Part shown: positions 1-64,000 of the stretch, one piece after another
How positions within the stretch are numbered: position 1 is the stretch's first letter
Layout of the letters: each line of letters begins with the position of its first letter
NCBI GenBank assembly: GCA_014584465.1
Contig: JACTMU010000075.1
Location: 1-64,000 of the forward strand
From: Pseudomonadota bacterium
GTDB lineage: Bacteria; Bdellovibrionota; Bdellovibrionia; Bdellovibrionales; JACTMU01
DNA length: 64,000 nt
Reading direction: 5' to 3'
Translations under genes and position numbers: made by a program
Notes under the pieces: model-generated
The model's database searches: none
What the model was told of the DNA's origin: nothing
The model's input: the letters and a program-made list of their open reading frames with translations, nothing else

Positions 1-7
1 ACAGATT

Positions 8-295
8 TCAGTCTCCAGTCTTCAGCTTTTGGATAAAGGCATAAAGCATTTTTTTTATTTCTTCTGATTTCTCAAAAAGTTCTTTGGATTTTTCCTCGCT
101 TACCATTTTCAAATCGGTAGATAAGATTATCAGACATTCCACTTCATTAGCTGAGGCATAGGCAATTTCAAGAAATCTCGCAAATTCTTTATTCGAGTTC
201 CTGCCACAACCTTCAGCTAAATTTGTTGCGATGGATATGGCAAATGCCAATGAGTTGGCTAGGCAGCAAATGAGGAAGTCAGTAGATGATATCAA
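8..295 (-). pseudogene. Four-helix bundle (23S rRNA intervening-sequence type) protein, N-terminally truncated
   Basis: The C-terminal two thirds match the four-helix bundle family first known from proteins inside 23S rRNA intervening sequences: the signature SIATNLAEGCGRNSNKEF is followed by a RFLEIAYASANEVE helix and an IKKMLYAFIQKLK end. Full-length members are about 115-120 residues. Here the first roughly 40 residues (the usual xxVWQKAhxL helix and its Pro-rich turn) are missing, and the sequence before residue 19 does not fit the family. The start at 295 has no convincing ribosome-binding site. An unrelated plus-strand frame begins at the break, so this looks like a remnant cut by rearrangement. 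The family has no agreed function. Confidence 0.6.
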
Positions 296-581
296 ACGAA
301 GAGCTGAGGTTTCTACTCGAATTGTTGAACATTATGCTAAGAGATGGCAATCTGTTGCTCTACAATTGCGGTCCTATTTTAACCCTAAAGAGAAGAATCT
401 AGACCCAAACCCTTTTTTTCTGAGATCCTACGATCAAACGAGGTTTCTACCCAAGGAGTGGGAAGATCAGAAGGATGTAAAGACTTTGCCAATGATTGAA
501 AAATACAATATTCGCTACGAACAAGGGGATCTCATCATCGTTTGTTATCAGCCTCAACTAAATGGATATGATTTCTTTTAA
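270..581 (+). CDS. Hypothetical protein, probably a 5'-truncated fragment
   Basis: This is an open frame of about 103 residues from ATG 270 (an earlier in-frame ATG lies at 231, inside the four-helix remnant on the other strand). The composition is protein-like: charged helices first (KSVDDIKRRAEVSTRIVEHY), then an aromatic-rich end (NPFFLRSYDQTRF, VCYQPQLNGYDFF). No signal peptide or membrane segment is visible and I do not recognise a family. The frame stays open upstream into the broken opposite-strand gene, so it may be the 3' end of a gene joined there. Its stop codon lies at the edge of an inverted repeat. Confidence 0.3.
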   Translation: MRKSVDDIKRRAEVSTRIVEHYAKRWQSVALQLRSYFNPKEKNLDPNPFFLRSYDQTRFLPKEWEDQKDVKTLPMIEKYNIRYEQGDLIIVCYQPQLNGYDFF

Positions 582-693
582 CCCGGATCTGAAATTAGAA
601 ATGGAGATAAAAATCATCAAAGGTGCTGCCAGAGCATAAAGCGCAGAGAAAATAGGCCGAGGCGTATCCCCAGTCTAATTTCAGATCCGGGTT
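580..693. repeat. Short element with 20-bp perfect terminal inverted repeats (family A)
   Basis: The left arm 580-599 (AACCCGGATCTGAAATTAGA) is the exact reverse complement of the right arm 674-693, with 74 bp between them. Related arms occur at 3412-3470 and at 43971/44198 elsewhere in this window, so this is a dispersed family and not one terminator. No transposase is encoded inside. The upstream ORF ends on the left edge. Confidence 0.7.
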
Positions 694-714
694 TTAAGCA
701 TTTTGTCGGAATGT

Positions 715-900
715 CTAGAGCACAGGGAAGCTTTGAAAGACGGTCATCAAAACGGTGCTGGGCTCATTGGCGTAGTCATCAAGATCCAGTGCAAGGTACT
801 TTTCTAAGAGCTCTTTGCGGTCATCGTAGAGCTGTCCAATGAGGCTCTGAGGGACCGTGAGAGTGCAAGAGTTGAAGAAGGCTTGAGGATGAGCAGGCAC
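715..900 (-). CDS. Small hypothetical protein (61 aa), doubtful
   Basis: A GTG start at 900 lies 3 nt downstream of the deacetylase-like gene stop, on the same strand. The 61-residue product has an acidic, helical middle (DDRKELLEKYLALDLDDY) and no signal peptide or known motif. The tight spacing to the upstream gene is the only positive evidence. No good Shine-Dalgarno sequence is visible, so it could be a chance frame. Confidence 0.25.
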   Translation of the reverse strand: MPAHPQAFFNSCTLTVPQSLIGQLYDDRKELLEKYLALDLDDYANEPSTVLMTVFQSFPVL

Positions 901-903
901 TGC

Positions 904-1899
904 TCAGTGACTCTTGGTCGATGCTTTGATTTCTGGAAGGGCATTGGATTGGATCAAACCAGAGACCGTTCGACTTCGTAGTCCGTTAGGGTCTTTTTCG
1001 TGAAGAAACTTCATAAATTCCATAAGGTTTTGGGCCTCTTCAAGATCACCCGTCCCAAGATTCTCTTCGATGCTGTGGGCGACAACTCCATAAGCCACAT
1101 CGGCATCAAGGGATTCATAGATCTCCTCAGCTTGAGCTCTTAAGTCGCTGTTGGAGACCTGTGCGTGAGAGAGATATCTGCGCTCAATTCCATTGATGGT
1201 GCCAACACCAACAAATTCATTGATGCCCTTTTTGGGATCGCGATCCCGCACTCTTTGGCCTGAAGTGCCGCTGTTTCCAAAGTCCGTGCAGGTGCTGTAG
1301 ATGATCTCATCGACAAGGACATTGGGATCTGTGTCTCCGTTGAGACATCCCGACTGAATGTCTGGATTCAAAGTCTTTAGTTTGTTGATGTAGTCCCTCA
1401 TTGTGCCCAAATAGGTTTCAATAAAGCCGTCTGAGCGTATGGTGGTTCGAGTGGAGAGGGCCTTCTCTCTGCTTGTGTTGGTGTAGCCGTCCCAGAGGCT
1501 ATGGGTAATTTCATGATGGTGGGCCGCAATTTCATGACCATTGGCCTTCCAGGTCTCCAATTGAGCCTTTCGACTCGAGTTGGAAAAGACCCCATCCACC
1601 CATTGGGCCGTAAACATCAAGGTGAGCTTTTGATTGTACTGATCGGCTTGGCTGACAATTTCAACGAGTGTTTCATAGCTCTTTTCCAGGGTCAGTTCAG
1701 AAAATGCTGGATCTGGAAGCGGCTCATTATGGATCACGATAAAGTACATGGCGATGTCGGGCTCCTTGGTCTGATCCTCTATGTTCGGCGGCTGATACGA
1801 TGTGACCACCAAGTTGCAATTGTTGTAGATCAGCGCCAAAAGAAGCGGGATGAGCGCATACCTTACGATTGAAGAATTTGTGGGTTTAGCTCTTCTCAT
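904..1899 (-). CDS. Membrane-anchored polysaccharide deacetylase-like (NodB-fold) protein
   Basis: A 331-residue product from ATG 1899; a TTG start at 1944 would add 15 residues. Residues about 14-32 form one hydrophobic segment (ALIPLLLALIYNN) that should anchor the protein in the inner membrane with its domain in the periplasm. The strand TLMFTAQWVDGVF followed by NGHEIAAHHHEITHS resembles the first two motifs of the NodB/polysaccharide deacetylase fold, where the His residues bind a metal. The rest has few recognisable features, and the catalytic Asp pair is not obvious, so the substrate is unknown. It stands alone, transcribed away from the SOS cassette. Confidence 0.5.
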   Translation of the reverse strand: MRRAKPTNSSIVRYALIPLLLALIYNNCNLVVTSYQPPNIEDQTKEPDIAMYFIVIHNEPLPDPAFSELTLEKSYETLVEIVSQADQYNQKLTLMFTAQWVDGVFSNSSRKAQLETWKANGHEIAAHHHEITHSLWDGYTNTSREKALSTRTTIRSDGFIETYLGTMRDYINKLKTLNPDIQSGCLNGDTDPNVLVDEIIYSTCTDFGNSGTSGQRVRDRDPKKGINEFVGVGTINGIERRYLSHAQVSNSDLRAQAEEIYESLDADVAYGVVAHSIEENLGTGDLEEAQNLMEFMKFLHEKDPNGLRSRTVSGLIQSNALPEIKASTKSH

Positions 1900-2093
1900 A
1901 ACTCCATAACGCTCAAAGGGCCGTTTCGTTGTAAAGAACAACAATATCCTTCTTTAAGAATAGAGCTCTGTGGCCTACTTGTCGAGAGCGCTCCTTCTGC
2001 ACTTACGAAAATCATACCTTGAGCTGTCTCAGATTAAGAATGACGCGTTCAGCGCCTTGTCAAATCTTAAATTGACCTTCACCACCCAACCCT

Positions 2094-2121
2094 TTGACAA
2101 TGCATATATTATGCGTATATC
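2094..2121 (+). promoter_or_regulatory. Sigma-70-type promoter of the imuA-like gene
   Basis: A consensus -35 TTGACA (2094-2099) is followed after 16 bp by TATATC (2116-2121). Transcription would begin near 2128, only a few bases before ATG 2133. That implies a very short leader or leaderless message unless a different hexamer is used. Confidence 0.5.
2102..2120. promoter_or_regulatory. Candidate LexA operator at the imuA promoter
   Basis: The 19-mer GCATATATTATGCGTATAT lies between -35 and -10. It matches 14 of 19 positions of the equivalent site in the lexA promoter (2633-2651). The core is ATAT-N7-GTAT, one base from a palindromic RTAC-N7-GTAY. Assignment to LexA is inference from this sharing. 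Confidence 0.45.
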
Positions 2122-2132
2122 GTGAAGGTTCT

Positions 2133-2612
2133 ATGGGAAATTCCGTGGCGCTACCCAAAGGGGCAATTACACAGATCAGTGGTCATGGTAAGACCGAGTT
2201 TGTAGTCCAATGGATTGCGGAACACTCTGATCTTCGAGTGGCGTGGATTGAAGATGGAATTTCGATCTTTCCCTATGGTTTCTTACAAAGGAGAGTGTCA
2301 CTCCATCGAGTTCTTTTTATTGAGGCAGAGTCCCATTTCAATTGGGTTGTACTTGAAATTCTTCGCTCTCAAACATTTCCTGTTGTGGTGGTCTATGTTG
2401 AAAATTTGGAGCTGAAGGTGTTAAGACGCATCCAGCTGGCGTCAGAGAAGTGTGACATTACAACCCTTTGGCTCTCCAAAGAACCAAGAGGTTTTTTTCC
2501 GATCTCTCTGCAACTGCAAATCGTTAAGTCGGATTCCGGTTTAAAGACGAATGTGTTGCGCCAAAGAGGTTCATTGAACTTCGACGCGCTCTCTTTGCTT
2601 AAGAAAAAATAG
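2133..2612 (+). CDS. imuA: ImuA-like SOS mutagenesis accessory protein (RecA-like fold)
   Basis: This 159-residue protein opens the imuA-lexA-imuB-dnaE2 cassette. ImuA/SulA-like proteins have a RecA-type core and help the ImuB/DnaE2 translesion mutasome. Residues about 10-22 (AITQISGHGKTEF) look like a degenerate Walker A loop: GKT is kept, but the first Gly of GxxxxGKT is Gln, so ATP binding is doubtful. Alternating beta strands (VVVVYVENLELKVL, DITTLWLSKEP) fit the fold, and a basic tail ends in KKK. ATG 2133 is chosen because GAAGG precedes it; the earlier TTG 2094 is part of the -35 box. The family is called mainly from context, since sequence divergence is high. Confidence 0.6.
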   Translation: MGNSVALPKGAITQISGHGKTEFVVQWIAEHSDLRVAWIEDGISIFPYGFLQRRVSLHRVLFIEAESHFNWVVLEILRSQTFPVVVVYVENLELKVLRRIQLASEKCDITTLWLSKEPRGFFPISLQLQIVKSDSGLKTNVLRQRGSLNFDALSLLKKK

Positions 2613-2623
2613 ACCTAGGTCTA

Positions 2624-2652
2624 TTGCAAGCAGCGTACATTCACCGTATATA
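2624..2652 (+). promoter_or_regulatory. lexA promoter
   Basis: TTGCAA (2624-2629) and TATATA (2647-2652) are spaced by 17 bp; a TATAAT at 2649-2654 overlaps with 19-bp spacing. The predicted leader to ATG 2776 is about 117 nt. Confidence 0.5.
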
Positions 2653-2691
2653 ATGGATTTTCAGAGGCTCATGAGTACGAACAATGTACGG
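2633..2691. promoter_or_regulatory. Two candidate LexA operators at lexA
   Basis: Site 1 (2635-2649) is GTAC-N7-GTAT and overlaps the -10 box. Site 2 (2675-2689) is GTAC-N7-GTAC, 40 bp downstream and beyond the predicted start point. Site 1 with its flanks is the counterpart of the imuA motif. Two sites at the repressor's own promoter fit autoregulation, but binding is not shown. Confidence 0.45.
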
Positions 2692-2775
2692 TTTATGAGT
2701 GCAAGCGCAGAGCTTGGAAGAAGGTTGCCAAACTTTGCAGGACCAACACCCTACCAACACAAAGGAGAGACGAGC

Positions 2776-3402
2776 ATGGGACGCCCACCACTGACAGACA
2801 AAGAAGAGCGAGTGTATGAATTCATCAACTCCTACATGAGCCGGTTTGGGCGCCCGCCCACCTATGCTGAGATCAGAGATCGTTTTCGCTACAAAAACAA
2901 CTCCTCCATTCAGAACTTCATTCAGCAGCTTCGGCTTAAGGGGTACATTAAGGCTCCCATTGGATCTAATAAGAAGCGTGCCATCGAACTTGTCGCTAAA
3001 GGACGAATCCGAGAGCTGGAGAGAATTCCTCTTGAGGGAACTGTGGCTGCCGGAGGTCTCACAGAGGCCGTTCATCATCGAGACTATGTCGATGTACCTC
3101 GAAATCTCTTACGCTCAGGCGGAGAGTACTTTGCCTTAAGGGTCAAAGGGGACTCTATGATCGAAGACTGCATCATGAGTGGAGATCTGGTCATCATTCG
3201 ACGCCAAAGCAACGCACAGAATGGTCAAACGGTGGTGGCTCTTGTGGACAACTCAGAGGCCACCATTAAGAGATATTATAAAAAGGAGGATCATATTGAA
3301 CTTGTTCCTGCGAACCCCAGTTATGATCTTATTCGAGTCGATCACAATACGGAGTTTAAGATATTGGGTGTACTGACCAGCGTGATCCGTAAGTTGGAGT
3401 GA
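2776..3402 (+). CDS. lexA: LexA SOS repressor, S24 self-cleaving protease
   Basis: LexA represses SOS genes and cleaves itself when RecA filaments form on damaged DNA. The 208-residue protein has the N-terminal winged helix (PPTYAEIRDRFRYKNNSSIQN), the cleavage site VAAGG with Ala92-Gly93, the nucleophile Ser127 in GDSM and the general base Lys165 in EATIKR; the Ser-Lys spacing of 38 is normal. ATG 2776 is preceded by AAAGGAG and gives the standard MGRPPLTDKE start. The open frame extends 41 codons upstream but that region is leader with operator-like repeats. The TGA stop lies inside one copy of a 16-bp direct repeat. Confidence 0.97.
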   Translation: MGRPPLTDKEERVYEFINSYMSRFGRPPTYAEIRDRFRYKNNSSIQNFIQQLRLKGYIKAPIGSNKKRAIELVAKGRIRELERIPLEGTVAAGGLTEAVHHRDYVDVPRNLLRSGGEYFALRVKGDSMIEDCIMSGDLVIIRRQSNAQNGQTVVALVDNSEATIKRYYKKEDHIELVPANPSYDLIRVDHNTEFKILGVLTSVIRKLE

Positions 3403-3405
3403 ATC
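3390..3405 (+). repeat. 16-bp direct repeat, left copy (lexA 3' end)
   Basis: TAAGTTGGAGTGAATC contains the last lexA codons and stop. The identical sequence occurs at 4210-4225, just before imuB. The pair brackets the toxin-antitoxin segment. Confidence 0.9.
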
Positions 3406-3411
3406 GCCTAG

Positions 3412-3470
3412 ACTCGGATCTGAAGTTAGAACCCAGATCTGGGTTAGAAATGGGGCTTCGAATCCGGGTT
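3412..3470. repeat. Family A repeat copy with internal palindromes
   Basis: The start (CTCGGATCTGAAGTTAGAA) resembles the family A arm at 580-599. It is followed by CAGATCTG and by a palindrome CTTCGAATCCGGGTTCGAAG with 7-bp arms. It marks the left part of the segment inserted between lexA and imuB. Confidence 0.5.
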
Positions 3471-3517
3471 CGAAGGGCTCATGTCCGCGTTTGCTGTAGA
3501 TGCAACGAAATCAAATG

Positions 3518-3554
3518 TTGACTTTGGGCAGTTTTTGTTATAACATGTTATAAC
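3518..3554 (+). promoter_or_regulatory. Toxin-antitoxin promoter with an 18-bp palindromic operator
   Basis: TTGACT (3518-3523) and TAACAT (3541-3546) are 17 bp apart. The perfect palindrome GTTATAACATGTTATAAC (3537-3554) covers the -10 region, as expected for autorepression by a MazE-type antitoxin. Antitoxin ATG 3574 lies 20 bp downstream. Confidence 0.6.
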
Positions 3555-3573
3555 TTTATAGGATGAAAAGGCC

Positions 3574-3837
3574 ATGAAAACGATTGTCAGAAAAGTTGGA
3601 AATTCACTAGGCATCCTCCTCAGCAAGGAGATCACTGGACCTTTACAAATTCATGAATCTGATGAATTTGAGGTCTCTGTGGCCCCCGATGGGCGAACAA
3701 TTTTGATCTCGCCGCTCACTTCGCCTCATGCAGAGTGGGAATCATGGTTGAATGCACATCCTCAGACCCCCTCAGAGGGGCTCCTTCTCGGTGAGGATGA
3801 GGGATTGAGCTCCGACAGTAAAGAATGGGTTTGGTGA
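3574..3837 (+). CDS. MazE-like antitoxin, AbrB/SpoVT swapped-hairpin fold
   Basis: An 87-residue protein. The N-terminal half (TIVRKVGNSLGILLSKEI) is a typical AbrB-type DNA-binding beta hairpin; such antitoxins bind their own operator and, through a disordered acidic tail, block the toxin. Here the tail is acidic and Trp-rich (EWESW, GEDEG, KEWVW), suited to wrap the toxin. The stop overlaps the toxin start (TGATG), so translation is coupled. The pair interrupts the lexA-imuB operon between 16-bp direct repeats, and an 18-bp palindrome sits at its promoter. Family call is firm; the target of regulation beyond its own promoter is unknown. Confidence 0.85.
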   Translation: MKTIVRKVGNSLGILLSKEITGPLQIHESDEFEVSVAPDGRTILISPLTSPHAEWESWLNAHPQTPSEGLLLGEDEGLSSDSKEWVW

Positions 3838-4175
3838 TGAAGCTTGGTGAAGTCTATTTGGTCAGCTTAAGGCCAACTGAAGGTCGAGAAATCATGAGGA
3901 AGGGCCGAGACGAAGCGCGACCCTGCGTTGTTGTTTCTCCAAATCTTTTAAATGAAAAGCTTGGAACCGTCATGGTGGCCCCTATGACCTCCAAGAGAAG
4001 GAAGTTTCCTTGGCGAGCACAGATCGAGTTTAAAGGAAAGCATGGAGAGATTGTAACTGAACAGATCCGCACCTACGATCAATCAAGCCACAGGTTTCTC
4101 AAAAAACTTGGATCCCTTACCAAAGCAGAGATGCAAGATTGTCTCTCTCGACTTCGTCAGATTTTTTCTTGCTGA
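3837..4175 (+). CDS. MazF/PemK-family mRNA interferase toxin
   Basis: A 112-residue toxin. PemK/MazF enzymes are ribosome-independent endoribonucleases that cut single-stranded mRNA at short sites. Visible signatures are the start KLGEVYLVSLRPTEGREI, the strand RPCVVVSPNLLN, TVMVAPMTS, and EIVTEQIRTYD before the final KKLGSLTK helix. The loop EIMRKGRDEARPC is longer than in most members, where EI.K.RP is direct, which could change RNA specificity. ATG 3837 overlaps the antitoxin stop; ATG 3825 is in frame but lies inside the antitoxin gene. Thirty-four bases after the stop comes the right copy of the direct repeat. Confidence 0.88.
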   Translation: MKLGEVYLVSLRPTEGREIMRKGRDEARPCVVVSPNLLNEKLGTVMVAPMTSKRRKFPWRAQIEFKGKHGEIVTEQIRTYDQSSHRFLKKLGSLTKAEMQDCLSRLRQIFSC

Positions 4176-4209
4176 CCTTAAGTTGACCCACGTGATTCGT
4201 TACAAACTA

Positions 4210-4225
4210 TAAGTTGGAGTGAATC
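4210..4225 (+). repeat. 16-bp direct repeat, right copy (imuB leader)
   Basis: Identical to 3390-3405. It carries TTGGAG, the likely ribosome-binding site of imuB (GTG 4232). Removing one copy plus the intervening 804 bp would leave the lexA stop about 12 nt before imuB. Confidence 0.9.
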
Positions 4226-4231
4226 TATAAG

Positions 4232-5536
4232 GTGAATGGCCGTCCTAGACTCAAAGAGAGAGTCATCTGCATTTTAGTTCCCCAAGGATTTGATCCTCTG
4301 CGACTGGCTGAGGCGTGCTACAGGTACACACCTCAGATTGCCGTCGGAGCTCGATCTGTTTTTTTGGAAGTGGCTAAGTGCAGAAGGCTCTACAGCGAAG
4401 AGACGATCCTCTTAAGATGTCAAATTTTAGCTAAGCGATTTGCCATTGAGATTCAAATCGCCGTTGCAGACGACATTCCCACAGCAAAAGCCTATGCCTG
4501 GTATCAAAGAGAGGATCTCCCCATTGAAGCCATGGCCATCTACTTAGATCCCTTTGAAGACCTTCACTCCTCTAGGTTTAAGGCGATTCACAAAACTTCA
4601 AGAATTTTTCGTCAACTGGGCATAAAGAGTCTTAAGGAGTTTTTGGATCTTCCCATAGAGTCGGTCACTGCAAGATTTGGTAGAGAGGCTCTCTTAGCTC
4701 GCCATCAGATGGCACAGGCTCAAGAGTCCCTCCGGCGACCATGGCCGCTTTTTAAACCTCAGCAGAAGATCCTTGAAGGCGAAGAGATTGAAGACCACTG
4801 TCTCATCCAAGAACTAGAGCCTCTCCTCTTTTTGCTCAATGTCGTTGTGGATCGCACTCTTTTAAGGGTTCGAGGAAAGGGGGAACTTTTGATCGCAGCA
4901 CAATTTCGAATTCAACAGGAGAAGTATGATGATGTGCGCGATTTTTTGCGCGTATGGAACTTTGATTTCGCACTTCCTCAATACACTGCTTCGGGAGTTG
5001 TGGACATTCTTCGCGAACGATTGAATCGAGATCTCCAACGCCAACCGCTCTCCTCACCTGTAAAAAAGATCGAGTTTGAGGTGATTCGCACTGTAGCTAG
5101 CTATGGAAAACAGAAGAGCCTCTTCTCACGTAAAGAAGAAGAGGAGGAGAATTTAAATTCCATCATCGCCAGAATCTCCGATCGCTTGGGCATTGAAAAG
5201 GTTTTTTTTGCTTCACCGGTGGAGAGTTATCTCCCTGAACGAAGTTGGACAAGATCTTTGTCCACACCCTCTGAAATCAGAGAGAGTCTTCCTTTACGTC
5301 CCATGCGAATACTTAAAGAACCCCAAATACTCCATCAGGTGGATTGCTATTTTTGTTGCAAGAAGAAGAGATGGAAGATCCAAAGGTGGACAGGACCAGA
5401 ACGCATCTCTGGAGAGTGGTGGCAAGGAGATGAACCACGTGATTACTACCGAGTTCTGACGGAATCAGAAGAAGAGCTGTGGATCTTTGTCAAGCCTGAC
5501 GAGAACACCTACTATTTGCATGGCATATTCGATTAG
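4232..5536 (+). CDS. imuB: ImuB, inactive Y-family polymerase-like mutasome hub
   Basis: ImuB links ImuA and DnaE2 to the sliding clamp during damage-induced mutagenesis. The 434-residue protein keeps the Y-family layout but lacks the catalytic acidic motif at its N terminus (VICILVPQGFDPLRLAEAC), as usual for ImuB. A helix-hairpin-helix (FRQLGIKSLKEFLDLP) follows. QKSLF at residues 294-298 fits a beta-clamp-binding motif. The C-terminal ImuB-specific region is clear: GPERISGEWWQGDEPRDYY and a final LHGIFD. The start is GTG 4232; its Shine-Dalgarno GGAG lies in the duplicated 16-bp repeat. Originally it was probably co-transcribed with lexA. Confidence 0.9.
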   Translation: MNGRPRLKERVICILVPQGFDPLRLAEACYRYTPQIAVGARSVFLEVAKCRRLYSEETILLRCQILAKRFAIEIQIAVADDIPTAKAYAWYQREDLPIEAMAIYLDPFEDLHSSRFKAIHKTSRIFRQLGIKSLKEFLDLPIESVTARFGREALLARHQMAQAQESLRRPWPLFKPQQKILEGEEIEDHCLIQELEPLLFLLNVVVDRTLLRVRGKGELLIAAQFRIQQEKYDDVRDFLRVWNFDFALPQYTASGVVDILRERLNRDLQRQPLSSPVKKIEFEVIRTVASYGKQKSLFSRKEEEEENLNSIIARISDRLGIEKVFFASPVESYLPERSWTRSLSTPSEIRESLPLRPMRILKEPQILHQVDCYFCCKKKRWKIQRWTGPERISGEWWQGDEPRDYYRVLTESEEELWIFVKPDENTYYLHGIFD

Positions 5537-5584
5537 GCCGAGGCCTATCCCAAGTGATACGGCGAGGTCTCTTTTTTTCGACCA

Positions 5585-5644
5585 CTGAGGAGCGAACTGA
5601 GGAGCGAACTGAGGAGCGAACTGAGGAGCGAACTGAGGAGCGAG
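5585..5644 (+). repeat. Five tandem 12-bp repeats, each carrying a Shine-Dalgarno core
   Basis: CTGAGGAGCGAA is repeated five times head to tail (the last copy ends in G), each with GAGGAG. The array ends 7 bp before the dnaE2 ATG at 5652, so only the last copy has normal spacing. The copy number could vary by slippage. Confidence 0.85.
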
Positions 5645-5651
5645 ATGATCT

Positions 5652-8600
5652 ATGACCATCGTAAAAGAAAGAGAGGAGACTTCGGGAGTCTCCTATGCGG
5701 AACTTAAGTGCAAGACCAATTTCTCTTTTTTAGAGGGAGCTTCACATCCTGATGAACTTGTGGAGCGAGCCTACGAGCTTGGCATCACAGCCTTAGCGAT
5801 CACCGATCGCAATGGAGTCTACGGCATCCCTAAGGCTTACTGGAGGGCCAAAGATCTTTCGCCACTTCATTTGATCGTGGGCGCGGAGGTGACCATGGAG
5901 GATGCACCACCTCTGACCCTTCTGGCACAAGATCGTGGGGGCTATGGGCTTTTGTGTCGCATTCTCACCACAAGCCACTGTGGTTCGCCTATGGGTCGCA
6001 AAGCCAAGGGCGAGGCCTCATTGAAGATGAAAGAGCTTATGGATTTTGCAAATGATTCTCGATTTTCATCTCTTTTGGCTTTTCCAGAAGTTGACTCTGA
6101 CTTGAATCTCTTTAAGGAACTTTTTGAAGATCGCCTCTACCTATTTCTCAGTCGCACTCAAGATGGTCATGATCGACGTCGTACGCAAAACGTTTTAGAA
6201 GCTTCCAAACAATGGGAGCTTCCCATTGTGGCCACCAACAATGTTCTTTATCATGCAAAGGAGCGTCGACCTCTTCAAGACTCATTGACCTGCGTTCGCA
6301 CTGGGAAGAGTTTATTGAATGCAGGATTTCACCTACTTCCTAACAGTGAGAGGCATCTTAAATCCCCTTCAGAGATGAAGCGCCTTTTTGAAGACTTACC
6401 AGGAGCTCTAACGCTCACCTTAAAGATTGCGGAAAGATGCACCTTTTCTTTAAAGGAGTTGAGGTATCGCTACCCTTCAGAGTGGATCCCTCAGGGCCAT
6501 ACAGCTCAAACCTACCTTGAGGAGATGACATGGCAAGGGGCACGTGAAAGATACCACTCAGAGTTACCACAAGAGGTGATTGGGCAGCTCAAACATGAGC
6601 TCTCTCTCATCCAACAACTTGAGTTTGCAGACTACTTTTTGACCATTTTTGATATTGTGGAGTTTGCTAAGGGTAGAGAGATTCTCTGTCAAGGACGAGG
6701 AAGTGCCGCAAACAGTGCGGTCTGTTATTGTTTGGGAATCACTGCCATTGATCCTGTGAGGATGAATCTTCTCTTTGAAAGATTTATCTCGGTGGAGCGA
6801 GGCGAACCTCCTGACATTGATGTCGATTTTGAACATGAGCGGCGTGAAGAGGTGATCCAGTACATCTACAAGAAATATGGAAGAGATCGAGCCGCTATGG
6901 TGAGCGCCGTGGTGACCTACCAAAAGAGATCCGCTTTTCGCGAGTTGTCCAAAGCCTTTGGACTTGATGTGGGAACACAATCCGCCAAAGAGGTGATCAA
7001 AAACTTTGATGAACTCTCAGCCTCAAGTCCGATCCGCGACCTTCGCACGCAGATGGAATCTCTGTCTGAAGAGATGCAGGGATTTCCTCGCCACCTCTCC
7101 ATTCATAGTGGCGGGTTTACGCTTTCTGCAGATCCGATGGTTGAGATTGTCCCCATCGAACCTGCAAGAATGGAGGGACGCACCATCATTCAGTGGGATA
7201 AGTATGACCTTGATTACCTGGGACTTTTGAAGGTGGACGTGTTGGCTCTTGGCATGCTTTCAGCGCTGAGGAAAACTCTGAATCACGTCGGGATGAAACT
7301 TCATGAGATCCCCTCGGAGGATCGAAAGACCTATGAGATGATCCAACGAGGTGACACGGTAGGGACCTTTCAAATTGAGTCTCGGGCTCAAATGAATATG
7401 AGTGGAAGACTTAGACCGCGTTCATTCTACGATCTTGTGATCCAAGTGGCCATTGTACGCCCAGGCCCAATTGTAGGAAAGATGGTTCACCCCTATCTGA
7501 AACGACGCCATGGACTTGAGAAGGTCTCCTATCCACATCCTAAACTGAGAGAGATTTTGGGGAAAACTCTGGGGATTCCCCTTTTTCAGGAGCAGGTCAT
7601 GAAAATTGCCATTGAACTTGGAGGATTTACTCCAGGTGAGGCCGATCAACTTCGCCGCGCCATCGGAGCATGGCGAGCCAAAGGATCCATCGAAAAGGTC
7701 GGGAGCCGACTCCTTGAGGGACTACGAAAGAGCGGCATCCCTGATCAATATTCTCACGTGATCTTTGAGCAACTTAAAGGTTTTGCCCACTATGGCTTCC
7801 CCGAATCACACTCAGCTTCCTTTGCGCTCTTGGCCTATGCTTCAGCCTATCTCAGATGTCACCATCCCGCCGAATTTCTCTGTGCCTTGGTGAACTCTCA
7901 ACCAATGGGATTTTACTCCAACCACACCCTTGTGGACGATGCCAAAAGGCATGGAGTCAAAGTGCTCCCCGTGGACATTCAGGAGTCTGAGTACCATTGC
8001 ACTCTGGTTGGGGGTCATGTGCGACTTGGTCTGCGCTTGATTCGCGGATTGAGTCATCAAGATGCTCAAAGAGTCATCGCCATGCGCCCCTATCGAGATC
8101 TCGCTGATTTTCTCTCAAAGACCCACATTGCGGAGGATGTGCTTTTTCAGATGGCCATGGGAGACCTCTTTGCCTCTATGGGTTTGGATCAGCGTCAAAC
8201 CCTGTGGCAACTTCTTGCAAACAAGATCAAAAGATCCTCTCGCCAGCTCAGTCTCTTTGAGGGCCACTCTCTGGATCCACAGACTCCAAATCTTAAAAAA
8301 CTCACAGGAGCCGAAGCGATCTCTCAAGACTACAGCACCTATGGACTCTCTGTCCGAGGCCATCCTATGGCAGAGCTGCGAAAGATTTGCAAACTCCCTA
8401 GAGCTTCCACTTTGAAAGCCAAACAGCGCCCCCCGAAGAGCTACATTCATACTTCAGGTCTTGTTTTGGTTCGCCAACGACCTCCAACTGCCAATGGCGT
8501 CTGTTTTTTGACTATTGAAGATGAATATGGCTTTTTAGATCTTGTCTTCTTCAGCAAGGAGTTCACTCAGTACAAAGAACTCCTTTACCATCACAGCTTT

Positions 8601-8693
8601 CTCTGCGTCTCTGGGCTCATTGAACGAGATGGCCACTCCGTAAGCCTCATCGTCAAAAAGTGTCAGCCACTGCCAGATCTCTTACGCGATTAG
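5652..8693 (+). CDS. dnaE2: DnaE2 (ImuC) error-prone DNA polymerase III alpha subunit
   Basis: A 1013-residue C-family polymerase, within the 1000-1080 range of DnaE2 and shorter than replicative DnaE. The N-terminal PHP domain starts YAELKCKTNFSFLEGASHP. The polymerase core shows the catalytic DIDVDFEHERREEVIQY and QGRGSAANSAVCY, followed by GGFTPGEADQLRRAIGAW and the helix-hairpin-helix and OB regions. QLSLF at residues 865-869 fits a clamp-binding site. It makes untemplated or miscoding insertions opposite lesions together with ImuB and ImuA. It follows imuB after 115 bp that contain a tandem Shine-Dalgarno array, and has no clear promoter of its own. Confidence 0.95.
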   Translation: MTIVKEREETSGVSYAELKCKTNFSFLEGASHPDELVERAYELGITALAITDRNGVYGIPKAYWRAKDLSPLHLIVGAEVTMEDAPPLTLLAQDRGGYGLLCRILTTSHCGSPMGRKAKGEASLKMKELMDFANDSRFSSLLAFPEVDSDLNLFKELFEDRLYLFLSRTQDGHDRRRTQNVLEASKQWELPIVATNNVLYHAKERRPLQDSLTCVRTGKSLLNAGFHLLPNSERHLKSPSEMKRLFEDLPGALTLTLKIAERCTFSLKELRYRYPSEWIPQGHTAQTYLEEMTWQGARERYHSELPQEVIGQLKHELSLIQQLEFADYFLTIFDIVEFAKGREILCQGRGSAANSAVCYCLGITAIDPVRMNLLFERFISVERGEPPDIDVDFEHERREEVIQYIYKKYGRDRAAMVSAVVTYQKRSAFRELSKAFGLDVGTQSAKEVIKNFDELSASSPIRDLRTQMESLSEEMQGFPRHLSIHSGGFTLSADPMVEIVPIEPARMEGRTIIQWDKYDLDYLGLLKVDVLALGMLSALRKTLNHVGMKLHEIPSEDRKTYEMIQRGDTVGTFQIESRAQMNMSGRLRPRSFYDLVIQVAIVRPGPIVGKMVHPYLKRRHGLEKVSYPHPKLREILGKTLGIPLFQEQVMKIAIELGGFTPGEADQLRRAIGAWRAKGSIEKVGSRLLEGLRKSGIPDQYSHVIFEQLKGFAHYGFPESHSASFALLAYASAYLRCHHPAEFLCALVNSQPMGFYSNHTLVDDAKRHGVKVLPVDIQESEYHCTLVGGHVRLGLRLIRGLSHQDAQRVIAMRPYRDLADFLSKTHIAEDVLFQMAMGDLFASMGLDQRQTLWQLLANKIKRSSRQLSLFEGHSLDPQTPNLKKLTGAEAISQDYSTYGLSVRGHPMAELRKICKLPRASTLKAKQRPPKSYIHTSGLVLVRQRPPTANGVCFLTIEDEYGFLDLVFFSKEFTQYKELLYHHSFLCVSGLIERDGHSVSLIVKKCQPLPDLLRD

Positions 8694-9049
8694 CTCATCA
8701 CCCATACGGAGAATTTCGCGCCAAAGCAGGTTTCGCGCCAGTCACTACCTACTCCACTTCTCCTCTTTTGATCTCATGGGGCCCTTTGGGCCTCTGCTTC
8801 AAATGAAAGCTCCGAGGTTGGATTGCATTCTCCCCCGTCTGACGAACTTTTTGACGGGGACTCACAATCGTCGGCTCCGCAAACAAGCATCTCGTTACGT
8901 GTGCGCCGAGATTCTTTGCAAAGGATCTAACGCTGGCAGCCTTAAGTCGAACTTGCAACGAGGTGCGCTCATCCGTTAGCCTAGATAGGGGTTGGCAGAG
9001 CCAAGGATTTGAGAGTGCCTGTTGACTGCAATTCTGTTTCCATTGGAAC
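8694..9049. other. Intergenic region with a partial family B repeat
   Basis: No convincing gene is seen. GCAGGTTTCGCGCCAGTCAC (8726-8745) matches the end of the family B element at 41413-41579, next to a second TTTCGCGCCA at 8714. GGGGCCCTTTGGGCC near 8778 could form a small hairpin, without a T run. Confidence 0.5.
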
Positions 9050-9373
9050 ATGAGGAGAGTGGTGGGAAATGTTGTGGATGCACCCCTTAAGTTTGTTGTA
9101 ACAAAATCAAGAGGCGCTACTTGGATTAAAAAAGTTGTCCTTTTTGGCTCCAGAGCACGTGGCTCTTCCCATGAACGATCTGATTACGATCTGGCTGTGG
9201 AAGTAGAGAAAGGGTTTGATCAAGAGTGGGTGAGGTGGGCTCTGGATCTCAAAGAGGAGATTCCCACTCTATGCGGAGTGGATCTATTGAAAATGGATTC
9301 AACAATTTCACAAGAGCTTCTTCAACGCATAACAAACGAAGGGATCACGATTTATGACCGAGATCAAGAATAA
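9050..9373 (+). CDS. MNT-type nucleotidyltransferase (antitoxin of an MNT/HEPN pair)
   Basis: A 107-residue minimal nucleotidyltransferase. The signature VVLFGSRARGSSHERSDYDLAV holds the GSxAxG loop and the two metal-binding Asp residues. In MNT/HEPN systems this protein neutralises the partner, in studied cases by AMPylating it near the active site. The start could also be GTG 9062 or 9074; AGGAG at 9052 would suit the first of these. The last 20 bases overlap the HEPN gene, so the two are translationally coupled. The activity is inferred from the family. Confidence 0.85.
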   Translation: MRRVVGNVVDAPLKFVVTKSRGATWIKKVVLFGSRARGSSHERSDYDLAVEVEKGFDQEWVRWALDLKEEIPTLCGVDLLKMDSTISQELLQRITNEGITIYDRDQE

Positions 9374-9746
9374 AGAGGGTCAAAGCCTCATCAATTTTCG
9401 AAGGGCTCTTGCCAATTTGGAGATGTCAGTAGCTCTTCCTGTGAAAGAACCTCGAGATATGTCTGGGATCATCAAGGACTTTGAGATGGCCTACGAACTC
9501 TCCTGGAAAGTTTTGAAGAGGAAGCTTCGTGAAGAGGGTCATCAAACACTGGGAGCAAAAGATGTCTATTCAAAGGCCTATCAGTTGGGATACCTTAAGA
9601 AGGAACAGCCGTGGCTCTCCATGATTCAGGATCGAAATCTTACTGCCCATGTTTACGATGAAGAGTCCGCCCTAAGAATTGTGGAACGAATCAAAAAGAG
9701 CTATTTATCCGAACTTCAAGATCTGGCGGCAATGCTTTCGAACTAA
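9354..9746 (+). CDS. HEPN toxin-like protein (HI0074 family, nucleotidyltransferase substrate-binding)
   Basis: A 130-residue all-helical protein of the HI0074 type. The helix IIKDFEMAYELSWKVLKRKL matches the family, and MIQDRNLTAHVYDE contains R-x4-H (Arg-Asn-Leu-Thr-Ala-His), the RNase motif of HEPN toxins. It pairs with the overlapping MNT gene. The stop overlaps tail-to-tail with that of the opposite glycosyltransferase gene (CTAA). A second, broken pair with reversed gene order lies near 44.2-44.9 kb. Confidence 0.85.
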   Translation: MTEIKNKEGQSLINFRRALANLEMSVALPVKEPRDMSGIIKDFEMAYELSWKVLKRKLREEGHQTLGAKDVYSKAYQLGYLKKEQPWLSMIQDRNLTAHVYDEESALRIVERIKKSYLSELQDLAAMLSN

Positions 9747-10825
9747 ACAAGCAGCTTGCGACACACTTCCAGAACATCGCGAGCCTGAATGCTGGTCATG
9801 CAGACATGAGTGCCAATGGGACACTTGGCACTGCCATGTTTCCCGCAGGGTCGGCAGGAGTGATCCTTCTCAACAATAAGAGAACGGCTGCTCCATGGAC
9901 GATACCCCAACTTCAAAACGGTGGGTCCAAAGATGCCCACAGTTGGAGTGTTCGCAGCACAGGCCAGGTGCATTCCTCCGTTGTCATTGCAAATGGCCAG
10001 TGATCCTCGACGAAGAACAAGAAAAGACTCAAAGAGATTGGTCTGACCAGAGAGGTCCAGAGATTCAGGAATTTTTGCTGCGATCGCCTGCGTTTTGACT
10101 CTCTCTTGTTCCGATCCGAGAAGCACAACGGTGTAGCCCATCTCATGAAAGGATTGACCCAGTTGAGCATAGCCCTCCGTGGTCCAACACTTGGTCTCCC
10201 ATACACTCCCGGGAGCAAAACAGACAAAGGGAGTCCGAATCTTGGATAGGATTTGCAAAACTTTTTGAACTGACAAAGTGGAAGGGTCCTCAACAAAGTC
10301 ACTCAACGAAAGAGAGGACCAAGGGGGAATTGGTTGATCTAGACTTGGGATCTGATGATCCTTACCAGAGCTCTCGAGATCGCGCATGTGGCCCTCAAGC
10401 TCCGAGTTGAGCTTTCGAGCTAGAGCCAGAAGACGAAGAGCCTCGGGAAGGTGCATGGGTCGCTTCTCTCTGACATCATAGGCCCAAAAGGACCAGGGGT
10501 TCTGATATCCAATTTTGAGATGGGCGTTCAAAGAGGCCACAATGGTCGCTGTTCGAAACGACTGGTGGGCGGACACGAGAGTCTGAAAATGGTGATCTTG
10601 GAGCTCTTTCTTTACTTTCCTCCAATCTGAGGAGTTGGTCTTATCGACCTCGAAGAGTTGATCAACCATTCCTGTATGAAGAAAGAAGTTCCCGAGCCCC
10701 TTTCGACAAAAGAGTGCCAACCTATCGGCAGGAGGTGCGGACCTCCTCATCCACCTCATCAGTGGGATGGTCAAGAGAAGATCTCCCACGAACGCTGTCT
10801 GAATGAGTAAATTGGTTTCCGCCAC
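9743..10825 (-). CDS. Glycosyltransferase family 9, ADP-heptose:LPS heptosyltransferase-like
   Basis: About 360 residues from GTG 10825, which follows AAGGAG at 9-nt spacing; the ATG at 10849 would put eight unlikely residues in front. GT9 enzymes transfer heptose to the LPS inner core on the cytosolic face of the inner membrane. Signatures are LLIQTAFVGDLLLTIPLMRW at the N terminus, FAPGSVWETKCWTTEGYAQL for the nucleotide-sugar pocket, and AICNDNGGMHLACAANTPTVG with GIFGP. The C-terminal CRPCGKHGSAKCPIGTHVC is the Cys motif common in WaaF-like members. The acceptor residue cannot be read from sequence. Confidence 0.85.
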   Translation of the reverse strand: MAETNLLIQTAFVGDLLLTIPLMRWMRRSAPPADRLALFCRKGLGNFFLHTGMVDQLFEVDKTNSSDWRKVKKELQDHHFQTLVSAHQSFRTATIVASLNAHLKIGYQNPWSFWAYDVREKRPMHLPEALRLLALARKLNSELEGHMRDLESSGKDHQIPSLDQPIPPWSSLSLSDFVEDPSTLSVQKVLQILSKIRTPFVCFAPGSVWETKCWTTEGYAQLGQSFHEMGYTVVLLGSEQERVKTQAIAAKIPESLDLSGQTNLFESFLVLRRGSLAICNDNGGMHLACAANTPTVGIFGPTVLKLGYRPWSSRSLIVEKDHSCRPCGKHGSAKCPIGTHVCMTSIQARDVLEVCRKLLV

Positions 10826-10947
10826 GTGCAATCGCTCCTTACATATCATCTCAAATCAGGATTGAAGCTCATACTACCACCGGGAAATTGATTTGACAAT
10901 TTGTCATCAGCTGTCGATCCTTGCGTGGAGGAGGGCGATTGTCTCTA

Positions 10948-12111
10948 CTAAGGAAGTAAGGGCGAATGCTCCAAGATCAGCGGCTTTGATGAACAAGTTG
11001 ACGCCAACCACTTAAGTCCCTTGGCAACTCCTTGAACAAGGAGTTCAATCGGGACTAAGTCGTAACACATTGGATTTTTGTTGCACTCCCTTTTCCAACA
11101 CGGTGAACAGTCCATAGGAGCAAGAACCTTTACCCCTCGATCAAAAAGATCAATCTCCTGACTGCAGGTTGGACCAAACCACGCAACGACCCATTTGCCT
11201 AAGGCAATGGCCATATGCATCCCTAAACTGTCCCCTGAAATGATGATGTCACAAGCTGCCGCACTGATGAACCCATCACGTAGACCCCGATGAGTTGGCG
11301 ATTGCACAACATTGAGTCCATATCCGATCTTCTCATTTCTTTTCATCTCATCGCGCCCCCCTAGGAGCACAATCTCGATGGTTGGAAAGATTCTCCTTAA
11401 CTCTTCGATCAGACGCCGATGGGTTGAGATCGAGAGCTTCTTGTAAGGAATCGTAGGACTGCATCCTGTATTGATCCCCACAAGAATCTTTCTCTTCGAC
11501 CATCTTTTGCGACGCCGAAGAACCTCCATTCGTTCTGTCTCCATAAAAGAGAAAACATAGGGATCTCGGTGGTAGATGCCAAGATCGAGTGCTTCATGAG
11601 TGAGCTGCAGTTCACTTTTGACATTGCGAAAAAGTTTTTCTTCGTCACTCAGACCAAGTCGCCAAAGTTCCTTGGCTTCAGGAGTTGCTGGGACAATCGC
11701 AGTTCCGACTGCGGAAAACCCGAGATGTCTCTTTGCCGTCACCAACTTTGCAATGCCTACGGCTTTCAAAGACTTGTCAATACAGTAGACAACATCAAAT
11801 TCTTGAGCTGCCAGAATGAGAAGATCATCGCTGGAGGTCGTTAGAATCTGGTCAATGTAGGGGTTGTGCTTAAGGAGTTGATCAGAAGGAGATTGAGTGA
11901 TCCATGAGACATGAGCGGAGGGGTGTCGGCGCAGAAGTGCAGGTAGAAGTGCTGTGGACCGAAGAACAGCTCCCATCGCGTCAAGGTGAATGATCAACAC
12001 CCTCTCTGCAGGGATGGTAAGGTGTGGACAAAGCTGATCACAAAGATAGTGTTTTTTACAAGGACGATATCCCGTAAAATGGCGACATCGAATCTGAGGA
12101 CCCAGCTCCAT
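10948..12111 (-). CDS. Glycosyltransferase family 9 protein with N-terminal Cys cluster
   Basis: A 387-residue GT9 enzyme. The core starts at about residue 37 (RVLIIHLDAMGAVLRSTALL), with the donor-site regions VGINTGCSPTIPYKKLS and IIISGDSLGMHMAIALGKWV. Before the core, Cys9, Cys18, Cys24 and Cys28 (CRHFTGYRPC, CDQLC) form a cluster seen in a deltaproteobacterial GT9 subgroup and could bind a metal. CSPCWKREC near the C terminus adds more. The usual GD.. in the first loop is GA here. It probably acts on LPS or another surface glycan with the adjacent GT9 gene, 98-122 bp away on the same strand. Confidence 0.8.
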   Translation of the reverse strand: MELGPQIRCRHFTGYRPCKKHYLCDQLCPHLTIPAERVLIIHLDAMGAVLRSTALLPALLRRHPSAHVSWITQSPSDQLLKHNPYIDQILTTSSDDLLILAAQEFDVVYCIDKSLKAVGIAKLVTAKRHLGFSAVGTAIVPATPEAKELWRLGLSDEEKLFRNVKSELQLTHEALDLGIYHRDPYVFSFMETERMEVLRRRKRWSKRKILVGINTGCSPTIPYKKLSISTHRRLIEELRRIFPTIEIVLLGGRDEMKRNEKIGYGLNVVQSPTHRGLRDGFISAAACDIIISGDSLGMHMAIALGKWVVAWFGPTCSQEIDLFDRGVKVLAPMDCSPCWKRECNKNPMCYDLVPIELLVQGVAKGLKWLASTCSSKPLILEHSPLLP

Positions 12112-12179
12112 ACTTTGATGGTAACGCTGAGCCCTACTTCACGCCACTGGACGATCATCTAGAAAAATGGAGACTCCAA

Positions 12180-12995
12180 TCAGTGGCAAATCTCGGTCAC
12201 CCGATGATAAACTCTCGAGACCACCGGCAACGAGGCCTCCTCTTTGATGGAGGGCCACTCGAATGTTTCACAATTTTGCCAATCTGGGAAAAATTTGGGC
12301 CGATTGCGATCACCATCCTCGAAGGCATCATTCAAAATGGAGTCTCCAATTTCCCAAATAAAGGCATTGGCTTGGGCATCGGGAAGAATCGCATTTTGTC
12401 TAAGGACTAAGGCAATTTCAAGAGGTGTTACAAAGCCCATTTGACCTGACTCCAAATTCAAGATCTCATCATAATCCGACGGAGAGTAGACAATTCGAAT
12501 GAACTGAAAAAACTCAACTTCAGGAAATTCTTCCCTAATTTGTGAATAAAATGCGATGTCCCGCTCACCGTTGTCACCCAAAAGAATCATGCGGTTTGGC
12601 TGGTCCATGCGAATGATTTCGCGAAGAGCTTTTACTTTGTGCTCATCTGAACTCTCCTTTTCGCGAAAAAGCACCTCTCCCTCAGGAAAGTTTCCGTTCG
12701 CGAGAAGCTTTGTGTGAGCACGTTTCATGAGCCATCCTGGCGCATTGGTCAAATAGTAGATCTTGGAGTCTTCAATTCCGTTCAGCATAAGATGGTAAAG
12801 GGAGTTCATCCCTTCAAAACGATTTTTCGTTCGCCTTGCATTGGAGATGCTGTCCATGCGGTTTCGAACATGAGACATTTTGATCGTGTCATCGATGTCC
12901 GATACAATGACGGTCTTTGCCGACGCCATCGCAGCTAAAAGAAGAGCGACGACACCAACCAACACTCTGTTTAGGTTTCTTGGGAACAAATGCAC
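12180..12995 (-). CDS. Secreted App1-like phosphatidate phosphatase (DUF2183)
   Basis: About 271 residues from GTG 12995, which has GGAGAG upstream and places a clean signal peptide (LVGVVALLLAAMASA) at the N terminus; the open frame to 13058 would bury it. The HAD-type motif SDIDDTIK follows directly, with TNAPGWL and LLGDNGERD as later motifs, the pattern of App1 phosphatidate phosphatases. These dephosphorylate phosphatidic acid; here the protein should act in the periplasm or outside. It is transcribed divergently from the small ORF and ribF, with 53 bp between starts. Confidence 0.75.
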   Translation of the reverse strand: MHLFPRNLNRVLVGVVALLLAAMASAKTVIVSDIDDTIKMSHVRNRMDSISNARRTKNRFEGMNSLYHLMLNGIEDSKIYYLTNAPGWLMKRAHTKLLANGNFPEGEVLFREKESSDEHKVKALREIIRMDQPNRMILLGDNGERDIAFYSQIREEFPEVEFFQFIRIVYSPSDYDEILNLESGQMGFVTPLEIALVLRQNAILPDAQANAFIWEIGDSILNDAFEDGDRNRPKFFPDWQNCETFEWPSIKEEASLPVVSRVYHRVTEICH

Positions 12996-13048
12996 AAGAG
13001 TCTCTCCAAAATGGGCGGTTACTATAAAACACTTGATTCGACACACAC

Positions 13049-13225
13049 ATGCGTGCACTCACTATTTCTAGCCTTAAGTCGTGGGTTGGTCAAATTCCCA
13101 GAAATCCAGTGCAACCTTTTCATGGATTTGACAAAAACTGTCTCAGCACTGCCAAGCTTGATTATTTGAGGGAGAGAGGCTACTTTTGCGATATGTGCGA
13201 GTTAGGTAGAGAAAGATGCAGATAG
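13049..13225 (+). CDS. Small Cys-rich ORF (58 aa) overlapping ribF
   Basis: ATG 13049 opens a 58-codon frame that ends TAG 13225, 10 bases inside ribF (ATG 13216), an overlap typical of translational coupling. The product has a basic N-terminal part, PFHGFDKNC in the middle and GYFCDMCELGRERC at the end, so Cys31, Cys47, Cys50 and Cys57 could bind zinc. I know no family for it. No strong Shine-Dalgarno is visible before the ATG. It fills the otherwise empty gap between the divergent App1-like gene and ribF. It may be a real small protein or a leader peptide. Confidence 0.4.
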   Translation: MRALTISSLKSWVGQIPRNPVQPFHGFDKNCLSTAKLDYLRERGYFCDMCELGRERCR

Positions 13226-14145
13226 CGCGGAGCGCGATTCAAGTTGCCATTGGATCAAAAGGGTGTGTGCTCACCATTGGCAACTTTGATGGCGTCCATC
13301 TTGGCCATCGAGAGCTCATCAGACAGACCCTGGCTGAGGCGAAGAGACTCGGAGTGCCTTCGATGGTGGTGACTTTTGACCCCCATCCCGAAAGTCTTCT
13401 GCATCCAGAGAACCACTTTGGGATGCTCTTTGACCGGCGTGACCAAGTGGAGATCTTTGAAACTCTCGGTGTTGATGTCCTCCTTATGGAGCCTTTTTCG
13501 AGAGAATTCTCCGAGTTAAGTAAGGAGGAGTTCTATTTTGGGTGGCTGTTCCCCCACCTAAAACCCTGTAAGATTGTCGTAGGATACGATTTTGGATTTG
13601 CAAAGAAGAAATCGGGAACCAAAGAAGATTTGGTCAGTATGGCCAAGGAGACCAGGACTCAAGTTGACATTCTTCCTCCACTAAAAGTTGACGAGCAGGT
13701 TATATCTAGCACGCTTGTTCGCGAACTTCTCCTTCAAGGCCAAGTGAAAAGGGCGCAACATCTTTTAGGACGCCCCTACTATCTCCGTGGTGTCGTGATT
13801 TACGGAGATGGGCGAGGAGAGAAGCTTGGCTTTCCCACCGCCAACATTGTACCAACGACCCTTTTTTCCCCTAAAGAGGGGGTCTATGCAACCCAAACTG
13901 AGATTTACGGAGAGAGTTTTTTTTCCGTAACCAACATTGGGAAAAATCCCACCTTTGTCATTGGACCGTCCAATGAGTTGAGAATTGAGAACCACATTCT
14001 TGATTACCATGGAGACTTGTATGGAAAGGAGATTCGCATCACTTTTGTCGATTTTCTAAGGGATGAGATGAAGTTTTCGTCAAAAGAGGAGTTGGTTGAA
14101 CAGATACGTAGAGATTTGGTGCGGGCACGGCAGGTGTTTCGATGA
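13216..14145 (+). CDS. ribF: RibF, bifunctional riboflavin kinase / FAD synthetase
   Basis: RibF phosphorylates riboflavin to FMN and adenylylates FMN to FAD in the cytosol. The 309-residue length is standard. The N-terminal FAD synthetase half has TIGNFDGVHLGHRELI and TFDPHPESLLHP, then VVGYDFGFAKKKSGT and ISSTLVRELLLQGQV. The C-terminal kinase half has GDGRGEKLGFPTANI, EGVYAT and NIGKNPTF. It starts inside the small Cys-rich ORF and its stop overlaps the next gene by 4 bp (ATGA). No FMN riboswitch is visible upstream. Confidence 0.96.
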   Translation: MQIARSAIQVAIGSKGCVLTIGNFDGVHLGHRELIRQTLAEAKRLGVPSMVVTFDPHPESLLHPENHFGMLFDRRDQVEIFETLGVDVLLMEPFSREFSELSKEEFYFGWLFPHLKPCKIVVGYDFGFAKKKSGTKEDLVSMAKETRTQVDILPPLKVDEQVISSTLVRELLLQGQVKRAQHLLGRPYYLRGVVIYGDGRGEKLGFPTANIVPTTLFSPKEGVYATQTEIYGESFFSVTNIGKNPTFVIGPSNELRIENHILDYHGDLYGKEIRITFVDFLRDEMKFSSKEELVEQIRRDLVRARQVFR

Positions 14146-14990
14146 AGGGACTTAAGTGGGCCGAGTTGTCTGGTCCTGGCTGTTCTGAAACCAAACGTTA
14201 TGAGTCTTTCCAGGAGTTCTTGATCCATCAAGAAGTTGACAGTCAATTGGAGTTCGTCGAGGCAGGTCCCTCGGAAGCATTGGAAAAGCTCAAGGAGTTG
14301 ATGGCAGTTAAGGACTACATTTGCATCGGATCTCCACTCAACGTCGATCTACTGTCTCAAATTTCTGATTTGACGATTGAATGCCGCACCTCAAGTTGGA
14401 TCGATGGCTTTCTTAGGTACCAAAATCGGTGGTGGCCACGATCATTTCTCCCAGGGGTATTTCAAAGAGAGGTGACTCCCTACATGAACCATCTTCTTCT
14501 GGAGAGCACAGTATTGATTTTAGGATCAGAACCTATTGTTGTTCCGATTGTTTCTGGTTTGACTAAAATTGGATTTACCCGAATAGGAATTGTCGATGAA
14601 GATATCGAGTCTGCTCGAAAGCTCATCGAACGCCTGCAGCTAACCTTTTATTCTATTGAATTCTTTGTTGTGCCCGTCGAAGAGGTCGTAAGCCTTCCTG
14701 GTCTTACGGCAATTTTAGTGAATTCACTTTCAGGAAGCGATTCAGACGAAGTGCTCAAATATTTCTACTACTTCAATTTTCTGGTGCCTAACGGTTTGTT
14801 GATCGATCTTGATTATATGCGGGTAGATTCAGACTTAAGGGAGAATGCGCGTCTCTTTGGCGCAAAGATCTTAGAGGGGCACCAAATCATCGCATCGGTT
14901 GATCTCCAATGGTTGAGAGAAATTACAGGTCTTCATTTTGACTCGAAGTCATATCAGAAGAATCTTTTTGATCACTTACATAGCAAATAG
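14142..14990 (+). CDS. Rossmann-like protein, distant shikimate dehydrogenase resemblance
   Basis: A 282-residue cytosolic protein overlapping ribF by 4 bp. The centre reads STVLILGSEPIVVPIVSGL and FTRIGIVDED, a Rossmann-type nucleotide-binding turn without the classic GxGGxG. Further on, LTAILVNSLSG and NGLLIDLDYMRVDSDLRENA resemble the C-terminal half of AroE-like shikimate dehydrogenases, and FGAKILEGHQI fits their final helix. The AroE catalytic Lys/Asp pair is not evident, so it may have another substrate or none. It precedes the pil genes by 176 bp, which show no strong promoter consensus. Confidence 0.5.
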   Translation: MKGLKWAELSGPGCSETKRYESFQEFLIHQEVDSQLEFVEAGPSEALEKLKELMAVKDYICIGSPLNVDLLSQISDLTIECRTSSWIDGFLRYQNRWWPRSFLPGVFQREVTPYMNHLLLESTVLILGSEPIVVPIVSGLTKIGFTRIGIVDEDIESARKLIERLQLTFYSIEFFVVPVEEVVSLPGLTAILVNSLSGSDSDEVLKYFYYFNFLVPNGLLIDLDYMRVDSDLRENARLFGAKILEGHQIIASVDLQWLREITGLHFDSKSYQKNLFDHLHSK

Positions 14991-15166
14991 CACAAAGTTG
15001 GGTTGAATCGTTTCTCCATGAATCCAGTCTTTGGTCTCGTTATCAAGATCCTTAGAAAGAGGTAGCCTATAGGAAGAGTTGCTATCTAGAAATGGAACGT
15101 CGTGACCCACATATCCACTTTTAGAGAATTTTACAAGTTACCATGTACAGGTAAAGAAGAGAAGAT

Positions 15167-16882
15167 ATGGCACAACCAAAGGTAAAACTTGGCGAACTTC
15201 TGGTTCAAGAAAATGTCATCAATATGCAGCAACTGCAAAATGCAAAGAATGAACAAAAGAGTAAAGGTGGACGTCTCGTCGAACATCTCACCTCATTGGG
15301 TTACATCAATGAGAGGGCAATGGCTGAGTTTCTCGGCAAAAAGTTCAACGTCTCAACAGTCAATCTCGACAAGTTCGACCTTGATTCTGCGCTCTGTAAA
15401 ATGGTCCCCAAAGAGCTCTGTGTCAAGCATACCATTGTTCCCATCTCTAAAATAGGAAACACGGTGGTCTTTGCAGTTTCCGATCCTGGCCACCAGCGAA
15501 CAGTGGTGGATGATTTAAGGTACGTTACCCACTCTAAAGTTGAGTTGGTTGTGGCAACGGAATCCTCCATCAAAGCTGCGATCACAAAGCTCTATGGATC
15601 CTCAGAATCAGAGGATATGCGAACTCTGGTCGAAAACATCGCAGTTTCAAATGACATCATTGAAATCAAAGGAGGAGTCGAAGATGTCGAAGCTGTCGAT
15701 ATCAGCGAAGCCAATGATGATCCTGTGGTCAAACTCGTCAACAGCATGCTGATTGGATCCATTCGTGAAGGAGCCTCCGACATTCATGTTGAACCCTACG
15801 AGAAGAATTTTCGAGTCCGATACCGAATCGATGGAAACCTCTACGAACGGGCAACCCCGCCACTGGCTGCAGCAACTGCAGTCTCCAGTCGAATTAAGAT
15901 CCTCTCTAAGTTGGACATTGCCGAAAGACGTCTCCCCCAAGATGGTCGACTCTCTGTAAAACTTGCCGACGGCAGAAAGGTCGACTTTAGGGTGAGCATA
16001 CTTCCCACAATGTTTGGTGAAAAGGTTGTTCTTCGAATTTTAGATAAAGAGAGCTTAAAGTTGGATCTGGGCCGCCTTGGATTTGAGCCCGACACTCTCG
16101 AACTTGTTCGCCGAATGATTCACCTGCCTCAAGGAATGGTTCTTCTCACCGGTCCAACTGGAAGTGGAAAGACGACCACCATCTACTCTGCTCTGGCTGA
16201 ACTCAACACATCCGACGTGAACATCTGCACAGCAGAAGATCCTGTTGAGTTCAATCTCGAAGGGATCAATCAAGTCCAAGTTCGCCCTGAAATTGATCTT
16301 ACATTCGCCTCGGCGCTGAGAAGCTTTCTCCGTCAAGACCCTGACATTGTGCTCGTAGGGGAAATACGTGATTTAGAAACTGCCGAGATTGCCTTTAAGG
16401 CTGCAAGCACAGGGCATCTGGTGGTGAGTACTTTGCATACCAATGATGCCCCTGCAACAGTGACCCGTCTGATCGACATTGGCATCGAACCCTATCTGGT
16501 TGGCGCTACGGTCAATTTGATTTTGGCACAGCGACTGATTGCAAAGCTTTGTGAATCCTGCAAGGAACCCGAGAAGGTGGAAGAGTCGGTACTTCTGGAT
16601 GTTGGTTTTAGAGAAGATGAGATCGCCAAAGTTCAACTCTTTCGGGCCAATGGATGTAGGGTCTGCAACGGGGTTGGCTACAAAGGGCGCCTGGCGGTCT
16701 ATGAGGCCTTGGAAATGACAGAACCAATAAGAGAGGCCATTATGCTTTCAAAGAATGAAAAAGAGATTCGTAAAGTTGCAGTTGATGCTGGCATGAGGTC
16801 TCTTCGAAGAAGTGGTCTTGAGAAGGTGAAGATTGGTCTCTCCACCATTGAGGAAATCGTAAAAGTTACGATGAAAGGATAG
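15167..16882 (+). CDS. pilB: PilB type IV pilus extension ATPase
   Basis: PilB powers pilus assembly as a cytosolic hexamer on the inner-membrane platform PilC. The 571-residue protein has the N-terminal T2SSE_N domain (KLGELLVQENVINMQQL), then the ATPase core: Walker A GPTGSGKTTTIY near residue 329, the Asp box, Walker B DPDIVLVGEIRDLETAE and the His box STLHTND. The tetracysteine zinc site is complete (CESC and CRVC). It leads the pilB-pilT-pilC-pilS-pilR run. In Bdellovibrio-like predators type IV pili are needed for prey entry. Confidence 0.96.
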   Translation: MAQPKVKLGELLVQENVINMQQLQNAKNEQKSKGGRLVEHLTSLGYINERAMAEFLGKKFNVSTVNLDKFDLDSALCKMVPKELCVKHTIVPISKIGNTVVFAVSDPGHQRTVVDDLRYVTHSKVELVVATESSIKAAITKLYGSSESEDMRTLVENIAVSNDIIEIKGGVEDVEAVDISEANDDPVVKLVNSMLIGSIREGASDIHVEPYEKNFRVRYRIDGNLYERATPPLAAATAVSSRIKILSKLDIAERRLPQDGRLSVKLADGRKVDFRVSILPTMFGEKVVLRILDKESLKLDLGRLGFEPDTLELVRRMIHLPQGMVLLTGPTGSGKTTTIYSALAELNTSDVNICTAEDPVEFNLEGINQVQVRPEIDLTFASALRSFLRQDPDIVLVGEIRDLETAEIAFKAASTGHLVVSTLHTNDAPATVTRLIDIGIEPYLVGATVNLILAQRLIAKLCESCKEPEKVEESVLLDVGFREDEIAKVQLFRANGCRVCNGVGYKGRLAVYEALEMTEPIREAIMLSKNEKEIRKVAVDAGMRSLRRSGLEKVKIGLSTIEEIVKVTMKG

Positions 16883-16887
16883 AGATA

Positions 16888-17955
16888 TTGGTTACACTAC
16901 CCCAGTTGCTCAAGGCTGCCGTAGATCGAAATGCATCTGATGTTCATGTGACCGCAGGTTCAGCACCGCTCCTTAGGGTGGATGGAAATGTCCTTAGAGT
17001 GAAGACCGAAGACCTCACAGTGGAAGACAGCAAGCGTCTGTGCTATTCCGTACTGACGGATCTGCAGAAGAGTAAGTTTGAAGAGGAAAAGGAACTTGAT
17101 CTTAGCTTTGGGATCAAAGATCTTGCCCGTTTTCGGGCCAATCTCTATTTTCAACGAGGAGCTGTCTCTGGCGTCTTTCGTCAAATTCCCTTTACTATAC
17201 CTACGTTTAAGGATCTTGGACTCCCGACCGCCATTGGAGATTTGACAAGATTCCCCAATGGTCTAGTTCTAGTGACTGGTCCCACGGGATCAGGAAAATC
17301 ATCGACCATTGCGGCTATGGTGAACAAGATCAACGAGACCCGTCAAGGACATGTCATTGCATTGGAAGATCCCATCGAGTTCGTCCATGAGCACAAGAAC
17401 TGCATTATCAGTCAAAGAGAGATTGGATCTGACACGAACAACTTTCATCTTGCCTTAAGACAAGTGCTTCGCCAAGATCCCGATGTCTGTGTGATGGGAG
17501 AGCTGCGTGATCTTGAAAGCATTGAGTCGGCGCTTCGAATTGCCGAAACGGGCCACCTCGTCATCGGAACACTCCATACCAACTCTGCACTTCAAACGAT
17601 CAACCGATTGGTAAGTGTTTTCCCTCCAGGTCAACAGGAGCGCATTCGTATTCTTTTGAGTTTTGTTTTGCAGGCCATTGTCAGCCAAAGGCTTTTGCCT
17701 GGAATAAAATCGGGTCGCGTCGTAGCTACAGAGCTATTGATCTTAACTTCCAGTGTGAGAAACCTGATTCGTGAAAATAAGATTCACCAGATCTATGGAA
17801 TGATGCAGGTTGGCCAAGATAAGTCAGGAATGATGACTCTCAATCAATCACTTCTCAATCTGATCATTCGTCGACGGATTCATTTGAAAGAGGCTCTCAC
17901 GGTATCGCAAGACATTGACGAGCTTGAAGACATGATGAAGAAGGTAGGTGTCTAA
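16888..17955 (+). CDS. pilT: PilT type IV pilus retraction ATPase
   Basis: A 355-residue PilT drives pilus disassembly and twitching. It begins at TTG 16888, 5 bp after pilB, with AAAGGAT as binding site. Motifs: RNASDVHVTAGSAPLLRVDG at the N terminus, Walker A GPTGSGKSSTIAAMV, Walker B DPDVCVMGELRDLESIE, His box GTLHTNS. The C-terminal AIRxLIRE retraction motif is present as SVRNLIRENKIHQ. The stop overlaps the pilC start (TAATG). TTG may limit its translation relative to PilB and PilC. Confidence 0.96.
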   Translation: MVTLPQLLKAAVDRNASDVHVTAGSAPLLRVDGNVLRVKTEDLTVEDSKRLCYSVLTDLQKSKFEEEKELDLSFGIKDLARFRANLYFQRGAVSGVFRQIPFTIPTFKDLGLPTAIGDLTRFPNGLVLVTGPTGSGKSSTIAAMVNKINETRQGHVIALEDPIEFVHEHKNCIISQREIGSDTNNFHLALRQVLRQDPDVCVMGELRDLESIESALRIAETGHLVIGTLHTNSALQTINRLVSVFPPGQQERIRILLSFVLQAIVSQRLLPGIKSGRVVATELLILTSSVRNLIRENKIHQIYGMMQVGQDKSGMMTLNQSLLNLIIRRRIHLKEALTVSQDIDELEDMMKKVGV

Positions 17956-19169
17956 TGTCCAGGTTCGCCTATGTTGCAAAAACCTTAGATGGAAAAACCG
18001 TTAAAGGTGAAGTCGAAGCAGAAAATGATTCTGAAGTTAAGATCAAACTGCGGGCGCAGCAGCTCATTCCACTGAACATTGTGCTAAAGATGGATGTCCC
18101 ACGATCTCACGGTGGCGGACCGGCGTTTGGAGGAAGAGTTAAGCCTAAAGATCTTCAGATCTTTACACGTCAGTTTGCCGTACTCATTGGAGCCGGTGTT
18201 CCGGTCATGCAAAGTGTTGAAGCCCTTATGAAGGGTTCCAATAGCCCCGCCCTTCGAAAGGGGTTAGAAGGTGTTGCCGCAGACATTGGAAAAGGAAAGC
18301 GCTTAGGAGAATCACTGGCGCGGTTTCCAAACATCTTTGATCGCCTCTATGTAAATCTTGTCAAAGCCGGTGAAGAGGCCGGAGCTTTGGACATAGTGCT
18401 CGAGCGGCTCGCAGTCTACATTGAAAAATCCGTCGCTCTTCGTGGAAAAGTTATGGGAGCTCTCTGGTATCCTGCAATCATCATCGTGGTTGCGGCCCTT
18501 GTGATTTCAGCGATCATGATCTTTGTCATTCCGTCCTTTATGGAGATGTTCAAGAGCTCTGGCTCCGAGCTCCCATGGTTGACCCAAAAAGTTGTGGAGA
18601 TGAGCCAGTTCCTCTCACAAAAGTGGTATTTGATCTTAGCAGGAATCATTGGCTCAGTCTTTTTGTTCAAACAGTACAGGAACTCCATCAGTGGTCGAAG
18701 ATTGACCGACAGGATCTTCATTCAAGTTCCACTCTTTGGGGATCTCATATTGAAGAGCTCCATTGCACGACTGTCGCGCACACTCTCGACCCTTCTTTCC
18801 TCAGGAGTTGGCATCATTGAGGCATTTGAAATCGCCGCACGTGTGGCAGGAAACTGGGTGATCGAACAGGCCATTCGTAGAGCGAAGGACTCCATCGCAA
18901 AGGGAAAGGCGATTGCCACTCCCCTTGCCAAAGAGCGCATCATTCCCTCAATGGTGATCACGATGATCAACATCGGCGAACAGACGGGAGCTCTGGATAC
19001 AATGCTTGGAAAAATTGCCGACTTTTATGAGGATGAGGTCGACAACGTGGTGGGTGCGCTCACAAGTGTCATTGAACCTCTTCTCATGGTCTTTTTAGGA
19101 GGCATCATTGCAGTGATCGTAATTGCTATGTATCTTCCTATTTTTCAGATGGCCGGAACCATGGGATAG
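17955..19169 (+). CDS. pilC: PilC inner-membrane platform protein of type IV pili
   Basis: PilC (GspF family) is the polytopic platform that PilB and PilT act on. The 404-residue protein has the usual N terminus (SRFAYVAKTLDGKTVKGEVE) and two homologous T2SSF domains (IFTRQFAVLIGAGVPVMQSV and RLSRTLSTLLSSGVGIIEAF), each followed by hydrophobic helices near residues 170-195, 222-240 and 370-395. The Gly-rich loop after residue 40 is a linker. It overlaps pilT by one base and lies 3 bp before pilS. Confidence 0.95.
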   Translation: MSRFAYVAKTLDGKTVKGEVEAENDSEVKIKLRAQQLIPLNIVLKMDVPRSHGGGPAFGGRVKPKDLQIFTRQFAVLIGAGVPVMQSVEALMKGSNSPALRKGLEGVAADIGKGKRLGESLARFPNIFDRLYVNLVKAGEEAGALDIVLERLAVYIEKSVALRGKVMGALWYPAIIIVVAALVISAIMIFVIPSFMEMFKSSGSELPWLTQKVVEMSQFLSQKWYLILAGIIGSVFLFKQYRNSISGRRLTDRIFIQVPLFGDLILKSSIARLSRTLSTLLSSGVGIIEAFEIAARVAGNWVIEQAIRRAKDSIAKGKAIATPLAKERIIPSMVITMINIGEQTGALDTMLGKIADFYEDEVDNVVGALTSVIEPLLMVFLGGIIAVIVIAMYLPIFQMAGTMG

Positions 19170-19172
19170 CGT

Positions 19173-20768
19173 GTGCCTAAGAGTAGCGGCCAGCAAATGA
19201 TCCTCATCCAGGGCGTACGTCTTGGATTTCAATTGACGATTCTGCTCACGGCTCTCTTTTTTCAGATGATTCAACCACAATTCATCAGTCTCGAAGTTCT
19301 TCAACCGATTTACCTTCTTCTTATGATCTCTTTTTTTATCAATGGCAATTATCTATTCTTTCTCGAGCAATCTCTACGGCACTGGTCAATCACGGGCGTG
19401 TTGTTTGTAGCTGAAGCGCTATTTGTAACGCTGCTTGTCTACTATGTTCAAATCAATCAATCTCTATTTTTGTTTCTCTATCTTGTGAACATCATACTTT
19501 GTGGCTTTGTCTTTGGAAAGAGAGGGGCATTTTTTTTGGCTTTCATCACCTCGATCGCATTTAATTTTTCACTGATTCTAGGACCAGAACTCAGAGGTCA
19601 AACTCTTGTGTTCACTGTGGTACTGAACAATCTCTCTTTTTTTGCGATCGCCGCTCTCTCTGGCGTATTGAGTGAACAGCTCGATTTCATGGGGGTCAAA
19701 CTCAAGGAGCACGCCCGTGATTTGCGCGATCTGCAGCAACTCAATCGAATGATTGTTGATAATCTTGGGACTGGCCTTGTCACAGTTGACCCTAGTGGAA
19801 CCATTGTTCTTGCAAATCCTTCCCTTTATCGGATCTTAGAAAAAAGCAGAAGTCTCGTGGGCGATTCCATTGACTGCCTCTTTCCAAAGATCAGTGAAAA
19901 AATCAAAGGGGCTTTAAGACACGAGGAACGGCTTGAGGTCAGACAATTTGAAGAGTTCTTTGAAACTGATCAAGGAGATAAGAGGATCTTAGACATCACT
20001 GCATCTTTTGTGAATCGTGAAGACAATGAGAAAGACCATACCATTCTGCTGATTCAGGATCTAACACAGCTTCGAAAGATGGAGTTTGCAGTTCGCCAAT
20101 CTGAGAAGCTGGCGGCCGTGGGACAACTTGCTGCTGGTATTGCACATGAAATTCGAAATCCACTTGCCAGTATCAGTGGAAGCATTCAGTTCTTACAAGC
20201 TAACATGAGCAACTTGAACTCAGATGAAAAACGACTTATGAACATCATGATCAAAGAGATCGATCGACTGAACAAGTTGATCTCAGAGTTCTTGGAGTAC
20301 GTTCGTCCAGATAAGCCCCCTGAGGAAGTGGTGGACTTGGGCCCTCTTCTGGATGAGATCTTGGATCAGCTGGAGGTCAGTGGCAAAACTGGAGCTGTAA
20401 AACAGAAAAAAATCTTAGAAATGACTTCACCCATCATGGGAAATCGGGACAAACTCAAACAAGTATTTCTCAATATGATGATCAATGCCTATCAAGCTCT
20501 AGAACAAGTTGAAGATGGGACCGTCACAGTTCACCTTTCAGAGGAGAGCGATTGGGTTGTTGTGAGAATTCAAGACAATGGTTGCGGGATGAGTACAGAG
20601 ACTATGAAACGCGTCTTTGAACCTTTTCACACCACCAAACCAAAGGGGACTGGGCTCGGGTTGGCCATCAGCCACAAAATTGTAGAATCCCATCGAGGGC
20701 GCATCCACATTGAAAGTGAACTTGGCAAAGGGGCTTCCTTTATCCTCGAGTTCCCAAAACGAATGTGA
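19173..20768 (+). CDS. pilS: PilS membrane sensor histidine kinase
   Basis: A 531-residue kinase starting at GTG 19173. Residues 1-160 hold about six hydrophobic helices typical of PilS, which reads PilA levels in the membrane. A PAS domain follows (MIVDNLGTGLVTVDPSGTIV), then the HisKA box GIAHEIRNPLASISGS with the phospho-acceptor His, and the HATPase boxes NMMINAYQAL, DNGCGMS and GTGLGLAISHKIV. It should phosphorylate the PilR encoded 108 bp downstream. The target pilA gene is not in this window. Confidence 0.93.
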   Translation: MPKSSGQQMILIQGVRLGFQLTILLTALFFQMIQPQFISLEVLQPIYLLLMISFFINGNYLFFLEQSLRHWSITGVLFVAEALFVTLLVYYVQINQSLFLFLYLVNIILCGFVFGKRGAFFLAFITSIAFNFSLILGPELRGQTLVFTVVLNNLSFFAIAALSGVLSEQLDFMGVKLKEHARDLRDLQQLNRMIVDNLGTGLVTVDPSGTIVLANPSLYRILEKSRSLVGDSIDCLFPKISEKIKGALRHEERLEVRQFEEFFETDQGDKRILDITASFVNREDNEKDHTILLIQDLTQLRKMEFAVRQSEKLAAVGQLAAGIAHEIRNPLASISGSIQFLQANMSNLNSDEKRLMNIMIKEIDRLNKLISEFLEYVRPDKPPEEVVDLGPLLDEILDQLEVSGKTGAVKQKKILEMTSPIMGNRDKLKQVFLNMMINAYQALEQVEDGTVTVHLSEESDWVVVRIQDNGCGMSTETMKRVFEPFHTTKPKGTGLGLAISHKIVESHRGRIHIESELGKGASFILEFPKRM

Positions 20769-20876
20769 TCGCTTTGAGTATAAACCCGACCATTGGTAGA
20801 GACTTCCGGAGAGAGTTCTTGAAAAGACCGCCGTTTGGAGAGAACATCATATGAGGAGTCACAAGTAGGAGCGCCG

Positions 20877-22286
20877 ATGAAGCCAAGGATTTTGGTTGTT
20901 GATGACGAAGAGTCCATTCGAGAATTTCTGGACATCATGTTACGTAAAGAGGGTTATGAGGTAACTTGTGCTGAAGATGGGCGACGTGCCTCGGAGCTTC
21001 TGCAGAAGAAGAGCTTTGACCTTGTGATCTCAGATCTCCAGATGCCCAACATGACCGGCATGCAACTTCTTCAGTTTGTTCGTGAGAACTATCCAGAAGT
21101 GCTCTTCATGATGATCACTGCCTTTGGGACTACAGAGTCTGCGGTTGAGGCGATGAAGCTTGGAGCCTACGACTATCTCACCAAACCATTTAAGATCGAT
21201 GAAGTTCGGATCATTATTGGTCACGCGTTGCGAAGTCATACCCTTGAGATTGAAAATCGACTGTTAAAGCGTGAGCTTGTAAAAGAGAATACCTTTCAGA
21301 ACATTGTTGGCAATTCGCCGTCGATGCATCGTGTATTTGACCTCATCCGACGTGTTGCAGATGCACCGACCAACGTCTTGATCACAGGTGAGAGCGGAAC
21401 TGGGAAAGAGGTGGTTGCAAAGGCCATTCATTACACAGGAGTCCTCAAAGACAAGCCCTTTGTAACCATCAACTGTGGGGCGATTCCAGAAACACTGATG
21501 GAATCAGAGATGTTTGGTCATAAAAAGGGCTCCTTCACTGGAGCCGTCGTGGATAAGGCTGGGCTCTTTGAAGTTGCTGATGAAGGGACCCTTTTCCTTG
21601 ATGAGGTGGGCGAGTTGCCTCTGACGATTCAAGTAAAGTTGCTTCGTGCCATTCAAGAAAGAGTGATCCGACGTGTGGGGGATGTCGAAGATACGAAGGT
21701 CAGCGTTCGAATCATTGCAGCAACCAATCGTGAGCTTCAGCAGATGGTTCGCGACGGCAGTTTTCGCCAAGATCTCTACTACAGATTAAATGTGATCAAC
21801 ATTGAACTTCCAGCCCTAAGAGAGCGCAGTGAGGACATACCGTTACTTGTAAAACACTTTATCAAGAAACACTCTTCGAAGCTGGGAAAATCGATCGATC
21901 ACATCAGTGACGAGGCGATGACGATTCTGAAGGGTTACGACTATCCTGGAAATATCCGAGAACTCGAAAACATCATTGAACGAACGGTCGCCCTTGAAGG
22001 TGGCGCATCGATCTTACCTGAAAGTCTGCCTCCTTTTGTGAATACGAAGGGCGGTCGAAAACTTGCTTCAAGCCACGAGATTGAGGTGACCGACGACGGA
22101 GTCGACTTAGATAAAGTGATTGGGCAGATTGAAAAGGAGCTCTTGATCAAGGCCATCCACGCCGCTGGCGGCGTTAAAAAAAGGGCGGCAAAGCTCCTTG
22201 GGATCACATTTCGCTCCATGCGCTACCGAGTGGAGAAGTACAATCTGGGTAGCGCCACAGACGATGAATTTGATGATGAAGGCTAG
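20877..22286 (+). CDS. pilR: PilR sigma-54-dependent response regulator
   Basis: About 469 residues from ATG 20877, preceded by AGGAG at 5-nt spacing; the open frame from 20835 lacks such a site. The receiver domain has the VVDDEES acid pocket and the phospho-acceptor in VISDLQMPN. The AAA+ domain has Walker A GESGTGKEVVAKAIH, the sigma-54 contact loop as KGSFTGAV (Ser in place of Ala in GAFTGA) and Walker B FLDEVGELP. The Fis-type helix-turn-helix (VKKRAAKLLGITFRSMRYR) ends the protein. It is expected to activate pilA and related sigma-54 promoters. Confidence 0.94.
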   Translation: MKPRILVVDDEESIREFLDIMLRKEGYEVTCAEDGRRASELLQKKSFDLVISDLQMPNMTGMQLLQFVRENYPEVLFMMITAFGTTESAVEAMKLGAYDYLTKPFKIDEVRIIIGHALRSHTLEIENRLLKRELVKENTFQNIVGNSPSMHRVFDLIRRVADAPTNVLITGESGTGKEVVAKAIHYTGVLKDKPFVTINCGAIPETLMESEMFGHKKGSFTGAVVDKAGLFEVADEGTLFLDEVGELPLTIQVKLLRAIQERVIRRVGDVEDTKVSVRIIAATNRELQQMVRDGSFRQDLYYRLNVINIELPALRERSEDIPLLVKHFIKKHSSKLGKSIDHISDEAMTILKGYDYPGNIRELENIIERTVALEGGASILPESLPPFVNTKGGRKLASSHEIEVTDDGVDLDKVIGQIEKELLIKAIHAAGGVKKRAAKLLGITFRSMRYRVEKYNLGSATDDEFDDEG

Positions 22287-22453
22287 CCCCACTGTTTAGC
22301 CCCACTGTGGTCCCCAACATTTCCAAGCTCAGTGCCGATTCAATTTGACACAAAGCCCTCACATGCTAGATTAGGTAGCTTTTCCCCGGCATCTATGCTC
22401 AGGTCCGGGATACAATGGGCCCACCTCAGTGCTAAGCTATCTGGAGAGATTGG

Positions 22454-23545
22454 ATGCAGTTGCCATCACTTACAATCAGAAATTCGAAGATTGAAACCTG
22501 CATCGTACAAGGTGGCATGGGGATTGGACTTTCTGGATTTCGCCTGGCAGGAACGGTGGCACTGGAGGGGGGACTTGGCGTGGTTTCAAGTGCCGCTCTT
22601 GACCGAATTGTTGCAGCGCGCGTCGGCAGTAAACGACCTACCCACCCACGAGAAGCTGCCGCCATAGAGATTACGGACGCCAAGAAACTGGGCCATGGAC
22701 ACCCCGTTGGGATCAACATCATGGTGGCGGTGGTCCGCCAATACAGCCATTCGGTCTTAGGTTCGATGGATGGAGGAGTAGATGTGATCATCAGTGGTGC
22801 GGGGCTGCCGCTGGCACTTCCTGACATCGTCAAAGATCATATTCGAGCCGATGAAGTGGCCCTTGTCCCCATTGTCTCCTCCGGTCGAGCACTGGATTTG
22901 ATTTGTCGTCGTTGGAAGCGATCGGGACGTCTGCCAGATGCGGTCGTAGTAGAGGGACCTATGGCTGGAGGCCACGTTGCCTGGCGAACTTTGAAAGATG
23001 CCTATGACCCTAAAAATCGTCTAGAAAACCTCGTGGTTGAGGTGATTGAAGAGGCCAAGAGGTGGGGGAATATACCAATCATTGCAGCTGGCGGAATCTA
23101 CACCCATGATGACATTTGGAAATATCTCGAAGTGGGATGTGCGGGAGTTCAAATGGGGACTCGATTTCTTGCCACACATGAAAGTGGGGCATCTGAAACT
23201 TATAAGAAAAAGATATTGGAATGCAAAAAAGAGGACATCATACTTGCTGAAAAAAATGGATCTCCTTGTGGGATGTTGTTTCATGTCATAAAGGACGCCC
23301 CGTTTTACGAGGAGGCAGTTGCTCAATTGCGTCCGCCCAACTGCAACAAAGGCTACGTGCTCAGTCGCGATCTTAAGTGCTCTTCGAAGACAGGAACGGA
23401 GACTCTCTGCATTTGCAATGGACTTCTCGCTTCGGTTGGCCTTAATCCAGCAGAAAAGGAGCTCTACACCATTGGAGCCAATGGCTACAGAGTGGACCGC
23501 ATTCTCTCGGTGAAAGAGCTGATGGATGAGCTTAAAGGCACATGA
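22454..23545 (+). CDS. Nitronate monooxygenase family FMN enzyme
   Basis: A 363-residue TIM-barrel flavoprotein of the 2-nitropropane dioxygenase/NMO family. The start has IVQGGMGIGLSGFRLA for FMN phosphate contact. GPMAGGHVAW carries the catalytic His of class I enzymes. IPIIAAGGIYTHDDIWKYL and AGVQMGTRFLAT close the barrel. NMO enzymes oxidise alkyl nitronates such as propionate-3-nitronate; several relatives are enoyl reductases, so the substrate is open. The C-terminal region holds several Cys residues (CSSKTGTETLCICNG), unusual for the family. It stands alone after pilR. Confidence 0.85.
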   Translation: MQLPSLTIRNSKIETCIVQGGMGIGLSGFRLAGTVALEGGLGVVSSAALDRIVAARVGSKRPTHPREAAAIEITDAKKLGHGHPVGINIMVAVVRQYSHSVLGSMDGGVDVIISGAGLPLALPDIVKDHIRADEVALVPIVSSGRALDLICRRWKRSGRLPDAVVVEGPMAGGHVAWRTLKDAYDPKNRLENLVVEVIEEAKRWGNIPIIAAGGIYTHDDIWKYLEVGCAGVQMGTRFLATHESGASETYKKKILECKKEDIILAEKNGSPCGMLFHVIKDAPFYEEAVAQLRPPNCNKGYVLSRDLKCSSKTGTETLCICNGLLASVGLNPAEKELYTIGANGYRVDRILSVKELMDELKGT

Positions 23546-23609
23546 AAGGCAGTGGCAGGCGCCAGACCAGAGGTAGGGCGACTCACTCGTAACGAAAACA
23601 ATAAGAGAT

Positions 23610-23683
23610 TGACCCCGGCAGGAATCGAACCTGCGACCCTCAGTTTAGGAAACTGATGCTCTATCCTACTGAGCTACGAGGTC
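23610..23683 (-). tRNA. tRNA-Arg (anticodon CCU)
   Basis: The minus strand folds as a complete cloverleaf of 74 nt: acceptor GACCTCG pairs with CGGGGTC, the anticodon stem TCAGT/ACTGA encloses TTCCTAA with anticodon CCT, and the T arm reads GCAGGTTCGATTCCTGC. CCA is not encoded. It reads AGG codons. It sits alone between an NMO gene and an MscS gene, with no integrase next to it. Confidence 0.95.
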
Positions 23684-23735
23684 ATTGGTTAAGGATGTTG
23701 GTCATTGCTAACAAATTTCTCAACTGAGTTCAACG

Positions 23736-24566
23736 TCATTTCTGTTGAGATTCTAACTTTGAAAAGAATCGCTTAAAGACCGCCTGCTCCAGACGCCCCT
23801 TTCGTTGTGAAGGGACGGGCATCCGCACCACTAGGTCCACTCGATTGGGGTCGGGAAAGTGCAGGGTGACACGTGGATCGGGATTTGGAGGTTCAATCCC
23901 CTTAATGTGACTCATCTGATCCATCGTGATGCGCGCCTCTTCAAGATAGGGGGCACACTCCTCATTGGCAGCTTCAAGGAGCTTGCTCTCAGCCTTCTGC
24001 CACTGACCCTCCCTTGGAAACGGAAGTCGAAATGTATGAAGCACATACTTCTGTGCAGAAGTCTCATTAAGAATGGGCGTCGTCAAAAAGAGACAGTTTG
24101 GGATCTCAATGGATCTTCCTGTGTATTGATGAAGATCCAGACCTGGGCCGATCTCCAACAGTGTGGTGGTAAAAAATGAGTGATCGATCACATCCCCGTG
24201 GAACTGCCCTACCTGGATTCGGTCTCCGAGGTCAAACGGACGAGTGCTGCCTCGGAGCACTCCTCCGAGAAAACAGAGGATGAGCTCTTTGGTTGCAATC
24301 ACTATGGCAGCTGCAACGGCAACCAGCGAGAAGGCAAAGGTTCTCAGCTCAGTAGCCCAAATGACCACAACACCAATGATCAAAAAGACAAAGAGAAAGT
24401 TCTTGATTTGAAAAATCCATTTGCGTCGAATGTCCGCATTGGGTGGTCTCCAACGAGTCAGCGCATTGACCGTCATCCATCTTACAATCCAAAATGAGAG
24501 AATTAAAATGAGGGTGCTAATGATGTTGTTGGCCGTCTGAGGATTCATCGTAGACAGAAAATTCAT
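23736..24566 (-). CDS. MscS-family mechanosensitive channel
   Basis: A 276-residue channel of the small MscS type that releases solutes on hypo-osmotic shock. Three membrane helices lie at about residues 12-35, 55-72 and 76-110; the last is the pore helix (VAVAAAIVIATKELILCFLG) running into GSTRPFDLGDRIQVGQFHG, the beta-domain entry that is the family signature. The C-terminal part is cytosolic with a basic end. A Cys and Leu-rich stretch in the pore helix differs from the Ala/Gly packing of E. coli MscS. Confidence 0.88.
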   Translation of the reverse strand: MNFLSTMNPQTANNIISTLILILSFWIVRWMTVNALTRWRPPNADIRRKWIFQIKNFLFVFLIIGVVVIWATELRTFAFSLVAVAAAIVIATKELILCFLGGVLRGSTRPFDLGDRIQVGQFHGDVIDHSFFTTTLLEIGPGLDLHQYTGRSIEIPNCLFLTTPILNETSAQKYVLHTFRLPFPREGQWQKAESKLLEAANEECAPYLEEARITMDQMSHIKGIEPPNPDPRVTLHFPDPNRVDLVVRMPVPSQRKGRLEQAVFKRFFSKLESQQK

Positions 24567-24836
24567 AGCCTAGTTTACTTCAAAGATTGTGGTTTGGACA
24601 CTGGTGCTTCCGTCGTGGTCTCTCCACATCGAAAAGCCTCGATGAAATTTTGTAAATCGACTTAGGTCCGAGCACAAAGATCTCTACGTTTTATCGGGTA
24701 AAAAATCCCTTCGCAATCTGTGTCGCAAAGTTTCCCCAATGGACTGTATGTCTTTGGGCTGGATTCGCCTTTCATGGTATAGAAGATTCTCTTTTGAACC
24801 TCTATAATAATCATAGAAAGGATGGAGATTAAGACT

Positions 24837-25259
24837 ATGTCCGCACCCGATCATTTGAAAAGAATCCTCATCGACTCACGAACAAAGGCGGATGAGGTGC
24901 TCAAAGCCTCTCACGTCGATTATGAAGTCAAATCTCTCATAAAAGATCTGCTCATATTGGGCGACGCTGCGGAAAAGTCGATGAACGACACGGTCGTCCA
25001 ATCAGCTGATGCGCGAGTTCTTAAGAAACGTCTTGATTCATTGAAAATGCAGATGAGAAACATGGAACCCGCAATGGAAAAGATGACTCTCTTTAAAGAG
25101 CAAATCCTTCCCGTCGTTCAGGAAGAGGTGAAGACGATCACGCAGGCCGCAAATGAGATCCTTGGCCGTCACAAACCAGGCGAGCCCAACTCACGCTGTG
25201 CAAGCCTCGTCAAAATTTCTCTCCAATCTCTTGTCACAGCCCTCGCCAAACTCGAATAA
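24837..25259 (+). CDS. Hypothetical helical cytosolic protein (140 aa)
   Basis: A small, charged, all-helical protein with heptad-like stretches (RVLKKRLDSLKMQMRNMEPAMEKM) and no signal peptide or membrane segment. I do not recognise the family. ATG 24837 is preferred: GGAG lies 9 nt before it, whereas ATG 24822 has AAAGG directly against it. A TATAAT at 24803-24808 may be the -10 box. Seven bases after the stop a perfect 37-bp hairpin begins, which could end its transcript. Confidence 0.6.
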   Translation: MSAPDHLKRILIDSRTKADEVLKASHVDYEVKSLIKDLLILGDAAEKSMNDTVVQSADARVLKKRLDSLKMQMRNMEPAMEKMTLFKEQILPVVQEEVKTITQAANEILGRHKPGEPNSRCASLVKISLQSLVTALAKLE

Positions 25260-25265
25260 GGGTAC

Positions 25266-25348
25266 TAGGTGCCAGGCGTATTTTTCGGAGGCAGTGAATC
25301 AATGTATGAAGTTGATTCACTGCCTCCGAAAAATACGCCTGGCACCTA
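25266..25348. repeat. Perfect 37-bp inverted repeat with 9-nt loop (REP-like)
   Basis: The arm 25266-25302 is the exact reverse complement of 25312-25348, loop 25303-25311. Each end reads TAGGTGCCAGGCG inwards, close to the AGTGCCAGGCGCG termini of the family B element at 41413. The stem is far longer than a terminator and has no trailing T run. It lies between convergent genes. Confidence 0.9.
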
Positions 25349-25439
25349 TGTCACGTGAAGAACCATCGCCCGGAGTCGCTGGACGTATCTCAATTGATGC
25401 CAATGGGAACATCAGCGAAGATTGAGGGTCGAGGTTCCT

Positions 25440-26273
25440 TCAGTAGACTCGCGCTTCGGCCTGCATGAAGGAGAAGTGAAAGACCGAATTGGGATTTTGG
25501 CTGACCGAGGAGAGCTCTTCTTTGGCACTCTGCACAGTCTCTTTGCTGAGTCTTCCATCTTGAATCAACTGATCAGAGGCTGAGAGCATGAGTTCGGTCC
25601 ACTCGTCGATGTGCTCCTTCCTCTTTGCAGGTTGACGGTTGTCGTAATGCCAAGTGATGATTCGAGTTTCAATCTCCCGAAATCCTAGGGACAAAAGGAG
25701 ATTCCCCAATTTCATACCGATGAAGGGATCTCCACCAATCTCCAACTGGTAATCGTTGAAGGCCATCCAAAACTGCCAAACGTGGGGCGAGTAAGGGTCG
25801 AGAAAGAAAGAGGAGTTCATGACTTCGTTGACCAAGATGCGAGCTCCTGGCTTTAAGACTCTTCGAACCTCCGACAATACTTTGGAGGGATCAGGCATAT
25901 GTTCTAGAACCCAACACAAAAAAGCACCATCAAAGTTCTTAGACTTAAATCTCATTTGGGAGGCATCCATCTTCTCAAGATGATATCGGCCTGCAGCGTA
26001 GGGAATCTTAGAGAGATACTCCTCACACGTTGCCAGTTGTCGATCATTGAGGTCGATGCCTGTTAAACACTCCACATTAGGGAATCGTCGCAACAGGATT
26101 TCAGATTGCGCTCCAACACCACAACCCACCTCAAGAAGTTGTGCGGTCTCTGAAAAATTGATGTTTTGATAAACCGAATACTCCGCAAATCGCGCCTGTC
26201 TCCTGAGTCGATCCTGCTCTACCTGCGTAAATCCATGGAGATAGGGAAAGTCACTCTTCTTGGTCACGTTCAC
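25440..26273 (-). CDS. Class I SAM-dependent methyltransferase
   Basis: A 277-residue methyltransferase. Motif I is LLEVGCGVGAQSEILLRRFP (residues about 46-65), motif II LTGIDLND, and motif IV/post I FDGAFLCWVLEHMPDPSKVL with VRRVLKPGARILVNEVM. The C-terminal part is helical and may hold the acceptor. The substrate cannot be told. Its start lies 23 bp inside the upstream exonuclease-like gene, so both belong to the same operon. Confidence 0.8.
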   Translation of the reverse strand: MNVTKKSDFPYLHGFTQVEQDRLRRQARFAEYSVYQNINFSETAQLLEVGCGVGAQSEILLRRFPNVECLTGIDLNDRQLATCEEYLSKIPYAAGRYHLEKMDASQMRFKSKNFDGAFLCWVLEHMPDPSKVLSEVRRVLKPGARILVNEVMNSSFFLDPYSPHVWQFWMAFNDYQLEIGGDPFIGMKLGNLLLSLGFREIETRIITWHYDNRQPAKRKEHIDEWTELMLSASDQLIQDGRLSKETVQSAKEELSSVSQNPNSVFHFSFMQAEARVY

Positions 26274-27231
26274 CTCGATCTATGGGAGCACCTAAATAAA
26301 AGTAACGATCAAAAAGATTGTTGTAGCGGCTCCACTTATCTCCATTTTTCATCTCTTGTTCGAAGAATTGAGTCAATGTATTCAACTTACTATCCAAATC
26401 ATCTGCCATGGAAACCACAAGAGCTTCTAGAGTCTTTGGTCGCTTGGGAGACCCATATTCATACTTTCCATGATGGCTCAAAACCATATGTTTACAGAGG
26501 TCCTTGAGTTCACCCGGAAATCCAAGCATCTGGGAACTCTTCTTTTCAATGTACTCTGAACAGAGAACAAGATGGCCGACCATACGACCGCTGTCGGTGT
26601 ACCGAATCCCGTTGTCAATGGTGAGCTCCCATATCTTTCCCAAATCATGAAAGATCGCACCAAAGATCAAATGATCCTGATTAAGGAGAGAGTACTGTTT
26701 GGCTATGGCAAGAACCAATTTGCACAAAGAGACCGTATGTTCCAAAAGTCCACTGATGAAGGCGTGGTGAATCGATTTTGCCGCAGGCCATAGCAAAAGT
26801 CTCCGCTTGATCTCAGGATCATGGAGAGTCTCCAGAGTCAGACGCAAAATATGCTCATCACGGATCTGATGAACCATTTGAAGAAGCTCTTCGTACATCT
26901 TCTCTGGTTCTTGCACCGAACAGGGAAGAAATTCCCGAATGTCAATCTGCTCACCCGTTGCGCGCTCAATGGTGTGTATGATGAGCTGCTTGCGTCCTTG
27001 AAAGATCTGCACATGACCCTTCACGAACACATAATCTCCTGTCTCAAAGGTCTCTTGAAGCTCATCGACACGGTCCCAGATTCGAGCCTCCACCCTACCC
27101 GTTCGATCACCAAGCTCTACGCTCATAAACGGCTTTCCCGTCTTACCGACAAGAATCGACTTATCACAAACAAGAAATGGAGAGTGAACCTGTTGTTTGT
27201 CTTCAAGATCTTTAACAAATGCTCTTTTCAT
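26251..27231 (-). CDS. YhaM-like 3'-5' exoribonuclease (OB fold plus HD domain)
   Basis: About 326 residues from ATG 27231, which follows GAGGAAAA and gives the family start MKRAFVKDLEDKQQVHSPFLV. The N-terminal OB fold (GRVEARIWDRVDELQETFE) binds nucleic acid; the HD domain has GLLEHTVSLC, AIFHDLGKIWEL and VLSHHGKYEYGSP, the metal ligands of phosphohydrolases. Members trim RNA or DNA from the 3' end. The open frame to 27294 is not used in this model. The 3' end overlaps the methyltransferase gene. Confidence 0.85.
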   Translation of the reverse strand: MKRAFVKDLEDKQQVHSPFLVCDKSILVGKTGKPFMSVELGDRTGRVEARIWDRVDELQETFETGDYVFVKGHVQIFQGRKQLIIHTIERATGEQIDIREFLPCSVQEPEKMYEELLQMVHQIRDEHILRLTLETLHDPEIKRRLLLWPAAKSIHHAFISGLLEHTVSLCKLVLAIAKQYSLLNQDHLIFGAIFHDLGKIWELTIDNGIRYTDSGRMVGHLVLCSEYIEKKSSQMLGFPGELKDLCKHMVLSHHGKYEYGSPKRPKTLEALVVSMADDLDSKLNTLTQFFEQEMKNGDKWSRYNNLFDRYFYLGAPIDRGERDQEE

Positions 27232-27290
27232 TTTTCCTCGTTGAGAGTCTCTCTTTTCCATTCTACCTGGAGTGCCGCTTTCTGCCAACA

Positions 27291-27989
27291 TCATACCCCC
27301 CTGCAGTGATAGGATTTGTATCGTGAGTCCTTAACAGTAAGTTGGGCTAGCAAAAGTTTATCATCCACATAGGCACCAAAAAAAAATGTTCCTGCCAGAA
27401 GCAAGACATGTCGAGAGTCCAAAGTCGTAATCGCAATGCCATCATGCTTCATTACATTGCTGAAATACTCTGTGATCTCCATATAAGTTTCACAACCCCC
27501 GCCAAAGGTGGTTCCATCGATCTTTCTGCGCTTTGCATTGCTAAGAAAATAGACATGAGGAGCCTGATTCTTGAGTATTTCACCATTGAGTTCAACTCCA
27601 AAAATAAGATTTCCCTCTTTCTCTGTCAGAAAGTCTCGAAAATCAAGTGTCCCACCACCATCACCAAAGACCAGCTCGTGATGCTCTCCGCCCAATACAC
27701 CTCGAGTCTTTTCAACCAGATAGACTTTGAAGGGCATAAACTTCATAGGGATGTCCACTCGACTCTTCAGTTTCTCACGCTTTTCATTCACTGCCGCATT
27801 GCCAAAGGCTTGCAGTGGAGTGTAGAGCCCTTCCAAAATGTCCCACAGTCCAGAAGGGACTCGCGCTTCAGCTGACGTAGAACTCATTGGGTCCGTTCGA
27901 AACGTATGGTTTTTGTAGCTCTTGCTCTCCTTGCACCCGACCATAAGTGAAAAAAGAAGTGTGATCAAGAAGATCATCTCTCTATTCAT
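27291..27989 (-). CDS. Putative lipoprotein of unknown function
   Basis: A 232-residue protein with a lipoprotein signal: MNREMIFLITLLFSLMVGC, with the lipobox LMVGC and Cys19 as the lipidated residue, followed by Lys-Glu so outer-membrane sorting is possible. The mature part has beta-rich stretches (HHELVFGDGGGTLDFRDFL, LLLAGTFFFGAYVDDKLLL) and one Cys pair that could form a disulphide. No family is recognised. It overlaps the TPR gene upstream by 8 bp. Confidence 0.65.
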   Translation of the reverse strand: MNREMIFLITLLFSLMVGCKESKSYKNHTFRTDPMSSTSAEARVPSGLWDILEGLYTPLQAFGNAAVNEKREKLKSRVDIPMKFMPFKVYLVEKTRGVLGGEHHELVFGDGGGTLDFRDFLTEKEGNLIFGVELNGEILKNQAPHVYFLSNAKRRKIDGTTFGGGCETYMEITEYFSNVMKHDGIAITTLDSRHVLLLAGTFFFGAYVDDKLLLAQLTVKDSRYKSYHCRGV

Positions 27990-30006
27990 GTCTGAGATCC
28001 CCTCCTTCAGCCAAAAGATACTCCTTAAGTCTCAAATAAGGAATGTAGGTGGGAGAAATTTTCAGACCTTTTTCAACTCGGGCCAAAAGTCCAGATCTAT
28101 TTCCACTTTGAAAATCGATCTCGAAAATTCCATTGGCAGCTTCGAGCGACTGTGGGGAGAGCTCAAAAAGCTTTTTCCAATTTCGATAGGCACAGTCCGA
28201 CTCCTCCATTCTTACACACTGCCTTGCCATAACGATCAAGGGGAGCTGATAACGATTCGACTTCAGCGCCAGTGAGACTGCTCGGAGTGTCTCACTCTCC
28301 TGATTCAACTCGAGAGACATGTAGGCCGACAGTGCCTGAAGAAGCGGATCCTCAGGTGTTTGACTGATCGCCTCTTGAATCATCTTTTGTCCCTCAAGAA
28401 CACTTTGCGATCGGAAGAGGCAATAGCCATAGAGAGCCTTGATTCTTGGATTTGTGGGGTGGCCATCGAAAATTCTTTTGCACTCTGAGAGCAAGGAACT
28501 CCATTCGAGAGGACCCGTGAAAAGAGCGGGATCTTGAAGGTGGAGTGCGGTCCGCTTGGGATCGGAATCAAGAAGCGTGTCCGTGTGGAAGATCACCCTC
28601 TGGGTGTTGCCGCGTAAAAACTGGACGTAGGCCTGCAACAAATTGGCTTCTTGAAAATGGTCAGAAAGATAGATCTCTCGTTGAGAGAGCAACTGATCCA
28701 TCTTCTCCAAATGGACAACCTTTCTTTCCCGTAAATAGAGTCCTATATAGGCCTTGGCCAGCAGCAATGTTGGGATGGAATCGGTCACATGAGCTGCCAA
28801 AACACGGGTGAGAATCTCCTCGGCCTCCTTGTACATGGCAAGTGAAATGTAGGTGGCGCCCAAATTGCAAAGTGCGGGATAATAGTTTGAATCGATTTCA
28901 AGGGATTTTCGAAAGTGCGTGATGGCCCCCTCAGAGTCCTCATCCATCAAAAGCGTGAGTCCCATATGGTTGTGAGCTGTTCGCACATAAGCTGGTCGAA
29001 ACTTGGTCGCAAATACCGTATCCAAGGTTCTTCGAACTTTGGTGGTGTCTCTCGTCTGGTTGAGCAGTAGAGGAAGAAACTCCAAATCGATCTCAGTCTG
29101 CTTTGGCTTTAATGCGTCACCATGAAGATAGTATTGAAGTGCATCACCATAATTTCCCAACCGCTTCTCTTTGTAGGCAAGATGAATTGCATCTTCATAG
29201 CTCAAATCACTCCATTTGGTTTTCTGCTTTCTCGTCATGAAATAAAAGATTGCCAACGCAATCAGTAGCGAAAACAAAAGTGCAAGGACCCACAGACGTC
29301 TTGAAAAGAGAGTTAAACGTTGCCGCGACGATTCACCAAGATCGGTGCCATATTGTTTCAATTGAGAGGTTGATCTGTTGTTTGGCGCAGATCGATTTGA
29401 GAAAGACTTCTCGGGATCTTTTCCGCTGATGGGAGTAAGTGAAAGTGTCTCTGAAGATTCTGTGTCTGTACCCGTCAATGTTGCTGAAGTCTCCGTCATT
29501 GTATCTTCTCTCTGAGGAATTGAGCGACTGGCAACCTCTTTGAGAATCTCAGTAAACTCCGGATGGTTTCGCAGGTAATCCCAACTCTCCAAAGGCTTCG
29601 TGACCTCATCAAGCGGGACAATCTGCTTTTGAAGCAATCCATCTCGGATCTGGATCTTGGTGTAGGGTCCAAGAACTCGACCTCCAGTGCGAATCAACCA
29701 TTTGCTCTCTTTGTTGAGATTCAAAACGTCCAATGAGATGGAGATGTTGTCGAGAATCTCTCCCAAGCAATCCTCACAAATGGCCTGATCATCTTTGGTC
29801 AACATGTAGCGATCACCTGATTTCCCTGCACTTTTACAGCAGGAACAGGTTCGTCTCTTTTTGCTTATTGAGATTTCAACTGAGGGCAGCATCATCATCG
29901 AACTGTAGAGAGAGATTGAATCACTCGTGCATCCAAGGCACACTTCGCCCTGCTGTTTTAGAAGAAAATCCTCAATGTTGCGACTGCAAATCTTGCATCG
30001 TTTCAT
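27982..30006 (-). CDS. Zinc-ribbon, GYF-like and TPR membrane protein
   Basis: About 674 residues from ATG 30006 (ATG 30024 is also possible). The first 25 residues hold CKIC and CLGC, a zinc ribbon; CSCCKSAGKSG and CEDCLG near residues 55-85 make a second. Residues about 105-150 (KWLIRTGGRVLGPYTKIQIRD) match GYF_2-type domains. A Ser/Thr-rich linker leads to one membrane helix (LWVLALLFSLLIALAIFYFM, near 245). The rest is TPR helices (AYVRTAHNHMGLTLLMDEDS, YYPALCNLGATYISLAMY). This makes a cytosolic sensing head with a periplasmic TPR scaffold. Function is unknown. Confidence 0.75.
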   Translation of the reverse strand: MKRCKICSRNIEDFLLKQQGEVCLGCTSDSISLYSSMMMLPSVEISISKKRRTCSCCKSAGKSGDRYMLTKDDQAICEDCLGEILDNISISLDVLNLNKESKWLIRTGGRVLGPYTKIQIRDGLLQKQIVPLDEVTKPLESWDYLRNHPEFTEILKEVASRSIPQREDTMTETSATLTGTDTESSETLSLTPISGKDPEKSFSNRSAPNNRSTSQLKQYGTDLGESSRQRLTLFSRRLWVLALLFSLLIALAIFYFMTRKQKTKWSDLSYEDAIHLAYKEKRLGNYGDALQYYLHGDALKPKQTEIDLEFLPLLLNQTRDTTKVRRTLDTVFATKFRPAYVRTAHNHMGLTLLMDEDSEGAITHFRKSLEIDSNYYPALCNLGATYISLAMYKEAEEILTRVLAAHVTDSIPTLLLAKAYIGLYLRERKVVHLEKMDQLLSQREIYLSDHFQEANLLQAYVQFLRGNTQRVIFHTDTLLDSDPKRTALHLQDPALFTGPLEWSSLLSECKRIFDGHPTNPRIKALYGYCLFRSQSVLEGQKMIQEAISQTPEDPLLQALSAYMSLELNQESETLRAVSLALKSNRYQLPLIVMARQCVRMEESDCAYRNWKKLFELSPQSLEAANGIFEIDFQSGNRSGLLARVEKGLKISPTYIPYLRLKEYLLAEGGDLRHE

Positions 30007-30049
30007 ATAAGTGGCTTCTCTCAACCAAGGTCTTGTTGCGGACAGAGCC

Positions 30050-31534
30050 CTAATGCTTAAAGTGTCGACAATGAGTCAAAACTAAATTTACACCCAATCG
30101 TTGTGCAGATTCAAAGACTTCTTCGTCTTTCAGAGAGCCCCCAGGTTGAATGATCCATTTCACACCACAGCGAGCAAGCCTTTCCACGGAATCGGAGAAA
30201 GGAAAGAAGGCATCACTGGCTGCCACAACTTGACTCCAGTCGAGGTCAGGATGGTGCTTCTGTGCTCGACCTATGGACTGCTCAACCGCATCGATCCGAT
30301 TGACCTGACCCATGCCAAGCCCGACACTTTGCCCACCTTGCACAAGCGCGATCGAATTGCTTTTAAGATAAGCACAAATCTTCCATGCAAGCTCCAAATC
30401 GCTTCGGACCGATCCTTGAGGCGTTTGACCCAAACACTCCCAATCCTGGGACCAACTGCCAACATGATCTGAATCTTGAATCAAGTACCCGCCGGCGATC
30501 GAACGCACTTCATCGTCATCATCCTTCATCATGAGCTCAGGCCATTCAAGAAGCCTCAAGTTCTTCTTTTTTGAGAGTAATGAAAGGGCCTCTGTGGAAA
30601 AGCTGGGGGCCACGACACATTCAAGAAAAATTTCACCAATCTTCTTTGCCATCGCTTCGGTGACCTCTCCGTTGATGGCCACAATCCCCCCAAAAAGACT
30701 TACTGGATCAGCGCGAAAAGCCTTTATCAGAGCTACTTCAAGATTGGCTCCTAGTCCCACCCCACAGGGATTGTTGTGTTTTACAGCAACCACACAAGGT
30801 TCAGTAAATTCAAGCAGAGCGTTTCGAGCTGCCTCCAAATCAAGAAGATTGTTGTAAGAGAGCACTTTGCCCTGAAGGATCTTGGCCTTTTGCCAACCAT
30901 TTTGGGATTGAGCGTCTACTCTCCAGGAAGCCTTTTGATGTGGATTTTCACCATATCGCAATGCCATTTGAGGTGGGCTCATCCATTCTGCGATCATCCG
31001 ATCATACTCTGCAGTCAAACCAAACACCTTGGCTGCAAGAGCACGACGCTCTTCAAGAGATGTCACTCCTTGCTTGGCGATCCATAAATAATCCGAGGGA
31101 TCACAAACCACCGTGATTCTCTCAAAATTCTTTGCCGCTGCTCGAAGGAGAGTCGGACCTCCAATGTCAATGAATTCAATGAGTTCACGATCAGGTAGAG
31201 ATTTTTCTTGAGCCATTTGAAATGGATAAAGAGACCCCACGACCAGATCAAATGGAAGAAGTTCCTGCTCCTTAAGAAGTCGAAGATCTTCATCACTGTG
31301 GTTTCGTGCCAAAAGAGCCATATGAATTCGTGGATGAAGAGTTCGAACTCGACCATTCATAACCTCTGGAAAACCGGTCTGATCAGAAACTTCATCCACC
31401 TTAAAGCCATGATCTCTCAGATGTTTTGCTGTGCCCCCCGTGGAGACAATCCGCAATCCTTTGTCTGCAAAGGGACGTAAAAACTCAACCAACCCCTCTT
31501 TTTCTGACACACTAACCAATGCATTTTTAAACAT
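30050..31534 (-). CDS. purH: PurH, AICAR transformylase / IMP cyclohydrolase
   Basis: PurH makes the last two steps of IMP synthesis. At 494 residues it is slightly shorter than the usual 510-530. The N-terminal cyclohydrolase has TGGTAKHLRDHGF and VMNGRVRTLHPRIHMALLA. The transformylase has RYGENPHQKASW, VAVKHNNPCGVGLG, ASDAFFPFSDSVE and IQPGGSLKDEEV. It overlaps the mlaD-like gene by one base (TAATG), so it is translated from the lipid transport operon. No other pur gene lies in the window. Confidence 0.96.
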   Translation of the reverse strand: MFKNALVSVSEKEGLVEFLRPFADKGLRIVSTGGTAKHLRDHGFKVDEVSDQTGFPEVMNGRVRTLHPRIHMALLARNHSDEDLRLLKEQELLPFDLVVGSLYPFQMAQEKSLPDRELIEFIDIGGPTLLRAAAKNFERITVVCDPSDYLWIAKQGVTSLEERRALAAKVFGLTAEYDRMIAEWMSPPQMALRYGENPHQKASWRVDAQSQNGWQKAKILQGKVLSYNNLLDLEAARNALLEFTEPCVVAVKHNNPCGVGLGANLEVALIKAFRADPVSLFGGIVAINGEVTEAMAKKIGEIFLECVVAPSFSTEALSLLSKKKNLRLLEWPELMMKDDDDEVRSIAGGYLIQDSDHVGSWSQDWECLGQTPQGSVRSDLELAWKICAYLKSNSIALVQGGQSVGLGMGQVNRIDAVEQSIGRAQKHHPDLDWSQVVAASDAFFPFSDSVERLARCGVKWIIQPGGSLKDEEVFESAQRLGVNLVLTHCRHFKH

Positions 31535-32934
31535 TAAAATGACACCTTTGAAGCAAACATTTTTAAATCATCATTTGTGAGCGAAAGTCCGGCCCCAAGG
31601 TATGATGAAAAGTCGCCTGTGTCACTGAGTATATCGTCGGCCCCGCCAACCACATAAAAGCCTTTGAAGAAGTTGTAGGTGACCGAGCTACGAAGATTGG
31701 TTGAGCCAAAATCGAAGGCCTCCACACTCAAACGCACCTTCTTTCGGAAGAGGTGGTAGTCAAAACCAACACCCCCGGTGTTCTCAATAAGACCGCCCTT
31801 GACCGTCCAGTTGAAAAAATTCTTTGCAAAGAGAGCTGTAAATTTCACCTTATTGAAATAGGTCTTGACCTCACGCGTGGTTGAAGATGATTGACCAGGT
31901 GTATCAACCGCCGTCGTGAGATCTGTGTCGACTCGTTCAATCACACCTTTGGGGTCATCCACAACTTGCAATTCATAGTAGCGATCCAGACCTGGTTGTA
32001 TGCGCACGCCCAGATAAGACTTCGTTAAATTCTGCTGAGCCAAAAACTCAGATCGAAAATCAAGGCGAGTTTCAAGACGGCTCCCAGCATCTATGAATTC
32101 ATTGACACCTTCAAGAGCGGTGTTGAGCTCCTCCACCGTTTTCTCGTCGTTGACCAGTCGACCAATCGTACCCTCGCCCTTGTTGATCTTTTCTGTGATC
32201 TCATCGACATTTTTAAGGGCCGACTCCACCCGCTTGAGACTGGCTGAGAGACCCTTCCACGTTGCACGAAAACCCTCTTCACCCTCATCATTGAGGACCT
32301 CATCGAGCGTGCGAGTGACCCCATGGATCTGATCAATGATCTCAGAAACCTTCCCCCTCTTCTCTTCAACCAAACCAGAGAGATTTTCTGTCAGTTTTTC
32401 AATATTGCGCACGATTCGACCGGCTGGATGAGAAAGATCCCCATCCTCTGAAAAGGCCGTTTGAATCTGCTCTGAGACTTTAGAAAGAGACTTCACCATT
32501 TTGGACACTTCCTGCATCACGGTATCAAGCGAACCATCTGTTGCAACGATGATGATTTGCCCTCCCGGCTCCAAAGGAGAATCCAATTCAGAACCATTTA
32601 CAATCTCAACATGCTTGTCCCCAAGGATGCCGTCGGATCGAATCTCCACGCGGGCTGTGGATGTGAGAAGAATTCCAGAGCCCAGAGTCAAATCAACGCG
32701 AGCCTTCCCGTGGACAAGGGTGATGTCACGGACAACGCCAACCCTAATCCCTGCCATTCGAACTGCGCTGTTTTTGACCAAACCACCTGCATTGTGCACC
32801 ACGAACCAATATTTTTGAGCTCCACCGAAGATGCTCCCATTCTCGCTGATCTTCATCGAGAGACCGGCAAAGATCGCTGCAGCTGTGATGACGAGAAGAC
32901 CTACTTTGAGCTCGGTGGATCCAAGCCAACTCAT
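31534..32934 (-). CDS. mlaD: MlaD-like MCE protein with long C-terminal barrel-like region
   Basis: A 466-residue MCE protein, the periplasmic lipid-binding ring of an Mla-type transporter. One membrane helix (VGLLVITAAAIFAGLSM) is followed by the MCE domain (YWFVVHNAGGLVKNSAVRMA, DGILGDKHVEIVNG) to about residue 120. A long helical section follows with coiled-coil character (LSGLVEEKRGKVSEIIDQIH). The last 170 residues are amphipathic beta strands (YFNKVKFTALFAKNFFNW, FRKKVRLSVEAFDFGS) ending in Phe. E. coli MlaD is about 183 residues. The extra part could reach or sit in the outer membrane. Confidence 0.85.
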   Translation of the reverse strand: MSWLGSTELKVGLLVITAAAIFAGLSMKISENGSIFGGAQKYWFVVHNAGGLVKNSAVRMAGIRVGVVRDITLVHGKARVDLTLGSGILLTSTARVEIRSDGILGDKHVEIVNGSELDSPLEPGGQIIIVATDGSLDTVMQEVSKMVKSLSKVSEQIQTAFSEDGDLSHPAGRIVRNIEKLTENLSGLVEEKRGKVSEIIDQIHGVTRTLDEVLNDEGEEGFRATWKGLSASLKRVESALKNVDEITEKINKGEGTIGRLVNDEKTVEELNTALEGVNEFIDAGSRLETRLDFRSEFLAQQNLTKSYLGVRIQPGLDRYYELQVVDDPKGVIERVDTDLTTAVDTPGQSSSTTREVKTYFNKVKFTALFAKNFFNWTVKGGLIENTGGVGFDYHLFRKKVRLSVEAFDFGSTNLRSSVTYNFFKGFYVVGGADDILSDTGDFSSYLGAGLSLTNDDLKMFASKVSF

Positions 32935-33692
32935 GGTCGAGGAACTCCTTTGTGAATGAACTTTTTGACGAGATCATTCTCGCTCTTCAGAAAATCCTCA
33001 GGGGTCCCGCTCAGTAACATCCGTCCATTGTGAATCATCGCAATGAATTCACCAAAGCGAAAGGCTGCCGATAGGTCATGGGTCACAACAATGGTGCTCA
33101 AGCCAGGATGATCCTTGTGAGTGGTTACTATTAGATTATCTACCATTTCGGTGCGAATGGGATCTAATCCCGTAGTTGGCTCATCGTAGAGCATGATTTT
33201 TGGATCTAAGGCCAACGCACGGGCTAGCCCCACTCTCTTTCTCATACCTCCGCTGAGTTGGCTGGGCAATTTGTCGAAACTGGTGGGACTTAATCCAACC
33301 CACTTCAGTCGGGTCTGTGCATGTTCTCGAATCTCTTCTTTGGTCATGTGACGCCGATGTTCCTTTAATGGAAATGAGACGTTTTCAAGTGCAGTCATGT
33401 CGTCAAATAGAGCTGCATCTTGAAACAGCACTCCAAATTCCAGACGAAACTCGGTGAGTGCTTTGCCATTGAGTGAAGTGATGTCGCGATCAAGAACGTG
33501 AATTTTCCCGGAGCTTGGACGCATCAGACCCAAGATGTGTTTCAACATCACGCTTTTCCCGCTTCCACTAAACCCAATAAGAACACAGATTTTCCCACGT
33601 GGAAAAGAGACATTGAGTCCATCAAAAACGTACTCTTTGCCATCAAAGGTTTTTTTTAGATTTTCTATTGAGATCACCGAATCAGAATGCAT
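32931..33692 (-). CDS. mlaF: MlaF-like ABC transporter ATPase
   Basis: A 253-residue ATP-binding subunit for the Mla-type phospholipid transporter. Walker A is GFSGSGKSVMLKHILGL, the Q loop FGVLFQDAALFDDMTALEN, the signature LSGGMRKRVGLARALA, Walker B KIMLYDEPTTGLDP and the switch His in VVTHDLS. It overlaps mlaE by 11 bp and mlaD by 4 bp (ATGA). The gene order mlaE-mlaF-mlaD is partial: no mlaB or mlaC is adjacent. Confidence 0.95.
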   Translation of the reverse strand: MHSDSVISIENLKKTFDGKEYVFDGLNVSFPRGKICVLIGFSGSGKSVMLKHILGLMRPSSGKIHVLDRDITSLNGKALTEFRLEFGVLFQDAALFDDMTALENVSFPLKEHRRHMTKEEIREHAQTRLKWVGLSPTSFDKLPSQLSGGMRKRVGLARALALDPKIMLYDEPTTGLDPIRTEMVDNLIVTTHKDHPGLSTIVVTHDLSAAFRFGEFIAMIHNGRMLLSGTPEDFLKSENDLVKKFIHKGVPRP

Positions 33693-34533
33693 GCTCTTTG
33701 ACCTGATAATAGATTCTTACAAGATTCGTCAAAAAATAGTCGCTGACGATGATGAGAACCATGCTTGTGACCACACCCCGATTTGTGGCCTCACCAACCC
33801 CCTTGGCTCCACCTTGAGAGAAAAACCCTCGGTAGGTGCAGATGATCGCAAAGAAGACTCCAAAGACAGCCGACTTAAAGAGGCCCTCATTGATGTGTTC
33901 AGGTTCGACCAAATCGGCGATCTTTTGCCAAAAGATTCCTGGATCCAGGTCCACCAAATAGATGCAGAGAAAATAGGCACCAAGAATGGCAAGTATGTCA
34001 AAGACGATCGTGAGAAGAGGCATAACGATCACAGAGGCAACAATTCGAGGCGCAACGAGATACTGAAGCGGATGGACCCCCATTACATCGAGGGCATCGA
34101 TCTGTTCGGTCACCCTCATGGTACCGAGACGAGCTGCAATGGAGCCTCCTGCACGTGCCGCTACGATCAATCCTGTCAAAACAGGACCGAGCTCTCGGGT
34201 GATCCCCAGAGTAACGGTAGGACCAACCAAATTTTCAGCATTGACGGTGAGAAATCCTAAGTAGATCTCGTAGGCCATGGCCAATCCAGTAAAACCACCT
34301 GTGAGAATGATGATGGGCACCGATTTGTTGCCAATGAACTCCATTTGTTCCAGAGTCTCTTTGATGCGAAAGGGCTTTCGAAACCACCAGGCAATTGAGG
34401 AGGCGGTAAAAAGAGAGATCTTGCCTGCTTCTTTGATGTTGGACAGAAGGAGCTCCCAAAGATGCAAGATCAGATTGGAGACAGACCAAGATCTATCTCT
34501 GTTTTCAATAGGGGATGCAACCACTTCACTCAT
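33682..34533 (-). CDS. mlaE: MlaE-like ABC transporter permease
   Basis: A 283-residue permease of the MlaE family. The signature IILTGGFTGLAMAYEIYLGF is followed by LVGPTVTLGITRELGPVLTG and ARAGGSIAARLGTMRVTEQID, the coupling-helix region that contacts MlaF. About five to six membrane helices follow; the last lies in VVTSMVLIIVSDYFLTNLV. It begins the mla part of the long minus-strand operon, 22 bp downstream of alr. Confidence 0.94.
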   Translation of the reverse strand: MSEVVASPIENRDRSWSVSNLILHLWELLLSNIKEAGKISLFTASSIAWWFRKPFRIKETLEQMEFIGNKSVPIIILTGGFTGLAMAYEIYLGFLTVNAENLVGPTVTLGITRELGPVLTGLIVAARAGGSIAARLGTMRVTEQIDALDVMGVHPLQYLVAPRIVASVIVMPLLTIVFDILAILGAYFLCIYLVDLDPGIFWQKIADLVEPEHINEGLFKSAVFGVFFAIICTYRGFFSQGGAKGVGEATNRGVVTSMVLIIVSDYFLTNLVRIYYQVKEHAF

Positions 34534-34555
34534 CGCACACTCTTTTTAAGACCTT

Positions 34556-35713
34556 TTAACCTGGTTCAAGAATCTTACGAGGTAAACGTTCACTCTGTCC
34601 AACGAGAATCTCGTAGGGAATTGTGTCCGCAAGATCGGCGAGTTCTTCACACCGTATGCACTCCGGACCCTGCTGTCCGATCACGACCACCTCTTCAAAC
34701 AGCTCCATTTTAGACCCACTCTTCATTGATGTCAGGTCGATCAACGTTAAGCCCATACAAACCGTTCCAACTACCGGGACCCGTCGACCTCGAAAAAGCA
34801 TTGAGGCGCGATTGGACAAAGCTCGACGAAATCCGTCTGAGTAACCGATGCCCACAACTCCAATGAGAGCGTCAGAGGGAGGGGACCATGTCCCGCCATA
34901 GGAGACCACCTCTCCTCGTCGAACTTCTCGGATGGCCACCAGACGTGATTTGACCTGCATGACCGGAAGAAGCTCGATCTTAGTCTTAAGATTGGGATGG
35001 ATGCCATAGAGAGAGAGTCCCGGACGAGAGCCCAATTCTCCTCGCCATCCAGTTTGATCAAGATCTTTTTGGGAACTTCCGTAGTTGATCAGCGCTGCAC
35101 TGTTGAGGGAGTGAAAGTAGGTAGGACTCAGGTGCGCAGATAGGGCCTCTTGGATCTGATGGAAGCGTCGAATCTGTCGGGCAGTGTGGCCGTCGCTGTG
35201 CAGAGCATCTTCTCCCTGAAGAAGATGAGTCGCCACACCTTCGACCTGCAACCAAGATCGCGACTTCAGAAATTTAAGAACATTTGGAATTTCGTTTTCG
35301 TCAAATCCAAGTCGATTCATACCCGTATTGAACTTCAGATGGATCTTCATGTTCTGACGTCCTAGAGCATCCAGTGCCGTAAGTTGATCCATACAGTGGA
35401 CCACGGGTGTGAGATCAAACTGGCGCAAGATCTCAACTTGGCTCCTCTCAAATGATCCAAAGGTCAAGATCGGAAGACGGATTCCACCATTTCGCAGTTC
35501 GATGCCCTCTTCAAGAAGATTGACTCCAACTTGCTTGGCCCCAAACTCTTCAAGGGCTCTTGTGATCACCAAAGCTCCGTGACCATAGCCATTGGCCTTC
35601 ACCATGGGACAAAAGAAATTGGACGTCCCAGAGATTCTTCTCAGAAGTTGAAAATTCTTTTTCAAGTTCGAAAGAGAGAGCTCAATGAAAGCGGGACGTA
35701 GTTCTGGAGTCAC
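34556..35713 (-). CDS. alr: Alanine racemase
   Basis: PLP enzyme that makes D-alanine for peptidoglycan. At 385 residues it is near the usual size. The PLP Lys is in FCPMVKANGYGHG, and the Tyr that acts as the opposite base is in VGIGYSDGFRRALSNRA. GSRPGLSLYGIHP and RRVPVVGTVCMG follow. In most homologues this last motif is VCMD; here Asp is replaced by Gly (CMGLTLIDLT). It starts at GTG 35713, overlapping the GGDEF gene by 4 bp. Confidence 0.93.
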   Translation of the reverse strand: MTPELRPAFIELSLSNLKKNFQLLRRISGTSNFFCPMVKANGYGHGALVITRALEEFGAKQVGVNLLEEGIELRNGGIRLPILTFGSFERSQVEILRQFDLTPVVHCMDQLTALDALGRQNMKIHLKFNTGMNRLGFDENEIPNVLKFLKSRSWLQVEGVATHLLQGEDALHSDGHTARQIRRFHQIQEALSAHLSPTYFHSLNSAALINYGSSQKDLDQTGWRGELGSRPGLSLYGIHPNLKTKIELLPVMQVKSRLVAIREVRRGEVVSYGGTWSPPSDALIGVVGIGYSDGFRRALSNRASMLFRGRRVPVVGTVCMGLTLIDLTSMKSGSKMELFEEVVVIGQQGPECIRCEELADLADTIPYEILVGQSERLPRKILEPG

Positions 35714-37269
35714 AGCCTCTCTTTATAAGACGTAGAAAGCGATGGCTCAATCACAAAATCAGGTGTAAAACTCGAAGGCGGACGGGCCTGACAGACGCGG
35801 TTGCCACCAACCTGTTTGACTTGATCAAGGGCTTCAAATGAGAGCCTCATAAGATGGGTTGCATCATGACTGAGAGCGGGATATTCACAGACTCCTACAC
35901 TGAGACTCATCTTCCCTCCAGGAAGCGTGTGCGCATGGGGCCACTTCGTGGCAGAAAAGATCCGCCTGAGCTTTTCTGCCTTGAGCGCAGCACCTCTTTT
36001 GTTTGTATGTGGAAGCAAGAGACCCCACTGATTCTCGCCAAATCGACCCACGAGATCGGTTGGACGACTGGTCTGAAAAACCATCGTTGTGAGGATTTTA
36101 CACATTTCATCGCTCAATCGCTTTCCCTTAAGTGCAAGAAACTCGTCCCACTGATCAATCTCAAAGGTTACAAGCGACACTGGCATCTTAATCCGCCGCG
36201 ATCGACTCACCTCAGCCTCAATGCGATGAATGAAGGCCGTTCGATGGTAGGCTCGACTGACGGGATCAAGTTGATTAAGATCATGAAGAATCTTTTGGTG
36301 AGAGATCATACGATAAGAGAGTGCAACTGCATCGAGATAGAGCTTCAACTTTTCGGTCTGAGAGGTAGATTCGGCAAAAAGCCAAAGGCCGCGAATGGCT
36401 CCATCTTCTTCCAAAGTGAAAGTCGAACACTCTTTCGAACCTAAAAGCCTCTGCACCAGTTTGCCAAACTGATCCAAAGAGCGAGGTTCGCGTAAAATTC
36501 TCTCTTGATCTCGAGGTGAATGTCCATCCAGTTTAAGTCCAACTCCTCGAATCTGTTCCAAGGAGATGGCAGCACTGCGATAGCACACCAGTGATGAGAA
36601 GGCTGGAAGATACTTGAGGTAGATGACAGGCTTATCCTCAAGAAGTTCACTTAGATATCCGACGCTCATCTCAATGAGTGCATCATGACTTGTGGGCTTG
36701 ATCACCTCTTCAAAGAAACTTGAAAGATGCCCAAGCTCGAGATCTGAAAGTCTTACTCTTGGTTTGATCTCCAAAGCTGGTTCGGCAACACTCTCAGAAC
36801 CCTTGGGAGACTTGTTGACCGTTTCGAGAAGCTGCTCATTTTCGTAGTAAAAGTAGAGGGTTTGCACCGCTTGGTTCACAATGTGAGTCACCTCCCGACT
36901 TGAAATTCCATCTGGATTTCGAGAGATGGACCCATAAAGTTCCAACGAGAGACCCCCTAGACGAGAAAGGAGATCGTGAAATGACGCTCCCTTTTCAAGA
37001 CGTGAAATGATGAGGGTCTCCGGGTGGAGAGAGCTAAGCTTTTTGCAAAACGGGTGTGGAGTATCTTTTTCCCAAAGCCAGTCGGTGATGAGTATATGGG
37101 GAGGGGTTTTCTCAATTTGCTTTAGAGCCTCCTCAAAATTGGGGTAGGTTTCAGTTTGATATCCCTCTCTTTCCAGAACAAGGGCGATTTTCGACACCAC
37201 GTCAATGTCAGAGTCTCCAATGCCAATGAGGAACTGATTTCGATGCTCTTTTGGGAATCTAGTGATCAT
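35710..37269 (-). CDS. Receiver-like plus degenerate GGDEF domain protein
   Basis: About 519 residues from ATG 37269, preceded by GGGAG; the open frame to 37332 lies in the upstream gene. The N-terminal 120 residues look like a receiver fold (FLIGIGDSDIDVVSKIALVL, HILITDWLW) with the phospho-Asp kept. The middle resembles a GAF-like region. The C-terminal GGDEF domain has the right frame (LDPVSRAYHRTAFIHRIEAE, SRPTDLVGRFGENQWGLLLP, KMSLSVGVCEYP), but the signature is GENQW in place of GGDEF, so cyclase activity is unlikely. It may bind c-di-GMP or a protein partner. It pairs with the sensor gene upstream. Confidence 0.8.
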   Translation of the reverse strand: MITRFPKEHRNQFLIGIGDSDIDVVSKIALVLEREGYQTETYPNFEEALKQIEKTPPHILITDWLWEKDTPHPFCKKLSSLHPETLIISRLEKGASFHDLLSRLGGLSLELYGSISRNPDGISSREVTHIVNQAVQTLYFYYENEQLLETVNKSPKGSESVAEPALEIKPRVRLSDLELGHLSSFFEEVIKPTSHDALIEMSVGYLSELLEDKPVIYLKYLPAFSSLVCYRSAAISLEQIRGVGLKLDGHSPRDQERILREPRSLDQFGKLVQRLLGSKECSTFTLEEDGAIRGLWLFAESTSQTEKLKLYLDAVALSYRMISHQKILHDLNQLDPVSRAYHRTAFIHRIEAEVSRSRRIKMPVSLVTFEIDQWDEFLALKGKRLSDEMCKILTTMVFQTSRPTDLVGRFGENQWGLLLPHTNKRGAALKAEKLRRIFSATKWPHAHTLPGGKMSLSVGVCEYPALSHDATHLMRLSFEALDQVKQVGGNRVCQARPPSSFTPDFVIEPSLSTSYKERL

Positions 37270-38701
37270 GAGGAACTCCCACTTTAGGTTTACGAATTTG
37301 AACCTTGAATGGCGATGATTTCTTAGGCGCAACTTGAGCCTTAGGGTTGACCATTTGTTCTACAAGTTGGTTGAGCATGACTTCGAGATCTTCTTCGTCA
37401 TCTTGAATTCCCTCTCTCCTTTGAGAACTGGAATCCAATGAATCATGATTTGAAGAGCTCATCTCATTTGCACTTTGAGCCTCGTTAGAAATTGCAGATT
37501 CTGTCGTTGGACTCCCAAGATGGTCTCTCTTTCGATCTTCCTTTTGGTCGTCCGTAAAGAGAAGGTCCGGGAGGTCAAAACTGAGAGATTCTGGAAGAGC
37601 AGCCAATTTGTGCCTCTCCTCCTTGACTGTTGGCCCATGAAGGCCATCGATTTCGATCCGACCTTCACTCGGGGGCTCAAAAGCATCGGCCCCCTCTTGT
37701 TGGTCATCCCCCTCCTCGATCCCACGGATGGGAGTTGCTGAATTCCACCTAAACCAAAAGGAGAGGAGAAAGGAGATCACATAGCTAAAAAGGATCATTG
37801 CGAGAGCCACAACAAACAGATTGGCCAAAAGATCCGAGTTCAACCCGTAGCCACCATCTTTTGAAGTGGTCAGCACTGCATAGAGGTTTGTGTTTGGAAT
37901 GCGCTGAGAGGCTCCAAGAACAGGTCTGTTGGAGAGATCATAGTGCTCTTTTGCTGATTTGGAGGGATCCTCTTGGTGAAGTACAGCCTTTACGACCGTG
38001 TGCTCAGTGAGTAGATTTCCAAAATAACGTGTCGTCGGATGGGCAACCACAAATCCACTCTCATTGATGATAAAACCTGTGTCGGTTGAACCTTTGTAAG
38101 AGACCATGAGGTCGTTGAACAAATGAGAGTCCGAGATTGCAACCAGCGTGCCTCGAGAGTCTTGAATTCGAACTGCAAAGCTGAGTGCAAAAAGTGCCTC
38201 TCCAGAAGGGGCACTCAAGCGCTCCAGTGTAAATCCATTCTCCATGCGCTCATTGTAGCTCACGCTTTGAAGCAAAGATTTTGTGTAGTTTAAATCCCAA
38301 CTCATTTGGTCGGCCTTTTCATTTTGAAGAATCCACTTTGCTTGCCACTGATCTTTCTCAAAGACCACAAGCGCCACCCAACCAAAGGGAGCCATTCGAT
38401 CGTCGATTTGAAAATCTTTCATCGTTTGCCGAAACTCCTTGGTCCCCGAAAAGGAGTTTCGAAATGAGGCCAGTTCCACTAGATGGGCCTTAAAGAGCTC
38501 CAGACGTTGATCGGCAACTTGGGCAAGAAGCAGAGATTGTCGGTTGAGGGAATCGTTGGTGAGTTGCGAAATCGCAACCTCTGACAAGCTTTTTTGACGA
38601 ATAGCTAGGACCAAGGCCATAGTGACCACAAGAAGTGTGGCAAAGAGAAATATTTTGGAGTGGTTCGTCAAACGAGAGAATCTCTGAAAAAAGGTCTTCA
38701 T
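37259..38701 (-). CDS. Membrane sensor protein with periplasmic Cache-like domain
   Basis: A 480-residue protein. Two membrane helices (FLFATLLVVTMALVLAI near residue 18-35 and ANLFVVALAMILFSYVISFL near 290-315) enclose a periplasmic domain of about 250 residues with dCache-like strands (FGWVALVVFEKDQWQAKWIL, DTGFIINESGFVVAHPTT). No HAMP or kinase follows; the cytosolic part is a 160-residue acidic, Ser-rich tail (ISNEAQSANEMSSSNHDSLD) that ends in a basic segment (PFKVQIRKPK). It overlaps the degenerate GGDEF gene by 11 bp, so the two probably signal together. Confidence 0.75.
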   Translation of the reverse strand: MKTFFQRFSRLTNHSKIFLFATLLVVTMALVLAIRQKSLSEVAISQLTNDSLNRQSLLLAQVADQRLELFKAHLVELASFRNSFSGTKEFRQTMKDFQIDDRMAPFGWVALVVFEKDQWQAKWILQNEKADQMSWDLNYTKSLLQSVSYNERMENGFTLERLSAPSGEALFALSFAVRIQDSRGTLVAISDSHLFNDLMVSYKGSTDTGFIINESGFVVAHPTTRYFGNLLTEHTVVKAVLHQEDPSKSAKEHYDLSNRPVLGASQRIPNTNLYAVLTTSKDGGYGLNSDLLANLFVVALAMILFSYVISFLLSFWFRWNSATPIRGIEEGDDQQEGADAFEPPSEGRIEIDGLHGPTVKEERHKLAALPESLSFDLPDLLFTDDQKEDRKRDHLGSPTTESAISNEAQSANEMSSSNHDSLDSSSQRREGIQDDEEDLEVMLNQLVEQMVNPKAQVAPKKSSPFKVQIRKPKVGVPHDH

Positions 38702-38905
38702 TCCTACCTTCCTTGGTCAATGCCATCCTGTCATCAGTATGAGATGGGACAACAGAGGCGTAAATCAGCTCACATTTACGATTCTAACGTCTAATTCCAA
38801 TAAGTCATAGACAAGACCTCGATTTTGATGCATAACACAGCGCACAAGCTCATCGTTGAGCAGGAACGCCACTGCGAGATGGAGCCTTAGGTCGTGGAGG
38901 AAGAT

Positions 38906-40498
38906 GTGAATCAAGTTGGTGAAAACCAGGAATCACTGCGTACAGACTTTTTAGTCGTTGGGACTGGTCTTGCGGGGATGAGTTTTGCGCTCCGGATGGC
39001 CGACTTTGGTCATGTCACCCTTCTTTCAAAGAAGAGGGCCGATGAGTCCAACACGAAATTGGCTCAAGGTGGTATCTCTGCAGTGGGACTTACGTCGGAC
39101 AGTTTTGACCAACATGTTGAAGATACACTCATTGCCGGCGCGGGTCTTTGTCGAAAGCAAGTTGTGGAGGCGATTGTCCATCAAGCGCCCAACTGCATCG
39201 ATGACCTAAGAAAATGGGGCGTGGTTTTCGATTCAGAACTTACCACTGAGGGGGGCCACACTCAGCGGCGAGTCTATCACGTTCAAGATCACACTGGACT
39301 TGCCGTCCAGGAGGCTCTTCATCGTAGAGTGTTGGAACATCCCAACATAGAGGTATTGGAAAACACCTTTGCAATCGATCTCATCACCTCTCGAAAGGTT
39401 CATCCACACTCTGTTGAACCCCTAAGGTGTTTTGGCATTTATGCTTTAAACCTTGCCTCTGGCAGAGTCTTGACCATTCAAGCAAAGGTGACCGCATTGG
39501 CGACCGGTGGCGCAGGAAAGGCCTACCTCTACACCTCCAACTGGAGCGGAGCCACGGGCGACGGCATTGCCATGGCCTGTCGTGCAGGCGCCCGTGTCAC
39601 CAATCTTGAGTTCATGCAGTTTCACCCAACCTGTCTCTTTCACCCTTCGGCAAGAAACTTTCTTATTTCGGAAGCTCTACGAGGAGAGGGTGCGAAGCTT
39701 GTGGACCAAAAGGGTGTGACCTTTATGAAAAGGTATCATCCCAAAGGGAGCCTTGCCCCTCGTGACATTGTGGCGCGATCCATCGACAATGAGATGAAAT
39801 TGACTGGAGCGGAATGCGTTTTTCTCGACATCACTCATAAATCCAAAGATTTTCTGCAGACCCATTTTCCTGTGATCTATGAGCGATGTGCAGGCTTGGG
39901 AATCTCGATGGATAAGGAACCCATTCCGGTCGTTCCTGCGGCCCACTATCTGTGTGGAGGGGTCTTAACTGACCTTCATGGACGTACAGAAATTGAGGGA
40001 CTCTTTGTATTTGGAGAGAGTGGTTGCACGGGTTTGCACGGAGCCAATCGCCTGGCTTCAAACTCCCTTTTGGAATGTCTGGCGATTCCACAAAATGGAG
40101 CGCAGTGGATTCGAACCCATGCCGATCAATACCTCCTTCATGATGTGGAGATCCCCGGATGGATCTACTATGGAAATCAGGACAAGGATGAGATGATTGT
40201 GATTCGGCACATGTGGGATGAGATCCGACAACTGATGTGGAACTACGTGGGAATTGTGAGGTCCAACCGACGTCTTTTTCGTGCCCAGAAGAGACTGGAG
40301 AACATCAACTCAGAGATTTCGGAGTACTACTGGAATTTTGCCCTCCACCCTGACATCTTGGAACTTCGCAACATCGCAACCGTGGCCGAGTTGACCGTTC
40401 GCTGTGCGCTTTTGCGAAAGGAGTCACGCGGAATTCACTTTAACATTGATTTTCCAGAGACGGACGAAGGCACTCTTCCTATGGACACTGTTCTGTAG
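38906..40498 (+). CDS. nadB: NadB L-aspartate oxidase
   Basis: A flavoenzyme that oxidises aspartate to iminoaspartate for NAD synthesis. About 530 residues from GTG 38906, with GGAGG 5 nt before it; GTG 38894 is also in frame. The N-terminal FAD site is VVGTGLAGMSFALRMADFG, then ESNTKLAQGGISAVG and GLCRKQVVEAIVHQAP. Substrate motifs include HTQRRVYHVQDHTGLAVQEAL, ATGGAGKAYLYTSNW and HFHP-like MQFHPTCLF, and the end has FGESGCTGLHGANRLASNSL. nadA and nadC are not in the window. It is a single gene, divergent from the sensor operon. Confidence 0.95.
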   Translation: MNQVGENQESLRTDFLVVGTGLAGMSFALRMADFGHVTLLSKKRADESNTKLAQGGISAVGLTSDSFDQHVEDTLIAGAGLCRKQVVEAIVHQAPNCIDDLRKWGVVFDSELTTEGGHTQRRVYHVQDHTGLAVQEALHRRVLEHPNIEVLENTFAIDLITSRKVHPHSVEPLRCFGIYALNLASGRVLTIQAKVTALATGGAGKAYLYTSNWSGATGDGIAMACRAGARVTNLEFMQFHPTCLFHPSARNFLISEALRGEGAKLVDQKGVTFMKRYHPKGSLAPRDIVARSIDNEMKLTGAECVFLDITHKSKDFLQTHFPVIYERCAGLGISMDKEPIPVVPAAHYLCGGVLTDLHGRTEIEGLFVFGESGCTGLHGANRLASNSLLECLAIPQNGAQWIRTHADQYLLHDVEIPGWIYYGNQDKDEMIVIRHMWDEIRQLMWNYVGIVRSNRRLFRAQKRLENINSEISEYYWNFALHPDILELRNIATVAELTVRCALLRKESRGIHFNIDFPETDEGTLPMDTVL

Positions 40499-40538
40499 TT
40501 AGGGGCTGTCCGGTAATTCGCTTTTTGATCGATTTTGA

Positions 40539-40593
40539 TAAGTTTTTCTTATACCGAGGCGGGCCGACGAAGGGCTAGCCAGAGGCGCTAACT
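40539..40593. repeat. Truncated family B repeat at the end of the barrel gene
   Basis: Fifty-five bases identical to 41452-41506 except at one position, including TTCTTATACCGAGGCGGGCC. It lacks the outer AGTGCCAGGCGCG arms. The last six codons and the stop of the outer-membrane gene at 40575 lie in it. Confidence 0.85.
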
Positions 40594-41144
40594 CTCTCTT
40601 GGGAGCCTTCTGCCCCGCCCCCAGCAGGAGCACGAATCATGATTCCAAACCCAAAATAGAGAGCTGTCCCCGGATTGAGGTTGAACTTCATGTCGGAACG
40701 AAACCAGACATCACCACCAATGTGAGCAAGAATTCCTGTCCCCACGTGTCCACCTGCAACGAAAATAGTGGTAGGAGCGATGGCCGGATAGGTATATTGA
40801 TGACCGTCCGCCCCCAGATAAAAAATTCCTGTGAGATCCTCAAATCGGAGATCACCACGAAGGCTGACGGACGCCGCCATATACTCAATTCCTTCGCCAC
40901 GTCCAGAGAGCAAACTGATTTCCAGCCGTCCACGAGAGGTGGGCCATCCAAAGCGAGGACCCCAACTCATGAGAATTTCATCCATTCCTTCAATCAAATT
41001 GGGAAGCAGAGGGCCTGTGTGCAGACTCCATTCGATCCCATAGTTCTTGATCTTTTCCTCTTCTTGCTCGCCCTCAGCCGGTTCTTGGCCTTGGGCAAGA
41101 TGAAATTCAAACAGGAGAACAAAAATTACTGCAAAGCACTTCAT
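40575..41144 (-). CDS. Small outer-membrane beta-barrel-like protein
   Basis: A 189-residue protein with a signal peptide (FAVIFVLLFEFHLAQG) and an acidic linker. The mature part alternates short beta strands with turns (LEISLLSGRGEGIEYMAASV, GTALYFGFGIMIRAP), typical of a small outer-membrane barrel. The normal barrel end with an aromatic residue is missing: the last strand is followed by a Gly-rich tail whose last six residues (RVSASG) come from a repeat element, so the C terminus may have been rewritten by insertion. Family unknown. Confidence 0.55.
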   Translation of the reverse strand: MKCFAVIFVLLFEFHLAQGQEPAEGEQEEEKIKNYGIEWSLHTGPLLPNLIEGMDEILMSWGPRFGWPTSRGRLEISLLSGRGEGIEYMAASVSLRGDLRFEDLTGIFYLGADGHQYTYPAIAPTTIFVAGGHVGTGILAHIGGDVWFRSDMKFNLNPGTALYFGFGIMIRAPAGGGAEGSQERVSASG

Positions 41145-41412
41145 TTCTTTATCTATTCCTTAATTCTCACCTCTTTTCGGTCTTTTATCTCACCGATTTG
41201 AGTCAAAATCATCGGTTCAGCTCCAAGTTGGACCACAGAGACTGTGGTAACTAGTGCCTGGGCCTTTGTCGGAGAGAGTGAATGAAATCTTCGAGCTTGC
41301 CCACCCGCTGTTTTTCATGAATCATAGGGAACAAAGACCACGCTTCTGTCGACATCAAGAGCCGAGCAAGAGCGTGGTGTTAGAAAAAGATCGAAGAGCA
41401 GAAGTGGTTATG
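41145..41412. other. Non-coding stretch upstream of the family B element
   Basis: No gene can be supported. AGTGCCTGGGCC near 41252 resembles the end of the neighbouring family B repeat. A 45-codon frame from GTG 41278 to the stop at 41415 has no supporting feature. No terminator or promoter stands out. Confidence 0.4.
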
Positions 41413-41579
41413 TAGTGCCAGGCGCGAAACCTGCTTTCGAGCGAATTTCCATAAGTTTTTCTTATACCGAGGCGGGCCGACGAAGGGCTAGCCAGGGGCG
41501 CTAACTCGAGGAGGCTCAACGAAGGTATAAGGAAAACTTATGGTGAATTCGCCGAAATGAGGTTTCGCGCCAGGCACTA
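41413..41579. repeat. MITE-like element, 167 bp with ~55-bp imperfect terminal inverted repeats (family B)
   Basis: TAGTGCCAGGCGCGAAACCT (41413-41432) is matched by its reverse complement AGGTTTCGCGCCAGGCACTA at 41560-41579. The similarity continues inwards, on both sides, to TTATACC. The core contains GAGGCGGGCCGACGAAGG. No ORF. Partial copies lie at 8726, 40539, 43007 and 47998. Confidence 0.9.
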
Positions 41580-42418
41580 TGTATCAACGTATGGAAGGGG
41601 CCTTTTTAGGCCATGATCAACTGGACCTCTACTATCAATCGTGGGTGCCTCAAAAGAGTGAGGGCACGCTCATCATCACTCATGGATTGGGCGAACACTC
41701 AGAATCTTATGTCGATTTTATCGAGTCTCTTAAGGATCCGAAGTGGCTCATTCACGGCTGGGATTTACGCGGGCATGGGCGTTCGGAGGGAAAAAGAGGA
41801 GTCGTAGGAAGTTTTTCAGACTACATCAAGGACATGGAGTGTTTCGTTCGTTCGCTGAGAGAAACCAAAAGTATCCACGGCCCACTCTTACTTCTCGGCC
41901 ATTCCATGGGCGGATTGATCACCCTAAAGTATGTGATGGAACGAGGGGATGAAACCATACAGGCGATCTGTTTGAACGCCCCTGCTTTGGGAGTGTCCAT
42001 GGAAGTGCCTAAGATCAAGGAGCAGGCTTCCCACATACTTGCAAAATATCTTCCGTGGCTGACTCTCTCCAATGGAATTGATTATCACGATTTGACCCAT
42101 TTTGAAGAGTTGGTTGCAGCCTATGAGGCTGATCCACTTCGCCACGATCGAATCTCTGCGCAGCTCTATTTGGGAATGGTTGAGTCCATGGAGTGGGTCT
42201 TTGAGAGAGCAAACCTGATCAAACTCCCTATTTTGTTTCAACTCGCCGGTGAAGATCGAATTGTCTCCACCAAAAGGTCAGAACAATTCTTTGACCTGAT
42301 TGCTTCTCAAGTGAAACACAAGTACCTTTATGAGAGGAGCTATCATCAGATCTTTAACGACATTTGCAAGGAAGAGGCGACCGCCGACTTCGAAAGGTTC
42401 ATTCGTAACTATGTTTAG
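41579..42418 (+). CDS. Alpha/beta hydrolase, monoacylglycerol lipase-like
   Basis: A 279-residue serine hydrolase. The oxyanion region is ITHGLGEHSESYVDFIESL, the nucleophile elbow LLLGHSMGGLITLKY, the acid Asp lies in LAGEDRIVSTK and the His in ERSYHQIFND. WDLRGHGRSEGKRG is typical of monoglyceride lipase and lysophospholipase relatives. There is no signal peptide. The first ATG (41579) uses the last base of the repeat element, with no good binding site; ATG 41588 is a second choice. It overlaps the next gene by 8 bp. Confidence 0.82.
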   Translation: MYQRMEGAFLGHDQLDLYYQSWVPQKSEGTLIITHGLGEHSESYVDFIESLKDPKWLIHGWDLRGHGRSEGKRGVVGSFSDYIKDMECFVRSLRETKSIHGPLLLLGHSMGGLITLKYVMERGDETIQAICLNAPALGVSMEVPKIKEQASHILAKYLPWLTLSNGIDYHDLTHFEELVAAYEADPLRHDRISAQLYLGMVESMEWVFERANLIKLPILFQLAGEDRIVSTKRSEQFFDLIASQVKHKYLYERSYHQIFNDICKEEATADFERFIRNYV

Positions 42419-42995
42419 AGTCTTGATTTTAGGTATGATCGTTGGTGCATGCGCTACGTCCAGTCAAAGTCCCAAAAGTGATGAATATCTACGTGTGATC
42501 GAAGAGACCACAGAGTCTCAAATTCAATATGACGGCCTTGCCAACACCATGGACCTACACGCAACTCTTTTGAACTCGCATCTTCGAAATCTGCAACTCG
42601 AATTAAAATCCTACAACCTCAAATGGGATGAGCCAACTCGAAAAAAAGAGGAGGAGAAAGACATACAATTTCGAAACGCCTCCACAGAGGTCTTTCTGAG
42701 TTTCTTTACCCCTAACCGCAAACACAACAACTTGGCCAATAGGAAATCGCTTTGGAAGGTCTTTCTTGATGTTGATGGGCATCGATACACGGCGGACCTC
42801 ACGGAGGACCGAACAGTTGTTGAGGAGCTTCAGCAATTTTACCCCTATCACAGCCGCTGGAGCACTCCCTACGTTGCTCGCTTCTCTGTTCCAACCTCTG
42901 CAACTGAGGCCAACTCGGCCACTTTGATCGTAACGGGAAATCTTGGAAGTGCTTCCGTCGTCTTTTCACCAAACAGGGACTCTGTCACTCCTTAA
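42411..42995 (+). CDS. Putative lipoprotein of unknown function
   Basis: About 194 residues from ATG 42411, at the end of the hydrolase gene. The signal is RVLILGMIVGACATSSQ with lipobox VGAC. The mature part has a charged helical start and beta strands typical of a periplasmic domain (KVFLDVDGHRYTADLTE, ATLIVTGNLGSASVVFSPN). No family is recognised. The open frame before the lipobox (from 42330) belongs to the hydrolase region. The overlap with the hydrolase suggests joint transcription. Confidence 0.6.
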   Translation: MFRVLILGMIVGACATSSQSPKSDEYLRVIEETTESQIQYDGLANTMDLHATLLNSHLRNLQLELKSYNLKWDEPTRKKEEEKDIQFRNASTEVFLSFFTPNRKHNNLANRKSLWKVFLDVDGHRYTADLTEDRTVVEELQQFYPYHSRWSTPYVARFSVPTSATEANSATLIVTGNLGSASVVFSPNRDSVTP

Positions 42996-43006
42996 ATCCC
43001 ACCATT

Positions 43007-43054
43007 TAGTGTCTGGCGCGAAACCTCATTCCGGTGAATTTGTCATAGGTTTTT
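43007..43054. repeat. Half family B repeat
   Basis: AGTGTCTGGCGCGAAACCTC and the following TTCCGGTGAATTTGTCATAGG match the right-hand arm of the 41413-41579 element. The left half is missing. It ends at the stop of the outer-membrane gene that follows on the minus strand. Confidence 0.75.
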
Positions 43055-43851
43055 CAAAAGAATAGAGTTCCAACCACAGACCATTTGTTCACATAGTCAT
43101 TATAGACTGCCACATGCCAACTCTCACCTCGACCTATACCGATGCCCCACCACAGATCATCATTGCGATTCGCATTGGCCTCATCATTGACGTAAAGATC
43201 ATAAGAAACGGTAACTGCCAAAAAATCAAACCGAAGCGCAATCCCTGGTGTTACTAGAATAACGTCATCACTTAGAGCCGAATTCTCAAAATCAAGCTTC
43301 GAAGCATCGAGCGACAAGGTAAACTGAGAACTGACCAATGAATATCCGACTCCCAAGGCAGAGAGGTTGTTGTTTTCACCTTCAGGATCTTGAAATTCGG
43401 CGAGAAGACCGATCCGGTGAGTTCCATTGGGGCTCAAAAGAAATCCAACAGAATAGACTCGATTTCGAAAACGAAACCCTATGCCAAAATCACCCAACTC
43501 AATTCCAAGAGCCCCGGTCACACTCTCTGTGCAAGCATCACAGGATTTGTAGTAACCAACTCCTACACCATAGGTGCCATTTCCAATTCCAAGTTCCGCC
43601 CCGTAACCTGTCGTGTTTGAACTTGTGCTGCTCTCCCCAGTGTCATAAAGTGCAGAAACCCAGATCTCCTTTTGGTAGATGATTCCCACAGGGTTTTCAA
43701 AGGTAAAACCATTTGAGTAGTTGATCGAAGAGGTCGAGGAGGGTGAGGAGATTCCTTGCGCAATTCCCAATAACTGCGAGTTATTTGAGGATTCACCGTA
43801 AACGACCAGTGGCACGAAAAAAGGAAGCAAGGCAAAGAGAGTTCTTATCAT
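43054..43851 (-). CDS. Outer-membrane beta-barrel protein
   Basis: About 265 residues from ATG 43851, preceded by GGAGG at 8 nt; the frame to 43941 has no such site. A signal peptide (TLFALLPFFVPLVVYG) is followed by a Ser/Asn-rich N-terminal part and alternating amphipathic strands (FGIGFRFRNRVYSVGFLLSP, FLAVTVSYDLYVND). It ends in LFF, a usual barrel end for BAM-dependent assembly. CDAC could form a disulphide loop. Pore or adhesin function is unknown. Confidence 0.65.
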   Translation of the reverse strand: MIRTLFALLPFFVPLVVYGESSNNSQLLGIAQGISSPSSTSSINYSNGFTFENPVGIIYQKEIWVSALYDTGESSTSSNTTGYGAELGIGNGTYGVGVGYYKSCDACTESVTGALGIELGDFGIGFRFRNRVYSVGFLLSPNGTHRIGLLAEFQDPEGENNNLSALGVGYSLVSSQFTLSLDASKLDFENSALSDDVILVTPGIALRFDFLAVTVSYDLYVNDEANANRNDDLWWGIGIGRGESWHVAVYNDYVNKWSVVGTLFF

Positions 43852-43956
43852 GTTCGACACCTCCAAGAAGATCCCTTCTATTTTCAACGCGAAATTCGAT
43901 TGAAAAAATAGGGTATAGATCCGCATAACATAGATTGTCATGCGAAAGAACCTCGG

Positions 43957-44193
43957 TCAATGAGAGGATTTTAACTCGGATCCCAATTCAGAAATGGAGA
44001 AAATATCCTCCAAGGCGGGTGCTAAGATCTTGGGCCAGTCTCCATTCACTGTCAGTCTCTTCCCGTGCCATTTAAGATGCCTGTTGGAGAGGGCCTTTGA
44101 AACTTGCAGTCCCTCTTGAACTCCCTTCCTACTTTTAAAGAGAAAAAAATGAGCATTCTGTTGAATCTTCAGCGGAACTCTAATTTCAGATTC
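43957..44193 (-). pseudogene. Open frame without a start codon inside a family A-like element
   Basis: A 78-codon open stretch, bounded by stops, has protein-like composition (HFFLFKSRKGVQEGLQVSKA, TVNGDWPKILAPALEDIF). No ATG or GTG is suitably placed. Its ends resemble the family A arms (CTCGGATCCCAATTCAGAAA at 43974, CTAATTTCAGATTCTC at 44181). It may be the tail of a gene caught by the element. No function is proposed. Confidence 0.3.
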
Positions 44194-44198
44194 TCATG

Positions 44199-44522
44199 TT
44201 ACTGGGAGTCGCGCTCAAAAAATAGGGTGCCGACTCGAGAAACGTGATCTAGGAGATTCTTGTTTTCGATCTTATGATGCAATGAAAGATCTATCTTGTA
44301 TGGTAGCAAAAGATCGTCCAACTCATTTTCCAATTTGAGAAGATCCGACGTCATCAAATCTGGTCCTACCACCATGAGATCAATGTCAGAACCAGGCTTG
44401 AAATTTCCCATCGCTCGAGATCCATAAAGGACTACTTTTTCTATATTGGTGTGCTTTTGAAAAATTGAGTTGATTTTTTGAATCACCTGATCCGTCAGGC
44501 CGAATGAAACCGCAATATTCAC
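44199..44522 (-). CDS. MNT-type nucleotidyltransferase, partner of a broken HEPN gene
   Basis: A 107-residue minimal nucleotidyltransferase with IEKVVLYGSRAMGNFKPGSD followed by IDLMVV, the GSxAxG loop and both metal Asp residues. The GTG start at 44522 overlaps the stop of the upstream HEPN-like frame (GTGA), the arrangement of an intact HEPN-MNT operon. Since the HEPN half is damaged, this antitoxin-like protein has probably lost its local partner. Confidence 0.8.
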   Translation of the reverse strand: MNIAVSFGLTDQVIQKINSIFQKHTNIEKVVLYGSRAMGNFKPGSDIDLMVVGPDLMTSDLLKLENELDDLLLPYKIDLSLHHKIENKNLLDHVSRVGTLFFERDSQ

Positions 44523-44919
44523 TTTGCCTTCAAACTTACCATAGTGGATTTTAAATCTTGAAATAATGGAAAATAGACATTGATCGTCCTATCGACAATA
44601 TCGTCCGCAGTCGACTGATTGTAGGTGTGTGTTGTTTGGTTTCGGCTCTTAATCATTTCCATCCACTGGGTCTGTAAATTCCTAACTCTTTGCAAAGTCC
44701 ATTTGCACAGTAGATGTTTTCAATTAAAAAATCAAAGCGATTCCAATTGAGACAGAAAAATTTTTCAATCTTAATCATTTTTAACTGCTTGAAATTACTT
44801 GGCTTCCCTATCTCATAGAGAGAATTCCCAAAGTGGAGCATTGCCCTGCATAAAGTTTTCAGAGGGCCCGCCGAAAGTATGGGTGCGTTTCTACGCGAAA
44901 TGGTTCGTGTAGGAAACAA
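44519..44919 (-). pseudogene. HEPN toxin-like gene, frameshifted and degraded
   Basis: The frame ending at 44519 encodes MEMIKSRNQTTHTYNQ, then DDIVDRTINVYFPLFQDL, the C-terminal half of an HI0074-type HEPN protein with the R-x4-H motif (RNQTTH). The upstream half lies in another frame (ATG-type start about 44919) that stops at PSGWK, just before this point. Only fragments such as RFDFLIENIY resemble the expected N-terminal helices. At least one frameshift and probably a deletion are needed, so it is not functional as a standard HEPN toxin. Confidence 0.6.
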
Positions 44920-44940
44920 AGAGTTTATTAACTAAAAGAC

Positions 44941-44958
44941 AAACAAAGAAATTTGTTT
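44941..44958 (+). promoter_or_regulatory. Short hairpin with GAAA loop in the lipoprotein leader
   Basis: AAACAAA-GAAA-TTTGTTT forms a 7-bp AT-rich stem 3 nt before the AAGGAG of the following gene. It could stabilise the mRNA or modulate initiation. The stem is weak and may be chance. Confidence 0.25.
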
Positions 44959-44974
44959 GAAAGGAGAAGAACAA

Positions 44975-47386
44975 GTGAAAAGACAAAGACCGTTGATTCA
45001 ACTTTTGCTTGCTTCGAGTGCCATAGCTCTTACAGCATGTAGTGCTCAAGTAAGTGACAACTCTGGAGGTGGAGGCGGCGGAGGTGGATCCTCTGTTCAG
45101 TTCAGCTTCCCAAGCAGCGTTGATGTCCTCAAAGTCGATACCGCTTCACAAAGCAGTATCAGTTCGTTAGCCTACAGTGACGCAGGCACAGACTACAGCA
45201 ACCAACCTCAGCATTTCCGTGTTAACCATCCAGTGGGAGAGGCTCTCTCTACCACATCGGAGATCACCTGCTTCATTGGGCAGTTGGCCATCGACCAGAT
45301 GTGGGATGAGACTAAGCTTCCAAGAGTCTACCTCGTGGGAGTGGACGAAAAGAAATGCAACAGCAGTTCAGGACAACCGTCCCAGGGAGCCTCAACCGGA
45401 GGGGATGGCGGATCTAGCGCCGCAGCTCAGCTTACGATGGTCACTGTACGCCTGAGTCGCGAAGCAACTGGTGGCTATCCGCGTGCGGAGATTTGGTTCA
45501 ACGAAGCTGACGGTCCCGGTGGCCAACCCATGGAGATTCGGGCAAGCATCGATGTGACCACAGAGCCCTCCGATGCAAAACCTTATGGCGGATTTGATCT
45601 CGCCTTTGGAATGTATATGAGTGGAGTCATGGGCGGAGGAGGACAGCTCATCAGTAGTGCAAGTGCGAGCAGCGCGATCGCTTTTACCTTTTATGAGAGC
45701 TTCTCCGAGCAAGGCCAGTCCGCAGTCAAAGGTGCCTCTGTTGCAATGGACGCCGATGGAAGCAACTTGAAAGCGGCCATCGAATCCTCGAATCCTTGGG
45801 AGGGTAACTCTGCATGGGTTGTGGCCTCCAATGCGACCAACATCAAAGCCAATAGCAAGACCTCCGGTAATGCTGCGGCAGGAAGCGTTTCAGAAGTGGA
45901 CCTCAATGGCGGAAAGTGTCTGAATAAGGCAAGTTTTAAGTATCGGGTGCACGGGTATGGACTCTACACAGAAGCCGACGGAGAGAAGGTGACACTCAAT
46001 ACAGGAGTCTCTTGTCAGTATACAGACTCTTCAAGTGCAAGCCGCCACTGTCACATCGGTCGCTATGGAGCATGGTTTGACCGTGAGAGTGATGGCACCG
46101 AACATACTTTTGCAAATGGTGACACCGTCACCCAGCAGGCTTGGGGCTCAGATGCCGCAAACAATGGCCGCACGCTGACCCTTTTCGTTTCGGAAGGGAA
46201 GCTCATGAAGTATGAAGTCAAAAGCTACACTTTAAGTGAAATTGAGGGTATGGACATCCGCTATTGGGACAACTCCAGTAACGCTGAGTTTATAGTTCAG
46301 TATCGAACGGACCTCAATAACAATACAGCTGGATTCTATAAAATTGCAACAATGAGTTGGAGCAACAACGGTCCACCATCTAAGACTGAACTCACGACAG
46401 ATGCCTCGACACGACTTCTCTCATTTTCCAACGGCGAATGGGTTTGGTTCTGGTCTGATGCCATGGGTGGAATGACCTACATTGGTGGTGCATCCAACAT
46501 CACAGCTCGCGCAGAAACCATGATAGGAATTGGTCATAGCGACTTTGGGGGAGGAAATCTTCAACTCAAGTGTCTAGGCCGCTGCCTCAAATATGTAAGT
46601 GGTGGGCTTACCAGCACTGACTTCGGCTCATGGAATGGTGCCTATGAGACCGATCCCACAACGAAGAGTGAGGCCTTCGACTACATTGTGGATGGATCTA
46701 ATCTTGCGCTCTACAAGGGAACCAGCGTCGGAACAAATCAGATCACTGTCTCGTCCAGTTCCGCTTATGACAACACAATGTACAGCTGGGGTGTAGAATC
46801 GGGTGCCATGATAACATCGACCGCTTATGGTGATTTGACCGATCTATGGGACATCTACAATCAGCAGGGTGCAACCTACTACCAATACCGTATGGGTCCC
46901 AACAATTGGGATAAGACCATTCTTGTCTCGGCGGACGGCGGAACAACCTACCTGAGCTTTGATGAACCCATTGGTTTTGACTACACTCACGCCACAGCCA
47001 ATGATCGAAACGGTGATTCCAAGTACAACGGTAAAAAGTTCTATCTTCGCTATCATGGCGAGGGGCATATGGAGGGATTCCCTTGGGTTGATGTCGACCG
47101 CGACGGCGATGGTCAGTCCGATATGTGGTTCCCGGAGATTTCGCTCAATGATGACATCCAACTCGTCAACAACTCGGTCAACTATCGAATCAAAGCGATG
47201 TACGGGGATTTGACGTTGCCGGCCGTAGCCGATGAGCAATGTGCAAGTCTCTCCCTTGCTCTTCCAGATTCTGCGGTTCCAACCTCAGCTTCGCGCACAC
47301 CTTCGAACAACTCAACGTCGAAACCCGACCACGCTGGCTGCCAATATGACAGCGTTTCGGAGACGGCCTCTGCCGAGTGTTCGTAA
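44975..47386 (+). CDS. Large putative surface lipoprotein (803 aa)
   Basis: About 803 residues from GTG 44975 with AAGGAG 8 nt before it. The signal LIQLLLASSAIALTAC has lipobox LTAC. A run of nine Gly (residues about 34-42) makes a flexible linker. The rest is rich in Ser, Thr, Asn, Gly and aromatic residues with beta repeats (WVWFWSDAMGGMTYIGGA, AYETDPTTKSEAFDY). VDVDRDGDGQSDMWFPE resembles a DxDxDG calcium site. Cys pairs are scattered. No known domain is recognised, and an extracellular or outer-membrane surface role is inferred. A strong terminator follows. Confidence 0.6.
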   Translation: MKRQRPLIQLLLASSAIALTACSAQVSDNSGGGGGGGGSSVQFSFPSSVDVLKVDTASQSSISSLAYSDAGTDYSNQPQHFRVNHPVGEALSTTSEITCFIGQLAIDQMWDETKLPRVYLVGVDEKKCNSSSGQPSQGASTGGDGGSSAAAQLTMVTVRLSREATGGYPRAEIWFNEADGPGGQPMEIRASIDVTTEPSDAKPYGGFDLAFGMYMSGVMGGGGQLISSASASSAIAFTFYESFSEQGQSAVKGASVAMDADGSNLKAAIESSNPWEGNSAWVVASNATNIKANSKTSGNAAAGSVSEVDLNGGKCLNKASFKYRVHGYGLYTEADGEKVTLNTGVSCQYTDSSSASRHCHIGRYGAWFDRESDGTEHTFANGDTVTQQAWGSDAANNGRTLTLFVSEGKLMKYEVKSYTLSEIEGMDIRYWDNSSNAEFIVQYRTDLNNNTAGFYKIATMSWSNNGPPSKTELTTDASTRLLSFSNGEWVWFWSDAMGGMTYIGGASNITARAETMIGIGHSDFGGGNLQLKCLGRCLKYVSGGLTSTDFGSWNGAYETDPTTKSEAFDYIVDGSNLALYKGTSVGTNQITVSSSSAYDNTMYSWGVESGAMITSTAYGDLTDLWDIYNQQGATYYQYRMGPNNWDKTILVSADGGTTYLSFDEPIGFDYTHATANDRNGDSKYNGKKFYLRYHGEGHMEGFPWVDVDRDGDGQSDMWFPEISLNDDIQLVNNSVNYRIKAMYGDLTLPAVADEQCASLSLALPDSAVPTSASRTPSNNSTSKPDHAGCQYDSVSETASAECS

Positions 47387-47455
47387 GGACTCATCTTCGT
47401 AGGAAAGGGGGTCACTCAAGTTGATCTCCTCAACAAAATTCGAAACAGACCCTTC

Positions 47456-47489
47456 GCGGCTCCTGCTCAAACAGGAGCCGCTCTTTTTT
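47456..47489 (+). terminator. Rho-independent terminator
   Basis: Stem GCGGCTCCTG / CAGGAGCCGC with a 6-nt loop is followed by TCTTTTTT. It lies 70 bp after the large lipoprotein stop. Confidence 0.92.
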
Positions 47490-47577
47490 GTCGCTCCCAC
47501 GAAAAGTTTTCAATCGTCACAAGAACCATTTACCCTTGCAGCGATTTCTGATAGAACCAGCGTCGGAGGATCGGAAA

Positions 47578-47967
47578 ATGAGACGAACTTTACTTATTAC
47601 CCTTGCAATGGGTCTTGTATCCCTGTTTTTTTTACAAATTTCATCAGCCGAAGATTTTGTGGTCATGGCTGAGTGCACAGGAAAGAGTCTTGACCAAAGG
47701 AGCAATATTGAAGCTGTGATCTTTCAACACACTCAAGCTCGATATGGCACGATTTTTCTTTCAGAAAAGAGCGGTACGGACACGATTTATCGAATGAGCA
47801 TCACCGACATCTCCTACCACGACAGTGATGGTGGCTATCCCCACGTGCACAACAACAACTTTGGCATGGATTTTTGGATCTCGGATGAAGACCCCTCTTA
47901 CGTCCAAGTCACCGTGGGTGGGAAGGCCTTCACAAACGACCTTAAATGTTTGTACCGCTCAATTTAG
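47578..47967 (+). CDS. Small secreted protein (129 aa)
   Basis: ATG 47578 follows GGAGG at 8-nt spacing. The signal peptide is RTLLITLAMGLVSLFFLQISSA, cleaved before ED. The mature domain of about 105 residues has two Cys (AECTGK and LKCLYR) at its ends, likely a disulphide, and beta strands (TIFLSEKSGTDTIYRMSITD, SYVQVTVGGKAF). HVHNNNFGMDFW is His/Asn-rich. No family is recognised. It is monocistronic, after the terminator. Confidence 0.65.
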   Translation: MRRTLLITLAMGLVSLFFLQISSAEDFVVMAECTGKSLDQRSNIEAVIFQHTQARYGTIFLSEKSGTDTIYRMSITDISYHDSDGGYPHVHNNNFGMDFWISDEDPSYVQVTVGGKAFTNDLKCLYRSI

Positions 47968-47997
47968 CGCGCGGTACGAGCTGACCCAATGTCCATC

Positions 47998-48045
47998 TAG
48001 TGCCTGGCGTGAAATCTGCTTTCGAGCGAATTTCCATAGTTTTTT
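47998..48045. repeat. Half family B repeat; the rest of the gap to 48264 is empty
   Basis: TAGTGCCTGGCGTGAAATCT then GCTTTCGAGCGAATTTCCAT matches the left arm of 41413-41579. From 48046 to nuoN at 48265 I see no gene, promoter or terminator. Confidence 0.75.
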
Positions 48046-48264
48046 TCACTCAATTGCGCAAATGTCCCTTGTTTCATGAACTGATTTCTGACCACAAGTG
48101 CAGCATCTCGTCCCTCAGGCCTTGAGATCAGACGATCTCCAAAACTCTTTATTTTCAACTCTAAATTCAAATCAGACTCCTAATTCCAATAAAGGTCACC
48201 CAATCACTATAACATCCTAGAAAATCAGGATTCAACTCCTTTCGAATCCAGATCCAGACTGAAA

Positions 48265-49650
48265 TCAATTTGGGATCTGGTTGAAGAAGTAGGGGACCAC
48301 ACCAAGAGCAATCATGGCCAAGGTTGCAAGAGAAAGGGTAAGTTTTGCAGAAAGCCCCATGCCCCGATCGGCCGCATCGGCCGCATTGGCCACACCCTCG
48401 GGGGCCCCAATGTACATCTGTCGGACCACTCGAAGGTAATAGTAGAGTGAGATCGTTGAGTTGACCGCGGCGGCAAAGACCAACCAATGGTAACCCTGCT
48501 CTGAGGCTACGCTGAAGAGAAAGAACTTCCCTACAAAACCTGAAAGTGGCGGAATCCCCGCCAAGCTAAAAAGAGAGAGCATCATGGTCAGTGCCAACAG
48601 TGGATGGGTCTTGGACAGCCCTCGGTAGTCGGAGATCCGTATCTTCTTCAAATGTTGCTCCACAAAGATCACCACTCCAAAAGCCACAAGGTTCGTGATG
48701 ACGTAGACGAGAAGATAAAATAGAACGGCTCGCTGCCCATTTCCCGTAGATCCTAGAAATCCCATGAGAATGTAGCCAGCCTGCGAAATCGCGCTAAAGG
48801 CCATGAAGCGTTTGATGTTGTTTTGAACGATGGCCACCAGATTTCCCAGAGTCATGGTGACCACAGAGAGAACAGCGATCAAGAGATCCGAATGGGGCAC
48901 GTGGTGGACTAAAATACGGGAGTAAAGTTGAAAAAAGAGGACCACTCCCACCATCTTGGAAGCAGTTGAAAGATAGGCGGTCACCACCGTGGGTGCACCC
49001 TCATAGACATCGGGTGCCCACATGTGAAAGGGAACCAGTGTGAGTTTAAATCCAAGTCCCGCGACAATCAGTGCAGAGGCCAAAACCAGCGCAGGAGAAA
49101 AGGACAAAGCTCCCGCCAAATTCACAAGCGAAGTTTCACCTGTAAGTCCATAGAGCAGCGTCAAACCATAGAGCATAAAGACTGAGGCAAGTGCCCCATA
49201 CATCAGATACTTAAGCCCGGCCTCCTTGGAGACCCGACAACCCTTCCAAGCAGTGAGTGCAAATAGAGGCATTGTAGTAAGTTCCAGACTCACGTAGAGA
49301 GTCACCATATCCTGAGCTGAAACCAAAAAGAGCATTCCCACCAACGACAATAGAAATACAAGAAGAAACTCCCCAACATCTCGCTTAAAATCTCCACAAA
49401 TGCCAACCACCATAAAGGCTGCAATGAGAAAGATCAGTTTGAACCACCAGATCACGGGATCCATCACAAAGCGCCCCTCAAAATGGTATCCACTTTCGGG
49501 AATGACACAAAGAGCAAGAGCACTGAGCAGAATCCCAAAGAGAGCTCCTGAAAAGAGAAGCTTTCGATTCTCCTCCTTTTGGATGAATAGATCCAAAAGA
49601 AAAATGGTCAGCGCAGTGAACATGAGAACAATTTCAGGAAGCAACAGCAT
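48265..49650 (-). CDS. nuoN: NuoN, complex I membrane subunit
   Basis: A 461-residue antiporter-like subunit of NADH-quinone oxidoreductase with about 14 helices. VSLELTTMPLFALTAWKGCR holds the conserved Glu region and AGLGFKLTLVPFHMWAPDVYEGAP the Lys/His channel. IKRFMAFSAISQAGYILMGF and FSLAGIPPLSGFVGKFFLF are family signatures. Its start overlaps nuoM by 17 bp. It is the last gene of the nuo operon. Confidence 0.95.
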   Translation of the reverse strand: MLLLPEIVLMFTALTIFLLDLFIQKEENRKLLFSGALFGILLSALALCVIPESGYHFEGRFVMDPVIWWFKLIFLIAAFMVVGICGDFKRDVGEFLLVFLLSLVGMLFLVSAQDMVTLYVSLELTTMPLFALTAWKGCRVSKEAGLKYLMYGALASVFMLYGLTLLYGLTGETSLVNLAGALSFSPALVLASALIVAGLGFKLTLVPFHMWAPDVYEGAPTVVTAYLSTASKMVGVVLFFQLYSRILVHHVPHSDLLIAVLSVVTMTLGNLVAIVQNNIKRFMAFSAISQAGYILMGFLGSTGNGQRAVLFYLLVYVITNLVAFGVVIFVEQHLKKIRISDYRGLSKTHPLLALTMMLSLFSLAGIPPLSGFVGKFFLFSVASEQGYHWLVFAAAVNSTISLYYYLRVVRQMYIGAPEGVANAADAADRGMGLSAKLTLSLATLAMIALGVVPYFFNQIPN

Positions 49651-51166
49651 AGATCAACCTCTCGATAAACGGCTTCAAAGGTCCCTCGATCAAGTCAATC
49701 AACGCAAAGGGCATCACGCCGACCACAATCAGAGTGGCAATCAAAATTCCGGTAGAAAGTTTCTCTGCCCATGTTGCATGCGGAAGATCTTCAAACTCTA
49801 TGTGGGTCAAGGGCCCTTGAAAAACTGCTCCCAAACCCCTCAGTACATAGACCGCAGTCACCACAATGGAAGTTGTTGCAAGGATCGTCAAGATCCTCAT
49901 GGTCACGGGGGAGTGCCACGAATTTCCAAAAAATCCACCCATAAAGACGTGAGACTCTGCCACAAATCCTGAAAGTCCCGGAAGTCCCAGTGAGGCAAGC
50001 CCCCCTATGTAGAAGGCAACCGCAAACCAAGGAAGAGAGGCCCCAAGTCCCCCCATCTCCGGAATCATTCGTGTGTGGGTTCGCCCATAGACCATACCGA
50101 TCAAAGCAAAAAAGAGGGCCGTCATCACCCCATGGCTGAACATCTGCAGAACCGCCCCTTTGAGACCAATGAGATTTAAAGTGACCAGTCCAAAGAGAAC
50201 AAAACCGCAATGGCTCACCGAAGAGTAGGCTGTGAAGTATTTAAGATCTTTTTGGCGAATGGCTCCGAAGGCTCCGTAGACAATGTTCACCGTTGCCAAA
50301 ATCAAAAAGAGCGGGGCCCAATCGATCGCGCCTTGAGGCAACAGATAGATGGCCACTCGCAAAATCCCGTAACCACCAAGCTTCATCAGCACTCCTGCAT
50401 GAAGCATCGACACCGCAGTTGGGGCTGAGGCGTGGCCATCGGGAGACCAGGTGTGAAAGGGAAAAAGGGCACCCAGAACTCCAAATCCCAGAAAGAGGAG
50501 TGGATAGACCCAATATTGAAACTCTTTTGGAAAGTTCACCTCACCAAGCCTCAGAAGATCAAATGTTCCAAGAGTGGCCTGGTGATAGATGGCCAAGATT
50601 CCCACCAAAATAAAAGCCGATCCCACCATCAACATGAGCGTGAGCTTCATGGCCGAGTACTCTTTTTTGCCTGTCCCCCAAATTCCAATAAGAAGATACA
50701 TCGGCAGCACTGCCACCTCATAAAAGACAAAAAAGAGGAAGAGATCAAATGAGACAAAGACCCCAAAGACACCCGTCACCAACACCAACAGGAGAGCAAA
50801 AAACTCTTTCACGCGATTTTGAAGTTCCCAACTGGCCAAGACCCCAGTGAAGATGACCAATGAGGTGAGCACCACCATCGCTACGGAAATCCCGTCGACA
50901 CCCACAAAGTAATCCACACCCATCAAAGAGAACCAAGGAGTGCGCTCCACAAGATAGAGTTTGCTCGTCAAACTCTGGGAAGTGACTGAAAGGTCAGTGG
51001 AAAAATCCATCCAAAAGAGATAAGTCATCCAGCCCGTCAAAACCAGATGGATGCCCGTTCCAATGAGTGCAATCCAACGACTCCTCTGCCAGCGCGCTCC
51101 CGGAAAGAGCACCAAAGCCACAGCGGTCATCAGTGGTAAGAAGACAATCCAACTCAATAAACCCAT
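49634..51166 (-). CDS. nuoM: NuoM, complex I membrane subunit
   Basis: A 510-residue antiporter-like subunit. FVFYEVAVLPMYLLIGIWG carries the key Glu, ALFPFHTWSPDGHASAPTAV the channel His and Lys region, and KYFTAYSSVSHCGFVLFGLV and GGLASLGLPGLSGFVAE follow. It translocates protons in the distal membrane arm. It lies 15 bp after nuoL. Confidence 0.95.
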   Translation of the reverse strand: MGLLSWIVFLPLMTAVALVLFPGARWQRSRWIALIGTGIHLVLTGWMTYLFWMDFSTDLSVTSQSLTSKLYLVERTPWFSLMGVDYFVGVDGISVAMVVLTSLVIFTGVLASWELQNRVKEFFALLLVLVTGVFGVFVSFDLFLFFVFYEVAVLPMYLLIGIWGTGKKEYSAMKLTLMLMVGSAFILVGILAIYHQATLGTFDLLRLGEVNFPKEFQYWVYPLLFLGFGVLGALFPFHTWSPDGHASAPTAVSMLHAGVLMKLGGYGILRVAIYLLPQGAIDWAPLFLILATVNIVYGAFGAIRQKDLKYFTAYSSVSHCGFVLFGLVTLNLIGLKGAVLQMFSHGVMTALFFALIGMVYGRTHTRMIPEMGGLGASLPWFAVAFYIGGLASLGLPGLSGFVAESHVFMGGFFGNSWHSPVTMRILTILATTSIVVTAVYVLRGLGAVFQGPLTHIEFEDLPHATWAEKLSTGILIATLIVVGVMPFALIDLIEGPLKPFIERLIYAVAS

Positions 51167-51181
51167 TGTTTCTGAACTCCC

Positions 51182-53128
51182 CTACGACCTCATGGTCATC
51201 ACAAAAAAAAGAAGAAGCGCACCCAATACAAAGATCATGCTGTAGGTGTGTGTCTGACCAGTCTGCAGATATCTTAAGAGCGACCCCAAACGTGTGGTGA
51301 CCCACGCCATCAGATTCATAAAACCATCCACCACATGGCGATCAAACCACGCAATTGGAGCTGCCACAAACATAAAGATCACTTTGTGGGTCACAAAAAG
51401 ATAGATCTCATCAATGTAAAACTTCTTCAAAGTCCACTTATAAAATAGACCAAGAGAGTCCACAATGCGTTCGACCTGCCCCTTCTCCTTGACATAGAGC
51501 CAATAGGCCACCAAGGCTCCAAAGACGGCAAACCCAGTTGCCAGAAGAGGCAACCACACGGGCGTGTGGGGATGAACCATCTCACTGTGAGAGGGACTTG
51601 CCACCACACTCACAAAGGATGTGATTGGAACAAAGCCCGCAAAAATGGAGAAGATCGCAAGCACACCAAGAGGCAGAGTCATCGACCAAGTGGCCTCATG
51701 AGCACCCTGGGCATGTTCGGAGCGAGGCTCTCCCCAAAAGGTCATGAAGTAGATGCGAAACATATAAAACGAAGTGAGGCCTGCCACAAAGAGAGCTAGA
51801 CCAAAAAGCGCAGGACGTCCTCCTAAAAGTGCTGAAAGAAGAATCTCATCCTTCGAGAAAAATCCCGCAAGCGGAGGAAATCCCGCAATCGCCAATGTTG
51901 CCACAAGAAAGGTCAAGTGAGTCACAGGCATTTTTCGCGCAAGTCCACCCATTTGATCGATCTCATTGGTGTGGACCGCATGAATCACGGAGCCTGCGCC
52001 CAAAAAGAGGAGTGCCTTAAAAAATGCGTGAGTGAAGAGATGAAACTGAGAAGCCCCAAATCCCAAAGGAAATGAGAGCGTGCACACGCCCAGGGAGAGC
52101 ATCATGTAGCCAAGCTGAGAGAGGGTCGAGTAGGCCAGAACCCGTTTGATGTCCATCTGTGCACAGGCCACCACCGCGGCAAAAAGTGCGGTGAAGCCCC
52201 CTACCACTGCGATGATCGACAAAACCCAAGGCACGCCCAGATAAAGAGGAATGAGACGCGCCACCAAATAGACCCCAGCCACCACCATCGTTGCCGCATG
52301 AATGAGAGCAGAAACGGGAGTTGGACCCTCCATGGCATCGGGAAGCCAAATGTGAAGTGGAAACATGGCACTCTTTCCTGCTGCTCCCAAAAAGATCAAA
52401 ATCAAAGAAAGTGCTAAGGGAACACCATTTTCAGAGGCGAAACTCAAAAACTCCTGCTTAAGAAAAAAGGAGAAGTCCAAGACGCTCAAGGCACCGTCAA
52501 GTTTCATCCCACTATGAAATTGAAAAGCCCAGTACCCCAACATCACGATGCCCAAAAGAAAGCCCAAATCTGCAAATCGAGTCACAATGAAGGCCTTCTT
52601 CGAAGCAGCAACGGCCGAGCCCTTTTTGTAATAGAAACCAATGAGAAAAAAGGAGCTTGCACCCACGAGTTCCCAAAAGAGGAATGTTTGAAAAAGATTG
52701 GGCGCCACCACTAGACCCAGCATTGAGAAGGTGAAGAAATTGAGAACCAAAAAGTAGCGACCGAGTCCCTCTTTCTCTTCCTTCATGTAACCTAGAGAGT
52801 AGAGATGAACCAGTGCACTGACCACCGTCACCACACCCACCAGCAAGACCGACAGAGGATCCAGCAGAACCCCCATTGTGATTCCCAGATCCTTTTGAAA
52901 TCTCAGCCATTCCAAGGCCACAGGAACAAGGGTCGGTCTTCCCTCAAGAGACAAATAGTCTTGAATCAAAAGCAACGAGAGGCCACACGTTACAAAAATC
53001 GACAGGGTGGCCAAGAGGGCTGACATCTTCTCTGAGAGGTTCCTCAAAAAAAGAGAGATCAGGAGAAAGGAGCCAAAAGGCACACCTAAGATCAACCAGC
53101 TCTGCTCGATCACCCAACTTTCGTTCAC
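51182..53128 (-). CDS. nuoL: NuoL, complex I membrane subunit
   Basis: A 648-residue distal antiporter-like subunit. FLFWELVGASSFFLIGFYY, AMFPLHIWLPDAMEGPTPVS and RVLAYSTLSQLGYMMLSLGV are the conserved ion-path segments. The C-terminal end forms the lateral helix and final membrane anchor (YSMIFVLGALLLFFVMTM). Length and motifs are normal for bacterial NuoL. nuoK ends 6 bp upstream. Confidence 0.95.
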   Translation of the reverse strand: MNESWVIEQSWLILGVPFGSFLLISLFLRNLSEKMSALLATLSIFVTCGLSLLLIQDYLSLEGRPTLVPVALEWLRFQKDLGITMGVLLDPLSVLLVGVVTVVSALVHLYSLGYMKEEKEGLGRYFLVLNFFTFSMLGLVVAPNLFQTFLFWELVGASSFFLIGFYYKKGSAVAASKKAFIVTRFADLGFLLGIVMLGYWAFQFHSGMKLDGALSVLDFSFFLKQEFLSFASENGVPLALSLILIFLGAAGKSAMFPLHIWLPDAMEGPTPVSALIHAATMVVAGVYLVARLIPLYLGVPWVLSIIAVVGGFTALFAAVVACAQMDIKRVLAYSTLSQLGYMMLSLGVCTLSFPLGFGASQFHLFTHAFFKALLFLGAGSVIHAVHTNEIDQMGGLARKMPVTHLTFLVATLAIAGFPPLAGFFSKDEILLSALLGGRPALFGLALFVAGLTSFYMFRIYFMTFWGEPRSEHAQGAHEATWSMTLPLGVLAIFSIFAGFVPITSFVSVVASPSHSEMVHPHTPVWLPLLATGFAVFGALVAYWLYVKEKGQVERIVDSLGLFYKWTLKKFYIDEIYLFVTHKVIFMFVAAPIAWFDRHVVDGFMNLMAWVTTRLGSLLRYLQTGQTHTYSMIFVLGALLLFFVMTMRS

Positions 53129-53134
53129 CTACAA

Positions 53135-53452
53135 TTACTCCTTAAGCTCACGCATCTCAGTCACGTCCAACGTCCCCTGCTGCTTGTAAATCGCCACAAA
53201 AAGTGCAAGTGCCAAAACAACTTCGGCCGCGGCGGCGGCAATCACAAAAAGGGCAAAGATCTTTCCATCAAGACGTTCGGTCGCCTGAAATGAATTCAGG
53301 GCCACCAGCGAAAGGACCACAGAGTTCAACATCAACTCCAGACTCATGATCATGCGAATGGCACTCTTTTGAGTCAAAAAACCAAAGAGCCCAATCGAAA
53401 AGAGTGCGATCGCCAAAATAAGCCAATGAGCAAGTTCAGGTCTTATCATCAT
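53135..53452 (-). CDS. nuoK: NuoK, complex I membrane subunit
   Basis: A 105-residue, three-helix subunit. LIGFLTQKSAIRMIMSLELM-type sequence carries the conserved Glu of the first channel (SLELMLN) and AAAAAEVVLALALFVAIY the second Glu. The start overlaps the nuoJ stop by 4 bp; a second ATG follows at codon 2. Confidence 0.95.
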   Translation of the reverse strand: MMIRPELAHWLILAIALFSIGLFGFLTQKSAIRMIMSLELMLNSVVLSLVALNSFQATERLDGKIFALFVIAAAAAEVVLALALFVAIYKQQGTLDVTEMRELKE

Positions 53453-53988
53453 GATGAAGAACTCCTTCGGCCAATGACAATAGCTCCAATCAAAACAGCC
53501 AGGAGCAAAATCGAAATCAACTCAAAGGGTAAAATGTAACCGGTAGATCCCATATCCATAAGTCTCAACCCAATTTCACGCACCTCACCCACTTCTGAAA
53601 GACCTCCTTGCTCCATGCCGTTGGAATTTCTAAAAAAGGGACTCTCCCAAAGGGCCCACGAGGACCAGATGAAGAAGGTCGTGGCCACCAAAAACCCATT
53701 AAAGAGTTTAAGAAAAGAGGGCCTCTCATCGGTATGGATCCCTGTCAGCATGACGGCAAAGACGATGAGGACGACGATTCCTCCCACATAGACCAAAACC
53801 TGTGCTCCTGCCAAAAACTCCGAACCCAGCATCAGATAAAATGCAGCACTGATGAGAAGCACCGACATCAGTGACAAGACGGCCCACATCACTCGTCGAA
53901 TCAAAACGACACCAAGAGCAAAAAGAAGCGAAAGAGCAGCAAATCCATAAAAGAAGAGGGTTTCCACCAGGGCTTTAGATTCTTCCAT
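53449..53988 (-). CDS. nuoJ: NuoJ, complex I membrane subunit
   Basis: About 179 residues from ATG 53988 (MEESKALVETLFFYGFAALS). The open frame reaches 54177 but that part overlaps nuoI and is not membrane-like. Five helices are visible; VLVYVGGIVVLIVFAVMLTG is the TM3 signature with its pi-bulge region, and TGYILPFELISILLLAVLIG is the last. It overlaps nuoI by 14 bp. Confidence 0.93.
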   Translation of the reverse strand: MEESKALVETLFFYGFAALSLLFALGVVLIRRVMWAVLSLMSVLLISAAFYLMLGSEFLAGAQVLVYVGGIVVLIVFAVMLTGIHTDERPSFLKLFNGFLVATTFFIWSSWALWESPFFRNSNGMEQGGLSEVGEVREIGLRLMDMGSTGYILPFELISILLLAVLIGAIVIGRRSSSS

Positions 53989-54646
53989 CAAAAATCCCCT
54001 TCTCATCGGAAGTTGATAAGGGGATCGCCCCCTCATAAAAGGTTCTTGATTCGAAAGATTTAAGTAAAAGGTCCTTGGACTCAGAATCCTTGGACTTTTC
54101 AATGTTCTTCTTTGTAGCTCCCGCGTAACGGTTGAGCTGATAAACCAAAAGACGCCGATCCAGCACACTTGATTCAAAGCGCCCTGTCATCTCAAGGGCA
54201 TCATGAGGGCAGACCATCACACAGAGGTTGCAAAAGGTGCAGGTGTCCATTCTCCAAATGTAACGATCGATCTCCTGCTTTCCTGAAGGGCCCTCTCGAT
54301 CGATCACCTTGATGGAGTTGTTGGGACAGGCTGAATCGCAAATCTTACATCCTGTGCAGTTGTGATATCCGTTCTCATCGTACTTGAGGGTAAGTTCGGC
54401 TCGATACCGTTCAAACATCTTCAACTCTTGACGGTTTTCAGGATACTGTTGAGTCACCCACGTTGAGGGTCGAAAAAAGTATCTTGCCGTCACTCTCATA
54501 CCTTTAAGAAGTGAGAGCGTTCCAAAATAGAGATTAAAAAAGAAGGACTTTCTTTGAGGTCGAGGCGCTTGCACCGTGGAGATTCTCTTATCTCCCACCA
54601 CCTGAGTACCACTGATCTTTTCTCGGCTCAAAAAACCCACAAACAC
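53975..54646 (-). CDS. nuoI: NuoI, complex I 2[4Fe-4S] subunit
   Basis: A 223-residue peripheral-arm subunit with clusters N6a and N6b: CTGCKICDSACP and CTFCNLCVMVCP. It carries electrons to NuoB. An amphipathic N-terminal helix region (FFFNLYFGTLSLLKGMRVTA) attaches it to the membrane arm. The C-terminal 80 residues (NIEKSKDSESKDLLLKSFES) are longer than in E. coli. It starts at GTG 54646, with GAAGG upstream; GTG 54640 is an alternative. Confidence 0.94.
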   Translation of the reverse strand: MFVGFLSREKISGTQVVGDKRISTVQAPRPQRKSFFFNLYFGTLSLLKGMRVTARYFFRPSTWVTQQYPENRQELKMFERYRAELTLKYDENGYHNCTGCKICDSACPNNSIKVIDREGPSGKQEIDRYIWRMDTCTFCNLCVMVCPHDALEMTGRFESSVLDRRLLVYQLNRYAGATKKNIEKSKDSESKDLLLKSFESRTFYEGAIPLSTSDEKGIFDGRI

Positions 54647-54652
54647 TTACCT

Positions 54653-55720
54653 TCAAAAGAGATAGAGATCCAACAAAACCACAATCGAAGTCAAAAAGAG
54701 GTTGGCAAAACCAATCGGAAGCAAAATCTTCCACTCAAGATTCATCACCTGATCAATCCTTAAACGTGGGAAGGTCCACCTCACCCACATAAAAAGGAGC
54801 ACCACCACTGTGACCTTACCTAAAAACCAAATTCCTGGGGGGAGAAGATCCATCACCTCATTAAATCCGGTGAGCCCACCAAGGTGAAAGGGCATCCAAC
54901 CACCTAAGAAAAATGTAACCAGCATGGCTGAGACCAAGAACATGTTGACAAACTCCGCAAGAAAAAAGAGTGCAAACCGTAAGCCCGAATACTCTGTATG
55001 AAATCCAGCGGTCAACTCACTCTCACCCTCTGCCAAATCAAACGGTGTTCGATTGATCTCAGCACACGAGGCCACAAAAAATATCACGCACGCCACAAGA
55101 CCTACAACCGGAGCTCGAAAAATCCACCACCCCTGCTCCTGACTCAAAACAACCTCTGAGAGTTTCAACGACTGCGAAAGAAGTACCACGGTGAGCAAGG
55201 CCAAAACGGCCGAGAGCTCATAAGAGACCATCTGTGCCCCTGCACGCATGGCTCCCATCATCGACCACTTGTTGTTGGAACTCCATCCCGCCAGAAGAAC
55301 TCCCAAGACTCCAAAACCGCTCACAGCGGCCACATAGACCACTCCGATGTTGAGATCGGCAATCTGTACGAGTGGAGAAAATGGAACCGTCACCACAATA
55401 AGAAAAGTCGCCAATAGCGAAATGAAGGGCGCCATAATGTAGACCAACCGATCTGCATTGCGAGGGGAAATGTCCTCCTTGAAAAGCAACTTCACCCCAT
55501 CGGCAATCGGCTGCAGCAGACCATGGAAGCCCACTCGCATCGGGCCCAATCGACACTGAATGTGAGCGCAGATCTTTCGCTCCGAATAGTTCAAAATCAG
55601 TCCCATAAGACTTACAATGGCAAGACCCAAAACGACCCCTAGAACAAGATAGGCTCCGACCTCCGCCATGGAAGTGGCTCCCGCGGCTCGGTCTGCAATC
55701 GTTTGAATCTCCCAACTCAT
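54653..55720 (-). CDS. nuoH: NuoH, complex I quinone-site membrane subunit
   Basis: A 355-residue subunit that forms the quinone entry with NuoB and NuoD. YSERKICAHIQCRLGPMRVG, LLQPIADGVKLLFKED and RTPFDLAEGESELTAGFHTE are the diagnostic segments, the last holding the conserved Glu cluster. It follows nuoD after 38 bp, where nuoE, nuoF and nuoG would lie in a 14-gene operon. Confidence 0.95.
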   Translation of the reverse strand: MSWEIQTIADRAAGATSMAEVGAYLVLGVVLGLAIVSLMGLILNYSERKICAHIQCRLGPMRVGFHGLLQPIADGVKLLFKEDISPRNADRLVYIMAPFISLLATFLIVVTVPFSPLVQIADLNIGVVYVAAVSGFGVLGVLLAGWSSNNKWSMMGAMRAGAQMVSYELSAVLALLTVVLLSQSLKLSEVVLSQEQGWWIFRAPVVGLVACVIFFVASCAEINRTPFDLAEGESELTAGFHTEYSGLRFALFFLAEFVNMFLVSAMLVTFFLGGWMPFHLGGLTGFNEVMDLLPPGIWFLGKVTVVVLLFMWVRWTFPRLRIDQVMNLEWKILLPIGFANLFLTSIVVLLDLYLF

Positions 55721-55758
55721 TTCGGTTCCACTCCTCTTTGTGGGTCTTACTGCATCCT

Positions 55759-56907
55759 CTAACGATCGATATCGGGGATCACAAGATCCAAGGTGGAGAG
55801 CGTTGCCACGAGATCGGCCATCTTTCCACCAGGTGCAATCTGTGTGATCACCCAGAGATTATTAAAATTGGGGCTGCGAAAGTGAACTCGGTGGGGCTCC
55901 TCCTTTTCGCATCCTTGAATGTAGACCCCCAAAATCCCCCGCGCCGTCTCAACCTGACCAAAGTAACTCTTCTTTGGAAGTGTGAGTTTCTTGGCAGGCT
56001 TCATCACCATGAACTTTCCTTCAGGTATGTTGTCGATCAACTGTTCAATGATCCTCATGGACTGACGTATCTCTTCAACTCGAACCCAGTAACGATCCCA
56101 CGAGTCTCCAACGCTCCCCACGGGCACATCAAACTCGACCGAACCATAAACTCCATAGGGTTTTTGTTTTCGAAGATCAAGAGCCACACCCGAACCTCGG
56201 AGCACAGGCCCCGTTGATCCCATGGAGATGGCCTTTTCAGATGTGAGAATTCCAACATTTCGGAGTCGGTTTTGCAAAATCACATTTTCACTTAAGAGTG
56301 TCTCATATTCACAGATCTTGATCTTAAGATGAGCCAAAACCTCTTTCACTCTCTTTACAAAATGGGGATGGATGTCAAACATCAATCCTCCAGGTTGAAT
56401 GTAATTTAAAGTGAGACGAGCTCCTGTGGTCTCCTCCAAGATGTCGGTGATCATCTCTCGATCACGAAAACCATAAAAAAAGGTGGTCACAGCTCCCAGA
56501 TCGATACCGAGAACCCCCCACCACAGGAGATGACTTTGAATGCGCTCAAGCTCTGCAACGATGGTTCGAATCGTTTCGATCCGAGGATTGAGTTCAATCT
56601 GAAGAGCCTCTTCCACAGCCAAAGAGACCGCCCAATTGTTCATGGCCGAACTCAAATAGTCCATTCGATCGGTCAAATGGACTATTTGACGTCCATTGAG
56701 ATGCTCTGCGATCTTTTCAATGCTTCGATGAATGTATCCTAAAACAGGAATCACCTCTCGCACCGTCTCACCATCCATCTTAAGAACCAGACGTAGCACT
56801 CCGTGTGTGGAGGGATGTTGTGGCCCCATATTGACAAAATACTCTTCGGTCTTGAGACCACCAGGGGTGGATTCCATTCTGGCTTTTAACGATCCGACCT
56901 CAATCAT
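55759..56907 (-). CDS. nuoD: NuoD, complex I 49-kDa-type subunit
   Basis: A 382-residue subunit of the quinone site. YFVNMGPQHPSTHGVLRLVL contains the His that contacts quinone, then GYIHRSIEKIAE and MDYLSSAMNNWAVSLAVE. The C-terminal RSPNFNNLWVITQIAPGGKM and LSTLDLVIPDIDR are typical. It is separate from NuoC, unlike in E. coli. It overlaps nuoC by 4 bp. Confidence 0.95.
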   Translation of the reverse strand: MIEVGSLKARMESTPGGLKTEEYFVNMGPQHPSTHGVLRLVLKMDGETVREVIPVLGYIHRSIEKIAEHLNGRQIVHLTDRMDYLSSAMNNWAVSLAVEEALQIELNPRIETIRTIVAELERIQSHLLWWGVLGIDLGAVTTFFYGFRDREMITDILEETTGARLTLNYIQPGGLMFDIHPHFVKRVKEVLAHLKIKICEYETLLSENVILQNRLRNVGILTSEKAISMGSTGPVLRGSGVALDLRKQKPYGVYGSVEFDVPVGSVGDSWDRYWVRVEEIRQSMRIIEQLIDNIPEGKFMVMKPAKKLTLPKKSYFGQVETARGILGVYIQGCEKEEPHRVHFRSPNFNNLWVITQIAPGGKMADLVATLSTLDLVIPDIDR

Positions 56908-57377
56908 TCTTTCACCAACTCCAACATGAAGGGATCTTCATAATCCTTCCGTAAGGGAAAGCCTTTCCAGTCGTCCTCCAAAAAGAGGCGTCTTAAATCG
57001 GGATGGTTGATGTAATAGATTCCAAAAAGATCATAAACTTCTCGTTCTTGCCACTCGGCAATGGGCCAAATGCGACTGACCGAGTGGGCATTGGGAATGG
57101 CTCTCGGAATTTTGGTTGTGACCTCAATTCTCTGATCCAATTTGAAGGAGTAGAGTTGATAGACCAGTTCAAACTCTCCCATCTCCTTCCAATCGACTGC
57201 CAGATGGTCCAGCAACATCACAAAGGCCAACGATTCGCTCTTCTTAAGATGCTCCATCACAAAAACCAGTTTTTCCGATGGAACCTGAATTGAAAATGAT
57301 CCACTTCCTTCATTCAAAATCACTTCGGAGCAACAAGATTGAATCAAGGAAAAAATGGTGGCCTCCCGTTCGCTCAT
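56904..57377 (-). CDS. nuoC: NuoC, complex I 30-kDa-type subunit
   Basis: A 157-residue peripheral subunit. RAIPNAHSVSRIWPIAEWQE and REVYDLFGIYYINHPDLRRL are the family signature, and LEDDWKGFPLRKDY ends it. It bridges NuoD and NuoB and has no cofactor. It lies 1 bp after nuoB. Confidence 0.94.
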   Translation of the reverse strand: MSEREATIFSLIQSCCSEVILNEGSGSFSIQVPSEKLVFVMEHLKKSESLAFVMLLDHLAVDWKEMGEFELVYQLYSFKLDQRIEVTTKIPRAIPNAHSVSRIWPIAEWQEREVYDLFGIYYINHPDLRRLFLEDDWKGFPLRKDYEDPFMLELVKE

Positions 57378-57378
57378 C

Positions 57379-58026
57379 CTAGGCTCTCTCTTCCCAAATT
57401 CGGTTGGGACTTACACCCCTTGTCTTCACCTCAGATCGCTCCACCAAAAGGGCTGCAATCTCCTTTTGAATGTCCTTAAGGGTCATGGCCGGAGGAAGTG
57501 CCGCCATCACCGGTTTTCGTCGCACACCAGGTTGAGCCACGCTTTCTCCCTCTTTGATCATTCGCTGAAGAACCAAAAGACCATAAAAGAGTCCCTCGGG
57601 TCTCGGCGGGCACCCCGGCACAAAGACATCGACCGGAATGATCTCATCAATTCCTCGAACCGTTGTATAGGAGTTGTAATAGAAGGGACCTCCCGCAATC
57701 GTGCAAGAGCCTGTGGCCATAACATAGCGAGGCTCGGGCATCTGTTCGTAAAGCCGCTTAAGACGCGAGGCCATCCGTTTGACAATGGTGCCGGCAACAA
57801 TAAGAAGATCCGCCTGACGAGGTGAGGGGCGCACAACCTCTGCCCCAAAACGGGCAATGTCATGACGAGCTGCTGTGGATGCCATCATCATCTCAATGGC
57901 ACAGCAGCTGGTTCCAAAGGCTAAGGGCCAAAGGCTGTTGGCTCGAGACCAATTCACAAGAGCATCCACAGTGGTCAATAAGAAAGAATTCTCCTCTACC
58001 GCCACTCGAGAACTCCCCTTTTCCAA
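57379..58026 (-). CDS. nuoB: NuoB, complex I terminal [4Fe-4S] (N2) subunit
   Basis: A 215-residue subunit that carries cluster N2 and reduces quinone. Ligands: the tandem Cys pair in [12 protein letters not shown], then [10 protein letters not shown] and [14 protein letters not shown]. The C-terminal tail of about 50 residues is basic and is longer than the minimal form. It overlaps nuoA by 31 bp. Confidence 0.95.
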
Positions 58027-58346
58027 GAATAGAGTAGAGCCAAAAGAAGAACAAAAATAAAGAGCCCCACTTCAAAGAGTCCTACAAAACCAAGCTCTCT
58101 CATCGCCAAAGCCCATGGAAAAAGAAAAATCGCTTCCACATCGAAGACAAGAAAGAGAAGGGCCAGGAGATAGTATCCAATATGGTAGTGAACCCAGGCA
58201 GACCCAAAAGATTTTTCACCACACTCATAGGGATCGTTTTTAATTCCACCAGGAAATCGAGGGGCAACCCATCGCGACACAATAAGGCCACCGCCAACAA
58301 AGAGAATCGTAAGTAGTATGAACGAAAGAACAAAGAGATAGTTCAT
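57996..58346 (-). CDS. nuoA: NuoA, complex I membrane subunit
   Basis: A 116-residue, three-helix subunit. [20 protein letters not shown] holds the conserved loop with Cys, and [20 protein letters not shown] the Asp-Glu pair in TM2. It is the first nuo gene, 18 bp after korB, so it shares the kor transcript. Confidence 0.95.
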
Positions 58347-58364
58347 CTACTGTGCCTGACAGAT

Positions 58365-59369
58365 CTACTCAACGACCCACGAATCTGAGCCCTTAAGAAG
58401 CTTTTCAATATCGCCCTCACCATACCGTTTCTTAGCCTCCTCACGTTGTCGATCGACCATCTCTCCGTAGGTGGGCGCTTTGATCTGCCGGAAAATTCCA
58501 AGTGGGAGAGGCATCTGGGGGAATCTCAACTGTGAAAGTAGATAGGCTTGCGTCGAATCAACCTCCTCCGGTCGATGAACAAGGAGTTCACTTTCGGAGA
58601 CCTCATCCACATTCACAATCTCAAGCTTGAGCCCTTTCAGTCGCAGACCCTTTTTTCGGTCTACTCCAAAGATCAGTGGCTTTCCGGCCACCAAATCCAC
58701 TGTGTTCTCCGCACGACTCTTCTTATTCGAAAAGGGATCGAAAACTCCATCGGCAAAGGTCACACAATTAAAGTAGATCTCCACCATGGCGATCCCCTTA
58801 TGTTGGGTGGCCGCCGTAAAGACCTCTTGCATTCCCTTAAGATCTGAGTCCAAAACTCTCGCCACAAAAGTCGCCCCCGTCGCCAATGCCAATGTCACTG
58901 GACGCATAGGTTGATCAAATGAGCCCAGCGGAGTTGTCTTCGTCACCGTTCCCACATTGGAAGTGGGAGAGGCCTGCCCCTTCGTCAGTCCATAGATCTC
59001 GTTATTGAAGAGCAGAAAATTGATGTCGGGATTTCGTCGCATCATATGAATGAAGTGGTTTCCTCCAATGGAAAGGGCATCCCCATCTCCACTGACAACC
59101 CAAACATTCATATCGGGTCGACTCATCTTGAGCCCCATCGCAATGGTCGGAGCTCTCCCATGAATCGTGTGAAATCCAAATGTGTTCATATAATAGGGAA
59201 ATCGCGAGGAACATCCAATCCCAGAGACCACCGCCTGTTTTTCACGAGGAATTCCTAGATCCGCCATCGTGGAAGAAACGGCCTTTAAAATCGGGAAACA
59301 TCCACATCCAGGACACCATTTAGGCTCCTGATCGCTCAAAAAATCTTTTCGCGAAAGAGGTTCACTCAT
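58365..59369 (-). CDS. korB: 2-oxoacid:ferredoxin oxidoreductase, beta subunit (KorB)
   Basis: A 334-residue TPP subunit. WCPGCGCFPILKA, GIGCSSRFPYY and FNCVTFADG give the four cluster Cys positions; the TPP/Mg site is VVSGDGDALSIGGNHFIHMM and NNEIYGLTKGQASPTSN. The length and motifs match 2-oxoglutarate ferredoxin oxidoreductases of the two-subunit type, which decarboxylate 2-oxoglutarate to succinyl-CoA and reduce ferredoxin. Pyruvate as substrate cannot be excluded. It overlaps korA by 4 bp and precedes nuoA. Confidence 0.92.
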   Translation of the reverse strand: MSEPLSRKDFLSDQEPKWCPGCGCFPILKAVSSTMADLGIPREKQAVVSGIGCSSRFPYYMNTFGFHTIHGRAPTIAMGLKMSRPDMNVWVVSGDGDALSIGGNHFIHMMRRNPDINFLLFNNEIYGLTKGQASPTSNVGTVTKTTPLGSFDQPMRPVTLALATGATFVARVLDSDLKGMQEVFTAATQHKGIAMVEIYFNCVTFADGVFDPFSNKKSRAENTVDLVAGKPLIFGVDRKKGLRLKGLKLEIVNVDEVSESELLVHRPEEVDSTQAYLLSQLRFPQMPLPLGIFRQIKAPTYGEMVDRQREEAKKRYGEGDIEKLLKGSDSWVVE

Positions 59370-61222
59370 AAAGACCTCCCAAAAAGCTCAAGAATCTTCT
59401 TCTCAATCTCATCCTCACGGAAGGGTGTTCCAGTCACACGATTGTACTTTTCCAACGGTCGCTCCGCAATTTCACCCAGACGAATGGCCAACTGACCCAA
59501 GTTGTTTTCAGGGACGAGAATCTTCGGATAGGCGTCCATGATCGATTTGAGGTCGTTGGGTAAAGGATTGAGATGCCTCAAATGGACAAAGCCAACTGGA
59601 AATCCGCGCCGATGAAGCCCCTCTACGACTCTTCGAAGGGTCCCGTAGGTGCTGCCCCAGCCGATCACAAGCAGCTCGCCCTTCTTGTCTCCATAGACCT
59701 TAAGTGGAGGAAGTTCCTTTGCAATTCGGGCAACCTTTTCGGCACGAATGCTGACCATCTTGTGATGGTTCTCGGCCTCAAATGAAACATGACCAGTGAC
59801 AATCTGTTTTTCCAAACCACCAATCCGGTGAGTTCCACCCGTTGTACCGGGCACAATCCAGGGTCGCACCAATGTTTCGGGGTCTCTCTGATAGGCATTG
59901 AAATTCTCAAGCGTGTCGAGGACCAAACCTGGTTTGATATCTGCAAGCTCTTTGTAGTTAGGGACCTTAAAGACCTGCGATCCACTGGAGAGATAACTGT
60001 CGCTCAAAATCACGACAGGAGTCATATGACTTACGGCAATTCGACAAGCCTCAACCGCCACATCAAAGCAATCCGCCGGGGATTGTGCTGCCAAGACGAC
60101 CAAAGGAGACTCTCCATTTCGTCCCCACAAAGCTTGCAAAAGATCCGATTGCTCGGACTTGGTTGGCATCCCCGTGGATGGCCCTGAACGTTGCACATCA
60201 ATGACAATCAACGGAAGCTCTGTGATGACCGCCAAATTGAGTGCCTCACTCTTGAGAGCAAAACCAGGCCCAGAGGTGGAGGTCGCAGCAAGACTTCCGC
60301 CGAATGCCGCACCAATTGCGGCACCAATTGCGGCGATCTCATCTTCGGCTTGAAAGGTCGTCACCCCAAAATGTTTCAAACTTGAAAGTTCTTGAAGGAT
60401 TTCCGTTGCCGGCGTGATGGGATAGCTTGCCAAATAGAGAGGAAGGTCCGCCTTCTTGGCAGCTGCAACCAAACCCAATGCCATTGCCTTGTTCCCCGTC
60501 ACGTATCGATAGACACCTGGCGCCCACTTCTGTGCCGAATCCACATGGTAAGAGGTGGGAAACATCTCTGTGGCCGCAGCAAAGTTGTACCCGCCACGAA
60601 GAGCCAACTTGTTTGCCTGCGCAATCTCTGGTTTCTTGGCAAACTTGGCATCAAGCCACTTGATCGTAGAGTCCAAATCTCGCTCATAGAGCCAGTAGCT
60701 GATCCCAAGAGCAAAGAAGTTCTTGCACCTCTCGGCCTCTTTCCCACTCAGCGATAGCTCGGCCACAGCATTCTTCGTAAGCGTTGATATGTTGACCTTA
60801 TAGATTTTAAATCGATCAAGACTTCCATCATCAAGAGGGTTTACCTGGTAGCCAGCCTTTTCGAGATTCTTCTGGCCAAACCCATCGGTGTTGACCACCA
60901 AAACCCCATGTTCCTTAAGTCGAGTTAAGTTCACCTTAAGAGCCGCTGGATTCATTACGAAGAGCGCGTCGAGTGAATCTCCCGCTGTGTAGACATCTGT
61001 CGAACCAAAGGTGAGTTGAAATCCCGACACTCCACCCGGAGAACCTGCAGGAGCTCGAATCTCCGCAGGAAAATCGGTGATCGTTGCCACCTCTTGTCCC
61101 ATGATCGCACTGGTTGTTGTGAATCGCTCACCTGTCAATTGAATCCCGTCACCAGAGTCCCCCGCAAAGCGGATGGTCACCCGGTCGGTCTTCAGTGAGC
61201 CCTTTTTGTTTTCTGGACCCAT
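59366..61222 (-). CDS. korA: 2-oxoacid:ferredoxin oxidoreductase, fused gamma-alpha subunit (KorA)
   Basis: A 618-residue fusion. Residues 1-190 are the gamma domain (RFAGDSGDGIQLTGERF, DFPAEIRAPAGSPGGVSGFQ); from about 240 comes the alpha domain (YLASYPITPATEILQELS, QAEDEIAAIGAAIGAAFGG, TSTSGPGFALKSEALN, PSTGMPTKSEQSDL), and the last part LLVIGWGSTYGTLRRVVEGL is the C-terminal domain. This is the usual architecture of KorA. It works with KorB. ATG 61222 follows a purine-rich GAGAGAGAGAGAAG. Confidence 0.92.
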   Translation of the reverse strand: MGPENKKGSLKTDRVTIRFAGDSGDGIQLTGERFTTTSAIMGQEVATITDFPAEIRAPAGSPGGVSGFQLTFGSTDVYTAGDSLDALFVMNPAALKVNLTRLKEHGVLVVNTDGFGQKNLEKAGYQVNPLDDGSLDRFKIYKVNISTLTKNAVAELSLSGKEAERCKNFFALGISYWLYERDLDSTIKWLDAKFAKKPEIAQANKLALRGGYNFAAATEMFPTSYHVDSAQKWAPGVYRYVTGNKAMALGLVAAAKKADLPLYLASYPITPATEILQELSSLKHFGVTTFQAEDEIAAIGAAIGAAFGGSLAATSTSGPGFALKSEALNLAVITELPLIVIDVQRSGPSTGMPTKSEQSDLLQALWGRNGESPLVVLAAQSPADCFDVAVEACRIAVSHMTPVVILSDSYLSSGSQVFKVPNYKELADIKPGLVLDTLENFNAYQRDPETLVRPWIVPGTTGGTHRIGGLEKQIVTGHVSFEAENHHKMVSIRAEKVARIAKELPPLKVYGDKKGELLVIGWGSTYGTLRRVVEGLHRRGFPVGFVHLRHLNPLPNDLKSIMDAYPKILVPENNLGQLAIRLGEIAERPLEKYNRVTGTPFREDEIEKKILELFGRSL

Positions 61223-61239
61223 AACTTCTCTCTCTCTCG

Positions 61240-61258
61240 CAGTTAAAGTGTAACTGCA
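61240..61258. other. Short hairpin between ferredoxin and korA
   Basis: GCAGTTAAAGTGTAACTGC has 7-bp arms and a 5-nt loop. There is no T run, so it is more likely an RNA-stability or processing element than a terminator. Confidence 0.3.
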
Positions 61259-61296
61259 TTTCCTATTGGAGAAATGAAGAGTTGTAAAGCTTGATT

Positions 61297-61584
<288 letters not shown>

Positions 61585-61627
61585 TCAACTCCTTCAAACA
61601 ATTTTGCACACGGTTCAACCCATCGCC

Positions 61628-61655
61628 ATCATAAAATAAAGCAGTGGATTGGCAA
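61628..61655 (-). promoter_or_regulatory. Promoter of the ferredoxin-kor-nuo operon
   Basis: On the minus strand TTGCCA (61655-61650) and TATGAT (61633-61628) are 16 bp apart. A start near 61621 gives a 40-nt leader to ATG 61581. It separates this operon from ftsQ. Confidence 0.6.
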
Positions 61656-61706
61656 GTTGAAATCCAAATGAGACCGCCACGAATCTGACGCAGAATATTA
61701 ATTTTT

Positions 61707-62450
61707 TTACTGCTTCACAATCACCTTGGAGGCATACCTCGCATCGATGACTCGATCTTTGACTCCTTGACGTTGCAGCTCTTCGACCACCTTTCCCACG
61801 CGGGTGGCCTTGAGTTGAAAGTCCCCAACCCCCATAAGGACTCGGCCCAGCCCCCCCACCAGCTGAAGCTCAAACCCCCTCTCTTCGGAAAAAAAGATCT
61901 CACTGATCTCCTGAGAAGTTAACGAGCCCTCCCTGGGAAATAGCTCCACGAGCTCAATGGCCCTCTTTCGAATCGCCAAATCCTCAAAGATTTCTCCTCG
62001 AAGAAACGGACGGTCCGTAAATTGGGTGATCTTCACTTCGGACATCAAAGAACCATCTTGAGCGACAGGAATGATCCGTCGCTGATCGCGAAGGTAGTTT
62101 GCAACCACGCGCTTTTGTTTCACAAAAATCTTAAGGCCACTTGGAAACCATCTCTGCACTGTGGCTTCAGAGATCCACTCCAGACCCTCCAGGCGCGCCT
62201 GCACCTCCAAGAGATCAAAAGACCAAATTGGATGATTCAGGAGATCCTTGAGCTGAGACTCAACCGCCAATTTTACATCGGAGGACAACTTCTGCTCTTC
62301 GCCCTCGATCTCTGCAATTTGAAGCTCTCTAAGTAAAAAAAGATCGCTTTTATAAATGAGCTCATCCATGATCCAAAGGCCAAGACCTCCTAGACATCCC
62401 AAAACAGCGATCCAAATGGTGATCTTCTTAACCCATCTACCGAGCTTCAT
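61707..62450 (-). CDS. ftsQ: FtsQ divisome protein
   Basis: A 247-residue bitopic protein. A short basic cytosolic head is followed by one helix (ITIWIAVLGCLGGLGLWIMD), then a POTRA domain (LFLLRELQIAEIEGEEQKLS, LEGLEWISEATVQRWFPSGL) and the FtsQ beta domain (VVANYLRDQRRIIPVAQDGS, RVIDARYASKVIVKQ). FtsQ links early and late septal proteins through FtsB and FtsL. It overlaps murB by 14 bp. The usual next genes ftsA and ftsZ are absent. Confidence 0.88.
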   Translation of the reverse strand: MKLGRWVKKITIWIAVLGCLGGLGLWIMDELIYKSDLFLLRELQIAEIEGEEQKLSSDVKLAVESQLKDLLNHPIWSFDLLEVQARLEGLEWISEATVQRWFPSGLKIFVKQKRVVANYLRDQRRIIPVAQDGSLMSEVKITQFTDRPFLRGEIFEDLAIRKRAIELVELFPREGSLTSQEISEIFFSEERGFELQLVGGLGRVLMGVGDFQLKATRVGKVVEELQRQGVKDRVIDARYASKVIVKQ

Positions 62451-63405
62451 GGATCTCGTCCCAATCCCCTACGCGAACAATCTCGCTTTCCAATTCAAGA
62501 CCGAACTTCTCTTTGACTCTCTTACGAGCATGTTCCATCAAACCATAAATGTCCATGGCTTTAGCCTGACCCAGATTGACAATGAAGTTTGCGTGTTTCT
62601 CCGAGATCTGTGCATCACCCCATCTGAGCCCCTTAAGTCCACATTGGTCGATCAACATGCCGGCTCTCTGGCGATCCGAAGGGTTTTTAAAAACAGATCC
62701 GCAATTGGGAAACTCCAAAGGTTGAAGGCTCAATCTCCTCTGGTTGGCCACCTTCACCTTTTCTAAGATGGACGCATCGGCCTCCAAGGGCCACGAACAT
62801 CCCACTCGAACAATCACCCCCGGCCGCCACCCACCACATCTACGATAGGACCATTGAAGTTGATCGCGATTGAGACGAACAGCATTTTGAACATCTACAT
62901 GGGATGAAATCAAAATCCCCTTCCCGAGCTGGTAGGGCTCTCCAGAGTGCCCAAACGAAATGACCTCGATCCAATCCACGATTTCACAAAACTCGCGCGG
63001 AACAATGGACTCACTCACGCCCGCGTTCATCACCACTCCGCCACCCACATCTCCCGGAAGTCCCGCTAAAAAGAGGGCAGGAGCAACTCTTCGCTTGAGA
63101 AAGGACTTGAGAAGTTCAGATTTGGAGGTCCCGGCCCAAACGTTCAATAGGAGGCGACCGCCTCTCTCTTCCTCTTCGATTCCCGTCATCTTTCTCAAGC
63201 TGATGACCAGACCCCGAACACCACGATCACTGATCAAGATGTTGGTTCCACCGCTGATGAAGGTGACAGGAACTCCCTGTTCTTGGGCCCACACAAGGCC
63301 CTTTTGAAGATCTTCAAGGGACTCGGGCATCAGGAAGGAGTCGGCAACACCCCCAACTCTCCAAGAGGAATGAGCTGCCAAAGGGTGGTCCGTGAAGATC
63401 TTCAC
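62437..63405 (-). CDS. murB: MurB UDP-N-acetylenolpyruvoylglucosamine reductase
   Basis: A 322-residue flavoenzyme of peptidoglycan synthesis. FAD contacts: SSWRVGGVADSFLMPESLED, ISGGTNILISDRGVRGLVI and LAGLPGDVGGGVVMNAGVSE; the catalytic Ser lies in FPNCGSVFKNPSDRQRAGML, with NFIVNLGQAKA near the end. It starts at GTG 63405 and overlaps murC by 3 bp and ftsQ by 14 bp. Confidence 0.94.
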   Translation of the reverse strand: MKIFTDHPLAAHSSWRVGGVADSFLMPESLEDLQKGLVWAQEQGVPVTFISGGTNILISDRGVRGLVISLRKMTGIEEEERGGRLLLNVWAGTSKSELLKSFLKRRVAPALFLAGLPGDVGGGVVMNAGVSESIVPREFCEIVDWIEVISFGHSGEPYQLGKGILISSHVDVQNAVRLNRDQLQWSYRRCGGWRPGVIVRVGCSWPLEADASILEKVKVANQRRLSLQPLEFPNCGSVFKNPSDRQRAGMLIDQCGLKGLRWGDAQISEKHANFIVNLGQAKAMDIYGLMEHARKRVKEKFGLELESEIVRVGDWDEIHEAR

Positions 63406-64000
63406 GACTCCTTAAGTGCCCCCAACACACTCTCTCCCCACTTGGTCACATCTCCTGCTCCCAAAGTTAAAAAGAGATCACCCGGCTTCAGCTGTCGGAC
63501 AATCTCCCCAACGGCATCTGGTCCCGGAGCCAAATAGCTGCAATTTTTATGATTCATCTCTTGGACCAAACGAGAACTCTCAATATTAGGAATTGGTGTT
63601 TCCCCTGCAGGATAGATGTCCAACAGGAAGAGCTGATCGGCCAACTCAAAACACTTCGTAAACTCCTTCCAACATATTTGTGTTCGAGTAAACCTGTGAG
63701 GTTGAAAAAGCACCACAATCTTCTTTTTGGGATGTCTTTCACGACAGGCAGCCAAGACCGCTCGGATCTCCGTGGGATGATGGCCGTAATCATCGTAGAC
63801 CTCCACCTCGGACCAAATACCCTTGAACTGAAGCCTTCGATCCACACCCGCAAACTTCTCCAAACCACGAGTCAAAGATTTCAGTTTGACCCCAGCCTCA
63901 AGCCCAACCGCAAGGGCCGCAAGAGCATTCAGAGCATTGTGCCTACCGGGAACAGAAAGCTGAAGAAGACCCAGATTGTCTCCAAGCCGAGAGACCGTAT
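63402..64000 (-). CDS. murC: MurC UDP-N-acetylmuramate-L-alanine ligase (3' part, cut by window edge)
   Basis: Only the C-terminal 198 or so residues lie in the window; the gene continues beyond 64000. The frame begins in the central domain (PGRHNALNALAALAVGLEAG) and runs through GVDRRLQFKG, VYDDYGHHPTEIRAVLAACR and LFQPHRFTRTQ to LKPGDLFLTLGAGDVTKWG, the C-terminal Mur ligase domain. MurC adds L-Ala to UDP-MurNAc. It heads the murC-murB-ftsQ group of a dcw cluster. Confidence 0.94.
   Translation of the reverse strand, partial: TVSRLGDNLGLLQLSVPGRHNALNALAALAVGLEAGVKLKSLTRGLEKFAGVDRRLQFKGIWSEVEVYDDYGHHPTEIRAVLAACRERHPKKKIVVLFQPHRFTRTQICWKEFTKCFELADQLFLLDIYPAGETPIPNIESSRLVQEMNHKNCSYLAPGPDAVGEIVRQLKPGDLFLTLGAGDVTKWGESVLGALKES

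What the first reader, a model, noticed from the sequence alone, without database searches (positions are those of the whole stretch)
2102..2691. Shared promoter motif, candidate new LexA operator (RTAY-N7-GTAY)
The 19-mer in the imuA promoter (2102-2120) and the one in the lexA promoter (2633-2651) agree at 14 of 19 positions and hold the same place between -35 and -10. A third site GTAC-N7-GTAC lies at 2675-2689. LexA operators are clade-specific, and this form differs from the E. coli CTGT-N8-ACAG, the alphaproteobacterial GTTC-N7-GTTC and the reported Bdellovibrio TTAC-N3-GTAA.
Basis: partly seen in the sequence, partly recalled or inferred. Interest (0 to 1): 0.6.

Follow-up and report, generated by a model that had tools for sequence, protein, structure and literature searches.

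The report
LexA operators guarding a mutagenesis cassette
Three short DNA sites in front of imuA and lexA in an uncultured relative of Bdellovibrio are very probably where the LexA repressor binds to switch off its own error-prone DNA polymerase cassette; they belong to an 11-base direct-repeat type of LexA site that turns out to recur throughout this order of bacteria in several spellings.

Summary
The sites are real. The pairwise 14-of-19 match alone is unconvincing (12 of 60 shuffles do as well), but independent evidence is strong. A profile built from operators of related lexA promoters, with none from this window, scores the two lexA sites first and second of about 128,000 window positions. 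With LexA1-type operators added, the three reported sites rank 1, 2 and 3. The corrected motif is RTAYG-N3-AAY-RTAYG, an 11-bp-period direct repeat, on the minus strand at imuA (2103-2118) and lexA site 1 (2634-2649), on the plus strand at lexA site 2 (2675-2690). It has four matches in the 3.75 Mb genome, three of them these. recA has none, so the regulon looks cassette-only, as reported for Bdellovibrio bacteriovorus. Across the order, 23 of 28 lexA promoters (one per genus) carry such a repeat at lag 11 (0.6 expected), spelled GTACG, GTATG, TTACR or ATACG; one more has GTTCG. In Bdellovibrio itself the published palindrome TTAC-N3-GTAA appears to be the junction of two facing direct repeats. 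No binding was measured. Verdict: new variant of a known kind (direct-repeat LexA operators, known from Alphaproteobacteria), controlling a self-contained imuA-lexA-imuB-dnaE2 module.

The parts
2094..2099 (+). -35-like hexamer TTGACA of the imuA promoter
   Evidence: consensus match only
2103..2118 (-). Operator at imuA: ATACG-CATAAT-ATATG (minus strand), direct repeat of period 11, overlapping the -10 region
   Evidence: rank 1 with a LexA1-only profile, rank 3 with the combined leave-window-out profile; rank 14 with the LexA2-only profile
2133..2612 (+). imuA (RecA-like accessory of the mutasome); ATG 2133 is the likely start, mechanical ORF from 2094
   Evidence: NF033429 ImuA E=1e-14, below the family's cut-off; 48-49% identity to imuA of L002 and L011
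2624..2629 (+). -35-like hexamer TTGCAA of the lexA promoter; -10-like TATAAT at 2649-2654
   Evidence: read from the sequence; not in the list because the spacer is 19 nt
2634..2649 (-). Operator 1 at lexA: ATACG-GTGAAT-GTACG (minus strand), between -35 and -10
   Evidence: rank 2 in window, leave-window-out
2675..2690 (+). Operator 2 at lexA: GTACG-AACAAT-GTACG, downstream of the -10
   Evidence: only hit of the relatives' profile in the whole genome; rank 1
2776..3402 (+). lexA: winged-helix domain plus S24 peptidase; Ala-Gly cleavage site and Ser/Lys dyad aligned with solved LexA
   Evidence: PF01726, PF00717; TIGR00498 above cut-off; alignment to 3k2z and 7b5g; only PF01726 match in the genome
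3574..4175 (+). mazE-like/mazF (PemK) toxin-antitoxin pair between lexA and imuB, flanked by a 16-bp direct repeat (3390-3405, 4210-4225)
   Evidence: PF02452 E=1e-22, PF04014 below cut-off; repeat
4232..5536 (+). imuB (Y-family-like mutasome protein; identified by similarity to the corresponding gene of relatives and by position)
   Evidence: 45% identity to L002 imuB between imuA and dnaE2; no Pfam or NCBIfam hit
5652..8693 (+). dnaE2 (imuC), error-prone DNA polymerase III alpha paralogue
   Evidence: NF004225 error-prone DNA polymerase, 1214 bits, cut-off 939

Best explanation
The three sites are operators of the LexA encoded at 2776-3402. A LexA dimer recognises two half-sites RTAYG in the same orientation, 11 bp (one helical turn) apart, with an AAY step before the second. 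One operator covers the imuA promoter between -35 and -10, one covers the lexA promoter in the same place, and a third lies just downstream of the lexA -10. LexA bound there keeps lexA and the mutasome genes imuA, imuB and dnaE2 low. On DNA damage RecA filaments trigger LexA self-cleavage at its Ala-Gly bond and the cassette is induced; recA itself is outside the regulon. Shown here: the sites, their recurrence at lexA promoters of the order, their near-uniqueness in the genome, LexA domain and catalytic-residue conservation, and absence of a site at recA. Inferred: binding, repression, inducibility, and whether transcription runs through mazEF into imuB-dnaE2.
For: Lag test: 27 of 32 lexA promoters of relatives (23 of 28 one-per-genus) have a >=6-nt exact repeat at lag 11, about 2.5 expected, maximum 8 in shuffles, no other base lag. 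With a TAY core: 23 of 28 vs 0.56 expected. Leave-window-out profile R1: its only hit with E<10 in 3.75 Mb is 2674-2691 (own E 1.35); window ranks. RTAYGNNNAAYRTAYG: 4 genome matches, 3 here, the fourth at an ORF junction on another contig, control 1. Strict motif in G006, G019 and G010 only in front of lexA, 0 reversed-pattern controls. An order-wide search found an independent case, G082: twin GTACGGGAAATGTACG before lexA-imuA-imuB-dnaE2, with a divergent SRAP gene. LexA features; single PF01726 gene.
Against: No binding or expression data. The imuA site is the weakest: rank 14 with LexA2-type sites alone and 843 with type A alone. R1's E-value in the own genome is 1.35, so weight rests on position, not score. 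14/19 is not significant by itself. The combined profile's register and strand choice for relatives was set by hand. No recA site. No close relative (same genus or family) of the window's genome is held.
Confidence: 0.85

Rival explanations
1. The imuA/lexA similarity is only shared promoter architecture (-35/-10 elements, AT-rich spacer), and only the downstream lexA site 2675-2690, or none, is an operator.
For: 14/19 is reached by 12 of 60 shuffles and includes the -10; the imuA site scores poorly with LexA2-only profiles.
Against: Operator 1 ranks second in the window with a profile holding no window sequence, on the strand opposite to the promoter, so promoter likeness does not explain it; the imuA site ranks 1 with LexA1 sites and 3 with all sites; three of the four genome matches of RTAYGNNNAAYRTAYG are here.
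Confidence: 0.1
2. The sites belong to another regulator whose gene is not in the window and which happens to control lexA and imuA.
For: No binding data; recA lacks the site.
Against: In G006, G019 and G010 the strict motif occurs only in front of lexA itself, in different gene neighbourhoods (L087, L085); half-site spelling follows the LexA tree; in Bdellovibrio the same layout marks lexA, imuA, imuB, dinB and a DNA-repair radical-SAM gene.
Confidence: 0.04
3. LexA does bind these sites, but as an inverted-repeat dimer using the self-complementary GTAC/RTAY cores; the direct-repeat look is incidental because RTAY reads the same on both strands.
For: GTAC and RTAY are palindromic, so a symmetric dimer could use them; LexA dimers are described as binding palindromic motifs in E. 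coli (PMC8565304 introduction).
Against: The fifth base (G), the AAY step and the non-palindromic spellings GTTCG, TTACR and GTATG keep the direct orientation at lag 11 across genera, while an inverted arrangement would turn the flanks.
Confidence: 0.2

Closest known systems
Bdellovibrio bacteriovorus LexA and its reported operator TTAC-N3-GTAA (Campoy et al. 2005, cited in PMC8565304, PMC3323433, PMC3901139)
   Same: Same bacterial order; canonical SOS genes not under LexA (title of the paper), as recA here has no site; LexA of the same fold; Bdellovibrio LexA1 sites found here also have an 11-bp direct repeat.
   Different: Half-site RTAYG instead of TTACR; the window's LexA falls outside the Bdellovibrio LexA1 branch; no TTAC-N3-GTAA core at the window's sites.
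Alphaproteobacterial LexA operator GTTC-N7-GTTC
   Same: Direct repeat with the same period of 11 bp; a relative with an imu cassette has GTTCG-N6-GTTCG (L020).
   Different: Core GTAY/ATAY instead of GTTC; found at a cassette and not at recA.
Cyanobacterial LexA box AGTACWNWTGTACT (PMC3091678)
   Same: GTAC half-sites.
   Different: Shorter spacing (GTAC-N4-GTAC, period 8), read there as palindrome or tandem repeat.
lexA2-imuA-imuB-dnaE2 cassette of Pseudomonas putida (described in PMC3901139)
   Same: LexA encoded with and controlling the mutasome genes.
   Different: Gene order here is imuA-lexA-mazEF-imuB-dnaE2 with a separate imuA promoter, and this is the only PF01726 lexA in the genome.

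Membership tests
LexA (TIGR00498) | N-terminal winged-helix plus S24 peptidase with Ala-Gly cleavage site and Ser/Lys dyad | tested here: met
   163.8 bits, cut-off 110.95; alignment shows VAAGG, GDSM and TIKRYY opposite the LexA residues
Direct-repeat LexA operators (alphaproteobacterial layout GTTC-N7-GTTC) | two half-sites in the same orientation, 11 bp apart, at the lexA promoter | tested here: met
Direct-repeat LexA operators (alphaproteobacterial layout GTTC-N7-GTTC) | GTTC core | tested here: not met
   window cores are ATAC, ATAT and GTAC; GTTC found only in relative L020
Direct-repeat LexA operators (alphaproteobacterial layout GTTC-N7-GTTC) | bound by LexA and relieved by DNA damage | not testable with these tools
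   needs footprint and induction assay
Bdellovibrio TTAC-N3-GTAA palindrome | TTAC-N3-GTAA core in the lexA promoter | tested here: not met
   not present at 2094-2140 or 2613-2775
Canonical SOS regulon | operator at recA | tested here: not met
   L039 holds no site even with the relaxed DTAYR-N6-DTAYR
imuA-imuB-dnaE2 mutasome cassette | imuA, imuB and dnaE2 adjacent and with a LexA operator | tested here: met
   imuB by similarity and position only, and lexA and mazEF lie between imuA and imuB; the operator is predicted, not measured

The most novel reading that the evidence does not exclude
LexA of the whole order binds 11-bp direct repeats, not palindromes. The half-site spelling drifts with the LexA lineage (TTACR, GTACG, GTATG, GTTCG, ATACG) while period and the AAY step stay largely fixed, and the published Bdellovibrio palindrome TTAC-N3-GTAA is only the junction of two direct-repeat operators facing each other at lexA and imuA.
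Probability: 0.55. Interest if true: 0.62.

Novelty: new variant of a known kind. Interest (0 to 1): 0.5.

Why it matters
LexA is the textbook case of a repressor whose binding site keeps changing between bacterial groups. This order offers a series in which spelling changes while an 11-bp direct-repeat frame is kept, with lexA copies tied to a mutagenesis cassette. That makes the route from one LexA site to another testable. It also predicts that the published Bdellovibrio operator should be re-measured, and that DNA damage in these bacteria induces an error-prone polymerase cassette without inducing recA.

Tried and rejected
Degenerate RTAY-N7-RTAYG genome-wide: no excess over the reversed pattern. 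GTAYGRNNNNNGTAYG: 4 hits, control 4; only the lexA one is upstream of a damage gene. The 14/19 consensus with 2 mismatches: only the two sites themselves plus one at an ORF start on C101. Other GTACG-type hits in the order (L059, L068-L070, L082) lie in or between genes with no LexA or imu similarity and look like chance. A profile from the nearest relative alone (two sites) is too thin: window sites rank 8, 11 and 80. Campoy 2005, Erill 2006 and Erill 2016 are not held. No held paper prints GTACN7GTAC with LexA, which says little because most LexA papers are not in the library.

Full report
What is in the window. The first 8.7 kb hold imuA (2133-2612), lexA (2776-3402), a mazEF-type toxin-antitoxin pair (3574-4175), imuB (4232-5536) and dnaE2 (5652-8693). 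The genome is 3.75 Mb in 120 contigs, 99.7% complete; its relatives at order level include named Bdellovibrionales and Bdellovibrionota MAGs. lexA is the only PF01726 gene in it. The LexA aligns over its length with solved LexA structures and keeps the Ala-Gly cleavage site and the Ser/Lys dyad.

Checking the observation. The coordinates and the 14/19 identity are right. The 14/19 match is not by itself beyond chance: 12 of 60 dinucleotide shuffles of the two upstream regions give a best 19-mer match of 14 or more. The degenerate form RTAY-N7-RTAYG is at background in the genome (116 vs 109 for the reversed control). So the claim had to be tested with evidence from outside the window.

Evidence from relatives. 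I took 300 bp upstream of 32 lexA genes of the order and asked, for each lag, how many contain an exact repeat of at least 6 nt. Lag 11 gives 27 of 32 (about 2.5 expected, maximum 8 in 200 shuffles); no other lag stands out except 22, its double. With one promoter per genus it is 23 of 28; requiring a TAY core it is 23 of 28 against 0.56 expected. The repeats themselves read GTACG-N6-GTACG (L081, L012, L018, L021, L006, L007), GTATG (L005), GTTCG (L020), and TTACR-N6-TTACR in most others. In five loci (L081, L012, L018, L006, L007) two operators lie 28 bp apart. In G006, G019 and G010 the strict motif GTACGRNRAANGTACG occurs only in front of lexA, with no hits of the reversed pattern. A search of 141 genomes turned up G082, which had not been used before: twin GTACGGGAAATGTACG in front of lexA-imuA-imuB-dnaE2, with a divergently transcribed SRAP gene, a known SOS-associated peptidase family.

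Back to the window without using it. A profile of 16 operators from relatives (none from the window) was run on the whole genome: its only hit with E<10 is 2674-2691 in the lexA promoter. The E-value there is 1.35, so the weight comes from where the top hit falls: the lexA upstream region is about 200 bp of 3.75 Mb. In the window the second hit is 2649-2634 on the MINUS strand. A weight matrix gives the same: ranks 1 and 2 of about 128,000 positions, and with seven LexA1-type operators added the three reported sites are ranks 1, 2 and 3. The imuA site is the weakest (rank 14 without LexA1 sites, rank 1 with LexA1 sites alone). In the right orientation the three sites are ATACG-CATAAT-ATATG, ATACG-GTGAAT-GTACG and GTACG-AACAAT-GTACG, that is RTAYG-N3-AAT-RTAYG. 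The slightly wider RTAYGNNNAAYRTAYG has four matches in the genome: these three and one at an ORF junction on another contig. This last pattern was written after seeing the sites; the profile test was not.

Regulon. recA (L039) has no site even in relaxed form. The window's LexA therefore appears to control only its own cassette. This agrees with the reported finding that canonical SOS genes are not under LexA in B. bacteriovorus (title of Campoy et al. 2005, as cited in PMC3323433 and PMC3901139; the paper itself is not held).

Bdellovibrio itself. They include lexA (L109, L110, L116), ImuA-like genes (L092-L095, L099, L107, L115), an ImuB-like gene (L118), dinB (L113), the DNA-repair radical SAM gene rSAM_link_UDG (L114) and mobile mystery protein A (L101, and by sequence likeness L098 and L111). 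At most of the lexA, imuA and imuB sites the layout is TTAC-N7-TTAC-N3-GTAA-N7/8-GTAA, two direct repeats facing each other, so the published TTAC-N3-GTAA (PMC8565304, PMC3323433) is their junction. At dinB, rSAM and mobile mystery protein A only the direct repeat is present. I read this as the direct repeat being the LexA unit; it is inference and the published palindrome was not re-tested.

Evolution. On a tree of 33 LexA proteins the window's LexA pairs with that of L002/G041 (99/96) and more weakly with L011; the TTAC-type LexA1 branch and the GTACG/GTTCG cassette branch are separate, and operator spelling is clustered on the tree. The general model that lexA duplication goes with motif divergence, and that the diverged copy may later stand alone, is published (PMC8565304). 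The window's genome, with only a cassette-type lexA, fits the late stage of that model. This is a fit, not a proof.

Mechanism and confidence. Most likely LexA dimers sit on the 11-bp repeats between -35 and -10 of imuA and lexA and just downstream of the lexA -10, block transcription, and are removed by RecA-stimulated self-cleavage. Binding, repression and induction are inferred. I put 0.85 on 'these are LexA operators', about 0.8 on the direct-repeat reading given that, and 0.55 on the order-wide reinterpretation.

Noticed in passing
window 3390-4225: The mazEF-type toxin-antitoxin pair sits between lexA and imuB and is flanked by a perfect 16-bp direct repeat TAAGTTGGAGTGAATC (the 3' end of lexA and just before imuB), a footprint of insertion into the cassette. 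In relatives L002, L011, L020, L021 and L081 the cassette genes follow one another without such an insertion.
   Followed up: partly
window 2611-2622; L024:2172-2183: A perfect palindrome AGACCTAGGTCT lies just upstream of the lexA -35 and also in the lexA upstream region of L024; GGTCYAG is about seven times denser in lexA upstream regions than in other loci. Function unknown.
   Followed up: partly
L080 (G082:C22) 2501-2516: An orphan GTACGGGAAATGTACG identical to the twin lexA operators of the same genome, between genes of unknown function; a possible further LexA target.
   Followed up: partly
L101, L111, L098 (genus g14): LexA1-type direct repeats in front of mobile mystery protein A genes (HTH protein of a mobile element) in three genomes, suggesting damage-linked control of a mobile element.
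   Followed up: partly
L011 (G023:C22): The lexA-imuA-imuB promoter has a mirrored operator CTATAC-N6-CTATAC ... GTATAG-N6-GTATAG with period 12 instead of 11.
   Followed up: no
L005, L007 (and partly L006): A variant cassette: lexA, an unidentified ORF of about 250 aa, a Y-family-like ORF, and a DnaE paralogue about 28% identical to DnaE2, with GTAYG direct-repeat operators. Two of the records are labelled Deltaproteobacteria and Epsilonproteobacteria, but their LexA groups with Bdellovibrionota.
   Followed up: no

Follow-up and report, generated by a model that had tools for sequence, protein, structure and literature searches.

Gene content of the SOS locus

The window, i.e. the whole stretch of 64,000 nucleotides analysed here, carries on its forward strand a set of SOS mutagenesis genes in the order imuA-lexA-mazE-mazF-imuB-dnaE2. 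lexA (2776..3402, +) encodes a protein of 208 amino acids which matches TIGR00498 (E=2e-48); the gene most likely starts at 2776 and is the only copy in the genome. The single imuA gene of the genome (2133..2612, +) lies upstream of lexA. Its product matches the NCBIfam profile ImuA_translesion with E=8e-15, under the cut-off of that profile, and shares 36-49% identity with the ImuA proteins of relatives, compared to which about 20-30 N-terminal residues are missing and about 13 C-terminal residues are extra. The imuB gene (4232..5536, +), which begins with GTG, has no match in Pfam or NCBIfam and was assigned by homology and position, its product being 31-47% identical to the same-place open reading frames of the four closest relatives. 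The N-terminus of ImuB is 8 residues longer than in the relatives, which begin with M-R-V, and judged by this comparison the native start of imuB is lost. imuB is followed by dnaE2 (imuC), encoding an error-prone polymerase (5652..8693, +; PRK05672, 1214 bits). Just downstream of it, at 9050-9746, a nucleotidyltransferase (PF18765/PF01909) is paired with an NTase-substrate-binding/HepT-like protein (PF08780), and this pair resembles a second module of the toxin-antitoxin type next to the SOS operon.

Three putative LexA boxes were found in front of these genes. The one in the imuA promoter (2103..2117, +; CATATATTATGCGTA) has one mismatch to CGTAYATTNNNCGTA and is located between a TTGACA -35 element at 2094 and the imuA start. 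The other two precede lexA, at 2634..2648 on the forward strand (CGTACATTCACCGTA) and at 2676..2690 on the reverse strand (CGTACATTGTTCGTA). The direct-repeat form of CGTAYATTNNNCGTA (CGTA-N7-CGTA) occurs at five sites in the genome if one mismatch is allowed, three of them in this operon; at this stringency the motif is not specific by itself, since the reversed control gave seven matches. Similar boxes are present upstream of lexA in the relatives G010, G008 and G041, and the direct repeat CGTA-N7-CGTA is put forward as the putative LexA box of this clade. It differs from the LexA motif reported for Bdellovibrio bacteriovorus, TTAC-N3-GTAA (PMC8565304).

The gaps of the operon contain further repeats. 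Decayed ends of a MITE occupy 3411..3470 (+), with the terminal inverted repeat (TIR) GACTCGGATCTGAAGTTAGAA, a second copy AACCCAGATCTG..TTAGAAATGGG and a degenerate right end (..ATCCGGGTT) recognised by eye. A second remnant, which carries a T7 run, lies between imuB and dnaE2 (5534..5586) next to a perfect tandem repeat of five 12-bp units (ACTGAGGAGCGA, 5584-5643), so that two of the operon's gaps hold MITE remnants. The family is defined by the TIR AACCCGGATCTGAAATTAGAAATGG, with about 90 matches in the genome and none for the reversed control; its members are 76-184 bp long and 11 of 13 copies show 2-bp target duplications. In the window it is also found at 580-693 and possibly, as a weak 14-mer, at 2603-2616.

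The mazEF pair and its predicted transcription

Between lexA and imuB lies a MazE/MazF pair. The toxin gene, of the mazF/pemK type (3837..4175, +), starts at 3837 and overlaps the mazE stop by 1 nt. Its product belongs to the MazF/PemK family according to PF02452 (E=9e-23; 81.1 bits against a curated cut-off of 23.1) and matches MazF chains of the PDB with E of about 1e-5. The mazE-type antitoxin gene (3574..3837, +) encodes an AbrB/MazE N-terminus whose profile matches stay below the cut-offs, with E=5e-4 and 20.4 bits for PF04014 (cut-off 24.7) and E=3e-6 and 27.4 bits for TIGR02609. Despite these scores it can be assigned as the antitoxin immediately upstream of the toxin, by the overlap of the two genes and by the context of the homologues: among those inspected, a MazE-like gene is found directly upstream of the intact mazF genes. 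A promoter-like site, identified by consensus match only, precedes mazE (TTGACT-17-TAACAT; 3518..3546, +), and a perfect palindrome of 18 bp (GTTATAACATGTTATAAC, 3537..3554) spans its -10 element. A palindrome overlapping the promoter is the usual appearance of an autoregulated toxin-antitoxin (TA) operator. The palindrome is likely the putative autorepressor operator of MazE(F), and the pair is predicted to be active as an ordinary autoregulated MazEF-type TA pair.

Relatives of this MazF have a patchy distribution. They occur in 22 of 369 Bdellovibrionota genomes including this one (E<=1e-12), with identities of at most 47% across the greater part of their length, and plasmid-borne relatives reach up to 46%. 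The closest stretch, 62% identity over 52 residues, is located in G026 (L074, G026:C56:43975-44195), where the gene appears to be broken into two frames and stands in a different setting, beside an acyl-CoA dehydrogenase-like open reading frame. No MazF was found in viral contigs and phage records. Base composition was considered as an indicator of horizontal origin and proved uninformative, with GC contents of 0.489 for mazE and 0.457 for mazF against 0.477 for the window.

mazE is encoded on the same strand as lexA and begins 171 nt past the lexA stop. Terminator-like sites of the forward strand are absent both from the lexA-mazE gap (3403-3573) and from the mazF-imuB gap (4176-4231). Since no such site separates lexA from mazE, SOS transcripts that start at the lexA promoter are expected to continue through mazEF, and SOS read-through into the pair is plausible. 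Transcription of mazEF would start at the palindrome-controlled promoter of the pair and, when DNA is damaged, also reach it from the lexA promoter by read-through. Conversely, imuB-dnaE2 may be fed by the mazEF promoter, which would lend these genes some LexA-independent transcription.

The strongest alternative concerns function only and is compatible with the two-step insertion history described below. It states that there is no SOS coupling in practice: mazEF would be expressed from its own promoter alone, as a hitchhiker or as an addiction module that protects the operon or is tolerated by it. This is a real possibility, though one to which we give less than even weight. The promoter-like site with its perfect palindrome speaks for it, as do the lack of any LexA-like box in 3395-3600 or 4170-4270 and the patchy, TA-like distribution of MazF in other genomic settings. 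However, the location 171 nt from lexA on the same strand and the lack of a terminator-like site make some read-through expected, and the E. coli yafNO pair provides a case where read-through does occur (PMC2814082). If it is real here as well, the locus would add an SOS-linked TA pair in Bdellovibrionales to the well-studied E. coli cases and could serve as a natural experiment on whether imuB-dnaE2 can be uncoupled from LexA by a TA promoter. A more far-reaching version, in which the mRNA interferase MazF has become part of the SOS repressor's own transcript, so that damage raises LexA, antitoxin, toxin and polymerase parts jointly while MazEF feedback at the internal promoter sets the ImuB-DnaE2 level, is speculative and rather unlikely. 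If true, it would describe a mutagenesis operon tuned by a TA pair, in which ImuA has been separated and placed under a LexA box of its own.

The direct repeat and the probable history of the operon

An exact 16-bp repeat at the lexA stop and again before imuB had been described in the original prediction. Both copies of TAAGTTGGAGTGAATC (3390-3405 and 4210-4225) were recovered and are the sole occurrences in the 3.75 Mb assembly with zero or one mismatch allowed, the reversed control giving no match. Their spacing is 820 nt, composed of 16 nt of repeat and 804 nt of intervening sequence, and what had been described between them is likewise in place: a family A repeat, identical with the MITE TIR, the promoter-like site with its perfect palindrome and the MazE/MazF pair. 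For the window, a first-order Markov model predicts that about 1.1 pairs of identical 16-mers arise per 64 kb, with 0.075 expected at a distance of up to 1 kb; in view of the latter value, the closeness of the two copies counts as modest evidence on its own. What makes a coincidence very unlikely is where they lie, one at the lexA stop and the other just ahead of imuB: simple arithmetic on the same model gives a chance of about 1e-6 that the copies come to lie no more than about 40 nt from the lexA stop and from the imuB start.

The left copy (3390..3405, +) is the native 3' end of lexA and codes for K-L-E-stop. In the right copy (4210..4225, +), a duplicate of the lexA tail, the same codons stand before imuB and encode nothing; it is therefore the displaced one. 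This reading of the right copy, together with the LexA C-terminus of the closest relative G041, which is R-R-L-E-stop, resolves the direction of the duplication: the sequence to the left of imuB would be a former lexA end. The GGAG at 4216-4219, which precedes the imuB GTG by 12 nt, is part of the right copy. Consequently the flanking genes have stayed translatable, as originally proposed: lexA has its stop in the left copy, and the Shine-Dalgarno sequence of imuB is kept in the right one. With the insert left out, the LexA stop would be followed by 9 nt (ATCTATAAG) and the imuB GTG, for which the GGAG of the lexA tail would serve as ribosome-binding site; this suggests that lexA once abutted imuB with a 9-bp gap and that the TA pair arrived later. 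A second 9-mer, CCTAGACTC, is common to the 3' sides of both repeats (3407-3415 and 4244-4252). Its pairing has a probability of about 0.003 when any two pieces of 30 nt are compared and of 0.056 by local-alignment shuffles; it hints at a longer duplication and may also be due to chance. As proof of such a duplication it was dropped and is regarded as weak support, its last bases overlapping the MITE end.

The exact 16-bp repeat fits the flanking direct repeat expected of a transposon-type insertion with target duplication. The cassette ends, by contrast, show no inverted-repeat pair, and within the insert no transposase, integrase or other gene besides mazEF was identified; MITE ends are present at its left side only. 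A target duplication of 16 bp is long for most transposons. The MITE was considered as the mover of mazEF and rejected, given the 2-bp target duplications of its family and the lack of a TIR at the right end of the cassette; with duplications of that size it leaves the 16-bp repeat unexplained.

The ancestral gene order was deduced from about 40 related loci, none of them from the same family or genus, in which some genomes are counted twice because two collections were used; the closest relatives compared are of the same order. In genome contigs a single-sequence query gave no ImuB relatives, whereas an alignment query gave 11 named loci, including Bdellovibrionales MAGs and related MAGs. Most commonly the genes run lexA-imuA-imuB-dnaE2, separated by short gaps. 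With one exception, in which imuA was undetected, every one of these loci has imuA immediately 5' of imuB; lexA is divergent in a few, and in some the retrieved stretch does not reach or show lexA. mazE and mazF had no match in any of them, and none of the relatives examined has mazEF at this position. In the present genome imuA precedes lexA instead of standing directly upstream of imuB. The compact lexA-imuB junction of the original prediction hence appears in a different light. It most likely existed before the cassette, as the displaced lexA tail suggests, but it is derived, because imuA directly precedes imuB in nearly all related loci. The objection that the lexA-imuB gap was never short applies to the deep ancestor and probably not to the immediate one.

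These findings point to a two-step history, relocation of imuA followed by insertion of the TA pair. Starting from lexA-imuA-imuB-dnaE2, imuA would first have moved to the 5' side of lexA, under a LexA-like promoter of its own, leaving lexA closely joined to imuB. One tandem duplication of lexA-imuA and two deletions would suffice for this step and would account for the truncated ImuA start and for the lost native start of ImuB. This route is a proposal based on the end truncations, since remnants of the second copy were not found: alignments of imuA to 3403-3573 or 4176-4262 were no better than shuffles. In the second step a mazEF segment would have entered the new lexA-imuB junction, duplicating at least 16 bp. 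The insertion of mazEF is probable, and we regard the explanation as a whole, mazEF embedded in the lexA-imuB-dnaE2 SOS operon in two steps, as likely.

Repeat and cassette could instead be by-products of one complex rearrangement, in which the lexA-imuA region was duplicated and mazEF was captured during break repair. Loss of imuA and gain of mazEF affected the same interval, repeats and MITE remnants at the operon gaps (3411-3470, 5534-5586 and the weak 14-mer at 2603-2616) suggest repeated breakage, and the cassette ends are devoid of mobile-element hallmarks. We nevertheless consider such a single event unlikely, as the right copy joins the lexA tail straight to the imuB start and no remnant of imuA lies between them, for which a pre-existing lexA-imuB junction is the simplest explanation. 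That the repeat reflects mere coincidence or the functional reuse of a Shine-Dalgarno-like sequence is highly improbable, for although 0.075 close pairs are expected by chance and GGAG serves both genes, 16 exact bases that copy the lexA tail at two operon junctions, unique in the assembly and so improbably placed, exceed the about 5 bases which Shine-Dalgarno selection would keep.

Comparison with known systems

The arrangement adds a further case to a known type, a TA pair in an SOS translesion operon. It illustrates cleanly how a TA pair can settle in a conserved stress operon and leave both flanking genes unbroken, and it is at the same time an example of a reordered mutagenesis cassette. 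Among the papers searched, none mentions imuB and mazF along with lexA and TA.

The nearest parallel is dinB-yafN-yafO-yafP of E. coli, where the mitomycin C induction of yafNO has been traced to the upstream dinB promoter (PMC2814082). Both loci combine a type II mRNA-interferase TA pair that has its own promoter with a position downstream of an SOS promoter (putative in the present case, where the boxes are LexA-like) in a translesion-synthesis operon. However, the E. coli pair is RelE-like and follows dinB, whereas the pair described here is MazEF-like and lies inside the operon between lexA and imuB. With the lexA-imuA-imuB-dnaE2 cassette (PMC3901139) the locus shares LexA, ImuA, ImuB and DnaE2 as well as a LexA-like operator in front; it differs in the order imuA-lexA-mazEF-imuB-dnaE2 and in the separate LexA-like box of imuA. 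A lexA-imuB-imuC arrangement has been reported for Deinococcus ficus (PMC3901139). The TA pair itself resembles MazEF/PemIK (Kis-Kid) in its PF02452 toxin, its AbrB/MazE-like antitoxin, the overlapping genes with the antitoxin first and the palindromic putative operator, and the motifs RPxVVxSP, P-x-T and (E/D)Q(I/V)(R/K) are conserved. The identity to E. coli MazF is about 26%, and the loop before the RP motif (EGREIMRKGRDEARP) is longer than in E. coli MazF and the aligned homologues.
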